Source: Streptomyces sp. HPF1205
GTDB lineage: Bacteria > Actinomycetota > Actinomycetes > Streptomycetales > Streptomycetaceae
Direction: 5' to 3'
Length of the DNA: 64,000 nt
Assembly: GCF_020400825.1 (NCBI RefSeq)
Contig: NZ_JAINVH010000010.1
Span: 1-64,000, forward strand
Position numbers and translations under genes: made by a program. Below, one piece after another: positions 1 through 64,000 of the stretch (the stretch's first letter is position 1; each line of letters begins with the position of its first letter). Under the pieces are notes generated by a model that worked only from the letters and a program-made list of their open reading frames with translations, did no database searches and was not told the origin of the DNA.

Positions 1-201
1 CGCGTCGTTGAAGGTGATGTCACCCTGGATCGAGGCGGCGGCGGAACTGCTCGACGAGGGACCGGGGCTGGAGTCGGAGGACGAGGAACCGCCGCCCGCT
101 CCGCTCTTGCTGCAGGCGCTCGCGGTGGCGACGACGGCGATCACCATCGCGGCGGCGCCCCAGCGCGCGATCCTTTTTCCGCCGGACCTCATATGACGCA
201 T
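1..201 (-). CDS. Lipoprotein, N-terminal fragment (possible ABC solute-binding protein)
   Basis: Only the first 67 codons are inside the window; the gene continues beyond position 1. The N-terminus is a lipoprotein signal: basic residues (MRHMRSGGKR), a hydrophobic stretch, then a lipobox ending at Cys30 (TASAC). A long Ser/Gly/Pro linker typical of Streptomyces exported lipoproteins follows, then the start of a folded domain (GDITFND). ATG at 201 is chosen because AGGATG lies about six bases upstream; ATG at 210 is an alternative. The three LacI-type operator-like sites upstream suggest a sugar-regulated gene, so a carbohydrate ABC transporter solute-binding protein is a reasonable inference. 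The substrate cannot be read from this fragment. Confidence 0.7.
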   Translation of the reverse strand, partial: MRHMRSGGKRIARWGAAAMVIAVVATASACSKSGAGGGSSSSDSSPGPSSSSSAAASIQGDITFNDA

Positions 202-238
202 GATGTACATCCTGTTCGAGAAGGGCCTTTAGTGGCCT

Positions 239-250
239 GTTAGCGCTCAC
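239..250. promoter_or_regulatory. LacI-family operator-like site 1
   Basis: GTTAGCGCTCAC lies 38 bases upstream of the lipoprotein start. It carries the central AGCGCT core seen in many actinobacterial LacI-family operators. Its proximity to the start codon suits repression. Confidence 0.45.
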
Positions 251-504
251 GCTCATGGGAGCAGGGCAATTTGTCGCCAACGGCCGGTACCTCGCGGCCT
301 GAGCGGTGGGGGGTGGTGGTACAGACTCAGGTCGGGCAACAGCGCTTTTTGCTGGTCAGGCTCGCGCTCAGGGTTGTTGTCGCCCGTAGCCGCTTCCTTC
401 CACGGGTGGACTCGGGCTATCAGCCCCTCCCCGCGGTATGCCGGGTACGAAGCCCACCGGATCTTTTCCCCGTTGGTCCTGCGCTCCGTCGCTAGGCACA
501 GATT

Positions 505-516
505 GTTAGCGTTCAC
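505..516. promoter_or_regulatory. LacI-family operator-like site 2
   Basis: GTTAGCGTTCAC differs from site 1 at one base and has the same orientation. Confidence 0.35.
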
Positions 517-585
517 CGCCATGGCGTCAAGTGAGTTGCGCGGGCCGGCGGACCGACGGCGTGCGGCGAACGCGGACCGTTGGAA

Positions 586-597
586 GTGAGCGCTCAC
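586..597. promoter_or_regulatory. LacI-family operator-like site 3 (perfect palindrome)
   Basis: GTGAGCGCTCAC is a perfect 12-bp palindrome with the same core as sites 1 and 2 and resembles a symmetrised lac operator. It lies about 385 bases upstream of the lipoprotein gene, so looping between sites is possible. Confidence 0.45.
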
Positions 598-746
598 AAC
601 AGACCCCAGGGGCCACTGCGGCCCGGTGCGCGGCCGGGGGCGGCCGAGCCGGCGGTCCGCCCGCGGCGCCGGGACCGCCCGCCGCGTCGCAGAGCCCGCG
701 GGGCGGCGCCGGGAAGCCGGGCACTGCGCGGGGAGCCGGCCGCGCG

Positions 747-1751
747 TCATACCGCGCCGGGTGCGCCGCCGCCTCCCAGGCCGCCCGCCAGGAGGAGGCT
801 GCCCAGCTCCGTGCAGGAGTGGCGGACCTCCTTACCGGTGCGGACCGTCGTGACCAGGCCAGCCGCGCGCAGCGTCTTGGCGTGGGTCGAGGCGGAGGCG
901 ACGCTGATGCCGAGCGTACCGGCCAGGGCCGTCGTCGTGTGCGGGTCGACGAGCAGGTGGAGCACGTGGGCCCGGGTCGGGCCGAGAAGCGCGGCCAGCG
1001 GGTCCTCCAGGTCGTCCGGCGGGGGCACCAGTGGCAGGGGCGTGAGCGCGGGGTAGACGAGCAGCAGCGAGCCGTCGGGGTGCCGCGTCCGGAGCGGAGC
1101 GCCGCGCCAGAGCAGCGAGGGCAGCAGGGTCAGCCCCCGGCCCTCCAGCGGGATGCTCGCCGGGCGTGGCCCGGGCAGCCGCAGGTCGGCCCCGGACCAG
1201 GTCGCCCCCGGCACCAGCCCGGCCAGCATCGCCCGCAGCCCTTGCCGCTGCTGGACTTGGCCGCGCCAGGCGACGTCCGCGGCGAATCCCACGCGCACCC
1301 GCGGCCACCAGGGTTCCACGACCGCGTGGTGAACCGTCGCGAGTCGGCCGATCAGCTCGCGCCAGGCGCGCCCTTCGTGACGCTCCAGCGCGGTGGTCCA
1401 CGATCCGCGCCCGGCCGCCCGTCCCGCCCACAGCCGCCGCAGCTCGGCGGCGGCGCGCACCTGCGGGGTCGCGGCGACGGCGTCGAGGGCGTCGCCGATG
1501 CCGTCCAGCGGGGGATCCAGGAAGGTCGGCCCGAGGCCGTCCGGGCGCAGCAGTTCGAGCATCCGCCCGGCCGCCGTGCTCGCACGGGTGGTCAGCTCCG
1601 CGGTGGTGCTGCGGCGCCACCTGGCCAGAGAGGGATCGGGGGTCCCCGCGCGCAGCACCGCCAGCGCGAGCCCGGTCTCCACCAGCGGCGCCGGGCCGGG
1701 AGCGAAGCGCACACGCAGCAGGTCGTCGACGGTGAAGCGCAGGACGAGCAT
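747..1751 (-). CDS. ArsR-type winged-helix transcriptional regulator
   Basis: The 334-residue protein has a C-terminal winged-helix domain. Its TRAHVLHLLVDPHTTTALAGTLG segment (helices 1-2) and SVASASTHAKTLRAAGLV segment (recognition helix and wing) match the ArsR-type pattern of Streptomyces regulators that carry a long N-terminal domain. The N-terminal 230 residues are of unknown function; they begin MLVLRFTVDDLLRVRF and may sense a ligand. The ATG at 1751 was chosen because homologous regulators usually begin with this beta-strand motif. It is transcribed leftward and stands alone. The target is unknown. No metal-binding cysteine pair of classical metalloregulators is visible, so a metal-sensing role is not supported. 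Confidence 0.8.
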   Translation of the reverse strand: MLVLRFTVDDLLRVRFAPGPAPLVETGLALAVLRAGTPDPSLARWRRSTTAELTTRASTAAGRMLELLRPDGLGPTFLDPPLDGIGDALDAVAATPQVRAAAELRRLWAGRAAGRGSWTTALERHEGRAWRELIGRLATVHHAVVEPWWPRVRVGFAADVAWRGQVQQRQGLRAMLAGLVPGATWSGADLRLPGPRPASIPLEGRGLTLLPSLLWRGAPLRTRHPDGSLLLVYPALTPLPLVPPPDDLEDPLAALLGPTRAHVLHLLVDPHTTTALAGTLGISVASASTHAKTLRAAGLVTTVRTGKEVRHSCTELGSLLLAGGLGGGGAPGAV

Positions 1752-1921
1752 GGCCGTTCCCCTCTCGACCGGACCCCCATGGGCCGACAAGGATCCCGCC
1801 AGCCTGGCACGTTTCCGTTCCCGGCGGAAGGCGCGCCGCCGGCGGCCCGCGGCACCGCGCCCGTCGCCCGCCCGACCCGCGCGGATCGGGCGGGCGACGG
1901 GCGGACGGCACGACCGGACGG

Positions 1922-4654
1922 TCAGTGGCAACCCACGTCGTAGGAGCCGTTGCCGGAGTCGGCGGCCGGGTCGCTGGAGACGGTCAGGCCGATGTACGGG
2001 TGCTCCCGGTCGGTGGTGAAGGTGAAGCTGTCGGTGAAGGTGTAACTCTGCGCCCCCTTGGGGAGTCGCGCGGTCTGCGGGGCCATGGTGACGGCGCCCT
2101 GCGGGGTCCCCGTGGCGCTGCGCCACCACGTCAGGTGCAGCGTTCCCGCTGCGGTGCCGTCGTACCGCACGAGCACCGTCGCGGTCGCCGTGCGGCGCTT
2201 GCCGTTGGAGCACTGGAAGCCCGTGAAGGACAGGGACGACACATGCGGTCCGGCCGCCGGCCGGGAGGGCTTCGCCGGGGCGGTGGAGGCGGGGGTGGCC
2301 GGCACGGTGGTGGGGTCGGCCGCCGGGGCGGTCGTGGCGGGGACGGTCGTGGCCGGGGCGGCGGGTGTCGAGGCCGCGGCCGTGCGGGACGCTGACGCGG
2401 ACGGGTGGGCGCCCGGGGAAGCCGCGGCCGTCGTGGCCGGCGGTGCGGCGCTCACCGGCCCCTGCGCCCGCACGGTCGGGCCGGTCGGGCCGGGGTGCGC
2501 GGCCGCGGTACCCGAGTCCTTGCCGGACGCCGCCGCGGCGATGGCCACGGTGCCGACGACGACCACACCCGCGACGACGGCGGCGAGGATCTTCTGTCGC
2601 CGCCCGAAGCGGGGTCCGCGACCGCCCCCGGCGCCCGCCGCGTCGCCGCTCGTGCTGCCGCCCGCGGCGCCGCCGAAGCCGAAGGGGAACGGCGCGGGGG
2701 CCTGCCCCTGGCCGCCCTGCGCCGCCGCGGCCGCACCCTCACCGGCGGCCGGATCCCCGGTCGGGGCCGCGGCACGCGCGGCGAGTTGACGCCTGCCCCG
2801 CTCCTCCCAGCCCCCGCCGTAGGCCGCGACGGCGAGGGCGTCCAACTCGGCCGCGAACTCGGCCGCTCCGGAGGGGCGTCGGGCCGGTTCGCCGGCGGTG
2901 CCCCAGGCCACCAGCGGCCGTACGGGTGCGGGAACCGCGTCATGGCGCGCCGGGGCCCGCGTGGAGCCCGTGCCCGGGTTCGGCGGCGCCCCGACGAGGC
3001 ACTCCTGGAAGCAGGCCGCCGCCGCGTACAGGTCACCGGCCACACTGGCCGGACCGCCCGCACGGCGCTCGGGACCGGTGTACGCGGTGTGCGCGGTGTG
3101 CCCGGCGTTCTCGGTGTGCCCGGCGTTCTCCGCGTGCTCGGCGCCGTCGGAGTCCTTGGCGTCTTTGCTGTCCGTGGTGTCCGTGGTGTCCGTGGTGTCC
3201 GTGGTGTCCGTGGTGTGCGAGGAAGTGGAGGTGTCCACGGGCGGGCCGTCGGTCTCCGCGCCGCGGGCGGCGAGGCCGAACCCGGCGAGTTTCACCGCCC
3301 CTTCCGGGGTGACGAGCACGTCGGCGGGCCGCAGGTCGCGGTGGAGGACGCCCGCCGCGTGGGCGGCCGCGAGCCCCAGCAGGGTTCCCTTGAGGACGGC
3401 GAGCGCCGCCTCGGGGGTGGTGGGGCCGCCGGTCCGCAGCAATTCGTCCAGGCCGACGCCGTCGACCGCTTCCCCGACGAGCGCCGCGTGCCGCCCGTCC
3501 TCGACGTACGCGTGGACCCGGGCGAGGTACGGCGAGTCGAGCCCGCCGAGCGCCTCGGCCTCGCCCTCGAACACCTCGCGGAAGGCGGCGTCGCCTTCCA
3601 GCGCGGCCGGCAGGTACGTCAGCGCGACCGGCGTGCCGTCCGCCTCTCGGCGTGCCCGCACCGCGCGGCCGGAGCCGCGGACGCCCGGTGCCTCCTCGTG
3701 GACGTAGCCCGGCACCCGCCACGCCGTGTCGGACGCGGCGCCCTGCCCTCCCCCGTCGGCGCCGGACGGTCCTGCCGCCGGGGACACGTCTGCCGACGGC
3801 GGGGCGGCGGCCCGCTGCCGTCGGGTGCCCGGCGCAGTCTTCGCGGGGTTCGCCGGGTCCGCGGGGCTCGTGGGATTGGCGGCCTGGGTCCTCTTCGAGG
3901 ACGCCGCCCGCCTGCCCGGCCCTGAGCTGCCCGCTGCCGCGCCTGAACGCGCCGTGGCGGGAGCGCCTTTCCGCGCCCGCGCGCCACTCGACGCCGGCGC
4001 GGCCGCTGCCGCGGAACCAGCCGCCTTCTTCTTGCCACCGGCAGCCGCCTGCTCGCCCGGTTCCGCGTCCGCCGCGTCCGATGCTCCGGCCGATCCGCTG
4101 GTTCCGGTCGGCCCGTTCGCTCCGTTCGCCGCGGTCGCGGGTGCCGCGTTCGGGTCCGCGCTCTCCGGCGCCTTCGTACCGGACGTGCCGCGCGCCTGCC
4201 GGTCCTCGGCGGTCGGCGCCTGGTCGGGCGTCCGCGCGCTCCCCGTTCCGGACGGGGCCGCCTTCGCGGCGGCGCCCTTCCGCGCCCCCGTACCCGGTGT
4301 GCGCGGTGAACCCGACGTACCCGACGTACCCGAGGTGTCCGCCGCCGCTTTCGCGGTGGCCGCGGGCGCCGCGGGCGCCACCGCCGTCCGCTTCCCCGGC
4401 TTCGCACCGGCGGGCTTGTCCGCGGCCTGTCCCTGGTCCGCCGCCGCCTGCGCTTCGGAGGCCGGCGGCTTCGCGGGCGCCGACCCGGTGGGGCCGGAAG
4501 TGCGGTCGGTATCGGGGGCCGCGCCGGGCCCGGGCCGGGACCCGCGCGGCTTCGCCGGGGGCTTCGGGGCGGTGCGCCGCCGCCCGGTGGGCCGGGGTCG
4601 CCCTGCCGTTTCCTCGCCCTTGCCGGGTATGCCCGTGCCGTCGTGGTTGTCCAC
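1922..4654 (-). CDS. Membrane-anchored pseudokinase with secreted C-terminal domain
   Basis: The 910-residue protein has four parts. Residues 1-310 are disordered, rich in Ala, Pro, Gly, Thr and Lys. A Ser/Thr-kinase-like fold spans about 312-560. A single membrane segment lies near 689-710. A Thr/Ala/Pro linker then leads to a C-terminal domain of about 110 residues with two cysteines (QCSNGK and DVGCH). The kinase fold keeps the catalytic-loop HRD (H438-R439-D440), but the Asn is Asp445, the DFG aspartate is Gly458, and the VAxK lysine is Thr346. Catalysis is therefore unlikely, and a scaffold or sensor role is inferred. A run of DTT repeats interrupts the C-lobe. The GTG at 4654 is preceded by AGGGGCGG; longer in-frame starts run into unlikely low-complexity sequence. 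Confidence 0.85.
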   Translation of the reverse strand: MDNHDGTGIPGKGEETAGRPRPTGRRRTAPKPPAKPRGSRPGPGAAPDTDRTSGPTGSAPAKPPASEAQAAADQGQAADKPAGAKPGKRTAVAPAAPAATAKAAADTSGTSGTSGSPRTPGTGARKGAAAKAAPSGTGSARTPDQAPTAEDRQARGTSGTKAPESADPNAAPATAANGANGPTGTSGSAGASDAADAEPGEQAAAGGKKKAAGSAAAAAPASSGARARKGAPATARSGAAAGSSGPGRRAASSKRTQAANPTSPADPANPAKTAPGTRRQRAAAPPSADVSPAAGPSGADGGGQGAASDTAWRVPGYVHEEAPGVRGSGRAVRARREADGTPVALTYLPAALEGDAAFREVFEGEAEALGGLDSPYLARVHAYVEDGRHAALVGEAVDGVGLDELLRTGGPTTPEAALAVLKGTLLGLAAAHAAGVLHRDLRPADVLVTPEGAVKLAGFGLAARGAETDGPPVDTSTSSHTTDTTDTTDTTDTTDSKDAKDSDGAEHAENAGHTENAGHTAHTAYTGPERRAGGPASVAGDLYAAAACFQECLVGAPPNPGTGSTRAPARHDAVPAPVRPLVAWGTAGEPARRPSGAAEFAAELDALAVAAYGGGWEERGRRQLAARAAAPTGDPAAGEGAAAAAQGGQGQAPAPFPFGFGGAAGGSTSGDAAGAGGGRGPRFGRRQKILAAVVAGVVVVGTVAIAAAASGKDSGTAAAHPGPTGPTVRAQGPVSAAPPATTAAASPGAHPSASASRTAAASTPAAPATTVPATTAPAADPTTVPATPASTAPAKPSRPAAGPHVSSLSFTGFQCSNGKRRTATATVLVRYDGTAAGTLHLTWWRSATGTPQGAVTMAPQTARLPKGAQSYTFTDSFTFTTDREHPYIGLTVSSDPAADSGNGSYDVGCH
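3171..3215. repeat. Five tandem 9-bp repeats inside the pseudokinase gene
   Basis: The unit TCCGTGGTG occurs five times in perfect tandem. On the coding strand it reads as an Asp-Thr-Thr repeat in the kinase C-lobe. The period is a multiple of three, so copy-number change would keep the frame. Confidence 0.9.
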
Positions 4655-5179
4655 CTGATTCCGCCCCTCGCGCCGACCCTGTGGGAGGGGCCTGCTCGCA
4701 GCCCCTCGATGCCCTGTTCCGCTCCCGGTTCCCGCCGGCGGCCGGGCTGGTCCGCCGGGGCGCACGGCGACCAGTCCGCCCCCCATGAGCGGGCTGGTTT
4801 CGGCACGCGGGCAGGCCCGGGGGGCGTCCCGGGGCCGCGGGAGGAGCCGTGAGGGTCACGAGGGTACTGCCGATCGGCACCCGGGGCGGAATCGGGGTGA
4901 CTGTCCAACGACCGCGCAGGTCAGCGGCCCTGACGGCCCTCCAGCGGAGCCGGCCCCGCACCACGCCGCCGACGAAGCGGCGCACGGGGCCGTGCGCCAT
5001 CCCGCGCCTGCCCGGCGCCTCCCCGGAAAGGTGGAGGGAAAGGCGCCCGCGGTGCCGGACGGTACGGCGCGCGGTCGCGCGGGTCCGGGGTCGAGGCCGC
5101 GGCCCCGGACCCGGCCCCGGACCCGGACCCGGACCCGCGAGGACAGCACCCGGGCCGCCGCCGGGCGACGGCCCCGGGG
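4655..5179. other. Intergenic region with hairpin and CCGGAC repeats
   Basis: No gene is supported. The left half is upstream of the pseudokinase. The right part, just downstream of the phospholipase-D-like gene, holds a strong hairpin and short iterations of CCGGAC. Confidence 0.6.
5081..5112 (-). terminator. Hairpin downstream of the PLD-like gene
   Basis: GGGTCCGGGG (5081-5090) pairs perfectly with CCCCGGACCC (5103-5112) across a 12-base loop. It lies about 70 bases past the stop of the leftward PLD-like gene. No U-tract follows, as is usual in high-G+C actinomycetes. Confidence 0.5.
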
Positions 5180-6172
5180 TCAGGCTGGGGTGCCGCCCGC
5201 GTAGTCGCCGTCGAAGGTGGTCTCGATCGTGGTGGCCACGGACTCGGCCACGCCGGTCCCGGTGAGGATGAGGCCCAGCTCCCGGTTGTTGCTCAGCGAG
5301 TTGGAGCTGAGGTTCATGGAGCCGGCCTCCACCTGCTGGGTGGACAGGCCGTAGTCGGCGACCATCGCCTTGGCGTGGATGTAGAAGCCGTTGGGGTCGG
5401 AGTACCCGACGACCGTGCCTCCGGCCGCCTTGATCGCGGAGACCTCGGAGGAGTAGTCGGACGGGGTCTCCAGCACCACCCGGACGGCCACTCCGGCCTT
5501 GGCCCGCGCCACGATGGCGTTGACCACCGTGCTGTCGCTCAGCTCCAGTTCCTCGACGTCGAGCTTCGCGGTGGCGCCGTTGATCACCGTCAGCAGGCGG
5601 TTGCGGGAGTCGGTGGGCGACCACAGCAGGTGGTCGCCGTCGGTCGGGGTGATCGAGGTGCCCGCGTAGTCCGCGTTGAAGACCTTCTCGATCGAGGCGA
5701 CGTCACGGCTGTCGTCGTCGAAGACGCCGTAGTCGCGGCTGGTGGTGTAGTACTGCGAGGTCAGGTTGCCGGTGAGGATCAGCGACTCGGCGCCGTCCAC
5801 CGTGATCGTCTTCTGGTGGGTGTAGACGAAGGTGGAAGGCGACCACACCACGCCCACGCCCGCCGCGGTGAGGGCGTTGTACGCGGAGCTGTTGGCGGTC
5901 TTGTGCTGGCGGTCCAGAATGACGCGGACGGTGACGCCCTTCTGCTCCAGGGCTATGAGGTCGTCGACCGCGGTGGTGTCCTCCAGCTCGTACATGGTCA
6001 TGTCGAGCGAGGTGGTGGCCGAGTTGATGAAGCTGTAGATGGTGGGCTGGCTGCCGCTGCGCGAGAAGGCGAAGGCGGTATAGGTGGCGGCGTTCGCTGG
6101 TATGGCGGTGGCGAGCACGGCGCCGCCGGCCGCGAGGGCGGCGCCGGCGCGGCGGAGGACCTTCCACAGCAT
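5180..6172 (-). CDS. Secreted phospholipase D-like protein
   Basis: The 330-residue protein has a Sec signal peptide (residues 1-28, cleavage after ANA). Two HKD motifs of the phospholipase D superfamily are present: H119-x-K121-x4-D126 (THQKTITVD) and H266-x-K268-x4-D273 (IHAKAMVAD). The second motif is followed by SMNLSSNS, the usual Asn/Ser segment after HKD; the first is followed by TGNLTSQ. Both half-sites are complete, so a secreted phosphodiesterase is predicted, acting on phospholipid, nucleic acid or a cell-wall phosphodiester. The short length is nearer to minimal PLD/endonuclease members than to the roughly 500-residue Streptomyces PLD enzymes. It is a single leftward gene with its own 3' hairpin. 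Confidence 0.85.
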   Translation of the reverse strand: MLWKVLRRAGAALAAGGAVLATAIPANAATYTAFAFSRSGSQPTIYSFINSATTSLDMTMYELEDTTAVDDLIALEQKGVTVRVILDRQHKTANSSAYNALTAAGVGVVWSPSTFVYTHQKTITVDGAESLILTGNLTSQYYTTSRDYGVFDDDSRDVASIEKVFNADYAGTSITPTDGDHLLWSPTDSRNRLLTVINGATAKLDVEELELSDSTVVNAIVARAKAGVAVRVVLETPSDYSSEVSAIKAAGGTVVGYSDPNGFYIHAKAMVADYGLSTQQVEAGSMNLSSNSLSNNRELGLILTGTGVAESVATTIETTFDGDYAGGTPA

Positions 6173-6580
6173 GCGTGGCTCCTAGTCGAGGTGACGCTCG
6201 AACGGGGGAATGAGCGTGCACATGACACCACGCGCGTAGAACGCCGAGCAGGGGCGGGCGGGTGAAGATGTCGTAACGGGAAGGCGGCGCGCCGGGACGA
6301 ACGGGGCACAGCGCTGGTCGGAGGCGGTGCCGGCGGGCCGCGCGGTATCGCAAAATCTTCGTCTTGCCCGCGGCGGGCGCCTATTGCCGGGATCCCGGCG
6401 GCGCGGTCAGGCGTGCCGGCCGCGCCACCCGCTCCCGCCGCGGACGGCGACGGGCAGAGGCGCCCGGGACCGGCCGGCCACGCGCCCAATGCGACCACCA
6501 CACCCAGTCAGGGGGACCGGGACGGCGGCGAGCACGTCGAGGACCGCGGAGGCGGTGGTGCGCGGGATCCGCGCGACCGC

Positions 6581-6664
6581 GGCGCCGCGCAGGGGGGCCG
6601 GGCCGGCGCCGCGCAGGGGGGCCGGGCCGGCGCCGGGCAGGGGGGCCGGGCAGGCGCCGGGCGG
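6581..6664. repeat. 24-bp tandem repeat, 3.5 copies
   Basis: Units begin at 6581, 6605, 6629 and 6653 (the last partial) and start GGCGCCGSGCAGGGGGGCC. The first two copies are identical and the third differs at two positions. The block ends about 53 bases upstream of the -10-like element of the peroxidase gene. Confidence 0.85.
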
Positions 6665-6716
6665 TGCCCGCGCTGGCTCGGAGGAGCGCGCTGGCCCGGA
6701 GGAGGGAGCGCGTGGT

Positions 6717-6722
6717 CATAAT
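6717..6722 (+). promoter_or_regulatory. Putative -10 element of the dyp-encapsulin operon
   Basis: CATAAT is the only AT-rich hexamer near the operon start and would give a leader of about 30 bases before the GTG at 6759. No clear -35 element is visible. Confidence 0.35.
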
Positions 6723-6758
6723 GATCGGGAACCGCCGTCGACGCAGGAGAGCCCGGTT

Positions 6759-7850
6759 GTGACGTCCGCTTCCCCTCCCGGGGCCGAGCCGCAGGCCGTG
6801 CTCAGCCCTCTGACCACCGCAGCGATCTTCCTCGTGCTCACCGTCGACCCCGGTGGCGAGGAGCGCGTGCGCGACCTGCTCGCCAATCTGCCGGGACTGC
6901 GGCGGTCGGTCGGCTTCGGCTCCCCCGACGGCTCGTTGAGCTGCGTCGCCGGCATCGGCTCCGAGGCGTGGGACCGGCTGTTCGACTTCCCGCGCCCGGC
7001 CGGGCTGCATCCCTTCCGGGCGCTCGAAGGCGCCCGGCACCGCGCCCCGGCCACCCCGGGCGACCTGCTCCTCCACCTGCGGGCCACCCGCCTCGACCTG
7101 TGCTTCGCGCTGGCCGCGCTCGTCATGGAGCGGCTGGCCGGCGCGGTCACGCTCGCCGACGAGGTGCAGGGCTTCAAGTTCCTGGACTACCGCGACCTGC
7201 TGGGCTTCGTCGACGGCACCGAGAACCCGGTCGGGCGCGAGGCGCGCGAGGCGGTCCTCATCGGCGACGAGGACCCCGACCACGCCGGCGGCTCCTACGT
7301 CATCGTGCAGAAGTACCTGCACGACCTGGACGCCTGGAACGCCCTGCCCGTCGAGACGCAGGAAAGGATCATCGGCCGCCGCAAGACCTCCAACGTCGAG
7401 ATGGACGAGGAGGCCTCCCACGTCGGCCTGACCACGATCACCGGTCCGGACGGCGAGGAGCGGCAGATCCTGCGCGACAACATGCCCTTCGGCAGCCCGG
7501 GCCGCGGCGAGTTCGGCACGTACTTCATCGGCTACTCGCGCACCCCGGACGTCACCGAGGAGATGCTCGCCCACATGTTCCTCGGCAACGGGGCCGCGGC
7601 GTACGACCGGATCCTCGACTTCTCCACCGCCGTGACCGGCACCCTTTTCTACGTTCCGCCGGCCGGCTTCCTCGACGACCTGCCCGGGCCGCCGGCCGCC
7701 GGCGTCCTGACGGGGCGGCCGGCCCGGGAACCGGTTCCCGGCGCGGCCCCGCAGACCCTCGGGCCCGCGGGCGCGGCCCCCGCCACCCACCCGGCCGTCG
7801 GCGACGGCAGCCTCGGCATCGGCAACCTGAACAGGAGCACGACCCCGTGA
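6759..7850 (+). CDS. Encapsulin-targeted DyP-type heme peroxidase
   Basis: The 363-residue protein is a DyP-family peroxidase. The distal GxxDG motif is G149-F-V-D152-G153 (FVDGTENP). The proximal heme ligand is predicted to be H221 (SHVGLTTI), and the conserved distal Arg/Asn pair is R239 and N241 (ILRDNMPFG). After the fold ends near residue 315, a Pro/Ala linker leads to the tail DGSLGIGNLNRS, the standard cargo-loading peptide that docks inside encapsulin shells. The next gene encodes that shell and overlaps by four bases (GTGA), so cargo and shell are co-translated. The GTG start is supported by AGGAGA eight bases upstream. Expected role: peroxide-dependent oxidation inside a protein nanocompartment. 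Confidence 0.96.
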   Translation: MTSASPPGAEPQAVLSPLTTAAIFLVLTVDPGGEERVRDLLANLPGLRRSVGFGSPDGSLSCVAGIGSEAWDRLFDFPRPAGLHPFRALEGARHRAPATPGDLLLHLRATRLDLCFALAALVMERLAGAVTLADEVQGFKFLDYRDLLGFVDGTENPVGREAREAVLIGDEDPDHAGGSYVIVQKYLHDLDAWNALPVETQERIIGRRKTSNVEMDEEASHVGLTTITGPDGEERQILRDNMPFGSPGRGEFGTYFIGYSRTPDVTEEMLAHMFLGNGAAAYDRILDFSTAVTGTLFYVPPAGFLDDLPGPPAAGVLTGRPAREPVPGAAPQTLGPAGAAPATHPAVGDGSLGIGNLNRSTTP

Positions 7851-8662
7851 ACAACCTGCACCGCGAACTCGCGCCGATCTCCGCCGCCGCCTGGGCCGAC
7901 CTGGAGGCCGAGGCGCGGCGCACCTTCAAACGCCATGTGGCCGGCCGGCGCGTCGTCGACGTGCCGGAGCCGGCCGGAGCCGATCTGGCGGCGGTGGCCA
8001 CCGGCCACCTCGATGCCCTGGCCGCGCCCGCCGACGGCGTCGTCGCGCACACCCGGCGGTCCCAGCCCGTGGTCGAGCTGCGGGTCCCCTTCACCGTCGA
8101 CCGCGGCCAGGTCGACGACGTGGAACGCGGAGCCAAGGACGCCGACTGGCAGCCCGTCAAGGACGCCGCCCGGCAGCTCGCCCACGCCGAGGACCGCGTC
8201 GTCTTCGAGGGCTACCCCGCCGCCGGGATCACCGGCATCCGGGCGGGTTCGTCCAACCCGCGGCTGTCCCTGCCCGCCGACGTCCGCGACTACCCCAACG
8301 CCATCGCCCAGGCCGTGACCGCCCTGCGGCTCGCCGGTGTGGACGGCGCGTACTCGCTGGCGCTGAGCGCCGACGCCTACACGGCGGTCAGCGAGACCTC
8401 CGACCACGGCTACCCCATCCACGAGCACATCGCCCGGCTGCTGGACGGCGAGATCATCTGGGCGCCGGCCATCGACGGCGCCTTCCTGCTGTCCACCCGC
8501 GGCGGCGACTTCGAACTGGTCCTGGGCCAGGACGTCTCCATCGGTTACCTGTCCCACGACGCGACCACCATCGACCTGTACTTCCAGGAGACGCTCACCT
8601 TCCTGGTCCACACCTCGGAGGCGAGCGTCGCCCTCGGCCCGGCGGCGCCCGGCGGCGCGTAG
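7847..8662 (+). CDS. Encapsulin shell protein (family 1, linocin/CFP29-type)
   Basis: The 271-residue length and sequence fit family-1 encapsulins, which have the HK97 phage-capsid fold. Recognisable segments are the N-terminal ISAAAWADLEAEARRTFKRH helix, DWQPVKDAARQLAHAEDRVVF, GYPIHEHIARLL, and the C-terminal LGQDVSIGYLSHD followed by the LYFQETLTFLV strand. Shells of this size normally assemble as 60-mers about 24 nm across (family knowledge, not visible here). The N-terminal helix forms the pocket for the cargo tail of the upstream peroxidase. The GTG start overlaps the peroxidase stop. A hairpin 17 bases after the stop closes the two-gene operon. Confidence 0.97.
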   Translation: MNNLHRELAPISAAAWADLEAEARRTFKRHVAGRRVVDVPEPAGADLAAVATGHLDALAAPADGVVAHTRRSQPVVELRVPFTVDRGQVDDVERGAKDADWQPVKDAARQLAHAEDRVVFEGYPAAGITGIRAGSSNPRLSLPADVRDYPNAIAQAVTALRLAGVDGAYSLALSADAYTAVSETSDHGYPIHEHIARLLDGEIIWAPAIDGAFLLSTRGGDFELVLGQDVSIGYLSHDATTIDLYFQETLTFLVHTSEASVALGPAAPGGA

Positions 8663-8679
8663 GAAGCCGCTTCCGGCGC

Positions 8680-8708
8680 GGACCGCGGCCACCGGCCGAC
8701 CGCGGTCC
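8680..8708 (+). terminator. Terminator of the dyp-encapsulin operon
   Basis: GGACCGCGG (8680-8688) pairs with CCGCGGTCC (8700-8708) around an 11-base loop just after the encapsulin stop. Confidence 0.6.
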
Positions 8709-8914
8709 ACGGCCCGGATCGCCGCCGGACACGCCCGCCCTCGCCCGCCGTCGCGCGTACGGGGGCCCGGCCGGGCTCGGCGCGCGCGGGTGCGGCCGGA
8801 CCCCCGGCCGCCGGCCGCGCCCGCCCGCGCCGCGATCCCGGCCGGTCGAGGCTCCGCCGCCGGGAATCCGCCGCTCGCCGCCGCGCGAGGGTCGCGGACC
8901 GTCCCGGGCGGCCG

Positions 8915-9352
8915 TCAGTACGACTGGAGCTCCCACAGGTTGCCGTCGGGGTCGCGAACGTGGGCGGTGCGCAGGCCCGGTCCCCACGCGGGCCGGTCGA
9001 CCGGTCCCGCGACGCCTTCGGCTCCGTGGGACAGGCACAGGGCGTACCCGGCGTCCACGTCGTCCACCCGGCTGACCAGCATGGCGGCGTCCTGCGAGGG
9101 GGCCGCGGCCAGCAGGCCGGAGGTGCCGGCCACGGCGGCCAGGGCCTGCCTGTCGAACAGCGCCAGCGCCCCCTGCCGGTCCACGTCCCAGGCGGCGTAC
9201 GGGCCCTGCCCGTCTCCTCGCGCCAGCCGCGCTCCGAGCAGGCGCGGCAGGACGGCGTCGTAGAAGCGGAAGCACTCGGCGAACCGGGTCACCAGCAGGC
9301 GGGGGTGCAGCGCGTCCATGCCACTCGCGTCCATTCGTAGGTGCGGACTCAT
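8915..9352 (-). CDS. VOC (glyoxalase/bleomycin-resistance-like) family protein
   Basis: The 145-residue protein has the two-module VOC layout. It begins HPRLLVTRFAECFRFYDAVLP (first beta-alpha module) and ends HVRDPDGNLWELQSY, the hallmark C-terminal DPDGN-E strand. The Glu in WEL is the usual metal-ligand position; the other ligands are less clear. Function could be a dioxygenase, isomerase or binding/resistance protein; the substrate is unknown. It is divergent from a MarR regulator only 27 bases away, which suggests the regulator controls it. ATG at 9352 is used; an internal ATG 11 codons later (MDALHPRLL) is also possible. Confidence 0.85.
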   Translation of the reverse strand: MSPHLRMDASGMDALHPRLLVTRFAECFRFYDAVLPRLLGARLARGDGQGPYAAWDVDRQGALALFDRQALAAVAGTSGLLAAAPSQDAAMLVSRVDDVDAGYALCLSHGAEGVAGPVDRPAWGPGLRTAHVRDPDGNLWELQSY

Positions 9353-9379
9353 GATTGGTGCTCACCATACAATAGGGGC
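9353..9379. promoter_or_regulatory. Shared divergent promoter/operator with dyad TGGTG-CT-CACCA
   Basis: The 27-base gap contains an inverted repeat (TGGTG 9356-9360, CACCA 9363-9367) and a -10-like TACAAT at 9368-9373. The seven bases to the ATG at 9380 put the expected transcription start at the A of ATG. MarR proteins usually bind such dyads and autoregulate. Confidence 0.5.
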
Positions 9380-9808
9380 ATGACGCAGACGCCCCCCACC
9401 TTGACCGCGCTGACCACCTACCTCCTGTCCCAGGCGGGAAAGGCCGCCCGCGGGCTGATGGCCGAGCGCCTGGCGGCCGAGGGGCTGCGCCTGTGGCACA
9501 TGGCGACCCTTGCCGCCCTCGCCGACTTCGGCTCCCAGGCCCAGCGGGAGCTCGGCGAGCGGCTCGCCGTCCACCCCAGCGACATGGCCAAGGTCCTGGA
9601 GGAACTGGCGGCCGGCGGCCTGGTCGAGCGCGATCGCGACCCGGCCGACCGCCGGCGCGTGCTGGTCACCCTCACCCCGGCGGGGCGGCGGGCGCTGGAC
9701 CACCAGACAGCGCAGGCCCTCGCCGTCCAGGACTCCGTTCTGGCGCCCCTGTCGCCCGGCGAGCGGTCGGAACTGCACCGGCTGCTGCTGCGCGTGTACC
9801 GCCGCTGA
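9380..9808 (+). CDS. MarR-family transcriptional regulator
   Basis: The 142-residue protein is a typical MarR winged helix: dimerisation helix at the N-terminus, HTH around QRELGERLAVHPSDMAKVLEELAAGGLV, and the wing signature RDPADRRRVLVTLTPAGRR. It is divergent from the VOC-family gene across a 27-base intergenic region carrying a dyad, the classic layout for a MarR repressor controlling itself and its neighbour. The only Shine-Dalgarno-like bases (AGGGG, 9374-9378) end one base before the ATG, too close for normal use, so a leaderless transcript is likely. The ligand is unknown. Confidence 0.92.
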   Translation: MTQTPPTLTALTTYLLSQAGKAARGLMAERLAAEGLRLWHMATLAALADFGSQAQRELGERLAVHPSDMAKVLEELAAGGLVERDRDPADRRRVLVTLTPAGRRALDHQTAQALAVQDSVLAPLSPGERSELHRLLLRVYRR

Positions 9809-9878
9809 CCCGTCGTCCCGCGGGGGCGGCCGCCGTGCCGGGCGCGCTCCCGTACCTCGTGACGGGCTCGCGTACCTC

Positions 9879-9907
9879 TTGACAGGTCCCTGCTCCACTG
9901 GCGTGAT
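9879..9907 (+). promoter_or_regulatory. Putative promoter of the GH3 beta-glucosidase gene
   Basis: TTGACA at 9879-9884 is a perfect -35 box. Seventeen bases later comes CGTGAT (9902-9907), a weak -10. The CebR-type operator begins at 9907, directly over the -10/start region. Confidence 0.5.
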
Positions 9908-9920
9908 GGGAGCGCTCCCA
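9907..9920. promoter_or_regulatory. CebR-type operator
   Basis: TGGGAGCGCTCCCA is an exact match to the 14-bp palindrome bound by CebR, the LacI-family cello-oligosaccharide regulator of Streptomyces. It lies 26 bases upstream of a beta-glucosidase gene and overlaps its predicted promoter, as expected for cellobiose-relieved repression. Confidence 0.9.
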
Positions 9921-9946
9921 TACATCCCCCCCACACGGAGTCCCCC

Positions 9947-12238
<2,292 letters not shown>

Positions 12239-12257
12239 CGGCGGGCGGGAAAGAGCC

Positions 12258-12298
12258 GCGCCGTGGGACCGCCGGGCGAACCGGCGGCCCCACGGCGC
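12258..12298. terminator. Bidirectional terminator between convergent genes
   Basis: GCGCCGTGGG-A-CCGCCGG (12258-12275) pairs with CCGGCGG-C-CCCACGGCGC (12281-12298) around the loop GCGAA. It sits between the rightward GH3 gene and the leftward nucleotidyltransferase gene. Confidence 0.8.
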
Positions 12299-12325
12299 CT
12301 CCTCACCGGGCCGGGGGCCGGCGCC

Positions 12326-13021
12326 TCACGCCGCGTCCTGCGCGCCGGCGGTGTAGAAGTGGCGGCGCACGCGGCGCAGCCACGCCTCCGCCGGGGCCTC
12401 GTCGGGGCGCTCGGGCAGCGGGCTGCGGGCCGCGGCGAACAGCTCCTGGTACTTCTCCAGGACCGGCAGGGCCGCCATACCGTCCCGCGCGACCCGCTCC
12501 CCGAAGTCGACGTACTCCCGCGGGTCGTCGACGCGGATCTCCAAACGGCCCGTGGTGTACAGCAGGTAGCCCTGCCGGCACAGGCGCAGCAAGTGCCGGG
12601 CGTGCTTGGCCGTGCGCTTCCGGGTGTCCGCCGAGAACGATCCGTCGCCCCGCTCGTACAGCCGCTTGAACTGCTGGGTCGCGTATCCGAGATAGGCGTC
12701 GCGGACGCGCCCGGCGGACAGCAGCGAGGAGCGTATCCCGATGAGTTCGTCGCCCAGCGGCGTCCGCACCTCGTACAGCTCGTCGGGCAGCCATACGAGT
12801 TCCATGACGGTGGGGTTGCCGCCGAGGGCCAGCCGGCACCACTTCGCCGCCTCGTGGAGGGTGCGGTCGGGGCGGGTCGTGACGCGGGAGTCCTTCGGGG
12901 CGTGCAGGCCGTGGAGATCCTCCGTGGCCGCGGCGAACACGCCGAGACGGTCGATGTCGGAACCGTCGTGGGCGAGGCCGTAGGCGGTGGATCCCACGAT
13001 GCCGGACAGCAGGACGTTCAC
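12326..13021 (-). CDS. DNA polymerase beta-superfamily nucleotidyltransferase (RlaP-like)
   Basis: The 231-residue protein opens with the nucleotidyltransferase signature LLSGIVGSTAYGLAHDGSDIDRLGVF, where the GS and D-x-D (SDID) residues bind the nucleotide phosphate and metal. The rest, with PTVMELVWLP, RTAKHARHLLRL and YLLYTTGRL, matches the RlaP/COG3541 family of predicted nucleotidyltransferases, some of which sit next to RNA-repair genes. No RtcB or other repair gene is nearby. The substrate is unknown. The start is GTG at 13021; the G-S motif begins only seven residues in, so an upstream start is unnecessary. Confidence 0.8.
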   Translation of the reverse strand: MNVLLSGIVGSTAYGLAHDGSDIDRLGVFAAATEDLHGLHAPKDSRVTTRPDRTLHEAAKWCRLALGGNPTVMELVWLPDELYEVRTPLGDELIGIRSSLLSAGRVRDAYLGYATQQFKRLYERGDGSFSADTRKRTAKHARHLLRLCRQGYLLYTTGRLEIRVDDPREYVDFGERVARDGMAALPVLEKYQELFAAARSPLPERPDEAPAEAWLRRVRRHFYTAGAQDAA

Positions 13022-13200
13022 ACGGGCCTCCCGGGCCGGGGCTCCTGAGCCGGCCCCTTCGAGTCGGGCTTCCTGAGTTGGGCTGTGCCCGTGATCGTCT
13101 CGCGCCGCGGCGCCCGCGGTCGACCGGGTTTCCGCGTCCCCGCGTCCCCGCGTTTCCGCGTGGTGGGCGTCGCGCTCGGGGGCCGGGTGGCGGCACGCGG

Positions 13201-13230
13201 CGACCGCCCGGCCGCGGGGCCGGGCGGTCG
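13201..13230 (-). terminator. Terminator hairpin 2 after the Ig-repeat surface protein gene
   Basis: CGACCGCCCGGCC (13201-13213) pairs perfectly with GGCCGGGCGGTCG (13218-13230) around GCGG. It is the distal of two hairpins downstream of the leftward gene ending at 13301. Confidence 0.7.
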
Positions 13231-13241
13231 GTCGTTCGGTG

Positions 13242-13270
13242 CCGGGGATCGTCGTCCGGACGATCCCCGG
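13242..13270 (-). terminator. Terminator hairpin 1 after the Ig-repeat surface protein gene
   Basis: CCGGGGATCGTC (13242-13253) pairs with GACGATCCCCGG (13259-13270) around GTCCG. It lies 30 bases after the stop of the leftward gene, making a tandem terminator with 13201-13230. Confidence 0.7.
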
Positions 13271-13300
13271 ACACCGTGGTGCGGTGGCGCGGTGGCGCGG

Positions 13301-15421
13301 TCAGCAGTTGTGGATGTCGCTGGTGGCCGAGCCGATCTTGACGTCGAGCAGGCCGAGGCCGAGCGGGCTGGCCTTGATGTGGACGGCGTTGACCTCCAGG
13401 CCCTGGTCGGCGCCGGCCACCGGGAGTTGCTCGTTGAGGACCAGCGTGACGCCCAGGACCGAGATGACGGTGTTGGGCGCGGGGTGGATGTTCAGGTTGA
13501 CGGCCACGCCCCCGACGGTGATCGAGGTGACGGTGACCGCTCCCGTGGAGCCGGTGCACCGGGTCTGCGAGGACGCCTGCACCAGGCCGACCTTGATGAC
13601 CGGGATCCCGACGATCCCGACGGTCGCGTCCTGGACGGAGGCGGTGGCCGTGGAGGTCGCGGGGTCCAGCGCGGTGACCACACTGGCGCACAGGGTGTGC
13701 GCGCTGATCAGGCCGGACAGGGTGGCCACGCACGGCGGGGCGTGGGTGCCCGCCGTCGCGGTCGAGACCGGCCCGGTGTCCGGGGTCGGCGAGACGGTGA
13801 CCAGACCGCCGGCGGCCAGGCCGTACGCACGCCCGGTCAGGTACGTGAAGCGGAGCGTGGCCGTCGCCGTGGCCGGCCGGTAATAGGAGTCGCCGGCGAA
13901 GACCGCGGTGACCGGCACGCTGGTGGTCGGCGAGGGCTGGTCGACGTTCGCCAGGGTGCACGAGACGTTGCCTGCGGTGTCGGTGACACCGGAGCAAACT
14001 TGCGCGGACGCGCCCGAGCCGAGAGTGAAGGTGACGGTCCTGGTCGCGATCGGGGTGTCGCCGTCCTCCTTGAGCACACCGGACAGGGTGAGCGGCTCGC
14101 CGTTGGCAGCGCGGGTCGGGCCCGTATAGGCGAGGGTGGTCTCTTCGAGGGTGACCGTGAATCCGGCACTCGCCGAAGCCGCGGTGTCCGTCGCGTCGCC
14201 GGCGAACGACGCGGTCAGCGGGTACGTGCCGGCCGCTTCCGCCGGTGTGAGGGAGCAGGACGCGATTCCCGCGGCGTCCGTGGTCGCCGTGCAGGTCTCG
14301 GCGCCGTTCAGGGCGAATGTGACGCTTCGCCCGGCCAGCGGGCCGCCGCTGTCGCTCAAGGCCGCCGACACGGTGGCCGGGTCGTCGAAGTCACCGGTCG
14401 TGGAGCCCGCGGAGACGGCCAGGTGTGCCTGCCGCTTCTGCCAGACGACGGCGACGTCGTTGGAGGTGATCGTCCCGGCCGGGTTGGCCGTACCGGCCGT
14501 GAGCGTGTCGGTCCCGACGGTGCTGCCGCTGTACGAGAAGGTGGCGACGCCGTCGGAGTCGGTGGTGGCGGTGCCCTTCAGTCCGGCGTCGGGTCCTGAG
14601 GTGGCGGCGAACGAGATCGCCGCGCCCTGCAGGCCGGTGCCGCAGGTGTTGGCCAGGGTGGCCTTCACCGTCGCGGTCGACCCGATGGGCAGGGTCTGCG
14701 TGGGCGGGGCCAGCACCAAGGTGGCGCCGGGACACGGCAGGCTCCCGACCGACGTCCACTGCGTCGACTCGTTGGTGCCGGCGGGGCAGGAGGCGAGGTC
14801 GACGCCGCCGGTGTTGATGACCTTGCCCGTGTCGGTGAACACCTGCGCCGTGCCGTTGATCGAGGCGTCCACTTCCGGTACGACACCCGACTGGCCGCAG
14901 TTGCCCGACCAGCTCGCCCCGTTCGGCCCGATGTCGGAGGTGTCGAAGAGGCCGCTGGTGTTGTCGCACCCGCTGGAGGCCCCGCCGGCGGTCTGCGCGA
15001 TGATGAACTGCTGTCCGGGGGGCAGCACGGTGCCGTGCGGCCACAGGTCGAACACGCAGGTGCTGAGCCTGACCCGCACCGAGTCGAGGGTGACCGGCGC
15101 CGGGGAGTTGTTCACGAAGCGGACCGCGCCGCCGTCGAAGCTGCAGCCGCCGTGGCAGCCGGCGAAGATGACGCCCGGGGAACCGTCCCAGGGCGTCGGG
15201 AAGTTGGCGGGGTCGGCGCGCAGGTTGTCCGCGTAGCCGACGAAGACGTCGAGGCTGGAGGACGCGGCGGTGGCGGCCGGGCGGGGCTTCGCGGCGGCGT
15301 GGCCGGTTCCCGTGGCGGCCTGCGCCCTGGTGAGCGGGCTCGCGACGAGTGCCGCGAGGACCAGCGCCATGATGCCGAGGACGGCAGGGATCGCGCGCAG
15401 CGGGGAGCGGGTCCGTGTCAT
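13301..15421 (-). CDS. Secreted Ig-repeat surface protein, choice-of-anchor P type
   Basis: The 706-residue protein has a signal peptide (residues 1-36, ending RAQAA). An N-terminal lamin-tail-like domain follows (FVNNSPAPVTLDSVRVRL, LPPGQQFIIAQ) with several cysteines. Then come three or so Ig-like domains with paired cysteines and the usual AGDATDTAASAS and AGDSYYRPATATA ends. A C-terminal region with AYGLAAGGLVTVSPTPDTG fits the actinobacterial choice-of-anchor P family. It ends at a terminal Cys (IHNC). No LPxTG or membrane anchor is visible, so surface retention would rely on the C-terminal module. A structural or adhesive cell-surface role is inferred. The ATG overlaps the stop of a 69-residue leader ORF (ATGA). 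Confidence 0.8.
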   Translation of the reverse strand: MTRTRSPLRAIPAVLGIMALVLAALVASPLTRAQAATGTGHAAAKPRPAATAASSSLDVFVGYADNLRADPANFPTPWDGSPGVIFAGCHGGCSFDGGAVRFVNNSPAPVTLDSVRVRLSTCVFDLWPHGTVLPPGQQFIIAQTAGGASSGCDNTSGLFDTSDIGPNGASWSGNCGQSGVVPEVDASINGTAQVFTDTGKVINTGGVDLASCPAGTNESTQWTSVGSLPCPGATLVLAPPTQTLPIGSTATVKATLANTCGTGLQGAAISFAATSGPDAGLKGTATTDSDGVATFSYSGSTVGTDTLTAGTANPAGTITSNDVAVVWQKRQAHLAVSAGSTTGDFDDPATVSAALSDSGGPLAGRSVTFALNGAETCTATTDAAGIASCSLTPAEAAGTYPLTASFAGDATDTAASASAGFTVTLEETTLAYTGPTRAANGEPLTLSGVLKEDGDTPIATRTVTFTLGSGASAQVCSGVTDTAGNVSCTLANVDQPSPTTSVPVTAVFAGDSYYRPATATATLRFTYLTGRAYGLAAGGLVTVSPTPDTGPVSTATAGTHAPPCVATLSGLISAHTLCASVVTALDPATSTATASVQDATVGIVGIPVIKVGLVQASSQTRCTGSTGAVTVTSITVGGVAVNLNIHPAPNTVISVLGVTLVLNEQLPVAGADQGLEVNAVHIKASPLGLGLLDVKIGSATSDIHNC

Positions 15422-15627
15422 CCCGCGCTCCCGTGGCGTACGCCGGCGCCCCGGTCGCCTCGGCACCCGCCCGGACGGACCTCGTGGGCGGGGGCGGCGC
15501 GGTGCTCGGGCCGGAGCGGGTGCCCGGCCGGGACCGGCCGTGCCGGTGCCAGGCGTTGTGCGGCCCGGACCGGGCGCGGCCGGGAGCCGGCCCGGACGCC
15601 GGGCGGTGATAAGCGGCCTATGCGCAT
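15418..15627 (-). CDS. Possible 69-residue leader ORF with a TTA codon
   Basis: The ORF starts at an ATG that follows a near-perfect AGGAGG by seven bases, the strongest ribosome-binding site in this region. Its stop overlaps the start of the surface-protein gene (ATGA), the usual arrangement for translational coupling. Codon 6 is TTA, the rare leucine codon read by the bldA tRNA in Streptomyces. The protein (MRIGRLSPPGVRAG...) is Arg/Pro-rich with no recognisable domain. It may be a regulatory leader rather than a functional protein. Third-position G+C is somewhat lower than in neighbours, so coding status is uncertain. Confidence 0.4.
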   Translation of the reverse strand: MRIGRLSPPGVRAGSRPRPVRAAQRLAPARPVPAGHPLRPEHRAAPAHEVRPGGCRGDRGAGVRHGSAG

Positions 15628-16099
15628 GCTGTTCCTCCTGGTGTGGACGTCGCGGCCTCCGGCCGCGACGCACGGCACCGCGCCCTCCTCGGGCACGGTC
15701 GGCCGGCACTGATCAGGGGTCGTCCCCTCCCCCGCGGAACTGCTCGGAACCCCCCTCACAGCACGACCCGCCTCCTGCGCCGGAAGCCCCGGAAAGCCCC
15801 GGGGCCCCGGGAGCCGCGGGAGCCTTCGGGGGTCCGAAAGCCCCGGCAGCCCCCAAGGGGGCGGGAGGCGGCGTCCGTTCGGAGTGCGGCCACCCCGAGC
15901 GGGCGGCTCAGCTTGGCATGGATGGATCAGATCATTCGTGAGTTGCCGGAGTATTCCCCCTAATGGGGGAACAGGGCGGTTTCAGGGCGTCAACCATGCA
16001 CCGCGGTCGGCGGTGGACCGCCCGGCGCGCGGGACGCGTGCGCCACCGCTGCCGGGTGAGCGCTCCCCCTCGGGGGCCCGGCGGCGCGCGGCGCCGCCG
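15628..16099. other. Intergenic region upstream of the surface-protein gene
   Basis: No gene is supported. The stretch contains Gly/Pro-type G+C-rich repeats near 15775-15870 and a less G+C-rich patch with TATTCCCCCTAATGGGGGAA (15951-15970), whose TTCCCCC and GGGGGAA arms form a 7-bp dyad, possibly an operator or promoter region. Confidence 0.45.
16080..16098 (-). terminator. Terminator of the MOSC-protein gene
   Basis: GGCGGCGC (16080-16087) pairs with GCGCCGCC (16091-16098) around GCG, directly after the TAG stop at 16100-16102 of the leftward gene. Confidence 0.55.
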
Positions 16100-16927
16100 C
16101 TACAGCTCGGACTCCCCCCAGGAGGCGACGCCCACCTCGTCGCCCACGGACAGCTTGCCGGTCCCGAGCACGGCGAACTTCACGCCGAACGCGACGCCGC
16201 CCCCGGCCGCCCGCCGGTAGCCGGCCAGGGTGCGCAGCGGCTCGGGGCCGGTTTTCGCCCCTTCCGCCTGGTCGACCGTCGTGACGACGCAGCGGATGGC
16301 GAGTTTGGCGTAGCCGAGTTCCACGCCGCCGATGCGGACCCGCCGGATCCTGTCCTCGGCGTGGGGTTCGTCCCATCCGTCGACGACGATGTTCGGGCGG
16401 AACCGGTCGACGGGCAGTGCTGGGGCCCCGCGTTCGGCCATGCGCGCGTTGAGCAGGCCGAGCGCCACGCGCGACACGAGGTGCACGGCGCAACTGTCGG
16501 CGTAGCCCGAGGTGCCGGGCGTGCGGCCATCGGTGACCCGGTCGTGCTCCGGCGGTACGCGCACCAGCCTGCTCGGTGCGCCGAGGAACTCCGACAGCCA
16601 GCCGGCGGCCTCGTCGCCCTGGTCGATTCCCTTGAAAGGCGCCGCGAACAGCGTCACGTCCCGTCGCGCACCGGATGTGTCCACCTCGACGGCCAGCGGG
16701 TCCAGGCCCGGTCCGCGCAGGGTGAGGCGGCTGCCGTCCGCACTGGTCGCGGGGCGGATCAGCGCGAGGCGCGGAGTGCGGCGCTGGCTGCGGAAGACGC
16801 CCTCGGCGGTGGTGACCATGAAGCTGCGGTCGTGCGCGATCCCCGCGGACGTCACCTCGGCCTCGTCCACCCGCACGCCGGCGCACCCTTTGACGGGGTA
16901 GTACGACAACTCGACGACCCTGGCCAC
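16100..16927 (-). CDS. MOSC domain-containing protein (YcbX-like)
   Basis: The 275-residue protein has an N-terminal MOSC beta-barrel (VVELSYYPVKGCAGVRVDEAEV, then GIAHDRSFMVTTAEGVFRSQRR) and a C-terminal MOSC domain. The conserved Cys of molybdenum-cofactor sulfurase C-terminal domains is likely the one in ADSCAVHLVSR. VDRFRPNIVVDG and TVDQAEGAKTGPEPLRTLAGYR are characteristic of YcbX/mARC-like oxidoreductases, which bind Mo-cofactor and reduce N-hydroxylated compounds. No fused ferredoxin domain is present, so an external electron donor is needed. The start is GTG at 16927. Confidence 0.88.
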   Translation of the reverse strand: MARVVELSYYPVKGCAGVRVDEAEVTSAGIAHDRSFMVTTAEGVFRSQRRTPRLALIRPATSADGSRLTLRGPGLDPLAVEVDTSGARRDVTLFAAPFKGIDQGDEAAGWLSEFLGAPSRLVRVPPEHDRVTDGRTPGTSGYADSCAVHLVSRVALGLLNARMAERGAPALPVDRFRPNIVVDGWDEPHAEDRIRRVRIGGVELGYAKLAIRCVVTTVDQAEGAKTGPEPLRTLAGYRRAAGGGVAFGVKFAVLGTGKLSVGDEVGVASWGESEL

Positions 16928-17100
16928 CCGTCCCCCTCGCCGCGCGCCGCCCGCTTGGCTCCAGCCCGACCGTACGGGTGCGGGCGGGGCGCCGACAAGC
17001 GGTTTCCCGCCGTGCCGGGGCGCCCTGACGTCTCACCGTGCCCGAGGGCCGGGTGGCCGTCGTCAGCCGCGGCTCGCGGTCGTGCGGTCGCCGGTACGCG

Positions 17101-17589
17101 TCACAACGCGCGGTGCATGATGTGCAGGCCGACGTAGCCCTTCGCCGGGTGGCGGAAACCCTCCGGGAGGGTGCCGAGGATGTCGAAGCCGAGGGAGCGG
17201 TACAGCCGCACCGCGCGGTCGTTCGTCTCCACCACCGCGTTGAACTGCATCGCGCGGTAGCCCGCCGCCCGCGCCCACTCCAGCGTGTACGCGCACAGCG
17301 CGCGCCCCACGCCCTGTCCGGAACGCGCCGGGTCCACCATGTAGCTGGCGCCGGCGATGTGCGACCCGTTGCCCATGTGGTTGCGGTTCATCTTCGCGGT
17401 GCCGAGGACCGTCCCCGAGTCGTCCACCGCGACGACCGTCCGGCCGGGCGGTGGCAGCAGCCACCAGTCACGGCCCTCGTCCTCGCCGAGGTCGGTCGGA
17501 TAGGTGAACGTCTCGCCCGCGGCGACAATGGTGCGGAAGAACGGCCAGATGGCCGGCCAGTCCCCCGCGTCCGCTTCCCTGATCAGCAC
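17101..17589 (-). CDS. GNAT-family N-acetyltransferase
   Basis: The 162-residue protein has the GNAT order: IREADAGDWPAIWPFFRTI at the N-terminus, the acetyl-CoA pyrophosphate loop in DPARSGQGVGRALCAYTLEWA (Q/RxxGxG/A), and the C-terminal NAVVETNDRAVRLYRSLGF motif. It is closest in pattern to the phosphinothricin/YncA-type subgroup, but the substrate is not established. The GTG at 17589 starts the protein exactly at the first beta-strand; upstream in-frame sequence is Arg/Gly-rich and unlikely to be coding. Confidence 0.9.
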   Translation of the reverse strand: MLIREADAGDWPAIWPFFRTIVAAGETFTYPTDLGEDEGRDWWLLPPPGRTVVAVDDSGTVLGTAKMNRNHMGNGSHIAGASYMVDPARSGQGVGRALCAYTLEWARAAGYRAMQFNAVVETNDRAVRLYRSLGFDILGTLPEGFRHPAKGYVGLHIMHRAL

Positions 17590-17789
17590 GGGGACAGCAT
17601 GCCGCGCGCCGGCGCGCCCTCCAAACGCTTTTCGCCTGCCGCGCCGCGACCGGCGGGAGGGCAACGCGCAGGCCCGCGTCAGAACTGTGTCATCGCTTCC
17701 TCAGGCCGCGCCCGCACCCGCCGCGCGGCGGCCTAGCCTTCCTGCGTTCGGTCAACTGTCCGCTCGTTTCAGCAGATTGAGGCGGTACC

Positions 17790-19328
17790 GTGATCACTCG
17801 CAGGTCCCTTCTCGGCGCCGGTGCCGGCGCGCTGGCCGTGACCGGTCTCCGGGCCACCACCGGCCAGGCGGCCACCGACCGGGCCGCCCACTACGGCGGC
17901 GTCCCGTGGCGCCGGCTGTCCGCGCGGCTGGCGGGCCGCGTGGTGCGCCCCGGCGACGCCGCCTACGCCACGGCCAAGGATCTCTACGACCAGCAGTTCG
18001 ACGCCATCAGCCCGCAGGCGGTCGCGTACTGCGTGAACCCCGCGGACGTCGCCAGGTGCCTGGAGTTCGCGCAGCACCACCGGCTGCCGTTCGCCGTGCG
18101 CAGCGGCGGGCACAGCCTGGGCGGCTATTCCACGACGGACGGGCTGGTCGTCGACGTCTCCTCGCTGAACTCGGTCTCGCTGGACGGCGGTCTGCTCACG
18201 GTCGGCCCGGGCGCCCAGGGCGTCGACGTGACGACCGCCCTCGCGCCGCACGGCCTGGGCGTGGTCGGCGGCTACCACCCGTCGGTCGGGGTCGGCGGCT
18301 TCTACACCGGCGGCGGTCTGGGGCTGCTGACCCGTTCCCTCGGCATGGGCTGCGACCGGATCACCTCGGCCCGGGTGGTGCTGGCCGACGGCTCCCTCGT
18401 CACCGCCTCCCCCACCCGGCACAGCGACCTGTACTGGGCGATCCGCGGGGGCGGCGGCGGCAACTTCGGCGTCGTCACCTCGTACACCATGCAGCCGGCG
18501 CCCGTCTCGCAGATCGCCGTCGCCGACCTGGCCTGGAACTGGCAGGACGCGGCGGCGATGCTCGACGGGTACGCGCGCTGGCTGGTGGACGCGCCGCGCA
18601 CGCTCAACGGCGGCGTCTTCATCGAGCTGCCCGACGCCGCGCCCGGCAACACGCCCGTGCCCTCGGTCTTCATGGCCTGCACCACCGGCGACACCGCCCT
18701 GTTGAACGGCGAGGTCGCCCGCCTGCTGTCGCTGACCGGCGCCGCGCCCGTCCAGCGGTCCCCCGCGGCTGCCGTGCCGTACCAGGCCCTGATGATGAAC
18801 TTCTACGGCTGCGGGTCGATGAGCCCGGACCGGTGCCACCGCGCCGACACCGCGCCGGGCGGCGAGCTCCCCCGCCCCAGCCTGTATCTGCTGCGCAGCC
18901 GGCTGTTCCGCTCCGTACCGGGCGAGAGCCTGTGGCGGGACGTGGTGGCCGTCCTCGACAGGAACCGGGCGGCGGGCCAGTCCCGGGCCGTCGAACTGGT
19001 GCCGTTCGGCGGCGCGGTCGGCGACCTCGGCCGCACCGACACCGCGTTCGTGCACCGCGACGCGCTGTTCTCCGTGAGCTACCTTGCGGGCATCCAGTCC
19101 CCCGCCGCGGCGGACGCGGCCGGGCGGGCGGCCGCCCACGCCTACGTCGACGAGGGCTTCGGCGTCCTGGACCCGCACTCGTCGGGCGAGACGTACCAGA
19201 ACTTCATCGACGCGAAGCTGACCGGCTGGGCGGAGGCGTACTACGCCGAGAACTACCCGCGCCTGGTCCGGATCAAGAGGAGGTACGACCCGCACGGCGC
19301 CTTCCGCTTCGCGCAGGGGATCGCCTGA
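17790..19328 (+). CDS. Tat-exported FAD-binding oxidoreductase (BBE-like)
   Basis: The 512-residue protein carries a twin-arginine signal (TRRSLLGAGAGALAVTG), a PCMH-type FAD-binding domain and the C-terminal berberine-bridge motif (YYAENYPRLVRIKRRYDP). H108 in RSGGHSLGGYS is the predicted covalent 8-alpha FAD ligand. Where bicovalent enzymes such as BBE have Cys before PTVGVGG, this protein has His (YHPSVGVGG), so single covalent attachment is expected. Likely role: oxidation of a sugar or aromatic alcohol outside the cell with O2 as acceptor. The GTG start at 17790 lies immediately upstream of the RR motif. The gene stands alone, with a terminator downstream. Confidence 0.9.
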   Translation: MITRRSLLGAGAGALAVTGLRATTGQAATDRAAHYGGVPWRRLSARLAGRVVRPGDAAYATAKDLYDQQFDAISPQAVAYCVNPADVARCLEFAQHHRLPFAVRSGGHSLGGYSTTDGLVVDVSSLNSVSLDGGLLTVGPGAQGVDVTTALAPHGLGVVGGYHPSVGVGGFYTGGGLGLLTRSLGMGCDRITSARVVLADGSLVTASPTRHSDLYWAIRGGGGGNFGVVTSYTMQPAPVSQIAVADLAWNWQDAAAMLDGYARWLVDAPRTLNGGVFIELPDAAPGNTPVPSVFMACTTGDTALLNGEVARLLSLTGAAPVQRSPAAAVPYQALMMNFYGCGSMSPDRCHRADTAPGGELPRPSLYLLRSRLFRSVPGESLWRDVVAVLDRNRAAGQSRAVELVPFGGAVGDLGRTDTAFVHRDALFSVSYLAGIQSPAAADAAGRAAAHAYVDEGFGVLDPHSSGETYQNFIDAKLTGWAEAYYAENYPRLVRIKRRYDPHGAFRFAQGIA

Positions 19329-19363
19329 GCCGCGGGACCTCCGGGGCCGCCGGGGCCGGGCGG

Positions 19364-19390
19364 CCGCGCCGTCGAGGAGCGACGGCGCGG
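19364..19390. terminator. Bidirectional terminator
   Basis: CCGCGCCGTCG (19364-19374) pairs with CGACGGCGCGG (19380-19390) around AGGAG, between convergent genes. Confidence 0.75.
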
Positions 19391-19419
19391 CCCGCCGAGG
19401 AGCCCGGCCGGCCGGCGGG

Positions 19420-19893
19420 TCAGGCGAACTGCCCCGGCCGGTAGTCGCCGGCCGGCTGGCGGACGATGACGTTCATGCGGTTGTAGGCGTTGATCAGGGC
19501 GATGAGGGACACCAGGGCGGCGAGCTGGTCCTCGTCGTAGTGCTTGGCGGCGTTCGCCCACGCCTCGTCGCTGACGCCGCCGGCCGCGTCGGCGATGCGG
19601 GTGCCCTGCTCGGTCAGTTCCAGGGCGGCGCGCTCGGCCTCGGTGAAGACCGTGGCCTCCCTCCAGGCCGCGATCAGGTTGAGGCGCTGAGCGCTCTCCC
19701 CGGCGTGCGCGGCGTCCTTGGTGTGCATGTCGGTGCAGAAACCGCAGCCGTTGATCTGGCTGGCGCGGATCTTCACCAGTTCCTGGGTCACGGCGGGCAG
19801 TTGCGAATCCGTCACGGCCGCGCCGGCGGAGTTGATGTACTTCGCGAACCTGGCCGCGACCGGGGTGCCGTAGTAGTTGATCCGGGCGTTCAT
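19420..19893 (-). CDS. Carboxymuconolactone decarboxylase/AhpD-like protein
   Basis: The 157-residue protein has the AhpD-type redox motif C50-G-F-C53-x3-H57 (NGCGFCTDMHTKD) in the CMD fold. LVKIRASQINGC and AHYDEDQLAALVSLIALINAYNR match the alkylhydroperoxidase-like subgroup common in actinomycetes. A thiol-dependent peroxidase role is plausible, since both cysteines and the proton-relay His are present; E38 (QELVK) could act as the general base. It is a single leftward gene. Confidence 0.9.
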   Translation of the reverse strand: MNARINYYGTPVAARFAKYINSAGAAVTDSQLPAVTQELVKIRASQINGCGFCTDMHTKDAAHAGESAQRLNLIAAWREATVFTEAERAALELTEQGTRIADAAGGVSDEAWANAAKHYDEDQLAALVSLIALINAYNRMNVIVRQPAGDYRPGQFA

Positions 19894-20009
19894 CGTGGTC
19901 TCTCCTCGCTGCGTGGACGCTTGTACCGGACCGACGTACCGCGCCGCCGCGATGTGACAGGCCGGCCGGCCGAAAGGAATGTGACCTGCGTCTCTTCCCC
20001 CACGCGTCC

Positions 20010-20036
20010 CGCAGCGCCGCGCCCGCCGGCGCTGCG
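20010..20036 (-). terminator. Terminator of the lutB-lutC operon
   Basis: CGCAGCGCC (20010-20018) pairs with GGCGCTGCG (20028-20036) around a 9-base loop, immediately downstream of the lutC stop. Confidence 0.7.
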
Positions 20037-20037
20037 G

Positions 20038-20706
20038 TCAGGCTGCGACCAGCACGACTTCCAGGGTGCGGGGGCCGTGGACGCCCTCGACACGGTCGAG
20101 TTCGATGTCGCTGGTGGCCGACGGCCCGGAGATCCAGGTCAGGGGGCGGGTGGGGTCGAGGCGTTCCAGCGCCTGGGGTACGGAGGAGACGACCTGCCCG
20201 GGGACGCGGACGACGCAGATGTGGTGGTCGGGGATGAGGGTGATCCGGCGGCGGCCCTGGCCGGGACCCGCGTCCAGGACGATCGTGCCGGTCTCGGCGA
20301 TCGCGATCGCGCAGGCCGTCACGACGCTGTCCACCGCGTCCAGCTCGTGGTGGGTCCTGTCGTCCCGGTCGGGGACGCGGTCGGGGGCGGCCTGCGCCAG
20401 CCACTCCCCGGGCAGGCCGCCGGGGACCAGGACCCGCCGCGCGCCGCGCTCGGCCAGCAGCCGGGCGATCAGCGCGGGCAGGCCTGCGGTGTCGGTGCGG
20501 TGGACCAGGGCCCGGTAGTCCGCGAGGTTGCCCGCGAGCAGGTCCACCGTCTCGGCGACCGTACGGCTGCCGTGCTCGCGCAGGTAGGCGCGGTCGACGG
20601 CCCGCTCGTACGGGATGTCGGGCGGTGCCGGGTCGCCGGGGGCGGCGGCCAGTGCGGCACGCACCCGCCCGAGAACGACGTCCCTGCTGTCGGCCGGACC
20701 GCTCAC
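20038..20706 (-). CDS. lutC: LUD-domain protein, lactate utilization protein C
   Basis: The 222-residue protein belongs to the LUD (LutC/YkgG) family. The pattern TACAIAIAETGTIVLD, followed by GRRRITLIPDHHICVVRVPGQVV and GPSATSDIELDRVEGVHGPR, is diagnostic. In Bacillus and Shewanella, LutC/LldG acts with LutA and LutB in an iron-sulfur L-lactate dehydrogenase complex. Here it is translationally coupled to lutB: its GTG overlaps the lutB stop (GTGA). LutA is not adjacent. The Ala/Pro-rich N-terminus is normal for the family. Confidence 0.93.
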   Translation of the reverse strand: MSGPADSRDVVLGRVRAALAAAPGDPAPPDIPYERAVDRAYLREHGSRTVAETVDLLAGNLADYRALVHRTDTAGLPALIARLLAERGARRVLVPGGLPGEWLAQAAPDRVPDRDDRTHHELDAVDSVVTACAIAIAETGTIVLDAGPGQGRRRITLIPDHHICVVRVPGQVVSSVPQALERLDPTRPLTWISGPSATSDIELDRVEGVHGPRTLEVVLVAA

Positions 20707-22181
20707 CGGATCTCCTCCTTCGCGTCGTGGGTGCGCTGCCACCAGGCGCGGAAGGACTCGGCGGGTACGGGCGGCAGCGCGCGGGTGTCGGTCCAGGCCT
20801 TGCCGGGGCCGGGCAGGCGGCGCGGGTGCAGCCGGCGGGTGCGCGAGGCCAGGCGCTGGCCCGCGGCCCAGGCGGCGGGGTGGTCGAGGGCCCAGCGGGC
20901 GGCGCGCATCGCGGCGCGTTCGGCGGCGTGCCCCCCGGCGGGCCTGAGCACCTTCCGCTCGCCGCCTTCCACCACCGGCCCGCCCTGGACGACGCGTTCG
21001 CGCAGGTGCACCAGTACCTGGGGGATGTCGATGGCGACCGGGCAGACCTCGTAGCAGGCGCCGCACAGGCTGGAGGCGTACGGCAGCGAGGCGTCCAGCT
21101 CCGTGGTGACGCCGCGCAGTTGCGGGGTGAGGATGGCGCCGATGGGCCCGGGGTAGGCCGAGCCGTAGGCGTGGCCGCCGGCGCGTTCGTAGACCGGGCA
21201 CACGTTCAGGCAGGCCGAGCAGCGGATGCAGCGCAGGGCCTGGCGGCCGACGGTGTCGGCCAGCGCGTCGGTGCGGCCGTTGTCCAGCAGCACCAGGTGG
21301 AACGTGCCCGGCCCGTCGCCGTCGGTGGTACCGGTCCACATGGTGGTGTAGGGGTTCATGCGTTCCGCGGTGGACGAGCGCGGCAGGGTCTGCAGGAAGA
21401 CCTCCAGGTCGCGCCAGGTGGGCACGATCTTCTCGATGCCGACGACGGAGATGAGCGTCTGCGGCAGGGTCAGGCACATCCGGCCGTTGCCCTCCGACTC
21501 CAGCACCACCATCGTGCCGGTCTCGGCCACCATGAAGTTCGCCCCGGACACGGCGACCTTCGCCCGCAGGAACTTCTCCCGCAGGTGCAGGCGTGCCGCC
21601 TCGGCCAGCTCCGCCGGGGCGTCGGTCAGCCCGGCCGGCGCCGGGCGCCCCCGCGCGCCCATCTCCGCGCGGAAGATGTCGCGGATCTCGCCGCGGTTCT
21701 TGTGGATCGCCGGCACCAGGATGTGCGAGGGCCTGTCGTGGCCGAGCTGCACGATCAGCTCGGCGAGGTCGGTCTCCACCGCGCTGATCCCCTCGGCCTC
21801 CAGCGCGGCGTTGAGGTCGATCTCCTGGGTGGCCATCGACTTGACCTTCACCACCTCGCTCTCGCCGGTGGCCTTGACCAGGCCGGTGACGATGCGGTTG
21901 GCCTCGGCGGCGTCCGCGGCCCAGTGGACGGTGCCGCCCGCGGCGGTCACCGCCGCCTCCAACTGCTCCAGGTAGCGATCCAGGTGGCGCAGCGTGTGGT
22001 CCTTGATCTGCCGGCCGGCCTCCCGCAGCGCGTCCCAGTCCGCCAGCTCCCCGACCGCGACCGCCCGTTTGGCCCTGATGGTGTGCGTGGCGTGCCGCAG
22101 GTTGCCCCGCAGCGTGCTGTCGCGCACCGCCTCGTGCGCCGCCCGCGGAAAGGCGGGAAGCCCCAGGAACGTACCGCTCAT
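20703..22181 (-). CDS. lutB: Iron-sulfur lactate utilization protein B
   Basis: The 492-residue protein has an N-terminal LUD domain (VKSMATQEIDLNAALEAEGI, ANFMVAETGTMVVLESEGN) followed by a two-cluster ferredoxin domain. Cluster 1 ligands are C318, C321, C324 and C328 (CIRCSACLNVCP); cluster 2 starts C373-GAC376-YEVC380-P. All eight-ligand spacing expected for two [4Fe-4S] clusters is kept. The C-terminus has a LutB tail (WALDHPAAWAAGQRLA, ESFRAWWQRT). It should transfer electrons from L-lactate oxidation. The ATG at 22181 begins the conserved FLGLPAFPRAAHEAV. Its usual partner LutA is missing from this locus. Confidence 0.95.
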   Translation of the reverse strand: MSGTFLGLPAFPRAAHEAVRDSTLRGNLRHATHTIRAKRAVAVGELADWDALREAGRQIKDHTLRHLDRYLEQLEAAVTAAGGTVHWAADAAEANRIVTGLVKATGESEVVKVKSMATQEIDLNAALEAEGISAVETDLAELIVQLGHDRPSHILVPAIHKNRGEIRDIFRAEMGARGRPAPAGLTDAPAELAEAARLHLREKFLRAKVAVSGANFMVAETGTMVVLESEGNGRMCLTLPQTLISVVGIEKIVPTWRDLEVFLQTLPRSSTAERMNPYTTMWTGTTDGDGPGTFHLVLLDNGRTDALADTVGRQALRCIRCSACLNVCPVYERAGGHAYGSAYPGPIGAILTPQLRGVTTELDASLPYASSLCGACYEVCPVAIDIPQVLVHLRERVVQGGPVVEGGERKVLRPAGGHAAERAAMRAARWALDHPAAWAAGQRLASRTRRLHPRRLPGPGKAWTDTRALPPVPAESFRAWWQRTHDAKEEIR

Positions 22182-22587
22182 GCCCCACACTCCTCGTCGG
22201 TGCCGGCCGGGACCGGCGATGTGGACCATGCCCACCCTACGGCGTGCCCTCACCCCGCCGGACGGCGGCCGCTCGGCGGTGGAAGCGGCCGGTCCGCACC
22301 AGCTGTCCGGGGATGGAGGCGAGCATCCCGCGTCTTTGGGCGTCGATGCCCAAGGGGCGCGGGGGCGCGGAAGCCGGTGTCGTGAAGGTGTGTCAGCAGG
22401 TGGTGCACGGCAGGGGTCCGCGGCCCGGCGGGACGGCGGACGGTGTCGCCGAGGCGGACGACGCCGACGCTGACGTTCGCCCAAACAAGGGCTGTTCTTG
22501 CTCCTTGTTCACGAAACTCCGTGTGCGGGACGGTGCCCGCGCCCGCGCCGCCCCGGGGCCCGGTTCCGGCAGCCGGCGCGCTCCTGG
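22182..22587. other. Intergenic region upstream of lutB
   Basis: No gene is supported. It holds the inverted repeat AACAAGG-N12-CCTTGTT (22484-22509) in an unusually AT-rich patch. Confidence 0.5.
22484..22509. promoter_or_regulatory. Inverted repeat, possible operator upstream of lutB
   Basis: AACAAGG (22484-22490) and CCTTGTT (22503-22509) form perfect 7-bp arms around 12 bases. The patch is about 300 bases upstream of lutB and could bind a GntR-type regulator of lactate use, but no such gene is adjacent. Confidence 0.35.
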
Positions 22588-22878
22588 TCACTCCCGGGAG
22601 TCGGTTCCGGTCCACTGCGGTGCCAGGGCGCACACCATGTAGTGCGTACGGGCCCAGCGCGCCCACACCTGCGAGTCGACGCCATCGGGGCCCGCGGCGA
22701 AGCGGGCGCACTCGGGGCAGCCGGGTCTGGGTGCGGGGGTGGCGGCGTGCTCGTCGAGGTGGTGGGCGGCCCACGCGTAGAGGAAGGCCCCGGGGTTGGG
22801 GGTCGCGGGGTCGAGGAAGCGCGACTCCAGGACTGCGCACCGGGCGCATCCCAGGGGGACGGTGACACCTTCACTCAC
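22588..22878 (-). CDS. Small putative zinc-binding protein
   Basis: The 96-residue protein has two CxxC pairs, C11-AR-C14 and C54-PE-C57, with histidines 39, 40 and 44 between them. That spacing suggests a single structural zinc site. The intervening FLYAWAAHHLDEH is helical. It resembles small conserved Streptomyces proteins of unknown function; no enzymatic motif is present. The start is GTG at 22878 (VSEGVTVPLG), with AAGG within the early codons but no strong upstream ribosome-binding site. Confidence 0.7.
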   Translation of the reverse strand: MSEGVTVPLGCARCAVLESRFLDPATPNPGAFLYAWAAHHLDEHAATPAPRPGCPECARFAAGPDGVDSQVWARWARTHYMVCALAPQWTGTDSRE

Positions 22879-23153
22879 GGAACAGAGAGTACGTTCCCCG
22901 GCACAGGACCGCGCGCGGGTTCTTCGAACGGTGGCCTCGCGCCGGCGGGAGAACCGCGGCGGCCGGTTGACGGGGGCCGCGCTCCGGGTGCGCCGGGCGC
23001 GGGGGCGGGCGCGGGGGCGGGCGCGGGAGCAGGCCCGGAAGCGGCCCGGGAGCAGACGCGGGAGCAGGCCCGGCGGGGGGCCGCCTGACGGCGCGGGAGC
23101 GGGGCCCGGCCCGGGTCGGAGGCGGGTTCCGGGTCCGCTCGCCCGCCGCGCGG
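22879..23153. repeat. Low-complexity G+C-rich intergenic repeat
   Basis: Between about 22990 and 23090 the sequence iterates GCGGGAGCAGGC and GCGGGGGCGG-like 12-bp units. No reading frame through it has a credible start signal. Confidence 0.5.
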
Positions 23154-23585
23154 TCAGCGCACCCGTACCTCTTCCTCCTCGCTCTCCTCACCGGGGACGT
23201 TGACGTCCCTGACGTTGATGTTGATCTCGACGACCTCCAGCCCGGTCATGCGCTCGACGGCGCCGGCGACCCGGCTGCGGATCTCGGTGGCGGCCTCGGA
23301 GATGTGGGTGCCGTAGACCACGACGATGTCCAGGTCGAGTGCCGCCTGCTTCTCGCCGACCTCGGCCTTCACGCCGCGGGTGGGATCGGAGGAGCGGGCC
23401 ACCCGGTCGCGTACGGCCCCCACCGCCCGGGCGGTGCCGCCGCCCATGGTGTGGACCCCCTCGACCTCGCGTGTGGCGATGCCGGCGATGGTCGCCACCA
23501 CCGAATCCGCGATGGTGGTCCTCCCTGCGATGTCCTTCCCCCTGTTCGTGGAGACGCCGGCGGACTGGCGCGCGCTGGTGGTCAT
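23154..23585 (-). CDS. Asp23/Gls24 family envelope stress-response protein
   Basis: The 143-residue protein matches the Asp23 (DUF322) family. It has GRTTIADSVVATIAGIATREVEGVHTMGGG at the start, LDLDIVVVYGTHISEAATEIRSRVAGAVERMTGLEVVEININVRDV in the middle and an acidic C-terminal tail (EESEEEEVRVR). Family members associate with the membrane and help with envelope stress in Gram-positive bacteria. Actinomycete versions are often in clusters with AmaP-like membrane proteins, which are not seen here. The ATG at 23585 gives the normal length; upstream sequence lacks a start signal. Confidence 0.93.
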   Translation of the reverse strand: MTTSARQSAGVSTNRGKDIAGRTTIADSVVATIAGIATREVEGVHTMGGGTARAVGAVRDRVARSSDPTRGVKAEVGEKQAALDLDIVVVYGTHISEAATEIRSRVAGAVERMTGLEVVEININVRDVNVPGEESEEEEVRVR

Positions 23586-23992
23586 GGGACGTCCCTTCGG
23601 GTCTTTCGCGGTTCTCCTGCGATGGCTGACGGATGCCGTGTGCCGACGGGTGCGGTGCGCCGGCGGTCGCCGGTACGGCGTCGTACCGCCGACGCCGGTG
23701 GGGCTCGTGAGGTCCGGCGAGCGCCCGACCGCACGGGCCGCCCCCGCCCGCGTACCGGCCGGATCGCCGGCACGTGTGCGCCGCGCGCGCCCGCCGCCGT
23801 CGCGTGGGGCCGCACGGCGGCACGCGGGGTCCGGGACCGCCGCGTGCGCCCCAAGTCGGGGCGGGCGGCGCGGACATCGGAACGCGGCCCTGTCTTCACT
23901 GTGCGGCCGGTGGCACCCGCCCGCCACTTCGGACGGCCGCCGGACACGCAGGGGTGCGGGCCGGTCGCCGTGCGTCGACGGCGGCCCCCGGT
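23586..23992. other. Intergenic region with a palindrome
   Basis: No gene is supported. CGGTACG (23671-23677) and CGTACCG (23682-23688) form a perfect 7-bp dyad with a 4-base centre, about 86 bases upstream of the Asp23-family start, a possible operator. Confidence 0.4.
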
Positions 23993-24859
23993 TCAGGCGG
24001 TGAGTTCCTGGGTCAGCGGGACGGCCCGGGACAGGTGCACGGTGCCGTAGGTGATCACGGCCAGGCCCGCGATTTCCGGCAGGGTCCACCAGCCGGTGCG
24101 GATGTGCTCGCCGTAGAGGAAGACGCCGAGGGCGAGACTCACGACGGCGTCGCCGAGAGTCAGGGCCGGCTGGGAGACGGCGATGGAACCGGCCTGGAGG
24201 GCGTTCTCCAGGAGGAAGACCGCGGTGATGCCGCACAGCGCGAAGCCGTAGGTCTGCCAGGCGGTGAGGAAGGCGGTCCCGCCGTGCTGGGAGAAGGTGT
24301 CGGCGGCGGATTTCATCATGGCGGCGGTCATGGCGTTGGCGACGGCGGCGGCGGCGCCGAGCAGGGCCGCGCGCGGCGCACCGGAGGGGCGGTGCCGGGC
24401 GAGTGCCACCGCGACGGCGACCACGCCGCCGCACAGCACGAGAGCGGGGATCCAGCGGACCATCGCCGCCTGCTTCGCGCCCCCGGCGGGCGCCGCGCTT
24501 CCCAGGGCCAGCGCCAGCCCGGCGACCATGCAGCCGACCGCGAACCACCCGGAGCGCGGCAGGCGGCGGTGCAGCACCGGCACGGAGATCAGCAGGGCGA
24601 AGGGCAGTTCGAGGATGAAGAGGGGCTGGGCGAGCACCAGCGGTCCGGTGACCAGCGCGAGCGCCTGGAAGAGGGCCGCCCCCGCCACCCCGCAGATGCC
24701 CAGCAGCCACACGGGCTGGCGGACCATGTCCACCATGAGCCTGGGGCGCAGCGCGTCCTCGGCCGGCACCGACAGGGCCGCCTTGCGCTGCAGGACGGTA
24801 CCCGTCGCGTTGCTGGCCGCGCCGAGCAACGCGAAGACGACGCACAGCGCCAGCAGCAT
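23993..24859 (-). CDS. DMT/EamA-type membrane transporter
   Basis: The 288-residue protein is almost entirely hydrophobic, with 9-10 predicted membrane helices. The first helix contains ALLGAASNATGTVLQRKAAL, and the C-terminal half repeats the topology (ALTLGDAVVSLALGVFLYGEH is the typical last-module EamA segment). This resembles actinobacterial DMT-superfamily proteins annotated as integral membrane or drug/metabolite transporters. The substrate is unknown. The ATG at 24859 sits directly before the first helix. Leftward, single gene. Confidence 0.85.
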   Translation of the reverse strand: MLLALCVVFALLGAASNATGTVLQRKAALSVPAEDALRPRLMVDMVRQPVWLLGICGVAGAALFQALALVTGPLVLAQPLFILELPFALLISVPVLHRRLPRSGWFAVGCMVAGLALALGSAAPAGGAKQAAMVRWIPALVLCGGVVAVAVALARHRPSGAPRAALLGAAAAVANAMTAAMMKSAADTFSQHGGTAFLTAWQTYGFALCGITAVFLLENALQAGSIAVSQPALTLGDAVVSLALGVFLYGEHIRTGWWTLPEIAGLAVITYGTVHLSRAVPLTQELTA

Positions 24860-25258
24860 CGGCCTCCCCGTGGGCGCGGGTCCCGGACGGGGCCCGGGAC
24901 GACGATTTCCTACGTTTTCCGACGTCCAGCATCGCCCCACGGCGCGCTCGGCGCGAAACGGAGCGCGCGGCGCGGTCGCGCCGGGCAGGCACAGCGAGGC
25001 GCGCACGGCGGGCGCGGAGCGGGGGCACGCCCCGGGTGCGCCGGGTGACGGGGCCCCGTCGCGCGGCGCGCCCGGGTTGCCGCCCCCACCCCCGCAGCCG
25101 GAGGCCGCCCGCCGGACACCGGGCGGGCCGCCCGCCCCGGCAGGAGCCGGCGCGGGCGGCCCGTCGCCCGGTGTACGTCCCGTACGGTCCCGCGCCGCAG
25201 TCGGCACCTCGCCGCGCGAGAAGCCGTTCCGGTGGGCCCCGGCCGTCCGCCGCGCGCG
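24860..25258. other. Intergenic region
   Basis: No gene is supported. The patch TTTCCTACG-TTTTCCGACG (24906-24924) is a near-perfect 10-base direct repeat and the only AT-rich stretch. It may belong to the promoter of the DMT-transporter gene. The remainder is G+C-rich with no clear structure. Confidence 0.45.
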
Positions 25259-26101
25259 TCAGCTCGTGTAGTCGACCGGCCGCGGGGACGGGCGGTCGGG
25301 GGCCGCGGGGCGGGTCGGGCCGCCGCGGGTGACGGGGCCGCGGGCCAGCCGGTGGGCGCCGACCGCCAGAAGCGCCGCGAGCAGACCGCCGCCGCCCGTC
25401 CACAGCCACCGCGGCGACCACCAGGTGCCGGCCCAGCCGCCGGAAGGCTCGACGGACGGGGAGTTCGCGGACACCACGGGCGCCACCGAACCGTCGACCG
25501 CCTGGCTGCCCGCCGTGCCCGAGGAGGTCGCCTTCACCACAGCGGAGACCGGCAGTCCCAGGTCGGCGGGCGGCAGGTCGACGACGGTGAGGCGGATGTA
25601 GTAGGCGCCGCGCAGCGGGTCGTTGGACCACGGCTCGGCCCAGGCCCGGATGGTGCGCAGCTTGCAGGTCAGCGTCACCGAGCCGGCGTCCGCGGCGACG
25701 GTGCGGGTCTGCGCGCCGTAGCGGCACGGCTGGCGGCGGCGCAGGCCGTCGTAGACGTCGACCTGCCAGGTGGACGGGCCGTGCCGCGGTGCCGCGGCCG
25801 GGAAGGTCACGGTGGCGTCCACGGAGACGTGGCTGCCGGTGTCGGCCGGGAACGTCCAGTACAGGTAGTCGCCCGCCGAGGCGGCCGCGGTGCCTTCCTG
25901 CCCCTGGCGCAGGACGGCGGCGGTACGGAAGCTCGTGCCCGCCTCGGCCGGCGCCGCGTGGCCCCCGTCCGCCGTCGCCGTCGCCGACGCGGTGGGCGCG
26001 GGGCCGCTCGCCGGGGTGTCCGCGTGCGCCGCGCCCGCGAGGGCGAACAGCGAGGCCGCGGCCAGTGCGGCGGCGGCTGCCGGCAGTCGAGGCGTGCGCA
26101 T
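25259..26101 (-). CDS. Secreted, membrane-anchored protein of unknown function
   Basis: The 280-residue protein has a signal peptide (residues 1-27, ending AHA), a Thr/Ala-rich segment, a beta-rich extracellular domain with two cysteines (QPCRYG and LTCKL), and a C-terminal membrane helix (WLWTGGGGLLAALLAVGAHRLA) followed by a basic tail. The domain around YLYWTFPADTGSHVSVDATVTFP resembles the pre-peptidase-like sheets also found in VWA partner proteins. Its ATG shares one base with the stop of the upstream VWA gene (TGATG), so the two products are coupled and probably interact at the membrane. No catalytic motif is visible. Confidence 0.75.
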   Translation of the reverse strand: MRTPRLPAAAAALAAASLFALAGAAHADTPASGPAPTASATATADGGHAAPAEAGTSFRTAAVLRQGQEGTAAASAGDYLYWTFPADTGSHVSVDATVTFPAAAPRHGPSTWQVDVYDGLRRRQPCRYGAQTRTVAADAGSVTLTCKLRTIRAWAEPWSNDPLRGAYYIRLTVVDLPPADLGLPVSAVVKATSSGTAGSQAVDGSVAPVVSANSPSVEPSGGWAGTWWSPRWLWTGGGGLLAALLAVGAHRLARGPVTRGGPTRPAAPDRPSPRPVDYTS

Positions 26102-27375
26102 CAGCGGGTCCTCCCCGAGTTCAGGTTCCAGCGGGCGATCCAGCCGGTCAGCAGGCCGGCGACCACGCCGGCGGCGGCGAGCGCGCCCAGCAGCCACCAG
26201 CCGCGGCCCAGCCCGTAGAAGGCGACGTCGGAGGGCTGGTCGGGGCCGTGCACGAGGTCGACGGACAGTTCCACGGGCAGGCCGGGGGCGGTCTTGACGG
26301 AGGCCGGGGCCGAGAAGGAGTTGCCGACCTGGAGGCACACCGTCTCGGGCGGGGTGCCGGACTCCCCCTTCGGCTTGGGGTAGCGGATGCCGGCGGAGAC
26401 CACGTCGGTGCGGCCGGTGCCGGCCTCGTCGTCGCGGACGATCTCCCGCCCGTGCAGGGTGACGCCGCGCAGCAGGACCCCGTAGTCCGCGTTGATCGTC
26501 CGGTCGTCGGCGACGCTGACCGCGGCTCGCAGTTCCTGCCCGGCCGGGACCTCGACCCGGTACCAGCGGTTCTCGGAGAACATCTCGCGGTCGGTGTAAA
26601 GGCCTTGGCGCAGCATCGGGGCGTCCGCGCAGTCGGCGGCGCCCTTGGTGGCCACGGGCTGCACGCCGGGGTCGGTGCTGCGGTGCACCAGTTGCTCGAC
26701 CTTGCTGGTGAGCTGCTGCCGGTGGGCGACGGCGGTGTAGGTGCCGCCGGTCGCGGCCGCGATGCAGCTGAGCTGGTTGCGGGTGGACACGTCGGGGACG
26801 AGGCCGAGGGTGTCGATGACCAGGTGGATGCCGCCGGCGGCTATGTCGCGTGCCACGTCGCAGGGGTTGAGCGGGGCGCAGGTGTCCTCGCCGTCGGTGA
26901 TGAGCACCAGGCGGCGGGTGCCGTCGCCGCCCTTGAGGTCGTTCGCGGCCTGCTGCAGCGCGGGACCGATCGGCGTCCAGCCGGTGGGCGCCAGTGTGGC
27001 GACGGCGGTCTTGGCCTCGGTGCGGTCCACGTTCCCTACCGGGTACAGCAGCCGGGTGTCCTTGCAGCCGGTCCTGCGGTTGTTGCCGCGGTAGTCGGCG
27101 CCCAGCGTGCGTATGCCGAGCTGGACGCCCTGCGGCACGGAGTCCAGGACGTCGTCGAACGCCTGCTTGGCGGCCGACATCCGGGACTGGCCGTCGATGT
27201 CGCGGGCACGCATCGAGCCGCTCACGTCCAGGACGAGCTCCACTTTCGGGGCGGCCTGGGGGTCGGCGGAGGGCGTGGGCTCGTCCGCCGAGGCCGGGGC
27301 GGGCAGGAGGCCGCAGGCGAGCACGGCGAACAGCCCGCCGGCCGCGCCCGCGGTCAACAGCTTTCTGAAGATCAT
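26101..27375 (-). CDS. VWA-domain membrane protein
   Basis: The 424-residue protein has a signal peptide (1-30, ending ASA; a lipoprotein Cys at 21 is less likely), a von Willebrand A domain and a C-terminal membrane helix (WWLLGALAAAGVVAGLLTGW) with a short basic tail. The MIDAS metal site is complete in D50-V-S52-G-S54, followed by GWTPIGPALQ (conserved Thr) and ITDGEDTC (Asp). The second extracellular domain, from about 240 to 370, is beta-rich. Such proteins bind ligands or partners via a Mg ion and act as surface scaffolds. It is coupled to the downstream secreted protein. Confidence 0.88.
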   Translation of the reverse strand: MIFRKLLTAGAAGGLFAVLACGLLPAPASADEPTPSADPQAAPKVELVLDVSGSMRARDIDGQSRMSAAKQAFDDVLDSVPQGVQLGIRTLGADYRGNNRRTGCKDTRLLYPVGNVDRTEAKTAVATLAPTGWTPIGPALQQAANDLKGGDGTRRLVLITDGEDTCAPLNPCDVARDIAAGGIHLVIDTLGLVPDVSTRNQLSCIAAATGGTYTAVAHRQQLTSKVEQLVHRSTDPGVQPVATKGAADCADAPMLRQGLYTDREMFSENRWYRVEVPAGQELRAAVSVADDRTINADYGVLLRGVTLHGREIVRDDEAGTGRTDVVSAGIRYPKPKGESGTPPETVCLQVGNSFSAPASVKTAPGLPVELSVDLVHGPDQPSDVAFYGLGRGWWLLGALAAAGVVAGLLTGWIARWNLNSGRTR

Positions 27376-27499
27376 CGGCGGATCGTAGTGAAGATCCCAC
27401 GGAATCTCGAAGTCGGCTGGTCAGCACGGCGGTTGCCGGGCCACCGCGGGTGGCGTTCGAGGAGCGGGCGGCGGCGACCGCGGCTCTGACCCGGGAGCG

Positions 27500-27529
27500 C
27501 TCAGCCCTCGACGGCTCAGCCCTCGACGG
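27500..27529. repeat. 15-bp direct repeat across the LysE-family stop codon
   Basis: CTCAGCCCTCGACGG occurs twice in tandem; the left copy lies just outside the gene and the right copy includes the TGA stop of the LysE-family gene. It looks like a local duplication. Confidence 0.7.
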
Positions 27530-28268
27530 CCATGCGTATGCCCAGGAGCAGCAGCACCCCGCCGCTGACCTGCTCCAGCCTCCTGCGGACGGCGGCGCGG
27601 GACACGATCCCCCGCAGCCGGCCGACGAACCACACGTACATCCCGTAGTAGCCCACCTCGAACACGGCCCACAGCGCGGCCAGCGCGACCATCGCGGGCA
27701 GCTTGGGCGCGCCCGCGGGCACGAACTGCGGCAGGAAGGACATCGCGAAGACGGCGGCCTTGGGGTTGGCGAGGTTCAGCAGCAGCCCGGAGCGGTAGGT
27801 CCGCCAACCCGCCGGCGCGCGGCCGGCCGGCGCCTGCGCGGCGGCGGCCCCCGCCGCACCGGCCCCCTCCTCACCGCTCCCCGCCCCCTCCTCACCGCTC
27901 CCCGCCCCCGGCTCACCCGTGCCCGCCGGGTCCCGCGGCACGCCGGGCCCGTCCGGTGCCCCGTCCCCGGCGCGGGCGGCCCGCGCGGACCGCAGCGTCT
28001 GGACGCCGAAGCCGACGAGGACCACCGCGCCGGTGATCCTCATGGCGTCGTACGCCGCCTGGGAGGCCGCTAGCAGCGCGGTCAGGCCGAAGGCGGCGAC
28101 GAGGCCCCAGACGAACACGCCCGTCTCGTTGCCCAGCACGGTCAGGAAGCCGGCGCGCCGGCCGCGCAGGGACTGACGGATGATCAGCATCGTGCTGGGG
28201 CCGGGGGAGGCGGCGATCAGGGTGCACGCGCCGAGGAAGCCGAAGAGGGTGCCGAACACGGTCGTCAT
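27516..28268 (-). CDS. LysE/RhtB-family amino-acid exporter
   Basis: The 250-residue protein has the LysE signature near its start (GACTLIAASPGPSTMLIIRQSLRGRRAG) and about six membrane helices. The second half begins GLLLNLANPKAAVFAMSFLPQFV, the conserved NPK motif of the family. An unusual Gly/Glu-rich loop between helices 3 and 4 (about residues 100-150, GAGSGEEGAGSGEEG) is encoded by short repeats. Such proteins export amino acids or derivatives by proton antiport. ATG at 28268. Confidence 0.92.
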   Translation of the reverse strand: MTTVFGTLFGFLGACTLIAASPGPSTMLIIRQSLRGRRAGFLTVLGNETGVFVWGLVAAFGLTALLAASQAAYDAMRITGAVVLVGFGVQTLRSARAARAGDGAPDGPGVPRDPAGTGEPGAGSGEEGAGSGEEGAGAAGAAAAQAPAGRAPAGWRTYRSGLLLNLANPKAAVFAMSFLPQFVPAGAPKLPAMVALAALWAVFEVGYYGMYVWFVGRLRGIVSRAAVRRRLEQVSGGVLLLLGIRMAVEG

Positions 28269-28357
28269 CGTGCTGCCCCGGCCCGGACCTGTCCACCGGG
28301 TTTGCGGGCGGGCGGGACCGGGCCGGGGCGGGGGCCTCCCGGCCGTCGGGGGGACGG

Positions 28358-30109
28358 TCAGGAGCAGGTGATGACCAGTGAGGTCAGCACCGTGCAGGTG
28401 CTGGCGGCCCGGTCGTCGGCGGTGCTGGTGTCGACGGGGTCGCTCGCGGTGCGGGAGGCGGTCACGGTGTAGGGCAGGTCGAGGGAGAGCAGGCCCACGG
28501 GAACGGAGAAGTGGCGGGTCGCCGAGGTCCCGGCCGCCAGGCCGTCCACGGCGCAGGTGACGGTGCCCGTCCGCGTCGCGCAGTCGGCCGAGTCGGCCGT
28601 CATGGGCGCGGGCAGTGACGCGGTGATGGTGGCCGAGGTGAGGGGGGACGGGCCGCGGTCGGTGACGGTCAGGGTGTAGTCGATGCGTCCGCCGAGCAGT
28701 CCCGGGCGCGGGTCGGCGGTCAGGGCCACGGCCACGTCGGCGGCCGCGTAGGTGAAGTGGTCGGCCGTGGTGGCGGCGCTGGTGCCCGCCGGGGTGGTGA
28801 CCTGGACGTCGACGGTGCCTACCGCGCCCGCCGGGGCCGTCGCGGTGCAGGAGGTCGCCGTGCAGTCGAACCGCGTGGCCGGGTGGCCGGGGCCGAAGGT
28901 GACCGCGGTGGCGTCGCCCAGGGCGGTGCCCGTGACGGTGACGGCGGTGCCGCCCGAGGGCGGCCCCGAGCGGGGGGTGACCGACGTGACGGCCGGTGGG
29001 GGCAGCGGCGTGAAGGAGACCGCCACTCCGGCGGGGTCGCGGCCCACGGGCGTGGTGGCGGTCACCGCGCGGGCGGCGGTGTCGATCACCGTGACGTCGT
29101 CGGAGCCGAGGTCGGTGACGTAGGCGAGCGAACCGTCCGGGGTCAGCGCTATGCCCTGCGGATTCGTGCCGGCGCGGACGGTGGCGGTGACGGTGCCCGC
29201 CGCGAGGTCGACCACGGAGACCGAGTCGGCGGGGCCGCCCGCCGTGTAGAGGGTCGAGCCGTCCGGGGACACGGCCAGCGCGTACGGCGGGGCGTCCGGC
29301 GCGATGGCGGCGGTGACGGTGTGCGTCGCGGTGTCGAGCGCCGACACCTTGCCGGAGCCCAGGTCGGCGACGTAGGCGCGGGATCCGTCCGGGGCGAGGG
29401 CGACGGCGACCGGGAAGGAGAACGCGTGCACGGTGGCGGTGACCGAGTCGGTCGCGGTATCGACGACGGAGACGGTGCCGCTGCTGCTGGCGACGTACAC
29501 CTGGGAGCCGTCGGGTGTGACGGCCAGCGCGTCCGGGCCCTGGGCGACCGGCACGGTCGCGGTGACCGTGCCGGTGGCGGTGTCGACGACGCTGACCGAG
29601 GCGGCGCCGAGGTCGGCGACATAGGCGCGGGCGCTGTCCGGGCTGACGGCGACGGCGGTGGGGCTGACGCCCACCGGGACGGTGGCGGTCACGGACCGGG
29701 TCGAGGTGTCGATCACGGACAGGGCGTTGGACCCGATGTCGGGTACGTAGACGCGGGCGCCGTCCGGGGACGCGGCCACGGCCTGCGGGTCGCTGCCGAC
29801 CGGGATCGTGCCGGTGACGGCGCCGGTGACGGTGTCCACCACGGAGACGGCGTTGTCGCCGGCGTCGGCCACGTAGGCGGTCGCCGTGCCGGGGACGGCG
29901 GCCGCGGCCGGCTGGGCGGCCACGGTGACGGCGGCGGCCAGGCCGAGCGCGGCGGCCAGGGCCACGGCGGTGGGTCCGGCCGTCCGCCCGCCGCGCGGGC
30001 CCGCGACGGCCGGCCGCGCGGCGCCCGCGGCGGTGGCCCGGGCCCGGGCGACGGGCCGCGGCAGCCGTCCGCGGCGGGCGCCGCCTCTGGTGTGTTCTGT
30101 CGGGATCAC
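28358..30109 (-). CDS. Secreted YVTN beta-propeller with IPT and DUF11-like domains
   Basis: The 583-residue protein has a long signal region ending AAQPAAAA (about residue 53). A seven-bladed YVTN/YncE-type propeller follows with repeats such as RAYVADLGAASVSVVDTATGTVTATVPV. An IPT/TIG-like domain (AVTSVTPRSGPPSGGTAVTVTGTAL) and a C-terminal DUF11-type domain (DYTLTVTDRGPSPLTSATITASLP) with paired cysteines complete it. The role is likely extracellular binding. The start is GTG at 30109 with AGGGGGGCAGAG upstream; the longer in-frame extension is Arg/Pro-rich and lacks a start site. Confidence 0.85.
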   Translation of the reverse strand: MIPTEHTRGGARRGRLPRPVARARATAAGAARPAVAGPRGGRTAGPTAVALAAALGLAAAVTVAAQPAAAAVPGTATAYVADAGDNAVSVVDTVTGAVTGTIPVGSDPQAVAASPDGARVYVPDIGSNALSVIDTSTRSVTATVPVGVSPTAVAVSPDSARAYVADLGAASVSVVDTATGTVTATVPVAQGPDALAVTPDGSQVYVASSSGTVSVVDTATDSVTATVHAFSFPVAVALAPDGSRAYVADLGSGKVSALDTATHTVTAAIAPDAPPYALAVSPDGSTLYTAGGPADSVSVVDLAAGTVTATVRAGTNPQGIALTPDGSLAYVTDLGSDDVTVIDTAARAVTATTPVGRDPAGVAVSFTPLPPPAVTSVTPRSGPPSGGTAVTVTGTALGDATAVTFGPGHPATRFDCTATSCTATAPAGAVGTVDVQVTTPAGTSAATTADHFTYAAADVAVALTADPRPGLLGGRIDYTLTVTDRGPSPLTSATITASLPAPMTADSADCATRTGTVTCAVDGLAAGTSATRHFSVPVGLLSLDLPYTVTASRTASDPVDTSTADDRAASTCTVLTSLVITCS

Positions 30110-30634
30110 GTTCTCTGCCCCCCTCGGGTCGCCCGCGGTGGCGGGCGCCGGTCGGGCCCGTCGAACCACCGCGGTGCGGTCTCGTGACGGCGGTACGGCG
30201 CGCCACCCGGCCGGCGGGGCCCGGGCACGCCCGGGCGGCGGTCGTGCGCCCCGCCCGCGCGTCACGGTCGCCCAGTGCGACGTTCCGCGCACGGTACGCT
30301 GCCACGGCCGCCGGGGCCGCGCACCGGATTCGCCGCAAACGGCCGGTCGCCGGGCGCGGTTGGCGTATGCCGCGGGCCGGTTGCCGGGGGCCGGTTGCCC
30401 CGGGGGGCCCGGCCCGGTCGCGATCGCGCGGTCACAACCGCCCGGTACGGCGGCGGGGTCACGACCCCCGGGGGCGGCCGGGTCACGGTGACGAACCGCG
30501 GCTTCCCGGCCGCGGCGGCGCGATCCGTCGCCGCGGCCGTGACCGCCCGGTCGTGGTGCCCTCGCCGCGACCGCCCCGAGCGCCGCTCCCCCGCGCGGCA
30601 GCCCCGTCACGGCGGCGCGGTCACCGCGGCCCCG
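30110..30634. other. Intergenic region rich in GTCAC/GTGAC motifs
   Basis: No gene is supported. GTCAC or GTGAC occurs at 30184, 30261, 30431, 30458, 30482, 30488, 30539, 30606, 30620 and 30634. Some form palindromes: GTCACGGTGAC at 30482-30492 and GGGGTCACGACCCC at 30455-30468. The last three motifs are 14 bp apart. Confidence 0.5.
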
Positions 30635-30647
30635 TCACAGCGGCGCC
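30606..30647. repeat. Three 14-bp direct repeats beginning GTCAC
   Basis: Units at 30606, 30620 and 30634 read GTCACGGCGGCGCG, GTCACCGCGGCCCC and GTCACAGCGGCGCC. The third unit overlaps the 3' end of the PD40-like gene. Confidence 0.6.
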
Positions 30648-31711
30648 GGTGAGGAGGCGTCCGCCGCCAGGAGCCGGGGACTGCCGGTGCCGTCGGCGGG
30701 CACGCTCCACAGGTCCGTGCGCGAACCGCCGTCCGGGGCGGGCAGGGCGTAGGCCACGGTGCGGTCGTCCAGCCACGTGGCCTGGTCGTCCACGCTGTGC
30801 CGCTCGGCCAGGGGGGTCTCGCGCAGGGTGCGCAGGTCGAGCACGTACTCGTGCCACAGGGAGGCGCCGGCCAGCACCCGCCTCTTGAAGGCGATCCGCG
30901 TGCCGTCCGGCGACAGCGAGGGACACTCGACGTTCTCCACGCCCAGCGCCGTGACCGTGCGGGCGGCGACGGAGCCCTTGACGAGGTAGGTCTTCCCGCC
31001 GGTGCCGAGGGTGGCGTAGAAGGTGTCGTCGTCGCGGGCGAAGGTGACGCCCCAGAAGTTGTCGTCGGCGGCGTGGTAGCGCTGCCCGTGCAGGGTGATC
31101 GCGAAGTCCTCCAGGCTGGGCAGGAGCCGCCAGGTGCGGGTGTCCACGATGGAGGTGCGGGTGGAGAAGAAGGCGGCGCCGTAGGACTCCCCGCCGACGA
31201 AGACCGTCCACGCGGCGAACCGGCCGCTGGGCGAGACGCGGGCGCGGCTGGGGGTTCCGGCGAGGGGGAAGGTGCGACGGACGCGCAGGGCGGCGTCGGT
31301 GATCACCGCCCGGTCGGTCTGTGAGACCACGCCGGGCGCGGACTGCAGGCACACCCCGGTGCCCGAGGCGGCGTAGAAGCGTGCGCACTTCAGGCCGGAG
31401 GCGGTGCGCCCGCCGCGCGGACGGTCCGCGGCGACCGTGGCGACCCGGCCGCGGTACGGGCCCGGCGCCGTGCTGACGACGGCGATCCATCCGTGCCGGT
31501 CCAGGTCCACGGCGCCCGCGGTCACGGCGGGGTCGCCGGCCCGCGCCGTGCCGTCCTCGGCCGCCCGTGAGGCCGCGTGCAGCACGAAACCGGTGCCGAT
31601 GCCCGCAAGCAGCAGTACGGCGACGCCGAGGACGAGCAGGCGGCGTCCCGCGCTCATCGGTGTCCGGCCGCCGCCGGTTCCCGCGGGTGGCAGGGCGTGT
31701 CGTTCGGTCAC
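30635..31711 (-). CDS. Membrane-anchored PD40/WD40-like beta-propeller protein
   Basis: The 358-residue protein has an N-terminal membrane anchor (RRLLVLGVAVLLLAGIGTGFVL, residues 22-43) and an extracellular TolB/PD40-type propeller with repeats such as SRARVSPSGRFAAWTVFV and VECPSLSPDGTRIAFKRR. The sequence CPSLSPDGTRIAFKR is the canonical PD40 blade. It is the last gene of a leftward three-gene operon (GT2, MFS, this gene): its GTG overlaps the MFS stop (GTGA). The propeller probably binds a glycan or peptide partner of the operon; no catalytic motif is present. Confidence 0.88.
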   Translation of the reverse strand: MTERHALPPAGTGGGRTPMSAGRRLLVLGVAVLLLAGIGTGFVLHAASRAAEDGTARAGDPAVTAGAVDLDRHGWIAVVSTAPGPYRGRVATVAADRPRGGRTASGLKCARFYAASGTGVCLQSAPGVVSQTDRAVITDAALRVRRTFPLAGTPSRARVSPSGRFAAWTVFVGGESYGAAFFSTRTSIVDTRTWRLLPSLEDFAITLHGQRYHAADDNFWGVTFARDDDTFYATLGTGGKTYLVKGSVAARTVTALGVENVECPSLSPDGTRIAFKRRVLAGASLWHEYVLDLRTLRETPLAERHSVDDQATWLDDRTVAYALPAPDGGSRTDLWSVPADGTGSPRLLAADASSPAPL

Positions 31712-32967
31712 GGCGTCTCCTCGGCCGGGCGCAGGACGAAGACGGCGGCCGTCGCGCACAGCGCCAGTCCGGCCGCCGAGGCGAGCAGGGCCCGGCCGTC
31801 GCCCCACGCGGTCCATGCGGCGCCGAACGCCAGGGAGCAGCAGAACCGGGCGAGCGCCTGCCCCGTGCCGACCAGCGCGAGTCCGGTGCCGCGCAGCGCC
31901 CCGGGAACGGCGTCGGCCACCGCGGCGGGCAGCACCCCGTCGGTGGCCGCGTAGAAGGCGCCGTGCAGGGCGAGCACGGCGTACGCCAGCGCGGGCGTGG
32001 CGGGGGCCCACAGCAGCAGCCCGTACGCGGCGAGCAGCCCGGCGTGTCCGGCGAGGAACACGACACGCCGGCCGATCCGGTCGGCCAGGACGCCCGCGGG
32101 CACGGCGAGCAGCAGGAACACCGCGGAGGTGCCGAGCGGCAGCAGTGGGAAGAACTCCTCGCCGACGCCGGCCCGGCGCTGCAGCGTCAGGTAGACGAAG
32201 GCGTCGCTGACGGTGGTCAGGCCGAGCAGCACCGCGCAGCCGGTCAGGGCACGCAGGCGGGGCAGTCGCAGCAGGGCCAGGGCCTGGCGCAGGTCCACCG
32301 GGGCCGGGCGCGGTCCGGGGCCGCCGGCGGACACGCGGTCCCTGCCGGGGACGAACAGCACCAGTACCAGCACGCCGAGCACCGCGACGCAGGCGCTGAC
32401 CCCGAACACGGCGTCGTAACCGTCCGCGGCGGCCCGCAGGATGAGGAAGGCGGTCATGGGGCCGAGGACCGCGCCGGTGGTGTCCATCGCGCGGTGCACG
32501 CCGAAGGCCCGGCCGCGGTGCTCCGGCGGGGTGGACAGCGAGATCAGGGCGTCGCGGGGCGAGGTGCGCAGGCCCTTGCCGGTGCGTTCCAGCGCGAGCA
32601 CCAGCCCGAGGGGGCCCAGGCTCCTGGCGACCAGAAGCAGCGGTTTGCACAGGGCCGACAGGCCGTAGCCGAGCCCGGCGACGAGCTTGTGGTCGCGCAC
32701 CCGGTCGGCGAGGTGACCGCCGGTCAGTTGCACCAGCGCGCCGACGCCGTTGTAGACGCCGTCCAGGGTGCCGAAGCCGAGGGGGCTCAGGCCCAGGCCC
32801 GCGACCAGGTAGAGCGGCAGCACGGCGGTCACCATCTCCGAGGAGACGTCGGTGACCAGGCTGACGGCACCCAGCGCGAGGACGACGGACGAGACCGCCG
32901 GGGCTCGCCCGCCTCCCCTGCCGGGGGCGGGATCCGCCGCAGGAGCGGCGCGGTCCGCGAGATACAT
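31708..32967 (-). CDS. MFS transporter
   Basis: The 419-residue protein has 12 predicted membrane helices. The conserved cytoplasmic loop between helices 2 and 3 reads GGHLADRVRDHKLVAG, and the equivalent in the second half is PAGVLADRIGRRVVFLAG. The start VSSVVLALGAVSLVTDVSSEMVTAVLPLYL fits the MFS subgroup often annotated as a multidrug or sugar-efflux transporter. Its position between a glycosyltransferase and a propeller protein hints at export of a glycosylated compound. ATG at 32967, 29 bases after the GT2 stop. Confidence 0.9.
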   Translation of the reverse strand: MYLADRAAPAADPAPGRGGGRAPAVSSVVLALGAVSLVTDVSSEMVTAVLPLYLVAGLGLSPLGFGTLDGVYNGVGALVQLTGGHLADRVRDHKLVAGLGYGLSALCKPLLLVARSLGPLGLVLALERTGKGLRTSPRDALISLSTPPEHRGRAFGVHRAMDTTGAVLGPMTAFLILRAAADGYDAVFGVSACVAVLGVLVLVLFVPGRDRVSAGGPGPRPAPVDLRQALALLRLPRLRALTGCAVLLGLTTVSDAFVYLTLQRRAGVGEEFFPLLPLGTSAVFLLLAVPAGVLADRIGRRVVFLAGHAGLLAAYGLLLWAPATPALAYAVLALHGAFYAATDGVLPAAVADAVPGALRGTGLALVGTGQALARFCCSLAFGAAWTAWGDGRALLASAAGLALCATAAVFVLRPAEETP

Positions 32968-32996
32968 CGTTCGGGTCCCCCCTCGTGCGCGCCGGG

Positions 32997-34013
32997 TCAG
33001 TCCCGGCGGCTGCTCTCGTCCCGCAGCCAGGTGTCGAAGTCCCCGTCGCGGATGGCCTTGCGTGAGGTACGGCGGGCCACCGCGGCGACCGTGAGGAACA
33101 CGGCCACGTGCGGCAGCAGCCAGGGCTCGGCGTACAGCAGGCGCCGCAGGTCGGCCGGCCGCGTGCGGGCGGAGGGCGGCGGCCCCGGGGCACCGGCGGC
33201 GGGGGCGGAAGGGGCGGGAGCGGGGCCGGGAGCTCCCGCGCCGGCGTCCGGCCCTCCGCCGTTCCCGGCCGGTGATCCAAGTGCTGCGGCCGTTCCCGCG
33301 CCGGCGGCTCCCCCGGCCGCCGGCGCCGGTGCGCCCGCCCGCGCCCGGCGCGCCTCTTCCGCCTGGCGCGCCTCCAGTTGGGCGGAGGAGGTGTCCGCGC
33401 GTACCCGGCGCCGGATCAGGTCGGCCCAGGTGCGCGGCGGGCGGACCGTGACGCGGGCCTGCTCGACCACCCGCCGCTCCCCCGGCGCGAACGCGAGCGA
33501 GGCGGCGAGGTCGTCGGCCATCAGCGGCGGCAGGGCGGCCAGCCGGGCGTGCCCCTCGCGCGACACGGCGATCACCCCGCGGCCGAACAGCCCCTCGCGT
33601 ACCGCGGGCAGCCGCTGCCACACCCGGTAGTAGGCGCGGACCGGCCAGGCGCAGCCGGTCATCGGCAGGTCCCGGGCGGGCGCGGCGGCCAGCACCGGGC
33701 CGCCGCCGGCCACCGTCTCGGCCAGGGCACGGACATCGGCGGCGCCGATCACCACGTCCGCGTCCACGTACAGCCGCGGGAAGCCGCGGGCGTGAGCGTC
33801 GCCGGTGCGCAAGGCGTCGTGCTTGGACGGAAGCGGAACCTCCACCACCCGCACGCCGGGACGGGCGGCGGCCTTCGCGGTGTCGTCCGTGCAGCCGTTG
33901 CAGACCACCACGACGTCCGGCGCGGGACCGTCGGCCGGGCCGCTCAGCAGGGCGTCCAGCAGGCGGCCGATGACCGGTGCCTCGTTGTGCGCCGGAATCA
34001 CGATGCTCGTCAC
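32997..34013 (-). CDS. Family 2 glycosyltransferase
   Basis: The 338-residue protein starts with the GT-A Rossmann strand TSIVIPAHNEAPVIGRLL and contains the metal-binding YVDADVVIG (D-x-D) motif. An Ala/Pro/Gly-rich segment (about residues 210-290) separates the catalytic part from a C-terminal membrane-proximal helix region (EPWLLPHVAVFLTVAAVA). It is the first gene of the GT2-MFS-PD40 operon. The start is uncertain: GTG at 34013 begins the fold precisely and follows a CATACT -10-like hexamer by seven bases, suggesting a leaderless message. TTG at 34064 would add 17 residues. Confidence 0.85.
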   Translation of the reverse strand: MTSIVIPAHNEAPVIGRLLDALLSGPADGPAPDVVVVCNGCTDDTAKAAARPGVRVVEVPLPSKHDALRTGDAHARGFPRLYVDADVVIGAADVRALAETVAGGGPVLAAAPARDLPMTGCAWPVRAYYRVWQRLPAVREGLFGRGVIAVSREGHARLAALPPLMADDLAASLAFAPGERRVVEQARVTVRPPRTWADLIRRRVRADTSSAQLEARQAEEARRARAGAPAPAAGGAAGAGTAAALGSPAGNGGGPDAGAGAPGPAPAPSAPAAGAPGPPPSARTRPADLRRLLYAEPWLLPHVAVFLTVAAVARRTSRKAIRDGDFDTWLRDESSRRD

Positions 34014-34362
34014 GCAGGTGAGTATGCAGCCGCGATCCGCGGGCCCGCCGAGTGTTTCGTCCAAGTCTCCCCCGAGCTGGAAGCGAGTGGTCTAGATTGA
34101 GCGACGCGGAGCCGGTTTGCGCGGAGCGTCTCACCGTGCCGGACCGGCCGCGGTCGCGGGCGGAGCCATCCGCTTCAGCCCCGACGGGAACGGCGAGTCA
34201 CCGCACGAGAGCACCGCACGAGAGCACCGCAGCACGGCGCTGGCCGGGCGCCCCGGCGTCCCGCCCCGCGCCGACCGCACAGTCAGCAACTCCTCCGGTC
34301 CGGGCGTGGGGACGCCCGAGGGCCGGGCGGAGCATGGGGAACCACTCGGTGTGGGGGGATTG
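34014..34362. other. Divergent intergenic region at the start of the glycan locus
   Basis: No gene is supported. It separates the leftward GT2 operon from the rightward glycan operon. It holds a TAGATT -10-like hexamer at 34093-34098 (leader of about 260 bases) and two tandem 13-bp units CCGCACGAGAGCA (34201-34226). Confidence 0.5.
34201..34226. repeat. Two tandem 13-bp units
   Basis: CCGCACGAGAGCA occurs twice in perfect tandem in the leader of the rightward glycan operon; a third copy begins and diverges. Confidence 0.8.
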
Positions 34363-35478
34363 ATGAGTGCTGCACAGGTCACGTCCGCGGCGGACGTGGC
34401 GGACCGCAAGCGGAACGCGCGGCGGGAGGACGCCAGGACGCTGGGCGTCGCGGTCGTCGGGGCCGGCTACTGGGGGCCGAACCTCGTACGCAACTTCCAG
34501 TCCAGCCCGAACTTCCGGCTGCGCTGGGTGTGCGACCTGGACGTGGACCGGGCCCGGCGGGTGCTGGGCGGCTACTCCACGGTGCGGGCCACCTCGGACT
34601 ACTCACAGGTGCTCGCCGATCCCGAGGTGGACGCCGTCGCGGTGGCCACGCCGGCCGGCACCCACCTGGAGGTGGCGCTGGCCGCGGTCCGCGCGGGCAA
34701 GCACGTGCTGGTGGAGAAGCCGCTGGCCGCCACGTACGCGGACGGCGCGCGGCTGGTCGAGGAGGCCGCGGGGCGCGGGCTGACCCTGATGTGCGACCAC
34801 ACCTACTGCTACACCCCGGCGGTGGCCAGGATCAGGGAGCTGGTGCGCTCCGGCGAACTCGGCGAGATCCACTTCGTGGACTCGGTGCGCATCAACCTGG
34901 GGCTGGTGCAGAAGGACATCGACGTGCTGTGGGACCTGGCCCCGCACGACCTGTCGATCCTCGACTTCATCCTGCCCGACAGCGTGGAGCCGGTGGCGGT
35001 CGCCGCGCACGGCGCGGACCCGATCGGCGCGGGCCGCGCCTGCGTGACGTATCTGACGCTGCAGCTCAGCAGCGGCGCGATCGCCCACGTGCACGTCAAC
35101 TGGCTGTCGCCGACGAAGGTGCGCACCACCATGGTCGGCGGCGCCAAGCGCACCCTGATCTGGGACGATCTCAACCCCTCGCAGCGGCTCGCGGTGTTCG
35201 ACCGCGGTGTGGACCTGACCGCGCCGCAGGACATCGGGGTCAGTGAGCGGCGGGAGATGCTCGTCTCCTACCGGACGGGCGACATGGTGGCGCCGGCGCT
35301 GAAGGAGAAGGAGGCGCTGCGCGCCATGGTCGACGAGTTCGCGGCCGCGATCGCCGAGGGCCGGCCGGCGCTGACCGACGGCCGGGCGGGGCTGCGGGTC
35401 CTGGACATCCTCGAAGCGGCCTCGCGCAGCCTGGAGTTCCGCGGCGCCGTCGTGGGCCTGCGGGCCGGCGGCCGCTGA
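34363..35478 (+). CDS. Gfo/Idh/MocA-type sugar-nucleotide dehydrogenase (WbpB-like)
   Basis: The 371-residue protein has the NAD-binding motif VAVVGAGYWGPNLVRNF, the substrate/catalytic EKP motif (HVLVEKPLA) and the oxidoreductase C-terminal domain (MCDHTYCYTPAVARI). GAGYWG-NLVRNF is characteristic of the WbpB/WlbA group that oxidises C3 of UDP-GlcNAcA-type sugars, or of close relatives. ATG at 34363 follows GTGGGGGGAT. It opens a rightward operon that also encodes a DegT aminotransferase of the WbpE type, and a WbpD-type acetyltransferase lies further right in the locus. UDP-sugar C3 oxidation before amination is the favoured role. Confidence 0.85.
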   Translation: MSAAQVTSAADVADRKRNARREDARTLGVAVVGAGYWGPNLVRNFQSSPNFRLRWVCDLDVDRARRVLGGYSTVRATSDYSQVLADPEVDAVAVATPAGTHLEVALAAVRAGKHVLVEKPLAATYADGARLVEEAAGRGLTLMCDHTYCYTPAVARIRELVRSGELGEIHFVDSVRINLGLVQKDIDVLWDLAPHDLSILDFILPDSVEPVAVAAHGADPIGAGRACVTYLTLQLSSGAIAHVHVNWLSPTKVRTTMVGGAKRTLIWDDLNPSQRLAVFDRGVDLTAPQDIGVSERREMLVSYRTGDMVAPALKEKEALRAMVDEFAAAIAEGRPALTDGRAGLRVLDILEAASRSLEFRGAVVGLRAGGR

Positions 35479-35648
35479 CACCCGGCACGCACCGGCCCGT
35501 ACGCGACACGCACGACGTGCGGCACGCGGCACGCGGCACGCAAAGACGGCCGGTGCGCGGGCCCGCCCCGCGCACCGGCCGCGGCAACAGCGCATCACCC
35601 GAGGCGTTCCGCCGGGGGAACGGCGGACCTGAGTTGGGGGGAAGAGGC

Positions 35649-36713
35649 TTGGACACGCGAGAGCGCGGCACGGACGACGAGAGGGCGCAGGCGTCGGAGG
35701 CGGCGCAGGCGGACCCCGCCCCGTACCTGCGCGGCAAGAGGATCCTGGTCACCGGCGGCGCCGGCACGATCGGCTCGCACGTGGTGGACCTGCTGGTGGC
35801 CGCGGGGGCAGGCCACGTGGTGGTGCTGGACAACTTCGTGCGGGGGCGGCCGGAGAACCTGGCTTCCGCCCTGCGCAGCGGCGCCGTCGAGGTGGTCGAC
35901 GGCGACATCCGCGACACCGCGACGGTCCGCCGCGTCACCGAGGGCGCCGACCTGGTCTTCCACCTGGCCGCGATCCGCATCACGCAGTGCGCGCAGGAGC
36001 CGAGGCTGGCCAACGAGGTACTGGTGGACGGCACCTTCAACGTCCTGGAGGCGGCTGCCGCGGCCGGCGTCGGCAAGGTGGTCGCCTCGTCCTCGGCGTC
36101 GGTGTACGGCCTGGCGGAGAGCTTCCCGACCACCGAGCGGCACCACCCGTACAACAACGACACCTTCTACGGCGCGGCCAAGGCGTTCAACGAGGGGATG
36201 CTGCGCAGCTTCCACGCCATGTACGGGCTGGACTACGTGGCGCTGCGGTACTTCAACGTGTACGGCCCGCGGATGGACATCCACGGCCTCTACACGGAGG
36301 TGCTGATCCGCTGGATGGAGCGGATCGAGGCCGGGCGGCCGCCGCTGATCCTGGGCGACGGCACGCAGACGATGGACTTCGTGCACGTGCGGGACATCGC
36401 GCGGGCCAATGTGCTGGCCGCCCGGCCGGGACTGACCGACGAGGTGTTCAACGTGGCGGCCGGCGCCGAGACGTCGCTGCTCGGGCTGGCGCAGGCGCTG
36501 CTGGAGGCGATGGACGCGAAGGCCGAGCCGGAGTTCGGCCCCGCGCGGGCGGTCAACGGCGTGACCCGGCGGCTCGCCGACACCTCGTACGCGGCGGAGC
36601 GCCTCGGCTTCACCGCGCGGATCGGTCTGCGGGAGGGCCTGAGGGACCTGGTCGACTGGTGGCGGGCCGAGCGCTCGGCGGTGGCGGCCGGCGCCCCCGG
36701 GGCCGCCGGGTGA
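35649..36713 (+). CDS. NAD-dependent sugar-nucleotide epimerase/dehydratase (extended SDR)
   Basis: The 354-residue protein has the Rossmann motif VTGGAGTIGSH near residues 34-44 and the catalytic Ser/Tyr/Lys set, with Y174-x3-K178 (YGAAK) and the SSSASVYG strand. RYFNVYGPRMD and DFVHVRDIARANVLA are typical of UDP-glucose 4-epimerase-like extended SDRs. The start is TTG at 35649, chosen because GGGGGGAAGAGG lies directly upstream; no ATG or GTG fits before the fold. The first 25 residues are polar. It is coupled (GTGA) to the aminotransferase downstream. Epimerase versus dehydratase activity cannot be settled from sequence alone. Confidence 0.88.
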   Translation: MDTRERGTDDERAQASEAAQADPAPYLRGKRILVTGGAGTIGSHVVDLLVAAGAGHVVVLDNFVRGRPENLASALRSGAVEVVDGDIRDTATVRRVTEGADLVFHLAAIRITQCAQEPRLANEVLVDGTFNVLEAAAAAGVGKVVASSSASVYGLAESFPTTERHHPYNNDTFYGAAKAFNEGMLRSFHAMYGLDYVALRYFNVYGPRMDIHGLYTEVLIRWMERIEAGRPPLILGDGTQTMDFVHVRDIARANVLAARPGLTDEVFNVAAGAETSLLGLAQALLEAMDAKAEPEFGPARAVNGVTRRLADTSYAAERLGFTARIGLREGLRDLVDWWRAERSAVAAGAPGAAG

Positions 36714-37852
36714 ACGCGGCCGCGCGGATCCCGGTGATGGTGCCGTGGCTCGGCGAGGAGGAGGCCCGGGCGGCGGCGGACGCCGTGCTGTCGGGCTGGG
36801 TGGCGCAGGGGCCTCGGGTCGAGGAGTTCGAGCGGGCCTTCGCCGGGCGGGTGGGCGCCGGGCACGCCGTCGCGGTCAGCTCCTGCACCACGGCGCTGCA
36901 CCTGGCGCTGGTCGTGCTGGGCGTGGGCCCGGGCGACGAGGTGGTGGTGCCGTCGCTGTCGTTCATCGCCACGGCCAACGCCGTGCGGTACACGGGCGCC
37001 ACCCCGGTGTTCGCCGACGTCGAGGCCGCCACCGGCAACGTGACGGCGGCGACGGTGGACGCGGTGCGGACCGCGCGCACCAAGGCGGTGCTCGCCGTCC
37101 ACCAGGGCGGGGTGCCCGCCGACGTCCACTCCCTGCGGGCGGCCTGTACGCGGTGGGGGGTCGCGCTGGTGGAGGACGCGGCGTGCGCGATCGGCGCCAC
37201 GGTCGGCGGGAAGCCGGTCGGGCAGGGGGCGCTGCTCGCCGCGTGGTCCTTCCACCCGCGCAAGCTGGTCACCACCGGCGAGGGCGGCATGGTCACCACC
37301 GACGACGCCGAGTGGGCGGCGCGGCTGCGCCGGCTGCGCGAGCACGGCATGAACGTGTCGGCCGCGCAGCGGCACGCCGGCGCCGCACCCGTCCTGGAGA
37401 GCTACCTGGAGGTCGGCTTCAACTACCGGATGACCGACATCCAGGCCGCGGTCGGACTGGTGCAGCTCGGCAGGCTGGACGCGATGGTGGCCCGCCGCCG
37501 CGAACTCGCCGCCCGTTACGACACGCTGCTGGAGAAGGTGCCGGGGCTGACGCCGGTCCGCGACCCCGCGTACGGCCGGGGCAACTTCCAGTCCTACTGG
37601 GTGCTCCTGGACCCGTCCTTCCCGGTGGACCGGGGCGCCCTGCTCGCCGCCCTCGCGCGGGACAGCGTCTCCGCCCGCCGCGGCATCATGGCCGCGCACC
37701 TCGAACCCGCCTACGCCGGCCACGAGCACGCCCCGCTGCCGGTCACCGAGCGCATCAGCTCCCACTCGCTGATCCTGCCGCTGTTCCACTCCATGACGCA
37801 CGACCAGCAGGACCGGGTGGTGGCCGCCTTGCGCGAACAGGCGGACCGGTGA
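36710..37852 (+). CDS. DegT/DnrJ/EryC1-type sugar aminotransferase (first copy)
   Basis: The 380-residue PLP enzyme has the PLP lysine K185 in SFHPRKLVTTGEGGMV, the cofactor-binding VEDAACAIGA and SSCTTALHLAL segments, and the FNYRMTDIQAAVGL substrate motif. It is nearest in pattern to C4 aminotransferases of the PglE/perosamine-synthase type. It transfers an amino group from glutamate to a keto-sugar nucleotide. GTG at 36710 overlaps the SDR stop and its own stop overlaps the NeuD-like gene. The SDR-aminotransferase-acetyltransferase order suggests a 4-acetamido sugar. HQGGVPAD occupies the usual substrate loop. Confidence 0.93.
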   Translation: MNAAARIPVMVPWLGEEEARAAADAVLSGWVAQGPRVEEFERAFAGRVGAGHAVAVSSCTTALHLALVVLGVGPGDEVVVPSLSFIATANAVRYTGATPVFADVEAATGNVTAATVDAVRTARTKAVLAVHQGGVPADVHSLRAACTRWGVALVEDAACAIGATVGGKPVGQGALLAAWSFHPRKLVTTGEGGMVTTDDAEWAARLRRLREHGMNVSAAQRHAGAAPVLESYLEVGFNYRMTDIQAAVGLVQLGRLDAMVARRRELAARYDTLLEKVPGLTPVRDPAYGRGNFQSYWVLLDPSFPVDRGALLAALARDSVSARRGIMAAHLEPAYAGHEHAPLPVTERISSHSLILPLFHSMTHDQQDRVVAALREQADR

Positions 37853-38922
37853 AGGCGGGCGGCGGGGCCGCGAGCGGCGGCCGGGGCGGCGGGCGCGGCG
37901 CCGGCGAGCCGCTGCTGATCGTCGGGGCCGGCGGCTTCGCGCGGGAGGCCGCCCAGGCGGTACGGGACGTGAACCGCGCCTCGCGCCGCACGCGTTGGCG
38001 CCTGCTGGGGCATCTGGACGACGACCCCTGCCTGCACGGCCGCGAGGTGGACGGGGTGCCGGTGCTGGGCGCGAGCGCTCTGGCGCACGAGATGCCGGAC
38101 GCGCGGGTGCTTGTGTGCGTCGGCAGTCCGCGCGACCCCACCTCGCGGGCGCGGGTGGTGCGGCGGCTCGGGCTGGACGGCGACCGCTGGGCCACGCTCG
38201 TCCACCCCGCTGCGGCGGTCTCGGCCACCTCGTCGGTCGGCCCCGGTTGCGTGCTGCTCGCCCACTGCGCGGTGACGGCGGCGGTACGCGTGGGGGCCCA
38301 TGTCGCGGTGATGCCGCAGGTGGTGCTGACCCATGACGACGTGGTCGAGGACTTCGCCACCCTCGCCTCCGGGGCGCGCCTGGGCGGCGGCGTCCGTCTC
38401 GCACGCGGCGCGTACGCCGGCGCCGGCGCCTTGATCAGGGAGAACGTCACGGTGGGCGCCTGGTCCCTGGTCGGCATGGGCGGCGTGGTGCTCGGCGACG
38501 TCCCCCCGGGCGAGATCTGGGCGGGCAACCCGGCCCGCAGGCTGCGGGCGGCCGGCGCGCCCGCCCTGGCCGAACTGCGCACGAAGCCGCGGCCGGAGGG
38601 CGGCGCCCGCCCGGCCGAGGGCGTGGACGACGTCGGCAAGCACGACAGCGCCAAGCACGACAGCGGCCACGACAGCGCTCTCCACCGCGACCACGGCGGC
38701 CACGGCGGCCACGGCGAGCACGGCGACGACCGGGACGGCACGGCCGACCCGCACCGCACGGAGCGCGCAGCAGACCACGTGAGCACTACGGAAGACACGG
38801 ACCGCACAGACCGCACAGACGACACGGACCACACGGACCACACGGACGACAGCGACCGGACCGGCGACACGCACCGCACCGGAACGCGGCCGGCCGTACG
38901 GATGGGGAGCCCAGCGACATGA
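37849..38922 (+). CDS. NeuD/PglD-type sugar O/N-acetyltransferase with His/Asp-rich tail
   Basis: The 357-residue protein has an N-terminal Rossmann-like part (LLIVGAGGFAREAAQAV) and a left-handed beta-helix of hexapeptide repeats (about 115-235), the PglD/NeuD architecture for N-acetylation of an amino-sugar nucleotide. HCAVTAAVRVGAHVAVMPQVVLTHDDVVEDF carries the catalytic His candidates. Residues from about 260 to the end form a tail rich in His, Asp and Thr (KHDSAKHDSGHD, HGGHGGHGEHGDD, DTDRTDRTDDTDHTDHTDD) that is not part of the enzyme fold. GTG at 37849 and stop at 38922 both overlap neighbours. The tail may bind metal or be disordered. Confidence 0.87.
   Translation: MKAGGGAASGGRGGGRGAGEPLLIVGAGGFAREAAQAVRDVNRASRRTRWRLLGHLDDDPCLHGREVDGVPVLGASALAHEMPDARVLVCVGSPRDPTSRARVVRRLGLDGDRWATLVHPAAAVSATSSVGPGCVLLAHCAVTAAVRVGAHVAVMPQVVLTHDDVVEDFATLASGARLGGGVRLARGAYAGAGALIRENVTVGAWSLVGMGGVVLGDVPPGEIWAGNPARRLRAAGAPALAELRTKPRPEGGARPAEGVDDVGKHDSAKHDSGHDSALHRDHGGHGGHGEHGDDRDGTADPHRTERAADHVSTTEDTDRTDRTDDTDHTDHTDDSDRTGDTHRTGTRPAVRMGSPAT
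38627..38880. repeat. Degenerate repeat encoding a His/Asp/Thr-rich tail
   Basis: Short units of the type CACGACAGC, GGCGGCCACGG and ACGGACCACACG repeat in frame at the 3' end of the NeuD-like gene. The region resembles the DTT repeat of the pseudokinase gene in being Asp/Thr-rich. Confidence 0.7.
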
Positions 38923-40034
38923 ACCAGATCCCACTGGTGGACCTCAAGGCGGCGCACGCCGAGGTCGCCGAGGACGTCAGGACCGGGTTCGAGCGGGTCC
39001 TGGCGAACACCGCGTTCATCGGCGGCGAGGAGGTGCGGGCCTTCGAGCGGGAGTACGCCGCCTTCGCCGGGGTCGCCCACTGCGTGGGTGTCGCCAACGG
39101 CACGGACGCCCTCGAACTGGCGCTGCGCGCGAGCGGGGTGGGCGCCGGTCACGAGGTGGTGCTGCCGGCGAACACGTTCATCGCGACGGCGGGGGCGGTG
39201 GCCAGGACCGGGGCGCGCCCGGTGCTGGTGGACTGCGACCCGGACACGTACCTGATGGACGGCCCGGCCGCGCTCGACGCGGTGGGCGGCGCCACCCGCG
39301 CGGTCGTGCCGGTGCACCTGTACGGCCAGTGCGCCGACGTGGAGGCCCTGGCCGCGGCCCTGCCGCCGCGGGTGGCCGTGGTGGAGGACGCGGCGCAGAG
39401 CCAGGGCGCGGCCCGCGACGGCCGCTCGCCGGGGCGTGGCGGCATCGCCTCGACCAGCTTCTACCCGGGCAAGAACCTCGGCGCGTACGGCGACGCGGGC
39501 GCGGTGCTGACCGACGACGGGGAACGGGCCGGGCTGGTCCGGGCGATCGCCAACCACGGCGGCGTCGCGAAGTACCGGCACGACGTCGCCGGGTTCAACA
39601 GCCGGCTGGACGGCCTGCAGGCGGTGGTGCTGCGGGCCAAACTGGCCGGGCTCGCCGCCGGCAACACCGCCCGGCGGGCGGCCGCCGCCCGCTACGACGA
39701 GCTGCTGTCGGGCCTGGTGGCGGCGGGCCGGGTGGTGCTCCCGGTCACCGCCGCCGGCAGCGCGCACGTGTGGCACCTGTACGTGATCCGTGTGCTGGGC
39801 GCCGACCGCGACGAGGTGGTCGGCAAGCTCAACGCCGAGGGTATCGGCGCGGGCGTGCACTATCCGGCGCCGGTCCACCTCACCCCCGCCTTCGCCCATC
39901 TCGGCCACCGCCGCGGCGACTTCCCGCACGCGGAGGAGGCCGCCGACCGCATCCTGTCCCTGCCCCTCTACCCGCAGATCACCGCCGACCAGCAGCAGCG
40001 GGTGGTGGACGTCCTGGCCGGCGCCCTGCGCTGA
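38919..40034 (+). CDS. DegT/DnrJ/EryC1-type sugar aminotransferase (second copy, WbpE-like)
   Basis: The 371-residue PLP enzyme has lysine K185 in SFYPGKNLGAYGDAGAV, VEDAAQSQGA for the PLP ring and phosphate, and VANGTDALELALRA. The start IPLVDLKAAHAEVAEDVRTGFERVL and the NxGxxxKYxH motif (NHGGVAKYRH) are typical of C3 aminotransferases such as WbpE and QdtB. With the WbpB-like dehydrogenase upstream it would make a 3-amino sugar nucleotide for the WbpD-like acetyltransferase at 58,886. The ATG overlaps the NeuD-like stop (ATGA). The two DegT proteins here are clearly different paralogs. Confidence 0.93.
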   Translation: MNQIPLVDLKAAHAEVAEDVRTGFERVLANTAFIGGEEVRAFEREYAAFAGVAHCVGVANGTDALELALRASGVGAGHEVVLPANTFIATAGAVARTGARPVLVDCDPDTYLMDGPAALDAVGGATRAVVPVHLYGQCADVEALAAALPPRVAVVEDAAQSQGAARDGRSPGRGGIASTSFYPGKNLGAYGDAGAVLTDDGERAGLVRAIANHGGVAKYRHDVAGFNSRLDGLQAVVLRAKLAGLAAGNTARRAAAARYDELLSGLVAAGRVVLPVTAAGSAHVWHLYVIRVLGADRDEVVGKLNAEGIGAGVHYPAPVHLTPAFAHLGHRRGDFPHAEEAADRILSLPLYPQITADQQQRVVDVLAGALR

Positions 40035-40123
40035 CCGGCCGGCCGCCGCACCGCTCCCCTCCCCCCACACACCGCACCACCCGTCCCGCCGAACCGGGGC
40101 CCCGCACCGCCTGAGAGGTACCG

Positions 40124-43100
40124 ATGCACGCTACGAGCAGACATCTCCGGGGCGCGCTGTGCGCTCTGGTGGCCGCGCTGGCCGCGGCCGTACTGCCGCT
40201 GACCGCGGCGGGCGGCGCCGCGGCGGCCGATCCGTGCGGGAGCGGATCGAACCCCGTCGTCTGCGAGAACTCCAAGCCCGGCACCCCGATGTCCGACTGG
40301 TTCTCGCCCAACGCCTACGGCAACGTGCAGGGCTTCTCGACCCGGGTGAGCGTCCAGGCCGGTGACACCGTCCAGTTCAAGGTGCAGTCGCCGGTCGCGT
40401 ACCACCTGGAGGTCTACCGGCTGGGCTGGTACGGCGGGGACGGCGCCCGGGAGATGTCGACGAGCACGCAGGCCGCGGCGACGTACCCGGCGAACTTCAC
40501 CACGGACGGCAGTCCGGGCAGTCCGCTGGACACCAAGGTCGTCGACGGTGTCCCGGACGGCAAGCCGCTGAAGTGCGACGGCGACTCCACCGGGCTGGTG
40601 GACTGCGGGAACTGGCCGGTGACCGCGTCCTGGACGGTGCCCGCCGACGCCGTCTCCGGGCTGTACATCGCCAACTTCGACCAGGTCGACGGCAACGGCG
40701 TGATGCCGTACCCGTTCGTGGTGCGCGACGACTCCAGCCACTCCGACATCGTCGTGCAGACGGACGACGAGACCTGGCAGGCGTACAACATGTGGGGCGG
40801 GCGCAACCTGTACCAGGGCAACGGACCCGCGCCGGACGGCCGCGCGTACGCGGTGAGCTACAACCGGCCGCTGGACATAGGCGGCGACAACGGGGTCTAC
40901 GGCTCCGAGTTCGAGATGCTGTCCTGGCTGGAACGGGGCGGCTACGACGTCAGCTACCTGTCCGGCGTCGACGTCTCGACCCGGCCCGCGGACCTGCTGA
41001 ACCACAAGGTCTTCATGTCCTCCGGCCACGACGAGTACTGGACGCAGGACCAGTTCACCAACGCGCTGAACGCCCGCAAGGCAGGGGTGGACGAGGCGTT
41101 CTTCTCGGGCAACGAGGTGTCCTGGAAGACCCGCCTGGCGCCCAGCGTCGACGGCGCGAACACCGCCGACCGCACGTTGGTGTGCTACAAGGAGACCAAG
41201 CTGGAGCTGGCGCAGCCGGACGGCGTCCCGGACCCGGACCCGACGGTGTGGACCGGCGCCTTCCTCGACCCGAACAGCGCCAAGAAGGGCGAGCCGTTCC
41301 AGCCGCAGAACATCCTCACCGGTTCGCTGTTCACCGTGAACGGCTACCGCAGCGACGCGATCACCGTGCCCGGCACGTACGCGAAGATGCGGCTGTGGCG
41401 CAACACGTCGGTGGCGAGCCTGACGCCGACCCAGGTCGCGTCCTTCCCGGCCGGCACGCTGGGCTACGAGTGGGACAGCGACCTGTCCGACAGCACCCGG
41501 CCGGCCGGGGAGATCGACCTGTCCTCGACGACTGTCGACATCGCCGACGGCAAGTACCGGCTCGACTACGGCAACACCTACGGCAACGGCACGGCCACCC
41601 ACAGCCTGGTCGAATTCCGCGACCAGACGTCCAAGGCGCTGGTGTTCGGCTCCGGGACGGTGCAGTGGTCGTGGGGCCTGACCGACGTGCCGACCGCCGA
41701 CCCGGGCGCCGGCGTGGTGACCGCGGACAAGCGGATGCAGCAGGCCACCGTCAACGTGCTGGCCGACATGGGCGTCCAGCCCAGGACGCTGCAGAGCGAC
41801 CTCGTGGCAGCCGCGCCCTCCACCGACATCCTGGGACCGGTGGTGTCGGTGACCGGTCCGGTGATCGGCGCGACCGTGCCCGCGCTGCGGCCGGTGACGG
41901 TCACCGGTACGGCCTCCGACGTGGGCGGCGTGGTGGCGCGGGTCGAGGTGTCCACCGACGGTGGCGCCACCTGGAACGCCGCGACCGGCCTGAACTCCTG
42001 GACCTACACCTGGACGCCGTCCGCGCCCGGCTCCGCGCAGATCGAGGTGCGGGCCGTGGACGACAGCGTCAACATCGGCGCCACCACCACGATCCCGCTG
42101 ACCGTCGGCCCGCAGCAGTGCCCGTGCACGGTGTGGCCGGCCACGTCGGTCCCGACCACCGTCAACAGCGGCGACCCCAGCGCGGTCGAGCTCGGGGTGA
42201 AGTTCCGCACCACGACGACGGGTTCGATCACCGGCGTGCGCTTCTACAAGTCGCCCCAGAACACCGGCACGCACACCGGGTCGCTGTGGTCGGCGTCCGG
42301 GCAGCGGCTGGCCACCGGGACGTTCACCGGCGAGACGGCCTCCGGCTGGCAGCAGTTGAACTTCCCCACGCCGGTGCCGGTCAAGGCCGGTACCACGTAC
42401 ATCGCCTCCTACTTCGCCCCGAACGGCGGCTATTCCTACGACGGCGGCTACTTCACCTCCAAGTCGGCGGGCCTCGCGCCGCTGACCGCGCTGCAGTCGG
42501 GTACGGACGGCGCCAACGGCGTCTACCACTACGGTTCCTCCGGCGGCTTCCCGAACACGCCCTCGGACGGCAGCAACTACTGGGTGGACGCGGTGCTGGA
42601 CACCTCCGCCGCGAGTACCGTGCCGCCCGCGGTCACCAGTCCCTCACCGACGTCAGGCGCGGTCAACGTGCCGATCACCGCGCCGGTGACGGCCACGTTC
42701 AGCGAGCCCGTGGACGCGGACACGCTGCGGTTCGCGGTGAAGGACTCCGCCGACAACCCGGTGCCGGGCAGCACGACACTCGGCGCGGCGAACAGCGTCA
42801 GCTTCACCCCGTCCACGCAGCTCGCGCTGGGCACCACGTACACCGCGTCGGTGCAGGTCGACGACCTGTGGGGCAACCGCATGACCGATCCGGCGACGTG
42901 GAGCTTCACCACGAGTTCCTCGCCGCCCGCCGTCACCTGCCCGTGCACGCTGTGGAGCACGGCCACCACCCCGGCGAACACCGACATGACCGGTGACACC
43001 AACTCCGTCGAGCTCGGTACCCGGTTCACCTCGGCGGTCGCCGGCTACGTCACGGGCGTCACCTTCTACAAGGGCCCGGGCAACACCGGGACGCACACCG

Positions 43101-43471
43101 GGAGCCTGTGGGCGGCCGACGGCACCCAGCTCGCGACCGGCACCTTCTCCGGCGAAACGGCCTCGGGCTGGCAGCTGCTGACCTTCGCCCATGCGGTGGC
43201 GATCACGGCGAACACCCCGTACGTCGTCTCCTACCACGCGCCGAACGGCAACTACTCCGTCGACGGCGGCTACTTCGGCGCCGCCCACCAGGCGTATCCG
43301 CTGACGGCCACCGCCGACGGAGCGGGCGGTCCCAACGGCGTGTTCCGGTACGGCGCCGCCACGGCCTTCCCCTCCGGCACCTACGGCTCGGCGAACTACT
43401 GGGTGGCGCCGACCTTCACCACCACCCCGCCGCCGGCGCCGCCGGACGGCACCACCACGGAAGTCCAGTAG
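40124..43471 (+). CDS. Large secreted protein: DMFase-like domain, DUF4082 repeats
   Basis: The 1115-residue protein has a signal peptide (1-35). Residues about 60-570 resemble the N,N-dimethylformamidase beta-subunit-like domain (FDQVDGNGVMPYPFVV, GSEFEMLSWLERGGYDVSYLSGVD, SSGHDEYWT, FFSGNEVSWKTR). An Ig-like domain, a DUF4082 domain (from about 666), a Big_5-type Ig domain (PTSGAVNVPITAPVTATFSEPVDADTLR) and a second DUF4082 (from about 939) follow. The two DUF4082 copies share the CPCTxW start and GTHTGSLW segments. Such proteins are common in actinomycete polysaccharide loci; an extracellular glycan-binding or modifying role is inferred. ATG at 40124 follows GAGAGGT. Confidence 0.9.
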   Translation: MHATSRHLRGALCALVAALAAAVLPLTAAGGAAAADPCGSGSNPVVCENSKPGTPMSDWFSPNAYGNVQGFSTRVSVQAGDTVQFKVQSPVAYHLEVYRLGWYGGDGAREMSTSTQAAATYPANFTTDGSPGSPLDTKVVDGVPDGKPLKCDGDSTGLVDCGNWPVTASWTVPADAVSGLYIANFDQVDGNGVMPYPFVVRDDSSHSDIVVQTDDETWQAYNMWGGRNLYQGNGPAPDGRAYAVSYNRPLDIGGDNGVYGSEFEMLSWLERGGYDVSYLSGVDVSTRPADLLNHKVFMSSGHDEYWTQDQFTNALNARKAGVDEAFFSGNEVSWKTRLAPSVDGANTADRTLVCYKETKLELAQPDGVPDPDPTVWTGAFLDPNSAKKGEPFQPQNILTGSLFTVNGYRSDAITVPGTYAKMRLWRNTSVASLTPTQVASFPAGTLGYEWDSDLSDSTRPAGEIDLSSTTVDIADGKYRLDYGNTYGNGTATHSLVEFRDQTSKALVFGSGTVQWSWGLTDVPTADPGAGVVTADKRMQQATVNVLADMGVQPRTLQSDLVAAAPSTDILGPVVSVTGPVIGATVPALRPVTVTGTASDVGGVVARVEVSTDGGATWNAATGLNSWTYTWTPSAPGSAQIEVRAVDDSVNIGATTTIPLTVGPQQCPCTVWPATSVPTTVNSGDPSAVELGVKFRTTTTGSITGVRFYKSPQNTGTHTGSLWSASGQRLATGTFTGETASGWQQLNFPTPVPVKAGTTYIASYFAPNGGYSYDGGYFTSKSAGLAPLTALQSGTDGANGVYHYGSSGGFPNTPSDGSNYWVDAVLDTSAASTVPPAVTSPSPTSGAVNVPITAPVTATFSEPVDADTLRFAVKDSADNPVPGSTTLGAANSVSFTPSTQLALGTTYTASVQVDDLWGNRMTDPATWSFTTSSSPPAVTCPCTLWSTATTPANTDMTGDTNSVELGTRFTSAVAGYVTGVTFYKGPGNTGTHTGSLWAADGTQLATGTFSGETASGWQLLTFAHAVAITANTPYVVSYHAPNGNYSVDGGYFGAAHQAYPLTATADGAGGPNGVFRYGAATAFPSGTYGSANYWVAPTFTTTPPPAPPDGTTTEVQ

Positions 43472-43503
43472 CCCGCGGGCACCGGCAGATTGGCAACCAG
43501 GCG

Positions 43504-44550
43504 ATGAGCAGTGTCAGCGTCGTGATCCCCTGCTACAAGTACGGCCGCTTCCTGGCCGACTGCGTGGGCAGTGTGCTGGACGGAGCGGAGGACCTCGACG
43601 TCCGGGTGCTGATCATCGACGACGCCTCGCCGGACGACTCGGCGCGGGCCGCCCGCGAGCTCGCGGCCCGCGATCCGCGGATCGAGGTGCGGGTGCACGA
43701 GCGGAACATGGGGCACATCGCCACGTACAACGAGGGCCTGCTGGAGTGGGCTGACGGCACTTACGTGGCGCTGCTGTCCGCGGACGACCGGCTGGTGCCC
43801 GGGGCGCTGGCCCGCGCGGCGGCCCTGCTGGACGCCCACCCCGAGGCGGGTTTCTGCTACGGCAGGCCGCTGCGGTTCCGGCACGGCGACCCGCTGCCCG
43901 GAGCACGTACCCGCGCCACCGGTTCGGTCGTCTACCCCGGGCTGTGGTGGCTGGAGCGCCGCTTCCGCGAGGGCACCGGCTGCATCACCTCCCCGGAGGT
44001 GGTGGTGCGCACCGAGCTCCAGCGCAAGGTCGGCGGCTACGACCCGAAGCTGCCGCACGCGGGCGACATCGAGATGTGGATGCGGCTGGCCGCGCACGCG
44101 GACGTGGGGTACGTGCGGGGCGCTGACCAGGCGTACTACCGGGTGCACGGCGCCAACATGTCCACCGTGGACTTCGGCGGGCAGTTGGACGACCTGCGGC
44201 AGCGGCGGGCGGCGTTCGAGGCGGTGCTCGACAAGTGCGGGGACCGGCTGCCGGACGCCGCGGGGCTGTCGCGGACGGTGCACACCCGGCTGGCGAGGTT
44301 CGCGCTGCGCCGCGCGTACCGGGCGTACGACCGGGGGCGCACCGATGTCGTGCCGGTCGAGGAGCTGGTGGAGTTCGCGGCGGACTGCCTGCCGTCCTAC
44401 GAGGCGCTGCCCGAGTACCGGGCGCTGCGGTTGCGCCGCCGGGTGGGCGCGCGGGCCATGCCGTACCTCCAGCCGCTGGTGCTGTCCGCGGTGGCCGAGC
44501 GCGGCCGGGAGTGGCTGTGGTGGCGGTCCTGGAACCGGCGGGGGATCTGA
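43504..44550 (+). CDS. Family 2 glycosyltransferase
   Basis: The 348-residue protein has the GT-A start SVSVVIPCYKYGRFLADCVGSVL, the nucleotide-binding IIDDASPDDS and ALLSADDRL segments (the metal-binding acidic pair) and the GGYDPKLPHAGDIEMWMRLA acceptor motif. Family 2 enzymes add one sugar from a nucleotide donor; donor and linkage are unknown. The C-terminal 100 residues are basic and may bind the membrane surface. ATG at 43504 follows the stop of the DUF4082 gene by 32 bases. It closes the rightward operon, facing a convergent Wzz-like gene. Confidence 0.93.
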   Translation: MSSVSVVIPCYKYGRFLADCVGSVLDGAEDLDVRVLIIDDASPDDSARAARELAARDPRIEVRVHERNMGHIATYNEGLLEWADGTYVALLSADDRLVPGALARAAALLDAHPEAGFCYGRPLRFRHGDPLPGARTRATGSVVYPGLWWLERRFREGTGCITSPEVVVRTELQRKVGGYDPKLPHAGDIEMWMRLAAHADVGYVRGADQAYYRVHGANMSTVDFGGQLDDLRQRRAAFEAVLDKCGDRLPDAAGLSRTVHTRLARFALRRAYRAYDRGRTDVVPVEELVEFAADCLPSYEALPEYRALRLRRRVGARAMPYLQPLVLSAVAERGREWLWWRSWNRRGI

Positions 44551-44615
44551 TGCGGCCGATCCCGGGGACCGTACGGCGGGTTCGGCGCGGGCCGGCGCCG
44601 CGCGGGAGCGGGCCG

Positions 44616-45299
44616 TCAGCGCGGGGCCGCAGCCGGGCGGGCGCGGCCGGCCGGACGCCGCCACGGCCCGGCGCCACGGGGCCGTCCGGCCCGGCGGCGG
44701 GTGAGCAGGCGGTCGGTCCACAAGGCGGCGAGCAGGCCGCCGGTGACGCCCGCGACGGCCACGCCGGCCAGGGCCCGGCTCCTGCTGCCCACCACGCGCG
44801 CGGCGTTGGGCGGCACGAGCAGGTCCACGCTCATCCGCGCCGCCGGCGGGACGTCCTGCGCGCTCTGCAGGCTGTCCACGTGCCGGGTGTAGACGTCGAT
44901 GATCTCCCGCACCACCCGGTCGGCTCCCGCGGGGTCCGCGAGGCGTGCCTGCACCTGCAGGGAGGGGATCAGGTAGGCCGGGGTGACGCTGGTGCCGCTG
45001 TTGCGGGGCGCCAGCCGGTAGGTGCCGTGGACGCCGGCCGCGCGCAACTCGGCTTCGCCCGCGGGCGACCGGAGCTGCTGGACGACGGCGTAGGAGACGG
45101 CGGCCAGCGGCGGCTGGAGGTTGGCGAGCTGGTTGGGCTGGTTGCCGGTCACCGGGGGTTTGAGGACGACCACCGCGGAACTGAGGAACCGGGGGGCCGG
45201 GCGCAGCACATGGTGGGCACCGACCGCGGTCAGCGCCGCCGCGAGCAGCAGCACGTACCAGCGGCGCAGCAGGGCGAGGAGCACCTCACCAGGGGACAC
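44616..45299 (-). CDS. Wzz-type chain-length determinant-like protein
   Basis: The 227-residue protein has an N-terminal membrane helix (LLRRWYVLLLAAALTAVGAHHVL), a periplasm-facing domain with a proline-rich loop, and a second helix (about 173-195), then a basic tail. LLRRWYVLL at the start is the shared N-terminus of the three Wzz-like proteins in this locus. Such proteins regulate polymer length or assembly in Wzy-dependent synthesis. No Walker kinase domain is fused, unlike full Wzc. GTG at 45299 follows GAGGAGG. It is divergent from the Wzz-polymerase fusion. Confidence 0.8.
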   Translation of the reverse strand: MSPGEVLLALLRRWYVLLLAAALTAVGAHHVLRPAPRFLSSAVVVLKPPVTGNQPNQLANLQPPLAAVSYAVVQQLRSPAGEAELRAAGVHGTYRLAPRNSGTSVTPAYLIPSLQVQARLADPAGADRVVREIIDVYTRHVDSLQSAQDVPPAARMSVDLLVPPNAARVVGSRSRALAGVAVAGVTGGLLAALWTDRLLTRRRAGRPRGAGPWRRPAGRARPAAAPR

Positions 45300-45409
45300 G
45301 GGGCCTCCTCGGGTCGGCTCCGATACTGGCAGGACACAGCGGGCGTCGCCACCGAAACGGCCGCTCCGGCGCGATACCGCCGCGAATCCGGCCGACGGGG
45401 GGATGCCGG

Positions 45410-47446
45410 GTGAACCTGGGCGAGATCCTGGCGGTGCTGCGCCGCCGCTGGTACGTGGTGGTGCCGCTGGCCCTCGTGAGCCTGCTGGCCGGCGGCTACC
45501 TGTACAGCTCCGTGCCGGTGTCGTACGAGTCGCAGAGTTCGGTGTCGCTGCTGGACTCCACGGCCGTGGCCAAGCTGGCCCCGGCGTTCGGCAACCCCAT
45601 CGCCGACGCGGGCGGTTCGCTGGTGGTGACCGCCGACGTCCTGATCAGGACGCTGCAGTCCAACGACGCCGCGCACGGCCTGCTGGGCCTCGGGGTCACC
45701 GACCGGTACGCGGTGGGCTTCGCCGCGAACACCTCGGGGCCGCTGGTGTCGCTGTCCGTCACCGGCACCGACCGGGCGAAGGTGCTCCGGGAGACGGCGA
45801 CGCTGACCCAGTTCGCCGCCGACCAGTTGCGGGCGCTGCAGGCAGCGGCGAAGGTCCCGCCGCAGTACTACGTGAAGGCCGCGCCGATCGTGCTGCCGCA
45901 GACACCGGTCTCCAGACTCAAGAGCCGCTACCAGTACGTGGCCGCTGTCGTCATCGCCGGCCTGGTGGCCGCGTTCTTCCTGGCCTTCGCGGCGGAGAGC
46001 GCGGCCCTGGCCCGGCGGGCGCGCAGGGGCGCGGCGGCGCGCCGGCCGCGCCTTCGCCGCGCGGGACGCGGGGGCGGGCCGCGCCGGGGCCCGCTGCGCC
46101 GGCCGCTGGACGCCACCACGATCCTCACCGGCTACATGGCGCTGGCGTTCTTCATCCCGTCCAACCTGGACCTGCCGGCGCTCGGCGGGGTCGGTACCCC
46201 CGCGAACGTGTTCGCGCTCCTGGGGCTGCTGTGGTACCTGGCGTCGTGGCTGACCGGCCGGGTGGTCCCGGCGCCGGGCACCAGGGGCCCGCGAGTGGTC
46301 ATGTGCGTGCTGGCCGCCGCGGTGCTGATGGCGTACGTCGCCGACGCCACGCGGGGCAGTTCGCACGAGGAGGTGCTGGCCGCCGACCGCGGGCTGATCG
46401 GGCTGCTGGTGTGGGTGTCGCTGGTGGTGCTGACCTCGGCGGGGGTGCACGAGCGGGAGCGGCTGGACACCCTGCTGCGCCGGATGGTGGTGATGGGCAC
46501 GGTGGTCGCCGCGATCGGCTACTGGGACTTCTTCACCGCGACGAACATCGCGGACTCGATCCGCGTCCCGGGCCTGCACTCGTCGGTGGCCTCGGTGCGC
46601 ACCCTGGACCGTGGGTCGTTCGTGCGACCGCGCTCGACGACCGCGCAGGCGCTGGAGTTCGGCGGGATGCTGGCGATCCTGGTGCCCTTCGCCGTGCAGC
46701 AGGCGCTCGACCCGGTGCGCCGACACGCCTCGGCGTGGCGGCGCTGGGGCCCGGTGGTGGTCATGGGCGGCGCGCTGCCGCTGACGGTGTCGCGCACCTC
46801 GATCATCGGCGCGCTGATCGTGGTGCTGGTGCTGGTGCCCAGGTGGGGGCCGCGGCGCCGCTGGTCGGCGATCGGGCTGCTGGTGGCGTCGGTGGGTGTG
46901 TTCAAGGTGCTGGTGCCGGGCCTGATCGGCACGATCACCACGCTGTTCTCGACGTTCCTGACCAACTCCGACAGCAGCACCCAGGCGCGGACCGTCAAGT
47001 ACTCGGCGATCATGCCGTACCTGCGCGAGCGCCCGTGGTTCGGGCGGGGGTTCGGCACCTTCACCCCGGACCTGTACTTCTTCACCGACAACCAGTACAT
47101 GCTCACCCTGGCCGAGATGGGCCTGCTGGGGCTGGTGGCGCTGTTCACCCTGTTCCTGACCGGGATCCACCACGGCGGCGCCATCCGCCGCTTGGCCGCG
47201 ACCGAGTCCGACCGGGAGCTGGGCCAGGCGTTCTTCGCCTCGGCGGCGGTGGCACTCGTGATCAGCGCGACCTTCGACGCCCTGATGTTCCCGATGTTCG
47301 CCGGGATGTTCTTCGTGACGCTCGGCGCCGGGGGCGCCGCCCTCGGCTTCGTACGACGTGAGGCGGCCGCGGCCGGCGGCCGGGAGACCTCCGGCGGGCC
47401 GGCGGCCGTGCCCGAGCCCGAACCCCAACTCGTGGAGTCCCGATGA
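45410..47446 (+). CDS. Wzz-domain fused to O-antigen ligase/polymerase-like protein
   Basis: The 678-residue protein combines two modules. Residues 1-200 are Wzz-like, with helices at about 15-33 and 172-195 and a start GEILAVLRRRWYVVVPL shared with other Wzz-like proteins here. Residues 235-650 are a polytopic O-antigen ligase/polymerase (WaaL/Wzy-type) with ten or so helices. GRGFGTFTPDLYFFTDNQYMLTLAEMGLLGL near residues 545-575 is the conserved family motif before the last helices, and LPLTVSRTSIIGA precedes it. A fusion would place chain-length control and polymerisation in one chain. GTG at 45410; ends in ATGA overlap with a GT2. Confidence 0.9.
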   Translation: MNLGEILAVLRRRWYVVVPLALVSLLAGGYLYSSVPVSYESQSSVSLLDSTAVAKLAPAFGNPIADAGGSLVVTADVLIRTLQSNDAAHGLLGLGVTDRYAVGFAANTSGPLVSLSVTGTDRAKVLRETATLTQFAADQLRALQAAAKVPPQYYVKAAPIVLPQTPVSRLKSRYQYVAAVVIAGLVAAFFLAFAAESAALARRARRGAAARRPRLRRAGRGGGPRRGPLRRPLDATTILTGYMALAFFIPSNLDLPALGGVGTPANVFALLGLLWYLASWLTGRVVPAPGTRGPRVVMCVLAAAVLMAYVADATRGSSHEEVLAADRGLIGLLVWVSLVVLTSAGVHERERLDTLLRRMVVMGTVVAAIGYWDFFTATNIADSIRVPGLHSSVASVRTLDRGSFVRPRSTTAQALEFGGMLAILVPFAVQQALDPVRRHASAWRRWGPVVVMGGALPLTVSRTSIIGALIVVLVLVPRWGPRRRWSAIGLLVASVGVFKVLVPGLIGTITTLFSTFLTNSDSSTQARTVKYSAIMPYLRERPWFGRGFGTFTPDLYFFTDNQYMLTLAEMGLLGLVALFTLFLTGIHHGGAIRRLAATESDRELGQAFFASAAVALVISATFDALMFPMFAGMFFVTLGAGGAALGFVRREAAAAGGRETSGGPAAVPEPEPQLVESR

Positions 47447-48438
47447 CCTTTGCGCACACCCCCGCCGAGTCCGACGCACGGCCGGGACCGGTCGCCGTTC
47501 TCGTCGTCACCTGGAACAGCGCGAGGGTGCTGCCGGACTTCGTGGCGTCGCTGCCTTCGGGCATGGCCGGTCTGGACTGGCAGCTGGTGGTGGCGGACAA
47601 CGATTCCGCCGACGACACCGTGGAGGTGGTGCGGCGCCTCGCGCCGGACGCCGTGATCGTGCAGACCGGGCGCAACGCGGGTTACGCGGCGGGCGTCAAC
47701 GCGGCGCTGGCCGCGGCGGCGGGCCGGCCGGGCGGGATCCGGGCCGCGCTGGTGTGCAACCCGGACATCCGGATGCGGGAGGGCTGCGCCGCGTCGCTGG
47801 TGGCCGCGCTCGGCCGCCCGCTGCCCGACGGCTCGCGGGTGGGCATCAGTGTGCCGCTGCTGTACGAGCAGGACGGCACGGTGGTGCGCTCGCTGCGCCG
47901 GGAGCCCAGCGTGAGCCGGGCCTTCGGGGAGGCGGTGCTCGGCAACCGCAGGGCGGGCCGCTTCCGGCACCTGGGCGAACTCGTCACCGACCCGGCCGCG
48001 TACACCTCGGCCACGCGCGCCGACTGGGCGACCGGCGCCCTGATGGCCCTGTCCCGCGAGTGCCTGGACACGTGCGGCCCGTGGGACGAGTCGTTCTTCC
48101 TCTACTCGGAGGAGACCGAGTACTGCCTGCGGGCCCGGGACGCCGGCTTCGCCACCTTGCTGCGGCCCGACGCCTCGGCGGTGCACCTGGGCGGCGACTC
48201 GCGGGTGTCGCCGTTCCTGTGGACGCTGCTGGTGCTCAACCGGGTGCGGCTGCACCGCCGCAGGCACGGCCCGATCGGCGCGGCGGCGTTCTGGGCGGCG
48301 GTGCTGCTGCGGGAGATCTCGCGGGCCGCACTGGGCCGGGCGCCGAGCCGGGCAGCGGTGGCGGCGCTGCTCAGCCCCGCGACGCTTCGCCGGGCCCCGG
48401 GTCCCGCTCCGCGCGCACCGATATCAGCGACTTCGTGA
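47443..48438 (+). CDS. Family 2 glycosyltransferase (rhamnosyltransferase-like)
   Basis: The 331-residue protein has the GT-A start AVLVVTWNSARVLPDFV, then VVADNDSADDTVE and ALVCNPDIRM, with the acidic nucleotide-binding pattern, and the C-terminal SFFLYSEETEYCLRARDAGF motif typical of rhamnosyltransferase-like GT2 enzymes. Rhamnose use is inferred from the pattern and from the rml genes in the same locus. ATG at 47443 overlaps the stop of the Wzz-polymerase fusion (ATGA). Its 3' end overlaps the convergent methyltransferase gene by 68 bases. Confidence 0.92.
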   Translation: MTFAHTPAESDARPGPVAVLVVTWNSARVLPDFVASLPSGMAGLDWQLVVADNDSADDTVEVVRRLAPDAVIVQTGRNAGYAAGVNAALAAAAGRPGGIRAALVCNPDIRMREGCAASLVAALGRPLPDGSRVGISVPLLYEQDGTVVRSLRREPSVSRAFGEAVLGNRRAGRFRHLGELVTDPAAYTSATRADWATGALMALSRECLDTCGPWDESFFLYSEETEYCLRARDAGFATLLRPDASAVHLGGDSRVSPFLWTLLVLNRVRLHRRRHGPIGAAAFWAAVLLREISRAALGRAPSRAAVAALLSPATLRRAPGPAPRAPISATS

Positions 48439-49063
48439 GGCCGAGGACCCGCTCGCCGAGCAGCAGGTCGCCGGGGAAGAGGTAGCGCATCTCGGCGCGG
48501 CCGAGCAGCTCGATGCCGATGACCGCGTCCATGGCTTCCTGCCGGTCGGCCGGGCGCGAGTGGGTCAGCGGCCAGCGGCGCACCAGCCGGGCGCGGGCGG
48601 ACAGCGGCAGGAACTGGAATCCGGGCGCCACGAAGTGCGGCTCGACCGGGAAGTACCGGTACGGGGTCTGCACCCAGTGCAGCGGCGCCAGCTTCAGTAC
48701 CGCGTCCGCGAAGCGGCGGCGCTGGCTGTGGCCGCCGACGTGCTCGATGGTGGAGTTGGAGAACACCAGGTCGAACCCGCCCAGTGCGGCGGCCACCGCC
48801 GGGTCCGTGACGTCCGCGTTCTGCGCGGTGATCCAGTCGGGCAGGTCCGCGGGGTGCGGTTCGAGGTTGACCACGTGGACGTGGGCGGGCCGCAGCGGTG
48901 CCCGCAGCCACATGTCGGCGGTGCCGCCGAGGTCCACGACACGCATGCGGGCCGCGCCGGGGAACAGTCGCCGGAAGCGCTCCCAGCGGGCGGCGCGCAG
49001 GCGTTCGCCGAGCGAGTCGGGGGCGTCCACGAGTCGGTTGCGCAGGGTGCGGGCAGCGGGCAT
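48371..49063 (-). CDS. SAM-dependent methyltransferase
   Basis: The 230-residue protein shows a class I methyltransferase core: MRVVDLGGTADMW (SAM-binding motif I with GG in place of GxGxG), VNLEPHPADL, and FDLVFSNSTIEHVGGHSQRRRFADAVL. It probably methylates a sugar or glycolipid made by the locus. ATG at 49063 follows AGGTGG by six bases. It is the last gene of the leftward operon, 137 bases after the GT2. Its 3' end overlaps the convergent GT2 by 68 bases, an unusually long coding overlap. Confidence 0.88.
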   Translation of the reverse strand: MPAARTLRNRLVDAPDSLGERLRAARWERFRRLFPGAARMRVVDLGGTADMWLRAPLRPAHVHVVNLEPHPADLPDWITAQNADVTDPAVAAALGGFDLVFSNSTIEHVGGHSQRRRFADAVLKLAPLHWVQTPYRYFPVEPHFVAPGFQFLPLSARARLVRRWPLTHSRPADRQEAMDAVIGIELLGRAEMRYLFPGDLLLGERVLGLTKSLISVRAERDPGPGEASRG

Positions 49064-49200
49064 GGTCAACCACCTGACGGTCGAAGCGCCCGGGACGTCC
49101 GGGCGCGGGCGATTGGGGCAACGATACGGTCGATCGGGGCAATTGCGGGGGCGAACCGGGGCGTTCGCGCGGACCGCGGGACCGGCGGCCGCGCGCGGTC

Positions 49201-50013
49201 CTACCAGCGGGTGTAGAAGCTGCCGGGGTTCACCAGGTAGCGGACGGTCGGATGCGGCAGGTGGCGTATCCGGTGGGTTCGGGCGTAGCGGTGGATCAGC
49301 TCCCAGTCCTCGCGCGGCAGCACCTCGGGGGTGCGGCGCAGCCGGCTGAAGCGCAGGGCGCGGTTGCGGCGTGCGACGAAGGCGTTGGTGTCCAGGAAGG
49401 ACTCGCGCGCGGAGCGGCGCCGGTCCCAGGGCACCGACAGGATGTCGTGCTCGGTGCCGTCGGGCAGTACGCGGCGCAGCGCGGTGTACACGCCGTCCGG
49501 CCCGCCGGGTGCCTCCAGCGCCTCCAGGGCGCGGGCCAGGTGTTCGGGTTCCCAGAGGTTGTCGTCGTCCAGGAACGCCACGTACCGGGAGCGGCTCAGG
49601 CGGATGCCGACGTTGCGCACCACCCCCGCGGTCTTGGTGTTGACCGACAGCGACACCGCGAACAGCCGTGGATCGTCCGGCAGTTCGGGCAGCCCGGCGC
49701 CGTCGTCCACCACCACGACGACCTGGTCGCGGACGGTCTGGGCCAGCGCGGACCCGACGGCCGCGCGCAGGGCCTCGGGCCGTTCGTGGGTGGCGATCAC
49801 GGTGGCCACCAAGGCGGTGGGGCGCACCGGCAGGGCGGCCGCCAGGCGGCGGGTCTCGGCGTTCTCGATCCGCCGAAGGCGCAGTGCGGAGCCGGCCAGC
49901 AGCACTTTGTTGCGCAGCTCGAACAGCACGAGCCAGCCGAACGCCCCCTTCAGCAGCGTCCAGGGCAGGCGGGCGGCCGCACGCAGCGGGCCCGCGGCCC
50001 CGCCGGGCGTCAC
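49201..50013 (-). CDS. Family 2 glycosyltransferase
   Basis: The 270-residue protein starts with a hydrophobic segment (LPWTLLKGAFGWLVLFELRNKVLLAG) before the GT-A fold, which begins TALVATVIATHERPEALRAAVGSAL and contains VVVVDDGAGLPEL and YVAFLDDDNLWEPEHL (the D-D-D metal-binding motif). The terminal part, DRRRSARESFLDTNAFVARRNRAL, is typical of GT2. GTG at 50013 overlaps the stop of the beta-helix gene (GTGA). The sugar donor is unknown. Confidence 0.9.
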   Translation of the reverse strand: MTPGGAAGPLRAAARLPWTLLKGAFGWLVLFELRNKVLLAGSALRLRRIENAETRRLAAALPVRPTALVATVIATHERPEALRAAVGSALAQTVRDQVVVVVDDGAGLPELPDDPRLFAVSLSVNTKTAGVVRNVGIRLSRSRYVAFLDDDNLWEPEHLARALEALEAPGGPDGVYTALRRVLPDGTEHDILSVPWDRRRSARESFLDTNAFVARRNRALRFSRLRRTPEVLPREDWELIHRYARTHRIRHLPHPTVRYLVNPGSFYTRW

Positions 50014-51353
50014 GAGGTCGTCCCCGGCACGACGGCCCGGCCGTCGGACATGCGGTTGTCGCGCCAGACGTTGCCCGCGCCGCCCTCGTTCCACGCGGTC
50101 ACCGCGCCGTATCCGCCGGCGGCCGGGTGGTATTCGGTGGAGAAGACGTTCCCGGTGACCTTGATGCCGGTCGCGCCGCTGCCTCCGGCGTAGAGCGTGT
50201 ACGCGCCGCCGGCCAGCCAGTTGTCCTCGACGGTGACGTTCTTGACGGTGCCGGTGTCGGCGAACAGCCCCACGCTGCCGGAGGCGCCCCGGTCGACGGG
50301 GGTCGGGTTGAGCAGTGTGTTGTGCCGGACGGTCAGCCCGCCCGCGCCGCCGCCGTCGCTGATCACGGCGTTGGTGTGCTGCCATTCGCCGCCCTGGTTC
50401 CTGAACGGCGTGATGTCGTGCACGTAGTTGTCGTGCAGGTAGCCCTGGCCCATGGACAGGGCGTCGCCGAAGACCGACACGTCGCACCAGCCGACCTCGA
50501 CCGCGCTCGCCCCCATGTTCGACACCGCGTAGTCCACTCCTCCGTTGTCGGGGCCCTTGCCGGGCACGGCGGTGATGGTGGTGTGCAGGATCCGCAGGCC
50601 GCTGTAGCCGGCCCGCAGGTTGATGCCCCACCAGTTGTCGGAGGTGATCCTGCTGTCGATGACGGTGACGTTGTTGGCGTACACGTCCAGCGAGCCGGTG
50701 ATGTCCCAGCGGCGGATGACGGTGCCGTCGGTCCTGATGCTCATGGCGCCGACCCGGTGCGGGGTGAGCGCCAGGCGCGGGCCGGTGGTGCGTGCGTCGG
50801 GGAAGCCGCACGCCGCCGCTGTGCGGCAGGTCCCGGGTGCGGTGGGCGCTTTGGCGTCGCCGCGGTCCGTCGCCGCCGGGTCGGCCGTCGCCGTGGGGGA
50901 CGTACGTCCCATGCCGGGGGCGCGGGCGCCGCTGCCACCGTCCGGCGTCGGCCCGCGCGTGGCCGCGGGCGCCGAGTCGGCCGGGTCGGACTGGCCGGGC
51001 GCGCAGGTGAGGGCTTCGACGGGGCAGCGCCCGCCGGTCGTGTCGCTCCGTCCCGAGCGGGTGGCGAGCACCACCGACAAGGCGACCGCCGTCACCACGG
51101 CGCAAGCGATCAATAACGCGGCTCTGCCGGACCACCACCGCCGGCGGCCCCCGGCCGCCCGGTCTTCACGGCCCTTCCCCCCGCCCCCGCCCGGCTCTCC
51201 TCGCGTGCGGCGGGTCCGCGCGGGGCCGTCGCCCGTACGGCCGCCCGGGCCGGCCGGCGGGCCCGCGGCGTCCACCCGCGGGTCCGGATCCCGGCCGCCG
51301 TCCCCCGCGGGTCTTCCTCCCGGTCCGGGCGGCGTGTCGGGGCTGTCGGTCAT
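50010..51353 (-). CDS. Membrane-anchored right-handed beta-helix protein
   Basis: The 447-residue protein has a disordered Pro/Gly/Arg-rich N-terminus, one membrane helix (AALLIACAVVTAVALSVVLA, about 76-95), a Ser/Thr/Ala linker and an extracellular parallel beta-helix from about 200. Repeats such as NNVTVIDSRITSDNWWGINLRAGYSGLRI, GYLHDNYVHDI and KNVTVEDNWLAGGAYTLYAGG fit the pectate-lyase-like beta-helix superfamily. A polysaccharide lyase or epimerase role is possible, but catalytic residues cannot be assigned. It lies inside the glycan operon, coupled to a GT2 and seven bases after the flippase stop. Confidence 0.87.
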   Translation of the reverse strand: MTDSPDTPPGPGGRPAGDGGRDPDPRVDAAGPPAGPGGRTGDGPARTRRTRGEPGGGGGKGREDRAAGGRRRWWSGRAALLIACAVVTAVALSVVLATRSGRSDTTGGRCPVEALTCAPGQSDPADSAPAATRGPTPDGGSGARAPGMGRTSPTATADPAATDRGDAKAPTAPGTCRTAAACGFPDARTTGPRLALTPHRVGAMSIRTDGTVIRRWDITGSLDVYANNVTVIDSRITSDNWWGINLRAGYSGLRILHTTITAVPGKGPDNGGVDYAVSNMGASAVEVGWCDVSVFGDALSMGQGYLHDNYVHDITPFRNQGGEWQHTNAVISDGGGAGGLTVRHNTLLNPTPVDRGASGSVGLFADTGTVKNVTVEDNWLAGGAYTLYAGGSGATGIKVTGNVFSTEYHPAAGGYGAVTAWNEGGAGNVWRDNRMSDGRAVVPGTTS

Positions 51354-51360
51354 GGTGGTC

Positions 51361-52989
51361 TCATTTCGTGGTCTCGGCAGTGGACTTCCCGCCGCGCGGC
51401 GACCGCAGGGCCGGCAGGACGCAGAGCGCGTACGCGGCCACGGCCGCGCAGCCGGTGGCGGCGAGCGCGGGCCGGCCGTCGCCGAGTCGGCCGTGCAGGG
51501 CGATGGTGACCGCGGCCATGACGGCGCCGGCGAGGAACGGCCGGGCGCAGGCGCGGGCCACCCGCCCGGGCCCGATGCCGCTCCCCCGCAGCGCGAGCAG
51601 GAAGACCGGGACGATGACGCCGCCGGCGACCAGTACATGGCCCTGGGCGACGCCGACGATGCCGTCGCGGTGGGCGGCGGCGACGAGGACGGGGAACAGG
51701 GCGGCCAGCCACAGCGCCTGGACGCCGATCAGGGAGCGCCGCCGGCCCGCGGCGACGAGGCAGTCGTAGGCGAGTTCGCAGCCGATCCGGATCAGGCCGA
51801 GCGCCATCAGCCAGGGCAGTGCCCTGGCGGCGGGGACCCACTGGCCGCCGTAGACCAGGCCGATCAGCGGGGCGGCGAGGCAGGCGAGCAGGACGCACAG
51901 CGGCACGGTGCCGGTGACGAGGACGGCCAGGGCGCGGCCGAAGCCCTCGGCCAGGGCCCGCGGGGAGCCGGCCAGGCGGGAGAAGCCGGCGAACGACACC
52001 CGCCGGGCCGCTTCGGAGACGATCCGCACCGGCCAGCCGGAGATGTTGAAGGCGAGGACGTAGAAGCCCAGGGACACCTTGCCGAGGGTGGCGCCGACGA
52101 CCAGGGTGTCGACGTTGACCACGGCGAGGGCGAGGAGGCTGGCCCCGGCCAGCGGCAGCCCGAATCGCAGCAGCGCGCGGGCCTGCGCCGGGTCCCAGCC
52201 GAAACGCAGGGTGCCGGGGGCGGCCAGGCACAGCCCCGCCAGCGCGGCGACGTTGCCCGCGACCGAGCCCCAGGCGAAGCTGATCGCCCCCCGCCCGTCG
52301 AAGGCGAGGAGCAGGGTCACGGCGGTGCTGACGAGGAAGTTGACGGCGTCGATGGCCATGCGCCGGCCCTGGGCGAACTCCCGGGTGAGGAAGCCGGCCG
52401 GGACCTGCGAGACGCCGTCGAGCACGACGCACAGGCACATCACCCGCAGTACGGCGGCCGCGTCGGGCGAGCCGAGGGCGTGCGCCATGGCCGGGGCCGC
52501 GGCGAACAGGGCGGCGTACAGCGCGGTGCTGGACAGGGCGCTGAGGGTCAGCACGGTGGGCGCGAAGCGGCGGGGGTCGCCGTCCCAGCGGACGACGGCG
52601 AGCCCGACACCGAGTTCGTTGGCGGACAGCAGGACCAGCAGCACGGTCTGCGCGACGCCGTACACGCCCCACGCGGCGGGGCCGAGGGCGAAGCGCGCCA
52701 GGACGATGCCGGTGGCGAAGTTGCCCAGCCGCATGACGACGGTGTTGACCAGGCTCCAGCCGGCCGCGGAGCGGACCTTGCGGCCGAGGGACGGCGGAGC
52801 CGCGGCGGGCGCCGGGGGCGGTGTCCGGTGCGGGCGCGGCCTTCCGGACCGCGAGGCGTTCGCGCCGGGGGCGTCCCGGCGCGGCTCGTCCTCGTCGTCC
52901 GGGATCGCCCAGAACGGGACCCGGCGTGCCGGGCGCGCGGGCGCGGCGGGCCGGCCCGCCGGGGTGCCGGTGGGGCGCGCCTGGTCCAT
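51361..52989 (-). CDS. Wzx-type oligosaccharide flippase (MATE-like fold)
   Basis: The 542-residue protein begins with an 80-residue Pro/Arg-rich cytoplasmic extension, followed by about 12-14 membrane helices of the MVF/MATE-type flippase family (KVRSAAGWSLVNTVVMRLGNFATGIVLARFALGPAAWGVYGV is the family start). FAFDGRGAISFAWG and LVYGGQWVPAARALPWLM are typical later segments. It would move lipid-linked oligosaccharide units across the membrane for the polymerase. ATG at 52989. The single flippase in the locus and its place among glycosyltransferases support this role. Confidence 0.92.
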   Translation of the reverse strand: MDQARPTGTPAGRPAAPARPARRVPFWAIPDDEDEPRRDAPGANASRSGRPRPHRTPPPAPAAAPPSLGRKVRSAAGWSLVNTVVMRLGNFATGIVLARFALGPAAWGVYGVAQTVLLVLLSANELGVGLAVVRWDGDPRRFAPTVLTLSALSSTALYAALFAAAPAMAHALGSPDAAAVLRVMCLCVVLDGVSQVPAGFLTREFAQGRRMAIDAVNFLVSTAVTLLLAFDGRGAISFAWGSVAGNVAALAGLCLAAPGTLRFGWDPAQARALLRFGLPLAGASLLALAVVNVDTLVVGATLGKVSLGFYVLAFNISGWPVRIVSEAARRVSFAGFSRLAGSPRALAEGFGRALAVLVTGTVPLCVLLACLAAPLIGLVYGGQWVPAARALPWLMALGLIRIGCELAYDCLVAAGRRRSLIGVQALWLAALFPVLVAAAHRDGIVGVAQGHVLVAGGVIVPVFLLALRGSGIGPGRVARACARPFLAGAVMAAVTIALHGRLGDGRPALAATGCAAVAAYALCVLPALRSPRGGKSTAETTK

Positions 52990-53027
52990 GGGCCGACTCC
53001 TCGCCGGGCGGCTGGTGGGTGCGGTGG

Positions 53028-53894
53028 TCACACGAAGCGGTGCGCCTGCGTCCCGGACGTGTCCGCGGGATTCGCGTGATCCGCGGGGTCCGGGGCGCCG
53101 CGGTCGCCCGGGCCGGGGCCGCCGTCGGGGCCGGGCTCCCCGGTACGGGCCGCGGACCAGCGGGGAGCGGGGCGTACGTGGGTGTCCGGCGGGGCCGCGG
53201 CCTCCTCCCGCGCCGGCTCCCGCCCGGCCGCGGCCTCCTCGCGCGCCTGCCCGGCCGCGGTCGCGCCGGCCGCCGTGCCCGCCGCGGCGGCGCGCGCGGG
53301 CCGCCTGCTCGCCTCGAACCAGAAGGTCGCCACCAGGCTGATCACGATGCCCATCAGCGCGGCCAGCACCAGGTATTCCGTGCGGGTCTTGGTCTTCGCC
53401 ACCGGGATCTGCGGCGGCACCACGGTGGCCATCCGGATCATCGCCTTGGGCGCCACGGACTGCTGGACCTGGAACTGTTCGAGACGTTTGGCGGCGTAGG
53501 CCGTCAGCAGCCGGTCGGTGTGCAGCACCGCGGCCTTGTCGGTGCCCGTGGCGGTGAGCCACATCAGGGGGCCCTGGGCGTTGTCGGCGATCTTCGCGAG
53601 GGTGCTGCCGCTGGCGCCCTCGGCCCGCAGATCGGCCACCGAGGCGTCGGAGTTGAGGTTGCGGGCCAGGCTGTCGGCCATGCCGGTGAGCGAGGTCTGC
53701 GTGCTCAGGAACGGGTTGCCGTCGAAGGCGACCGTCGCCTTCTGCGAGTTGAGCAGCACCACCGTGCTCTGCGACTGGTAGGTCAGGGGCACCCGCAGGT
53801 AGGCGCCCGTCACCAGGCCGGCGGTGAGCAGCAGTCCGGGCAGCAGGACGTACCACCGCCTGCGCATGACCCGGAAGATCTCGGCGAGATCCAT
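53028..53894 (-). CDS. Wzz-type chain-length determinant-like protein
   Basis: The 288-residue protein has the Wzz-like start DLAEIFRVMRRRWYVLLPGLLLTAGLVTGAYL, a beta-rich external domain (TYQSQSTVVLLN, TGTDKAAVLHTDRLLTAYAAKRLEQF), a second helix (TEYLVLAALMGIVISLVATFWF, about 170-192) and a long Pro/Ala/Glu-rich cytoplasmic tail. It parallels the Wzz half of the fusion protein at 45,410 (SQS-VLL and TGTD positions). ATG at 53894. It lies between the epimerase and flippase genes in the leftward operon. Confidence 0.85.
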   Translation of the reverse strand: MDLAEIFRVMRRRWYVLLPGLLLTAGLVTGAYLRVPLTYQSQSTVVLLNSQKATVAFDGNPFLSTQTSLTGMADSLARNLNSDASVADLRAEGASGSTLAKIADNAQGPLMWLTATGTDKAAVLHTDRLLTAYAAKRLEQFQVQQSVAPKAMIRMATVVPPQIPVAKTKTRTEYLVLAALMGIVISLVATFWFEASRRPARAAAAGTAAGATAAGQAREEAAAGREPAREEAAAPPDTHVRPAPRWSAARTGEPGPDGGPGPGDRGAPDPADHANPADTSGTQAHRFV

Positions 53895-53985
53895 CTATGT
53901 CCCCCTCGCGGCCCCAAGTACGTGGTCGAGCATATGGTGCGTGTTGACCGGACGAGGGCGGTTTCGGCCCCCGCGGCGGCCCGGC

Positions 53986-55104
53986 TCACGCGGCGGGCGC
54001 CGGCCGGTCGGTGGGTCTGGGGCGGGTGCGCGCGGTGCCTCCCTCCAGCAGGACCCGGGCGACGCGCTCCCCGGCCCGGCCGTCCCACAGGGCGGGGCGG
54101 CGCGGCGCGGGCGGGTCGTCCAGGACGCGCAGCGCCGTGGCGACGACTCGGTCCGGGTCGCGGCCGGCCAGCACGTTGGTGCCCTGCTCGACGGTGATGG
54201 GCCGCTCGGTGTTGTCCCGGAGGGTCACGCAGGGCACGCCGAGCGCGGTGGTCTCCTCCTGCACGCCGCCGGAGTCGGTCAGTACGATCCGGGCGGCGTC
54301 CTGCAGGGCGATGAAGTCCAGGTACCCGGCGGGCGGCACGAGCCGCACGCCGCCCGGCACGCCGAGGTCCGCCAGGCGGCCGGCGGCCCTGGGGTGGACC
54401 GGCAGCAGCAGCGGGCAGCGTCCGGCGATCTCGCCGAGCGCCTTGAGCAGGCCGGCGAGCACCGCCGGGTCGTCGACGTTGGCCGGTCGGTGCAGGGTGA
54501 CCAGGCCGTACTCCCCCGGCGTGAGGCCGTACCCGGCCAGGACGCCGTGGGCCCGGGCCCGTTCGAGGTTGGCGAGCAGCGTGTCGATCATGACGTTGCC
54601 GACCAGGTGCACCTGGTCCTCGCGGTAGCCCTCGGCCCGCAGGTTGTCGACGGCGTCGGGCGAGGGGGCCAGCAGGTAGTCGCTGACCCGGTCGGTGGCC
54701 ACCCGGTTGACCTCCTCCGGCATGGTCCAGTCGCGGCTGCGCAGGCCGGCCTCGACGTGGGCCAGCAGCGGGCCCGCCTTCGCGGTGACCAGGGCGCAGG
54801 CCAGGGTGGAGTTGACGTCCCCGACGACGACCACGGCGTCCGGGGCCAGGTCGGCGAGCAGCGGCTCGAAGGCCGCCATCACCCGGCCGGTCTGCTGGGC
54901 GTGGCTCCCGGAGCCCACGCCCAGGAACCGGTCCGGCGGGCGCAGTCCCAGGTCGCGGAAGAAGACGCCGTTCATCGCCTCGTCGTAGTGCTGTCCGGTG
55001 TGGACGAGCACCACCTCGGCGCCGGCCGCCTCCAGGGCGTCCATGACGGGTTTGGTCTTCATGTAGTTGGGGCGGGCGCCCGCCACGCACACGACGCGTT
55101 TCAT
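53986..55104 (-). CDS. wecB: UDP-N-acetylglucosamine 2-epimerase (non-hydrolysing)
   Basis: The 372-residue protein matches WecB/MnaA/WbpI-type epimerases: VVCVAGARPNYMKTKPV at the start, VVGDVNSTLA (catalytic Asp), HVEAGLRS (Glu), PEEVNR (Glu), TLHRPANVDD (His), and the terminal LTDSGGVQEET UDP-binding motif. The catalytic set is complete. It interconverts UDP-GlcNAc and UDP-ManNAc, or acts on the 2,3-diacetamido uronate form as WbpI does. Its ATG shares a base with the dehydrogenase stop (TGATG). WecB/WecC/WecG order here matches the ManNAcA module of enterobacterial common antigen. Confidence 0.92.
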   Translation of the reverse strand: MKRVVCVAGARPNYMKTKPVMDALEAAGAEVVLVHTGQHYDEAMNGVFFRDLGLRPPDRFLGVGSGSHAQQTGRVMAAFEPLLADLAPDAVVVVGDVNSTLACALVTAKAGPLLAHVEAGLRSRDWTMPEEVNRVATDRVSDYLLAPSPDAVDNLRAEGYREDQVHLVGNVMIDTLLANLERARAHGVLAGYGLTPGEYGLVTLHRPANVDDPAVLAGLLKALGEIAGRCPLLLPVHPRAAGRLADLGVPGGVRLVPPAGYLDFIALQDAARIVLTDSGGVQEETTALGVPCVTLRDNTERPITVEQGTNVLAGRDPDRVVATALRVLDDPPAPRRPALWDGRAGERVARVLLEGGTARTRPRPTDRPAPAA

Positions 55105-56360
55105 CACAGCACCTCGACGGTGGGTCCGGACAGCCGGTGGCGGCAGTCGAGGACGAAGCCCGCGTGCCGCACGATCAGGTCGTAGTCGAAGGCGTCGTGG
55201 TCGGTGAGCAGTACCACGACGTCGGCGCCCGCCACCTCCTTGCGGGTCAGTTCGACCCGCACCAGCCGGGGGTCGACCGCCGCGGTCTCCACCACGTGCG
55301 GGTCGGCGGCCCTGACCTTCGCGCCCATGTCGAGCAGCAGCCGGGAGATGCGCAGGCTGGGCGACTCGCGGGCGTCGCCGGTGTTCTTCTTGTACGCAAG
55401 CCCCAGCAGCAGCACGCGCGACCCGTTGACGGAGCGGCGGCGGCGGTTGAAGGCGTCGATGACGCGGCGGGCGACGTATTCGGGCATGTGGCCGTTGATG
55501 TCGTTGGCCAGTTCCACGAACCGGAAGTTCTGGCCGAGTTCGCGCTGGACCCGCCAGGACAGGTAGGACGGGTCGATGGGCAGGCAGTGGCCGCCGACGC
55601 CGGGTCCCGGGGTGAACTTCATGAAGCCGAACGGTTTGCTGGAGGCGGCCTCGATCGCCTGCCAGACGTCGATGTCCAGGTGGCGGGCGAACATCGCGAT
55701 CTCGTTGACGAGCGCGATGTTGACGTGCCGGAAGGTGTTCTCCAGGAGTTTGGCGAGTTCCGCCTCCTTGGGTGAGGCGACGGGCACGGTGGTGTCGACC
55801 AGTTCGCCGTAGAAGCCCTGCACGGCCTTCAGGGAGGCCGCGTCGACGCCGGAGACGACCTTGGGGGTCTGCTGGAAGCCCCACACCGGGTTGCCGGGGT
55901 CGATCCGCTCGGGGCTGTAGCCGAGGTGGAAGTCCGCTCCGGCGGCCAGGCCCGAGCCGTCCTCCAGCAGGGGCGCGAACAGCTCCTGCGTGGTGCCCGG
56001 GTAGGTGGTCGACTCCAGGACGACGGTGGCGCCGGGGCGCAGGTAGCGGGCGAGGGTGCGGGCGGAGTCCTCGATGAAGCGCAGGTCCGGTATGCCCTCG
56101 CGCAGCGGGGTGGGTACGGTGACCACGGCCACGTCGAAGCCGGCGCAGTCGCGGGCCGAGTCGCTGGGGCGGTAGGCGCCCTTGTCCAGGGCGGCGACCA
56201 GGCGCTGCGCGCTGACGTCCTCGACGTAGGAGACGCCGGCGGCGAGGTTCTTGACCCTGGCCGGATCCACGTCGTACCCGACGACCTCGTGTCCGACCTC
56301 GGCGGCGCGGATCGCCAGCGGCAGGCCGACATACCCCTGTCCAACCACGACGACGCGCAT
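55104..56360 (-). CDS. UDP-N-acetyl-hexosamine dehydrogenase (WbpA/WecC type)
   Basis: The 418-residue protein has an N-terminal Rossmann fold (VVVVGQGYVGLPLAIRAA), a central helical domain and a C-terminal UDP-binding domain. The catalytic cysteine is C259 in PGPGVGGHCLPIDPSYLSW. PIDP-YL rather than the UDP-glucose dehydrogenase motif supports a 2-acetamido sugar, with UDP-GlcNAc or UDP-ManNAc oxidised to the uronate. VVTVPTPLREG and YSPERIDPGN are conserved family segments. It overlaps wecB and the WecG/TagA gene, so the three are coupled. WbpA versus WecC specificity cannot be separated here. Confidence 0.93.
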   Translation of the reverse strand: MRVVVVGQGYVGLPLAIRAAEVGHEVVGYDVDPARVKNLAAGVSYVEDVSAQRLVAALDKGAYRPSDSARDCAGFDVAVVTVPTPLREGIPDLRFIEDSARTLARYLRPGATVVLESTTYPGTTQELFAPLLEDGSGLAAGADFHLGYSPERIDPGNPVWGFQQTPKVVSGVDAASLKAVQGFYGELVDTTVPVASPKEAELAKLLENTFRHVNIALVNEIAMFARHLDIDVWQAIEAASSKPFGFMKFTPGPGVGGHCLPIDPSYLSWRVQRELGQNFRFVELANDINGHMPEYVARRVIDAFNRRRRSVNGSRVLLLGLAYKKNTGDARESPSLRISRLLLDMGAKVRAADPHVVETAAVDPRLVRVELTRKEVAGADVVVLLTDHDAFDYDLIVRHAGFVLDCRHRLSGPTVEVL

Positions 56361-57142
56361 CAGCGACTCCTCTTCACGGGGCCGGCGCCGAGGCCGGGGG
56401 GAGGTGTGGGGCGGAGCATCTCGCGGGCCGTCATCCGGACGAAGGCCGCGTTGGTGGTGAGGTAGCGGCGGGCCAGCCGGCGGGGCTCCTGGAGCAGGCG
56501 GTAGAGCCACTCCAGGCCCAGCCGCTGCCAGGCGCGGGGGGCGCGGCGGGTGACGCCGGCCAGGATGTCGAAGGAGCCGCCGACGCCGTGCACGAGCCGC
56601 ACGCCGGTCTGCTTGCCGTAGCCGGCGGTGAAGATCTCCTTCTTGGGCGAGGTCATGCCGAGGAAGAGCATCGCGGCGCCGCTGTCGCGGACCGCGTCGG
56701 CGACGGCGGACTGCTCGTCGTCGGTGAAGTAGCCGTCCCGGTGCCCGGCGACCACCAGGTCGGGGAAGCGGCGGTGGACCCGGTCGAGCATGCGGTCCAG
56801 GACGTCGGCGCGCGCGCCGAGGAAGTACACGGATTCGCCCTCGCTCTGCGCGGCGGCCAGCAGCCGCATGAACAGGTCGATCCCGGCGACGCGTTCGGGC
56901 AGCGGCGAGCGCAGCAGCCGGCTCGCCCACACCACCGCCTGGCCGTCGGCCAGGACCAGGTCGCAGCCGGTGACGGCCTCGGCCAGCCGCGGGTCGCGCC
57001 GCATGCCGACCAGCTTGGCGGCGTTGACCACGCCGATCTCCAGCGGTTCGCGGTCACGGACGGCCCGCATGCAGCGCTCGACGGTCTGGTCCATCGTCAG
57101 CGCGTCGATCCGGACGCCGAACAGGACGCTTGTCGCGTTCAC
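56360..57142 (-). CDS. WecG/TagA/CpsF-family glycosyltransferase
   Basis: The 260-residue protein is a GT26 enzyme. It has FGVRIDALTMDQTVERCM, NAAKLVGMRRDPRLAEAV, the TagA-type DLVLADGQAVVWASRL, VYFLGAR and the C-terminal FLGMTSPKKEIFTAGYGKQTGVRLVHGVGGSFDILAG motif. The conserved D of the D-G-x-G/Q motif in ADGQAVV is present. Family members transfer ManNAc or ManNAcA onto GlcNAc-PP-lipid. With the 2-epimerase and dehydrogenase next to it, a ManNAcA-type transferase is the most economical assignment. The basic C-terminal tail may bind the membrane. GTG at 57142 overlaps the upstream stop (GTGA). Confidence 0.93.
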   Translation of the reverse strand: MNATSVLFGVRIDALTMDQTVERCMRAVRDREPLEIGVVNAAKLVGMRRDPRLAEAVTGCDLVLADGQAVVWASRLLRSPLPERVAGIDLFMRLLAAAQSEGESVYFLGARADVLDRMLDRVHRRFPDLVVAGHRDGYFTDDEQSAVADAVRDSGAAMLFLGMTSPKKEIFTAGYGKQTGVRLVHGVGGSFDILAGVTRRAPRAWQRLGLEWLYRLLQEPRRLARRYLTTNAAFVRMTAREMLRPTPPPGLGAGPVKRSR

Positions 57143-58371
57143 GCGTCCTCCCCCTGCGCGGTGCCGGCCGTGGGCCCGCCGAGCCAGGCGAAGAGCATCC
57201 AGCCGAACTCGTACGGCCGGCACTCGCGGTCCACGGCGGCGGGGCGGAAGATCCGGTCCAGGGCGCCGAAGCGCAGCCCGGGTACGGTACGGGTGCCGAG
57301 CCCCCGGGCGGCCCTGACGGCCTTCCTGGGGTCGCCGCGGCCGACCTTGCGCCAGGTGACGCCCAGGTCGTCGCGGATCATCGTGGCGCCTGCGGGCAGT
57401 TCGGGCGGGCCCGCCAGCCATCGCAGGCCCCGCCGGACCGCTTCCCGGTGGTCGGTGCCGCCCGCGTCGGCCAGGTCGAACAGGGCGGTGGGCGCCATGG
57501 CGTGCTGGTGGACGCTGTAGACGGGGTAGCCCTCGACGACCGAGCCGTCCCGGGCGTCGTAGTGCCACCACCACTGCCCGCCCTCGCCCTGCAGGGCGCA
57601 GACGCGGGCGGCGCAGGCGTCGGCGGCGGCCAGCGCCTCGGGGTCGTGGCCGCCGGCGTGGACGCGGGCCAGCGCCTGCAGCGGGTAGGTCTGGTCGGCG
57701 AAGCAGCCGACGTGGGCGCGGTACCAGGGCAGCAGGCCGGGCCCGGTGGCGTGCGGGAACAGCGGGCTGCCGGGAATCCGGGCGCGCAGCAGCCGGTCGC
57801 GGGCGGCCGCGAGCGGCCGCTCGACGTCGGCGCCGGTGCGGGCCGCAGTCAGGGCGGACAGCACCCAGGCCGCCTCGACGGTGTAGCGGGGCCCGGGGCC
57901 CGCGTCCAGGGCCGCGAGGCGCTCCAGCGCGTCGGAGAGCTTGGGGTGGCGGTGCTCGGCGGCGGCCCAGGCGATCAGGGCGGCGTCGCCGAGGTTCGTC
58001 ACCGACGGCAGCCGCTGGACGAGCAGGCCGGTGAACTCGTGCGAGGTGCGGCCGCCGAACAGGGGCCGCTGGCGGTCCTCGGGCAGGAAGCGGGCGCCCA
58101 GCGCGGTGATGGCCGCGTAGCGCGTGCTGGTGCCGCGGCTCTCCAGGCCGGTGCCGCCGCCGGGCGAGCCCGCCCGGCCCGCGCCGCGGGCGGCGCGGGT
58201 GAAGACGAAGGTGCCGCCCTCGCGCGGCTCACCGCCGTTCGGGTTACCCGCGCCGCCGTCGGGCACGTACATCGCGGGCAGCCCCGCCTCCGCCAGCGTC
58301 AGCAGACGCCCGGCGAGGGTGCGCAGCGGCGGATCGTCGCGGCCGAGGGCCGCCAGTCGTGTCGTGGTCAT
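57139..58371 (-). CDS. Unrecognised all-alpha protein heading the glycan operon
   Basis: The 410-residue protein has no family that can be named with confidence. Its helical, Ala/Leu/Arg-rich repeats with segments such as EGGQWWWHYDARDGSVVEGYPVYSVHQHAMAP and DQTYPLQALARVHAG resemble (alpha/alpha)6-barrel or terpenoid-cyclase-like toroids (AGE, glycoside hydrolase or prenyltransferase-like folds). Conserved Trp, Tyr, His and Asp in that segment suggest a substrate pocket. No signal peptide is visible. It is the first gene of the leftward operon, coupled (GTGA) to the WecG/TagA gene, so a sugar-chain role is inferred. Confidence 0.7.
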   Translation of the reverse strand: MTTTRLAALGRDDPPLRTLAGRLLTLAEAGLPAMYVPDGGAGNPNGGEPREGGTFVFTRAARGAGRAGSPGGGTGLESRGTSTRYAAITALGARFLPEDRQRPLFGGRTSHEFTGLLVQRLPSVTNLGDAALIAWAAAEHRHPKLSDALERLAALDAGPGPRYTVEAAWVLSALTAARTGADVERPLAAARDRLLRARIPGSPLFPHATGPGLLPWYRAHVGCFADQTYPLQALARVHAGGHDPEALAAADACAARVCALQGEGGQWWWHYDARDGSVVEGYPVYSVHQHAMAPTALFDLADAGGTDHREAVRRGLRWLAGPPELPAGATMIRDDLGVTWRKVGRGDPRKAVRAARGLGTRTVPGLRFGALDRIFRPAAVDRECRPYEFGWMLFAWLGGPTAGTAQGEDA

Positions 58372-58483
58372 CGCGCCCTCGTCTCCCTCGCGGGGATGCC
58401 GTGTGCCGCCTGCGTGCGCGGCGGTGTGCGGGTCTCGTCCCGCGTGGGCCGGCCGCGTGCGCCGACGTGCCCGCACCGGGCAG

Positions 58484-58523
58484 TGGAATGCGGTTCAATG
58501 CCACAAAACGGGCATACAGAAAC
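58484..58523 (-). promoter_or_regulatory. Candidate promoter region of the leftward glycan operon
   Basis: This is the only AT-rich patch upstream of the operon's first gene (start 58371). On the minus strand it reads TTTTGTGGCATTGAACCGC. No convincing -10 hexamer stands out, so the assignment is positional. Confidence 0.3.
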
Positions 58524-58620
58524 CGCGCGGATGTGACCCACCGGACCCCCCTGGTCGCTCGCCGAACGGCCGCGCGGCCGTCCCTCGCGGACCGCGGGCC
58601 CTTCCCCCTGAACTCCCCTT

Positions 58621-58690
58621 GCGATGTGCGATGTGCGCCGTGCGATGTGCCGTGTGCGCCGTGCCGTGTGCGCCGTGCCGTGTGCGATGT
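58621..58690. repeat. Ten tandem heptanucleotide units
   Basis: The 7-bp units alternate among GCGATGT, GCGCCGT and GCCGTGT in perfect phase for 70 bp. Seven is not a multiple of three, so it is not a coding repeat. Confidence 0.9.
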
Positions 58691-58885
58691 GCCGGTATGC
58701 CGTGCCGGATGCACCGCGCCGTGACCGCCGCGCCGCGCGCCGTCACGTTCCTCGCCGTGCGCGTGCACCGCCGCACGCTTCCCCCGAGGTGCGGCGGGCT
58801 ACACGATATGCCTACGGATGTGCGCTGATTGACGTTTTGCGGAAAGTTGCCGCCACCTGTTCATCACATCTTCCCCACACGACGA

Positions 58886-59485
58886 TCACCGGCGCTCCAC
58901 AAGCAGCCCGTCCCGCTCGTCGTGGAGCGCGCCCGTGCGCGGGCACCGCCACACCCCCGGCTCCCCCGGCAGTTCCTCCAGCCGCACCCCGGCCCGTCCG
59001 ACCCAGCCGATCCGGCGGGCCGGCACCCCGGCGACGAGGGCGAAGTCCGGCACGTCCCGGGTGACGACCGCGCCCGCCGCGACCAGTGCCCAGCGGCCGA
59101 CCCGCACCGGGGCCACGCACACGGAGCGGGCGCCGAGCGCCGCGCCCTCGCCGACCCGCACGGCCACCGGCTCCCAGTCGCCGCCGCGCTTGAGGACGCC
59201 CTCGGGGTCCACGGCCCGCGGGTAGTGGTCGTTGGTGAGCACCGCGGCCGGGCCGACGAACACCCCGTCGGCGAGTTCGGCCGGCTCGTACACCAGCGCG
59301 TAGTTCTGCAGTTTGACGCGGTCGCCGATGCGCACCCCGGGTCCCACGTAGGCGCCGCGGCCCACGTTGCAGCCGCGGCCGAGCCGGGCTCCCTCCCGTA
59401 TCTGCGCCAGCTCCCACACCGTCGTGCCCTCGCCGAGTTCGGCGTCGGGATCCACCTGCGCGGTGGACTTGACCGTGACCGTCAC
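58886..59485 (-). CDS. WbpD-like sugar-nucleotide N-acetyltransferase (hexapeptide)
   Basis: The 199-residue protein is a left-handed beta-helix acyltransferase. It reads TTVWELAQIREGARLGRGCNVGRGAYVGPGVRIGDRVKLQNYALVYEPAELADGVFVGPAAVLTNDHYPRA, the pattern of WbpD/WlbB and QdtC enzymes. The conserved Asn/Asp-His-Tyr (TNDHYPR) near residue 80 is the acetyl-CoA/substrate segment. It would acetylate the 3-amino group made by the WbpE-like aminotransferase, giving the 2,3-diacetamido uronate precursor. The C-terminus has an added basic segment. The GTG at 59485 follows GGGGGGAAC. It is divergent from rmlC. Confidence 0.9.
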   Translation of the reverse strand: MTVTVKSTAQVDPDAELGEGTTVWELAQIREGARLGRGCNVGRGAYVGPGVRIGDRVKLQNYALVYEPAELADGVFVGPAAVLTNDHYPRAVDPEGVLKRGGDWEPVAVRVGEGAALGARSVCVAPVRVGRWALVAAGAVVTRDVPDFALVAGVPARRIGWVGRAGVRLEELPGEPGVWRCPRTGALHDERDGLLVERR

Positions 59486-59573
59486 GTTCCCCCCAGATTC
59501 TCCGGACGGGGGCGAGCATAAGCCGCGGCACCCCACAATGAGGGCCCGACGACACCATCGAGGACGTGATCCC

Positions 59574-60176
59574 ATGAAGCCACTGGCCATCGAGGGCTCC
59601 TGGCTGCACGAACCGCAGGTCTTCCACGACGCTCGCGGTGGCGTCCACGAGTGGTTCCGGCAGGACGACATCGCGGCCGCGACAGGCCGGTCGCTGACCC
59701 TGGCGCAGGCGAACTGCTCGGTGTCGGTACGCGGCACGCTGCGCGGTGTCCACTTCGCCGACGTACCTCCCGGGCAGGCGAAGTACGTCACCTGCGTACG
59801 CGGCGCCGTACTCGACGTGGTCGTGGACATCCGGGTCGGCTCCCCCACCTTCGGCCGATGGGAAGCGGTGCGCCTGGACGACCGGACGCACGCGTCGATG
59901 TTCGTCGCCGAGGGCCTGGGGCACGCCTTCATGGCGCTGACGGACGACGCCACGGTGATCTACCTGTGCTCGCAGGGCTACGCGCCGGCCCGCGAGCACG
60001 GCGTCGACCCGCTGGACCCGGCGCTGGGCATCGAGTGGCCGACCGACACCGTCCCCGTGCTGTCGGACAAGGACGCGCAGGCGCCCACGCTGGCCCGTGC
60101 CCGCGAACTCGGCCTGCTGCCGTCGTACGAGGAGTGCCTGGCGTTCTACGCGGGGCTCCAGCGGCCGGAGCGGTGA
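59574..60176 (+). CDS. rmlC: dTDP-4-dehydrorhamnose 3,5-epimerase
   Basis: The 200-residue cupin matches Rml[41 protein letters not shown], with catalytic H60 and K70, then [23 protein letters not shown] with the active-site Tyr candidate Y130, and [13 protein letters not shown]. It converts dTDP-4-dehydro-6-deoxyglucose to the 4-dehydrorhamnose form. Length is slightly above the usual 180-190. ATG at 59574. It is separated from rmlBD by a convergently oriented rmlA, whose 3' end overlaps it by 31 bases. Confidence 0.93.
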
Positions 60177-61060
60177 CCGAAGCCGGTGTCGTCCTCGCGG
60201 TGGACGAGGAGCTGCGCCAGATATTCGCCGTAACCGCTCCTGCGCAGCGGCTCGGCCAGCTCCAGCAGCCGGTCGTCGTCGATGAACCCGGCCAGCCAGG
60301 CCGCCTCCTCGACGCAGCCGATCTTGAATCCCTGCCGCTCCTCGACCACCCGGACGTACTCCGACGCCTGCACCAGGGACTGGAAGGTGCCCGTGTCCAG
60401 CCAGACGGTGCCGCGGTCCAGCACCGAGACGGTCAGCCTGCCGCGGTCCAGGTAGGCCTGGTTGACGTGGGTGATCTCCAGTTCGCCGCGCGCGCTCGGG
60501 GTCAGGGAGCGCGCTATGGCGACCACCTCGCTGTCGTAGAAGTACAGGCCCGGCACGGCGTAGCGGGACCGCGGCCGGGCCGGCTTCTCCTCGATGGACA
60601 GCACGGTGCCGTCGGGGGCGAACTCCACCACGCCGTAGGCGGCGGGGTCGGCGACGGCGTGCGCGAAGACCACGCCGCCCTCCGGCTCGGCGTAGCCGCG
60701 CAGCTGCCGGCCCAGGCCGTCCCCGTGGAAGATGTTGTCGCCGAGGATCAGGGCCACCGGCTCGTCACCGATGAAGTCGGCGCCGATCACGAACGCCTCG
60801 GCGATGCCCGCCGGCCGCTCCTGGACGGCGAAGGTGAAGTTCAGGCCGAACTGGGACCCGTCGCCGAGCAGCCGCTCGAACTGCGGGCGGTCACCGGGTG
60901 TGGTGATGACCAGGATGTCCCTGATCCCCGCCATGACCAGAGTGGTGAGCGGGTAGTACACCATCGGCTTGTCGAACACGGGCATGAGCTGTTTCGACAC
61001 GGCTTTCGTGATCGGCCACAGCCGTGAGCCGGTCCCCCCGGCGAGCACTATCCCACGCAT
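60146..61060 (-). CDS. rmlA: Glucose-1-phosphate thymidylyltransferase
   Basis: The 304-residue protein has the nucleotidyltransferase signature [36 protein letters not shown], then [15 protein letters not shown] (catalytic Asp) and [24 protein letters not shown], matching RmlA. It forms dTDP-glucose from glucose-1-phosphate and dTTP. ATG at 61060. A -10-like TATCAT lies exactly seven bases upstream, so the message is probably leaderless. It is divergent from rmlB across 100 bases and overlaps rmlC at its 3' end. Confidence 0.95.
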
Positions 61061-61160
61061 GCCGGTGATGATAGCGATCGGCCCGGTTTCGCATCGTTGT
61101 TCCGCGAAGCGAGCGGTTGTTCCCCGAAACGGCGGTTGCGTCGCCTAGAGTGGCGGCCCT
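61061..61160. promoter_or_regulatory. Divergent rmlA/rmlB promoter region with 20-bp direct repeats
   Basis: GTTGTTCCGCGAAGC (61096-61110) and GTTGTTCCCCGAAAC (61116-61130) are direct repeats spaced 20 bp (two helical turns). TATCAT (minus strand, 61068-61073) serves rmlA and TAGAGT (61146-61151) is a -10 candidate for rmlB, giving leader lengths near zero and three. Confidence 0.5.
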
Positions 61161-62150
61161 ATGCGGATACTCGTCACCGGCGGAGCCGGCTTCATAGGAT
61201 CGCAGTTCGTACGGGCCGCCCTGCTCGGCGAGCTGCCCTCGGGCGCGGGCGCCCGGATCACGGTCCTGGACAACCTGACGTACTCGGGCAACGAGGCGAA
61301 CCTCGCGCCGGTCGCCGGGCACCGGGACCTGGTCTTCGTGCGCGGCGACGTCCGCGACCCGGCGGTCGTGGACGGCGTGACGGCCGGGCAGGACGCGGTG
61401 GTGCACTTCGCCGCCGAGTCGCACGTGGACCGCTCGATCGCGGACGCGGCGCCGTTCGTGACCACCAACGTGCTGGGCACGCAGGTGCTGCTGGACGCGG
61501 CGCTGCGGCACAAGGTGGGCAGGTTCGTCCACGTCTCGACCGACGAGGTCTACGGCTCCGTCGCCGAGGGCTCGTGGACGGAGGACGCGCCGCTCGCGCC
61601 CAACTCCCCCTACGCCGCGTCCAAGGCGGCCTCGGACCTGATGGCGCTGGCCTACCACCGCACCCACGGGCTGGACGTGACGGTGACCCGCTGCTCCAAC
61701 AACTACGGCCGCTACCACTTCCCGGAGAAGATGATCCCGCTGTTCGTCACCCGGCTGCTGGACGGCCGCGAGGTGCCGCTGTACGGGGACGGCCGCAACG
61801 TCCGCGACTGGCTGCACGTGTCCGACCACTGCCGCGGCATCGACCTGGTGCTGCGCGGCGGCCGGGCGGGCGAGGTCTACCACGTCGGGGGCGGCACCGA
61901 GCTGTCCAACCGCGAGCTGACCGGGCGGCTGCTCGCGGCCTGCGGGGCGGACTGGGACCGGGTCCGGTACGTGGCCGACCGCAAGGGCCACGACCTGCGG
62001 TACTCGCTGGACATCTCCAAGATCCGGGACGAGCTGGGGTACGAGCCGCTGACGGGCTTCGACGAGGGGCTGGCCGACACGGTCGCCTGGTACCGGGACA
62101 ACCGGGAGTGGTGGGAGCCGCTGGCCGCCCGGGCGGAGCTGCCGGCATGA
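61161..62150 (+). CDS. rmlB: dTDP-glucose 4,6-dehydratase
   Basis: The 329-residue extended SDR has the NAD motif ILVTGGAGFIGSQFV, the catalytic T127-D128-E129 in VSTDEVYG and Y151-x3-K155 in SPYAASKAASD, and the RCSNNYGRYHFPEKMIPL substrate region. This is the full RmlB catalytic set. It makes dTDP-4-dehydro-6-deoxyglucose. The ATG at 61161 is only nine bases after a TAGAGT hexamer, so the transcript is nearly leaderless. Coupled (ATGA) to rmlD. Confidence 0.96.
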   Translation: MRILVTGGAGFIGSQFVRAALLGELPSGAGARITVLDNLTYSGNEANLAPVAGHRDLVFVRGDVRDPAVVDGVTAGQDAVVHFAAESHVDRSIADAAPFVTTNVLGTQVLLDAALRHKVGRFVHVSTDEVYGSVAEGSWTEDAPLAPNSPYAASKAASDLMALAYHRTHGLDVTVTRCSNNYGRYHFPEKMIPLFVTRLLDGREVPLYGDGRNVRDWLHVSDHCRGIDLVLRGGRAGEVYHVGGGTELSNRELTGRLLAACGADWDRVRYVADRKGHDLRYSLDISKIRDELGYEPLTGFDEGLADTVAWYRDNREWWEPLAARAELPA

Positions 62151-63040
62151 CCCGCTGGCTCGTGACCGGAGCCGGCGGGATGCTCGGCCGGGACCTGACC
62201 GGTGTACTGGCCGCCCGGCCGGGCGCGTCGGTCACCGCGGCGCCCCGGGCGGCGCTCGACATCACCGACGCGGCCGCGGTCGAAGCCGCCGTCGCGGGGC
62301 ACGACGTCGTCGTCAACACGGCGGGCTGGACGGACGTGGACGGTGCCGAGGCGGACGAGGCGGCCGCCGCGCGGGCCAACGCGGGCGGCCCGCGCCTGCT
62401 CGCCGGGGCCTGCGCCCGCCACGGCGCGGTGCTCGTGCACCTGTCCACGGACTACGTCTTCCCCGGCGACGCGGGCCGCCCCTACCCGGAGGACGCGAGG
62501 TGCGCGCCGCTGAACGCGTACGGCCGGGGCAAGCTCGCGGGCGAGCGGGCGGTGCGCGAACTGCTGCCGGAGCGCGGCTTCGTGGTGCGCACGGCGTGGC
62601 TGTACGGCGCCCACGGCCGCAACTTCGTCGCCACCATGCTGGCGCTGGCCGGGCGGCGGGAGACCGTCGACGTGGTGGACGACCAGGTGGGGCAGCCGAC
62701 GTGGACGGGCGCGCTGGCCGGGCGGCTGACCGAGTTGGGCGAGGCGGCGCTCGCCCGCCGGGCCCCGGCGGGCGTGTACCACGGCACCGCGAGCGGCCAG
62801 GTGAGCTGGTACGGGCTGGCCCGCGCGGTCTTCGAGCTGTCCGGGCTGGATCCGCGCCGGGTGCGGCCGACCACCTCCGACCGGTTCCCGCGGCCGGCGC
62901 CCCGGCCCGCGTACAGCGTGCTCGGCCACGCGGGGTGGGCGCGCGCGGGCATGGAGCCGATGCCGGACTGGCGCGCACAGCTCGCGGCGGGGCTGCCGGC
63001 GATCAGGCGCGCGGCGGCGCGGGCGGCGGCCGGCGGCTGA
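62147..63040 (+). CDS. rmlD: dTDP-4-dehydrorhamnose reductase
   Basis: The 297-residue SDR has WLVTGAGGMLGRDL, VVNTAGWTDVDGAEADEAAAARANAGGP, LSTDYVFPG, and the catalytic YGRGKLAGE (Y-x3-K), matching RmlD. It reduces dTDP-4-dehydrorhamnose to dTDP-L-rhamnose, completing the pathway with rmlA, rmlB and rmlC in this locus. ATG at 62147 overlaps the rmlB stop. A strong 16-bp terminator follows. Confidence 0.95.
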   Translation: MTRWLVTGAGGMLGRDLTGVLAARPGASVTAAPRAALDITDAAAVEAAVAGHDVVVNTAGWTDVDGAEADEAAAARANAGGPRLLAGACARHGAVLVHLSTDYVFPGDAGRPYPEDARCAPLNAYGRGKLAGERAVRELLPERGFVVRTAWLYGAHGRNFVATMLALAGRRETVDVVDDQVGQPTWTGALAGRLTELGEAALARRAPAGVYHGTASGQVSWYGLARAVFELSGLDPRRVRPTTSDRFPRPAPRPAYSVLGHAGWARAGMEPMPDWRAQLAAGLPAIRRAAARAAAGG

Positions 63041-63048
63041 GCGCCGCC

Positions 63049-63088
63049 GGGCCGGGCCGCGCCCTCGCGCGGGGGCGCGGCCCGGCCC
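63049..63088. terminator. Bidirectional terminator after rmlD
   Basis: GGGCCGGGCCGCGCCC (63049-63064) pairs perfectly with GGGCGCGGCCCGGCCC (63073-63088) around an 8-base loop, between convergent rmlD and the AlaRS-like gene. Confidence 0.85.
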
Positions 63089-63096
63089 GCGGCCGG

Positions 63097-64000
63097 TCAC
63101 TCCTGCCGCAGGAGCCCGAGGAGTTCGCGCGGCAGGCCGTGCGTGTCGTGCAGGTAGCGGTAGTCGTCCTCACCGAGCGGGCCGGTGAACCGCTGCCGGG
63201 AGAGCACCTTCCTGCCGCGTTCCAGGAGCGTGCGGAAGCGGTGTTCCTCGTCGAGGAGCACCTCCCGGACCCGGCCGGACCCGGCGGGCGGCTGCCCGAA
63301 CCGGTCCAGTGTCCCTCCCAGGAGGCCGTCGGGGAGGTCGGCGAGGGTGCGGGACGGATCGTGCCGCCACAAGGTGGTCAGCGTCCGGCGGACGAGCCGG
63401 CGCAGCACGTAACCGTGGCCGTTGCCGCCCGGTCGCACGTCGTCGCCGATGACGACGGCGGCCGAGCGCAGGTGGTCGCACACCAGGCGCAGCGCACGTC
63501 CCTCGACGCCCCACAGGCGGGAGACCTCACCGGTCCACGGCAGGAACTCGTCGACGCCGAAGACCGACCGGCTCCCGCCGAGCACCATCACCAGCCGCTC
63601 CAGGCCCATCCCGGTGTCGACGCTCCGGCGGGGCAGCGGGGTCAGGCTGCCGTCGCCGTGCCGCCGGTAGCGCATCATCACGTGGTTCCACACCTCGACC
63701 CATCCGGGGTCGGTGGTGGGGGTGCCGCGCGGCGGCCCGTCGCCGTTCCAGACGAAGATCTCCGAGTCCGGGCCGCAGGGGCCGGTGGGGCCGTTGGACC
63801 ACCAGTTGTCCTCCCCGGTGAGTTCGACGGGCACTCCCAACTCCTGCCAGGTGCGCAGCGAGCCGGTGTCGGGGCCGGTCCGGTCGTCGCCGCCGAAGAC
63901 GGTGGCGTGCAGCCGGCCGGGGGCGATCCCGAAGCCGTCGACGAGCAGTTCCCTGGCCCAGCGCAGGCTCTGCGAGGATTCGTAACCGCCCAGCGACCAG
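63097..64000 (-). CDS. Short alanyl-tRNA-synthetase-like protein (5' end beyond the window)
   Basis: The visible 300 residues contain the AlaRS catalytic core (GGYESSQSLRWARELLVDGFG, GEDNWWSNGPTGPCGPDSEIF, VDTGMGLERLVMVLGG), part of the aminoacylation and tRNA-recognition domain (VCDHLRSAAVVIGDDVRPGGNGHGYVLRRLVRR, then YLHDTHGLPRELL), and the natural stop LGLLRQE. Standard AlaRS continues for another 400 residues with an editing domain and C-Ala domain, both absent here. The N-terminus is beyond position 64,000; estimated total near 390 residues. Whether it charges tRNA or serves a biosynthetic role is not shown. Confidence 0.88.
   Translation of the reverse strand, partial: WSLGGYESSQSLRWARELLVDGFGIAPGRLHATVFGGDDRTGPDTGSLRTWQELGVPVELTGEDNWWSNGPTGPCGPDSEIFVWNGDGPPRGTPTTDPGWVEVWNHVMMRYRRHGDGSLTPLPRRSVDTGMGLERLVMVLGGSRSVFGVDEFLPWTGEVSRLWGVEGRALRLVCDHLRSAAVVIGDDVRPGGNGHGYVLRRLVRRTLTTLWRHDPSRTLADLPDGLLGGTLDRFGQPPAGSGRVREVLLDEEHRFRTLLERGRKVLSRQRFTGPLGEDDYRYLHDTHGLPRELLGLLRQE

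Follow-up and report, generated by a model that had tools for sequence, protein, structure and literature searches.

An alanine-poor alanyl-tRNA synthetase core behind an alanine-codon leader: a probable stress-inducible auxiliary enzyme of actinomycetes

The minus-strand open reading frame at the end of the window (the whole 64,000-nucleotide stretch of DNA analysed) is confirmed as a real gene, and the alanyl-tRNA synthetase (AlaRS) core that it encodes is not a fragment but a member of an actinomycete family. It is probably an auxiliary, stress-inducible enzyme of the AlaS2 type, made when Ala-tRNA is scarce and serving to recharge tRNA(Ala). Control at alanine codons, a message that needs hardly any Ala-tRNA and a largely intact alanine-activating site lead together to this reading, that of an emergency enzyme restoring Ala-tRNA. 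Spare synthetases that can be induced, and attenuators built on leader peptides, have precedents, and the leader itself is on record in one species; we have found no description of a shortened AlaRS without editing domain that persists in several actinomycete families nor, above all, of so marked a depletion of alanine combined with contrary choices of alanine codon in leader and gene.

The frame runs on past the window end (on contig C2, whose coordinates continue those of the window, it stays open over 428 codons; Table 1). The 5' part, which the initial annotation had left unread, carries the gene to a likely GTG start at contig position 64266, giving a protein of about 389 residues, with a leader ORF upstream. 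An alternative GTG, which would give 413 residues, was set aside: its position falls within the leader RNA. In profile searches the protein covers positions 5-404 of the 552 in Pfam tRNA-synt_2c, scoring 251 bits, and stays below the cut-offs of the NCBIfam alaS model (269.7 bits against 457.05) and of PRK01584 (283.3 against 529). It ends 10 residues after the conserved Pro of the DTHGLP motif (E. coli P404), the family median being 11 (range 8-32, n=94), and so stops ahead of both the editing and the C-Ala domains, as first claimed. No sign of a frameshift restoring the editing domain was seen at the locus, where rmlD ends convergently at 63040, and the reading frame closes at about the same place in all 95 loci compared, the own one among them. 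The genome does hold a second, full-length alaS, which the initial annotation had advised looking for, at C122:26265-27938 in an open frame of 1063 codons. A search of the same genome for a free-standing trans-editing protein gave tRNA_SAD matches only in alaS and in one 839-codon frame, taken to be ThrRS. Upstream of the leader and divergent from it lies a gene for a Peptidase_A4 (eqolisin) family protein (L003:4986-6017, contig 64986-66017).

Table 1. Positions of the AlaRS-core gene and of the elements upstream of it
Feature	Position	Strand	Remark
AlaRS-core gene (AlaS2-like), 3' part in the window	63097..64000	-	rest beyond window end
Whole AlaRS-core gene	contig C2 63097-64266	-	likely GTG start, about 389 aa
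3:4 hairpin with GAAA loop	contig C2 64342-64367	-	beyond window end
Leader ORF MDGTRITATARATSSPVAAA	contig C2 64384-64446	-	beyond window end
Putative -10 element TACGGT	contig C2 64453-64458	-	beyond window end

Within the genus, 15 of 35 genomes (the own one counted) have an AlaRS core of this kind, 65-75% identical to the own copy; the canonical alaS of the genus genomes reach only 39-42%. A scan of the taxonomic family (E <= 1e-90, one match per genome) found the core in 97 of 394 drawn genomes, counting the own genome and the genus carriers, and a scan of the phylum (E <= 1e-80) gave matches in 4 of 396, the own one included, one of them a distant relative at 48%. Named genomes yielded 149 relatives, of which the best 80, at 62-74% identity, come from Streptomyces, Kitasatospora, Streptacidiphilus, Nocardia, Kribbella, Nonomuraea, Actinoplanes, Pseudonocardia, Actinospica and others. 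From the 95 loci compared, L051, which is the same contig as L036, was dropped to leave 94; L061 and L068 have no start by rule, leaving 92; L055, L110, L127 and L082 have no leader by rule, leaving 88, and of these four L055 and L127 show one under a looser listing. In a midpoint-rooted tree of 28 of the 94 members and 7 alaS, from which the alaS row of genome G190 is missing, the members form one side of a branch with support 100/99. The model of one member (L050, Streptomyces sp. WM6378; mean pLDDT 82.4) superposes on the E. coli AlaRS core (3hxu) with a TM-score of 0.82 by query length.

That the gene is what decay has left of a duplicated alaS is the least credible of the readings weighed, and for the family as a whole hardly tenable. 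In its favour, the own copy is richer in alanine than most relatives and carries several unusual residues, among them an Arg at a site with Glu in 79 of 94 members and Gln in 13, and a Gly at a site with Asp in 90 of 94. Against it, the end region is shared by 95 loci, the pocket residues are invariant, a conserved gene-specific leader precedes the gene, and dN/dS has a median of 0.45 over 78 pairs of 13 genus loci (NG86; L040 and L049 left out), the six closest pairs giving values of 0.15-0.51.

Clustering of the called ORFs of at least 70 codons within 7 kb brought out no neighbour with a fixed place across different genera. The largest cluster covers 13 of 94 loci, 12 of them Kribbella; recurrent neighbours in fixed order are confined to Kribbella and to one group of Streptomyces, and generic families (P450, phosphatases and regulators, named by sequence reading) recur at scattered places. 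The rhamnose/glycan genes beside the own AlaRS core look coincidental, as the initial annotation had allowed, rather than recurrent partners. Its proposal of a biosynthetic role is not supported, because no pathway genes recur nearby; its other proposal, a resistance pathway, is half borne out, the evidence favouring a stress-inducible backup of Ala-tRNA supply over a drug-modifying pathway. A backup of this kind is counted as intrinsic antibiotic resistance in PMC7157823 (here and below, what is said of papers cited by PMC number concerns the parts of their text available to us). No dedicated tRNA(Ala) gene was found in the 58 of 95 loci scanned, three of which contain tRNA-like genes (Ser and Met; Thr; one undefined). 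At L050, L052, L054, L057 and L062, all of one Streptomyces group, a same-strand gene follows 47-99 nt after the AlaRS core, its product presumably resembling Sua5/YrdC/YciO.

The catalytic core had been described as intact, and for the pocket this is borne out: R69, D76, W170, E209, N212, D235, G237 and R242, the eight residues that we take to form the Ala/ATP pocket, are identical in 94/94 members, as is V214 (residues, N303/D400 among them, are numbered as in E. coli AlaRS with the initial Met left out, and given the roles assigned to them there). With R69, W170, N212, D235, G237 and R242 all in place, the class II core is that of canonical bacterial AlaRS; the differences are the missing editing and C-Ala domains, the score below the NCBIfam cut-off, and the missing motif-2 Arg (E. 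coli R85), absent from 94/94 members and present in 12/12 alaS compared. Against E. coli and 11 actinomycete alaS, C181 is replaced by Asp and F96 by Trp in 94/94 and Q217 by Arg in 92/94; neither the members nor the 11 actinomycete alaS have the motif-2 loop with K73. In the tRNA domain the Arg-rich helix R310/R311/R314/R315 is kept in 94/94. The Asn that recognises G3:U70 is kept in 57/94, the own copy having Gly, and the corresponding Asp position holds D in 71, E in 22 and Q in 1; Asn and D/E occur together in 57/94. Because the pocket is kept, R85, C181 and F96 are changed and the G3:U70 Asn and Asp vary, activation of alanine by the family enzyme appears likely but not certain, and recognition of tRNA less sure.

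N-terminal fragments of E. coli AlaRS of 461 and 385 residues have been made, and the 461-residue fragment charges tRNA. The tRNA domain of the members ends about 50 residues short of that fragment. These fragments and Methylomonas AlaRS429 share the same core and are active without the editing domain, and differ from the family in being laboratory truncations rather than natural genes, with more of the tRNA domain kept in those of 429 and 461 residues. The activity of the 429-residue fragment was seen in a PPi-release assay (PMC12143591). Loss of the editing and C-Ala domains makes for a shorter protein, at a likely price in fidelity. Misactivation of Ser by the editing-free core is plausible, since a Val and a Leu position of AlaRS associated with acceptance of Ser in a 2025 paper are conserved (V in 94/94, L in 91/94).

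A natural protein of similar build is AcmF of ascamycin, likewise a truncated AlaRS-like protein with only aminoacylation and tRNA domains and no editing domain (PMC12945691). It is nevertheless highly improbable that the family enzyme is a transferase of that type, passing alanine carried by Ala-tRNA on to a small molecule: the adenylate-forming Asn and Asp, both kept in 94/94 members here, are Gln and Glu in AcmF (PMC12945691), the spacing of these key residues is 13 in AcmF (Q219-E232, published numbers) against 23 here, and no biosynthetic cluster recurs nearby. Another recipient is conceivable for an enzyme that does activate alanine (or lactate), namely a carrier protein, a protein lysine or a small molecule instead of tRNA. 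The shortened tRNA domain and variable G3:U70 Asn would suit this, ligases loading Ala onto carrier proteins (aa:CP ligases) are listed among the outcomes of aaRS paralogs (review PMC9437257), and AlaRS can act as a lactyltransferase (PMC12143591). We consider it quite improbable all the same, in view of the invariant Arg-rich helix, the lack of a recurrent partner gene across genera among the nearby called ORFs of at least 70 codons, and the alanine-codon control and alanine-poor mRNA described below, which fit a supply of Ala-tRNA better.

Members of the family contain on average 1.5% alanine (n=92); 24 of the 92 have none, and are thus proteins in 19 amino acids, 30 have at most one, and the own copy has 10 in 389 residues. 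The aligned core of 11 alaS has 7.2%, and 526 neighbouring ORFs 13.5%, only 2 of them lying at or below the family's maximum of 6.9% (these are stop-to-stop frames chosen by GC pattern, some of which may be wrong frames). Alanine is the sole strong outlier in composition relative to the neighbours (z -4.56; the next, lysine, is at -0.87, and the highest, Asp, at +1.54), and none of the invariant columns of 28 aligned members is alanine. The six most alanine-rich members, with 17-28 alanines, all belong to the own genus. Codon choice is shifted as well: GCC accounts for 492 of the members' 547 Ala codons (90%, against 51% in neighbours) and GCG for 31 (5.7%, against 39.6%), while third bases of Gly, Pro, Thr and Val codons differ from neighbours by at most 0.09. 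A second, overlapping draw (29 of 30 loci read, 28 with a start; 13 of the 29 share their protein with the first set) gave a mean of 1.3% alanine in the 28, with GCC at 135 of 141 Ala codons and no GCG. The idea of cognate bias is said to go back to Alves and Savageau. In the available parts of the literature, found by terms other than alanine depletion itself, we met no description of this depletion or of a truncated actinomycete family.

The upstream regions share a conserved element, a leader ORF identified by rule in 88 of 92, own included (the own leader lies outside the 64-kb window), with a consensus close to MNVTGRSTTATARATSSPVAAA. Counted back from the stop, positions -9 and -3 are Ala in 88/88, position -13 is Ala in 84/88 and position -11 in 74/88, and the CGA Arg codon at -10 is invariant (88/88). 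Here alanine is written the other way: GCC stands at -13, -11 and -9 in only 2, 1 and 1 of 88, the control codons being GCG, GCA and GCT. The transcript is probably leaderless; TANNNT or TANNNC, found 12-13 nt ahead of the leader ATG in 70/88, fits such a start. The exact leader pattern was seen in gene carriers alone: in 13 of the 15 carriers among the 35 genus genomes, and in 3 of 396 phylum genomes, own included; the own leader matched no known RNA family at gathering score.

The RNA falls into four segments on the plan of a classical attenuator, with 1:2 pairing within the ORF, 2:3 between ORF and hairpin, and 3:4 forming a GC-rich hairpin with a GAAA loop and no U-tract; the Ala codons at -13, -11 and -9 fall on segment 1 or immediately ahead of it, and precede segment 2. 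When segment 4 is still unmade, folding predicts 2:3 for 3/88 loci in the absence of a ribosome and for 88/88 with one halted at Ala -13, -11 or -9; for a ribosome at -3 or at the stop the count is 0/88. In equilibrium folding of the full leader, 3:4 persists even with a stalled ribosome: 2:3 has means of 0.23-0.36, exceeds 0.5 in 23/88 for a stall at -11 and stays at 0 in the own leader, and accessibility of the SD hardly alters with the stall (up by over 0.1 in 6/88, down in 4/88). Covariation is weak (pair 28-h6 is broken in 16/88, with both sides changed in 3), conservation being that of sequence. A further pairing, 4:5, that might free the SD has 9 or 10 of its 10 pairs in 43/87 leaders, against 5% of mononucleotide-shuffled tails, but thermodynamic folding lent no support to release.

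The leader has been reported from one species. In a 2021 study, AlaL (SLIV_01313), MNVIGRNIFATARATSSPVAAA, precedes the 'alaS' SLIV_01315 at 270 kb on the S. lividans chromosome, and is presented as a leader type previously undescribed in bacteria (PMC8079986). Genome G609 has a leader identical to AlaL at 22/22 residues before a truncated member (404 aa from ATG) and carries a full alaS as well; a leader ORF of the AlaL type is present by rule in 88 of 92 loci, and the exact published peptide at L171. In S. coelicolor, unlike alaS (SCO1501), alaS2 (SCO7600) depends on both WblC and tetracycline (PMC7157823); we infer, on grounds other than their own sequences, that SCO7600 and SLIV_01315 are family members. 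The WblC box, GAAAWY (PMC7157823), occurs 44-47 nt before the leader ATG in 30/88 loci, where 200 mononucleotide shuffles gave a mean of 0.56 and a maximum of 4, and an A/T-rich hexamer occupies this position in 47/88, against 4/88 at a control position; the own locus differs in having no box. The two papers call the gene an alanyl-tRNA synthetase and, in the parts available, make no mention of truncation, alanine depletion or spread beyond Streptomyces (PMC8079986, PMC7157823). Attenuators have been predicted before Streptomyces trpS and leuS in a paper whose available text nowhere contains 'alaS' or 'alanyl' (PMC1262725).

The same data could be read differently, the leader sensing slow or drug-stalled ribosomes in general, for instance at the invariant CGA, instead of Ala-tRNA, and AlaS2 being one of many translation-maintenance enzymes of the WblC regulon. 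The constancy of the CGA in 88/88 loci, the box in 30/88 and the WblC and tetracycline dependence of SCO7600 (PMC7157823) would all agree with this. We find it unlikely, since the CGA also sits in the 1:2 hairpin, which explains its constancy otherwise, and since general sensing would explain neither the singular depletion of alanine (against a lysine value of -0.87) nor the shifted Ala codons.

For the emergency enzyme restoring Ala-tRNA we envisage the following course. A probably leaderless transcript would open with the short ORF, its Ala codons at -13, -11 and -9 placed at segment 1 and before segment 2. With Ala-tRNA plentiful, folding predicts that the ribosome would reach the stop and cover segment 2, so that 3:4 forms and expression stays low; with Ala-tRNA scarce it would stall at the Ala codons, 2:3 would pair before segment 4 is made, and the gene would be expressed. 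In the many relatives with a WblC box, ribosome-targeting stress may add to induction. Because the mRNA has few Ala codons, mostly GCC, it should remain translatable during the shortage, and the enzyme would then activate alanine and recharge tRNA(Ala), having given up proofreading and most of the normal AlaRS length.

A bolder form of this reading, which we put forward tentatively and credit with a little less than an even chance, is that of a starvation-proof synthetase: an AlaRS core rewritten by selection until nearly free of alanine, stripped of editing, C-Ala and part of the tRNA domain, and made when Ala-tRNA is gone, which would recharge tRNA(Ala) without proofreading and accept mischarging with Ser or Gly, so that the stress response comes with a burst of mistranslation. 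The shortened form and its loss of alanine, with the opposed codon choices, would in themselves be an exceptionally clear example from nature of a protein fitted to a shortage of the amino acid that it handles. They open to test what portion of AlaRS suffices for charging inside a cell, which Ala isoacceptor is first to lose its charge and whether a stressed Streptomyces accepts mistranslation.

A close parallel is the auxiliary antibiotic-resistant TrpRS of Vecchione and Sello (2010), reportedly under ribosome-mediated transcriptional attenuation. Both systems have a second synthetase beside the housekeeping one and a leader peptide with cognate codons; they differ in that TrpRS is reportedly full length, whereas AlaS2 is shortened and poor in its cognate amino acid.

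Two further observations concern the reach of the family. In G190 (contig C79; L133/L135), of another actinobacterial family, the distant standalone AlaRS core at 48% identity sits beside a full alaS and extends deeper into the tRNA domain (to Pfam position 434); a search for the leader pattern there gave no match. Among phage records the best match is 36%, and family members are found on 8 large plasmid records (H1-H8) of Streptomyces and Streptantibioticus, including both S. cattleyicolor megaplasmid records, with matches at 60-80% identity, 4 of them annotated 'alanine--tRNA ligase-related protein' and 4 with no listed gene.
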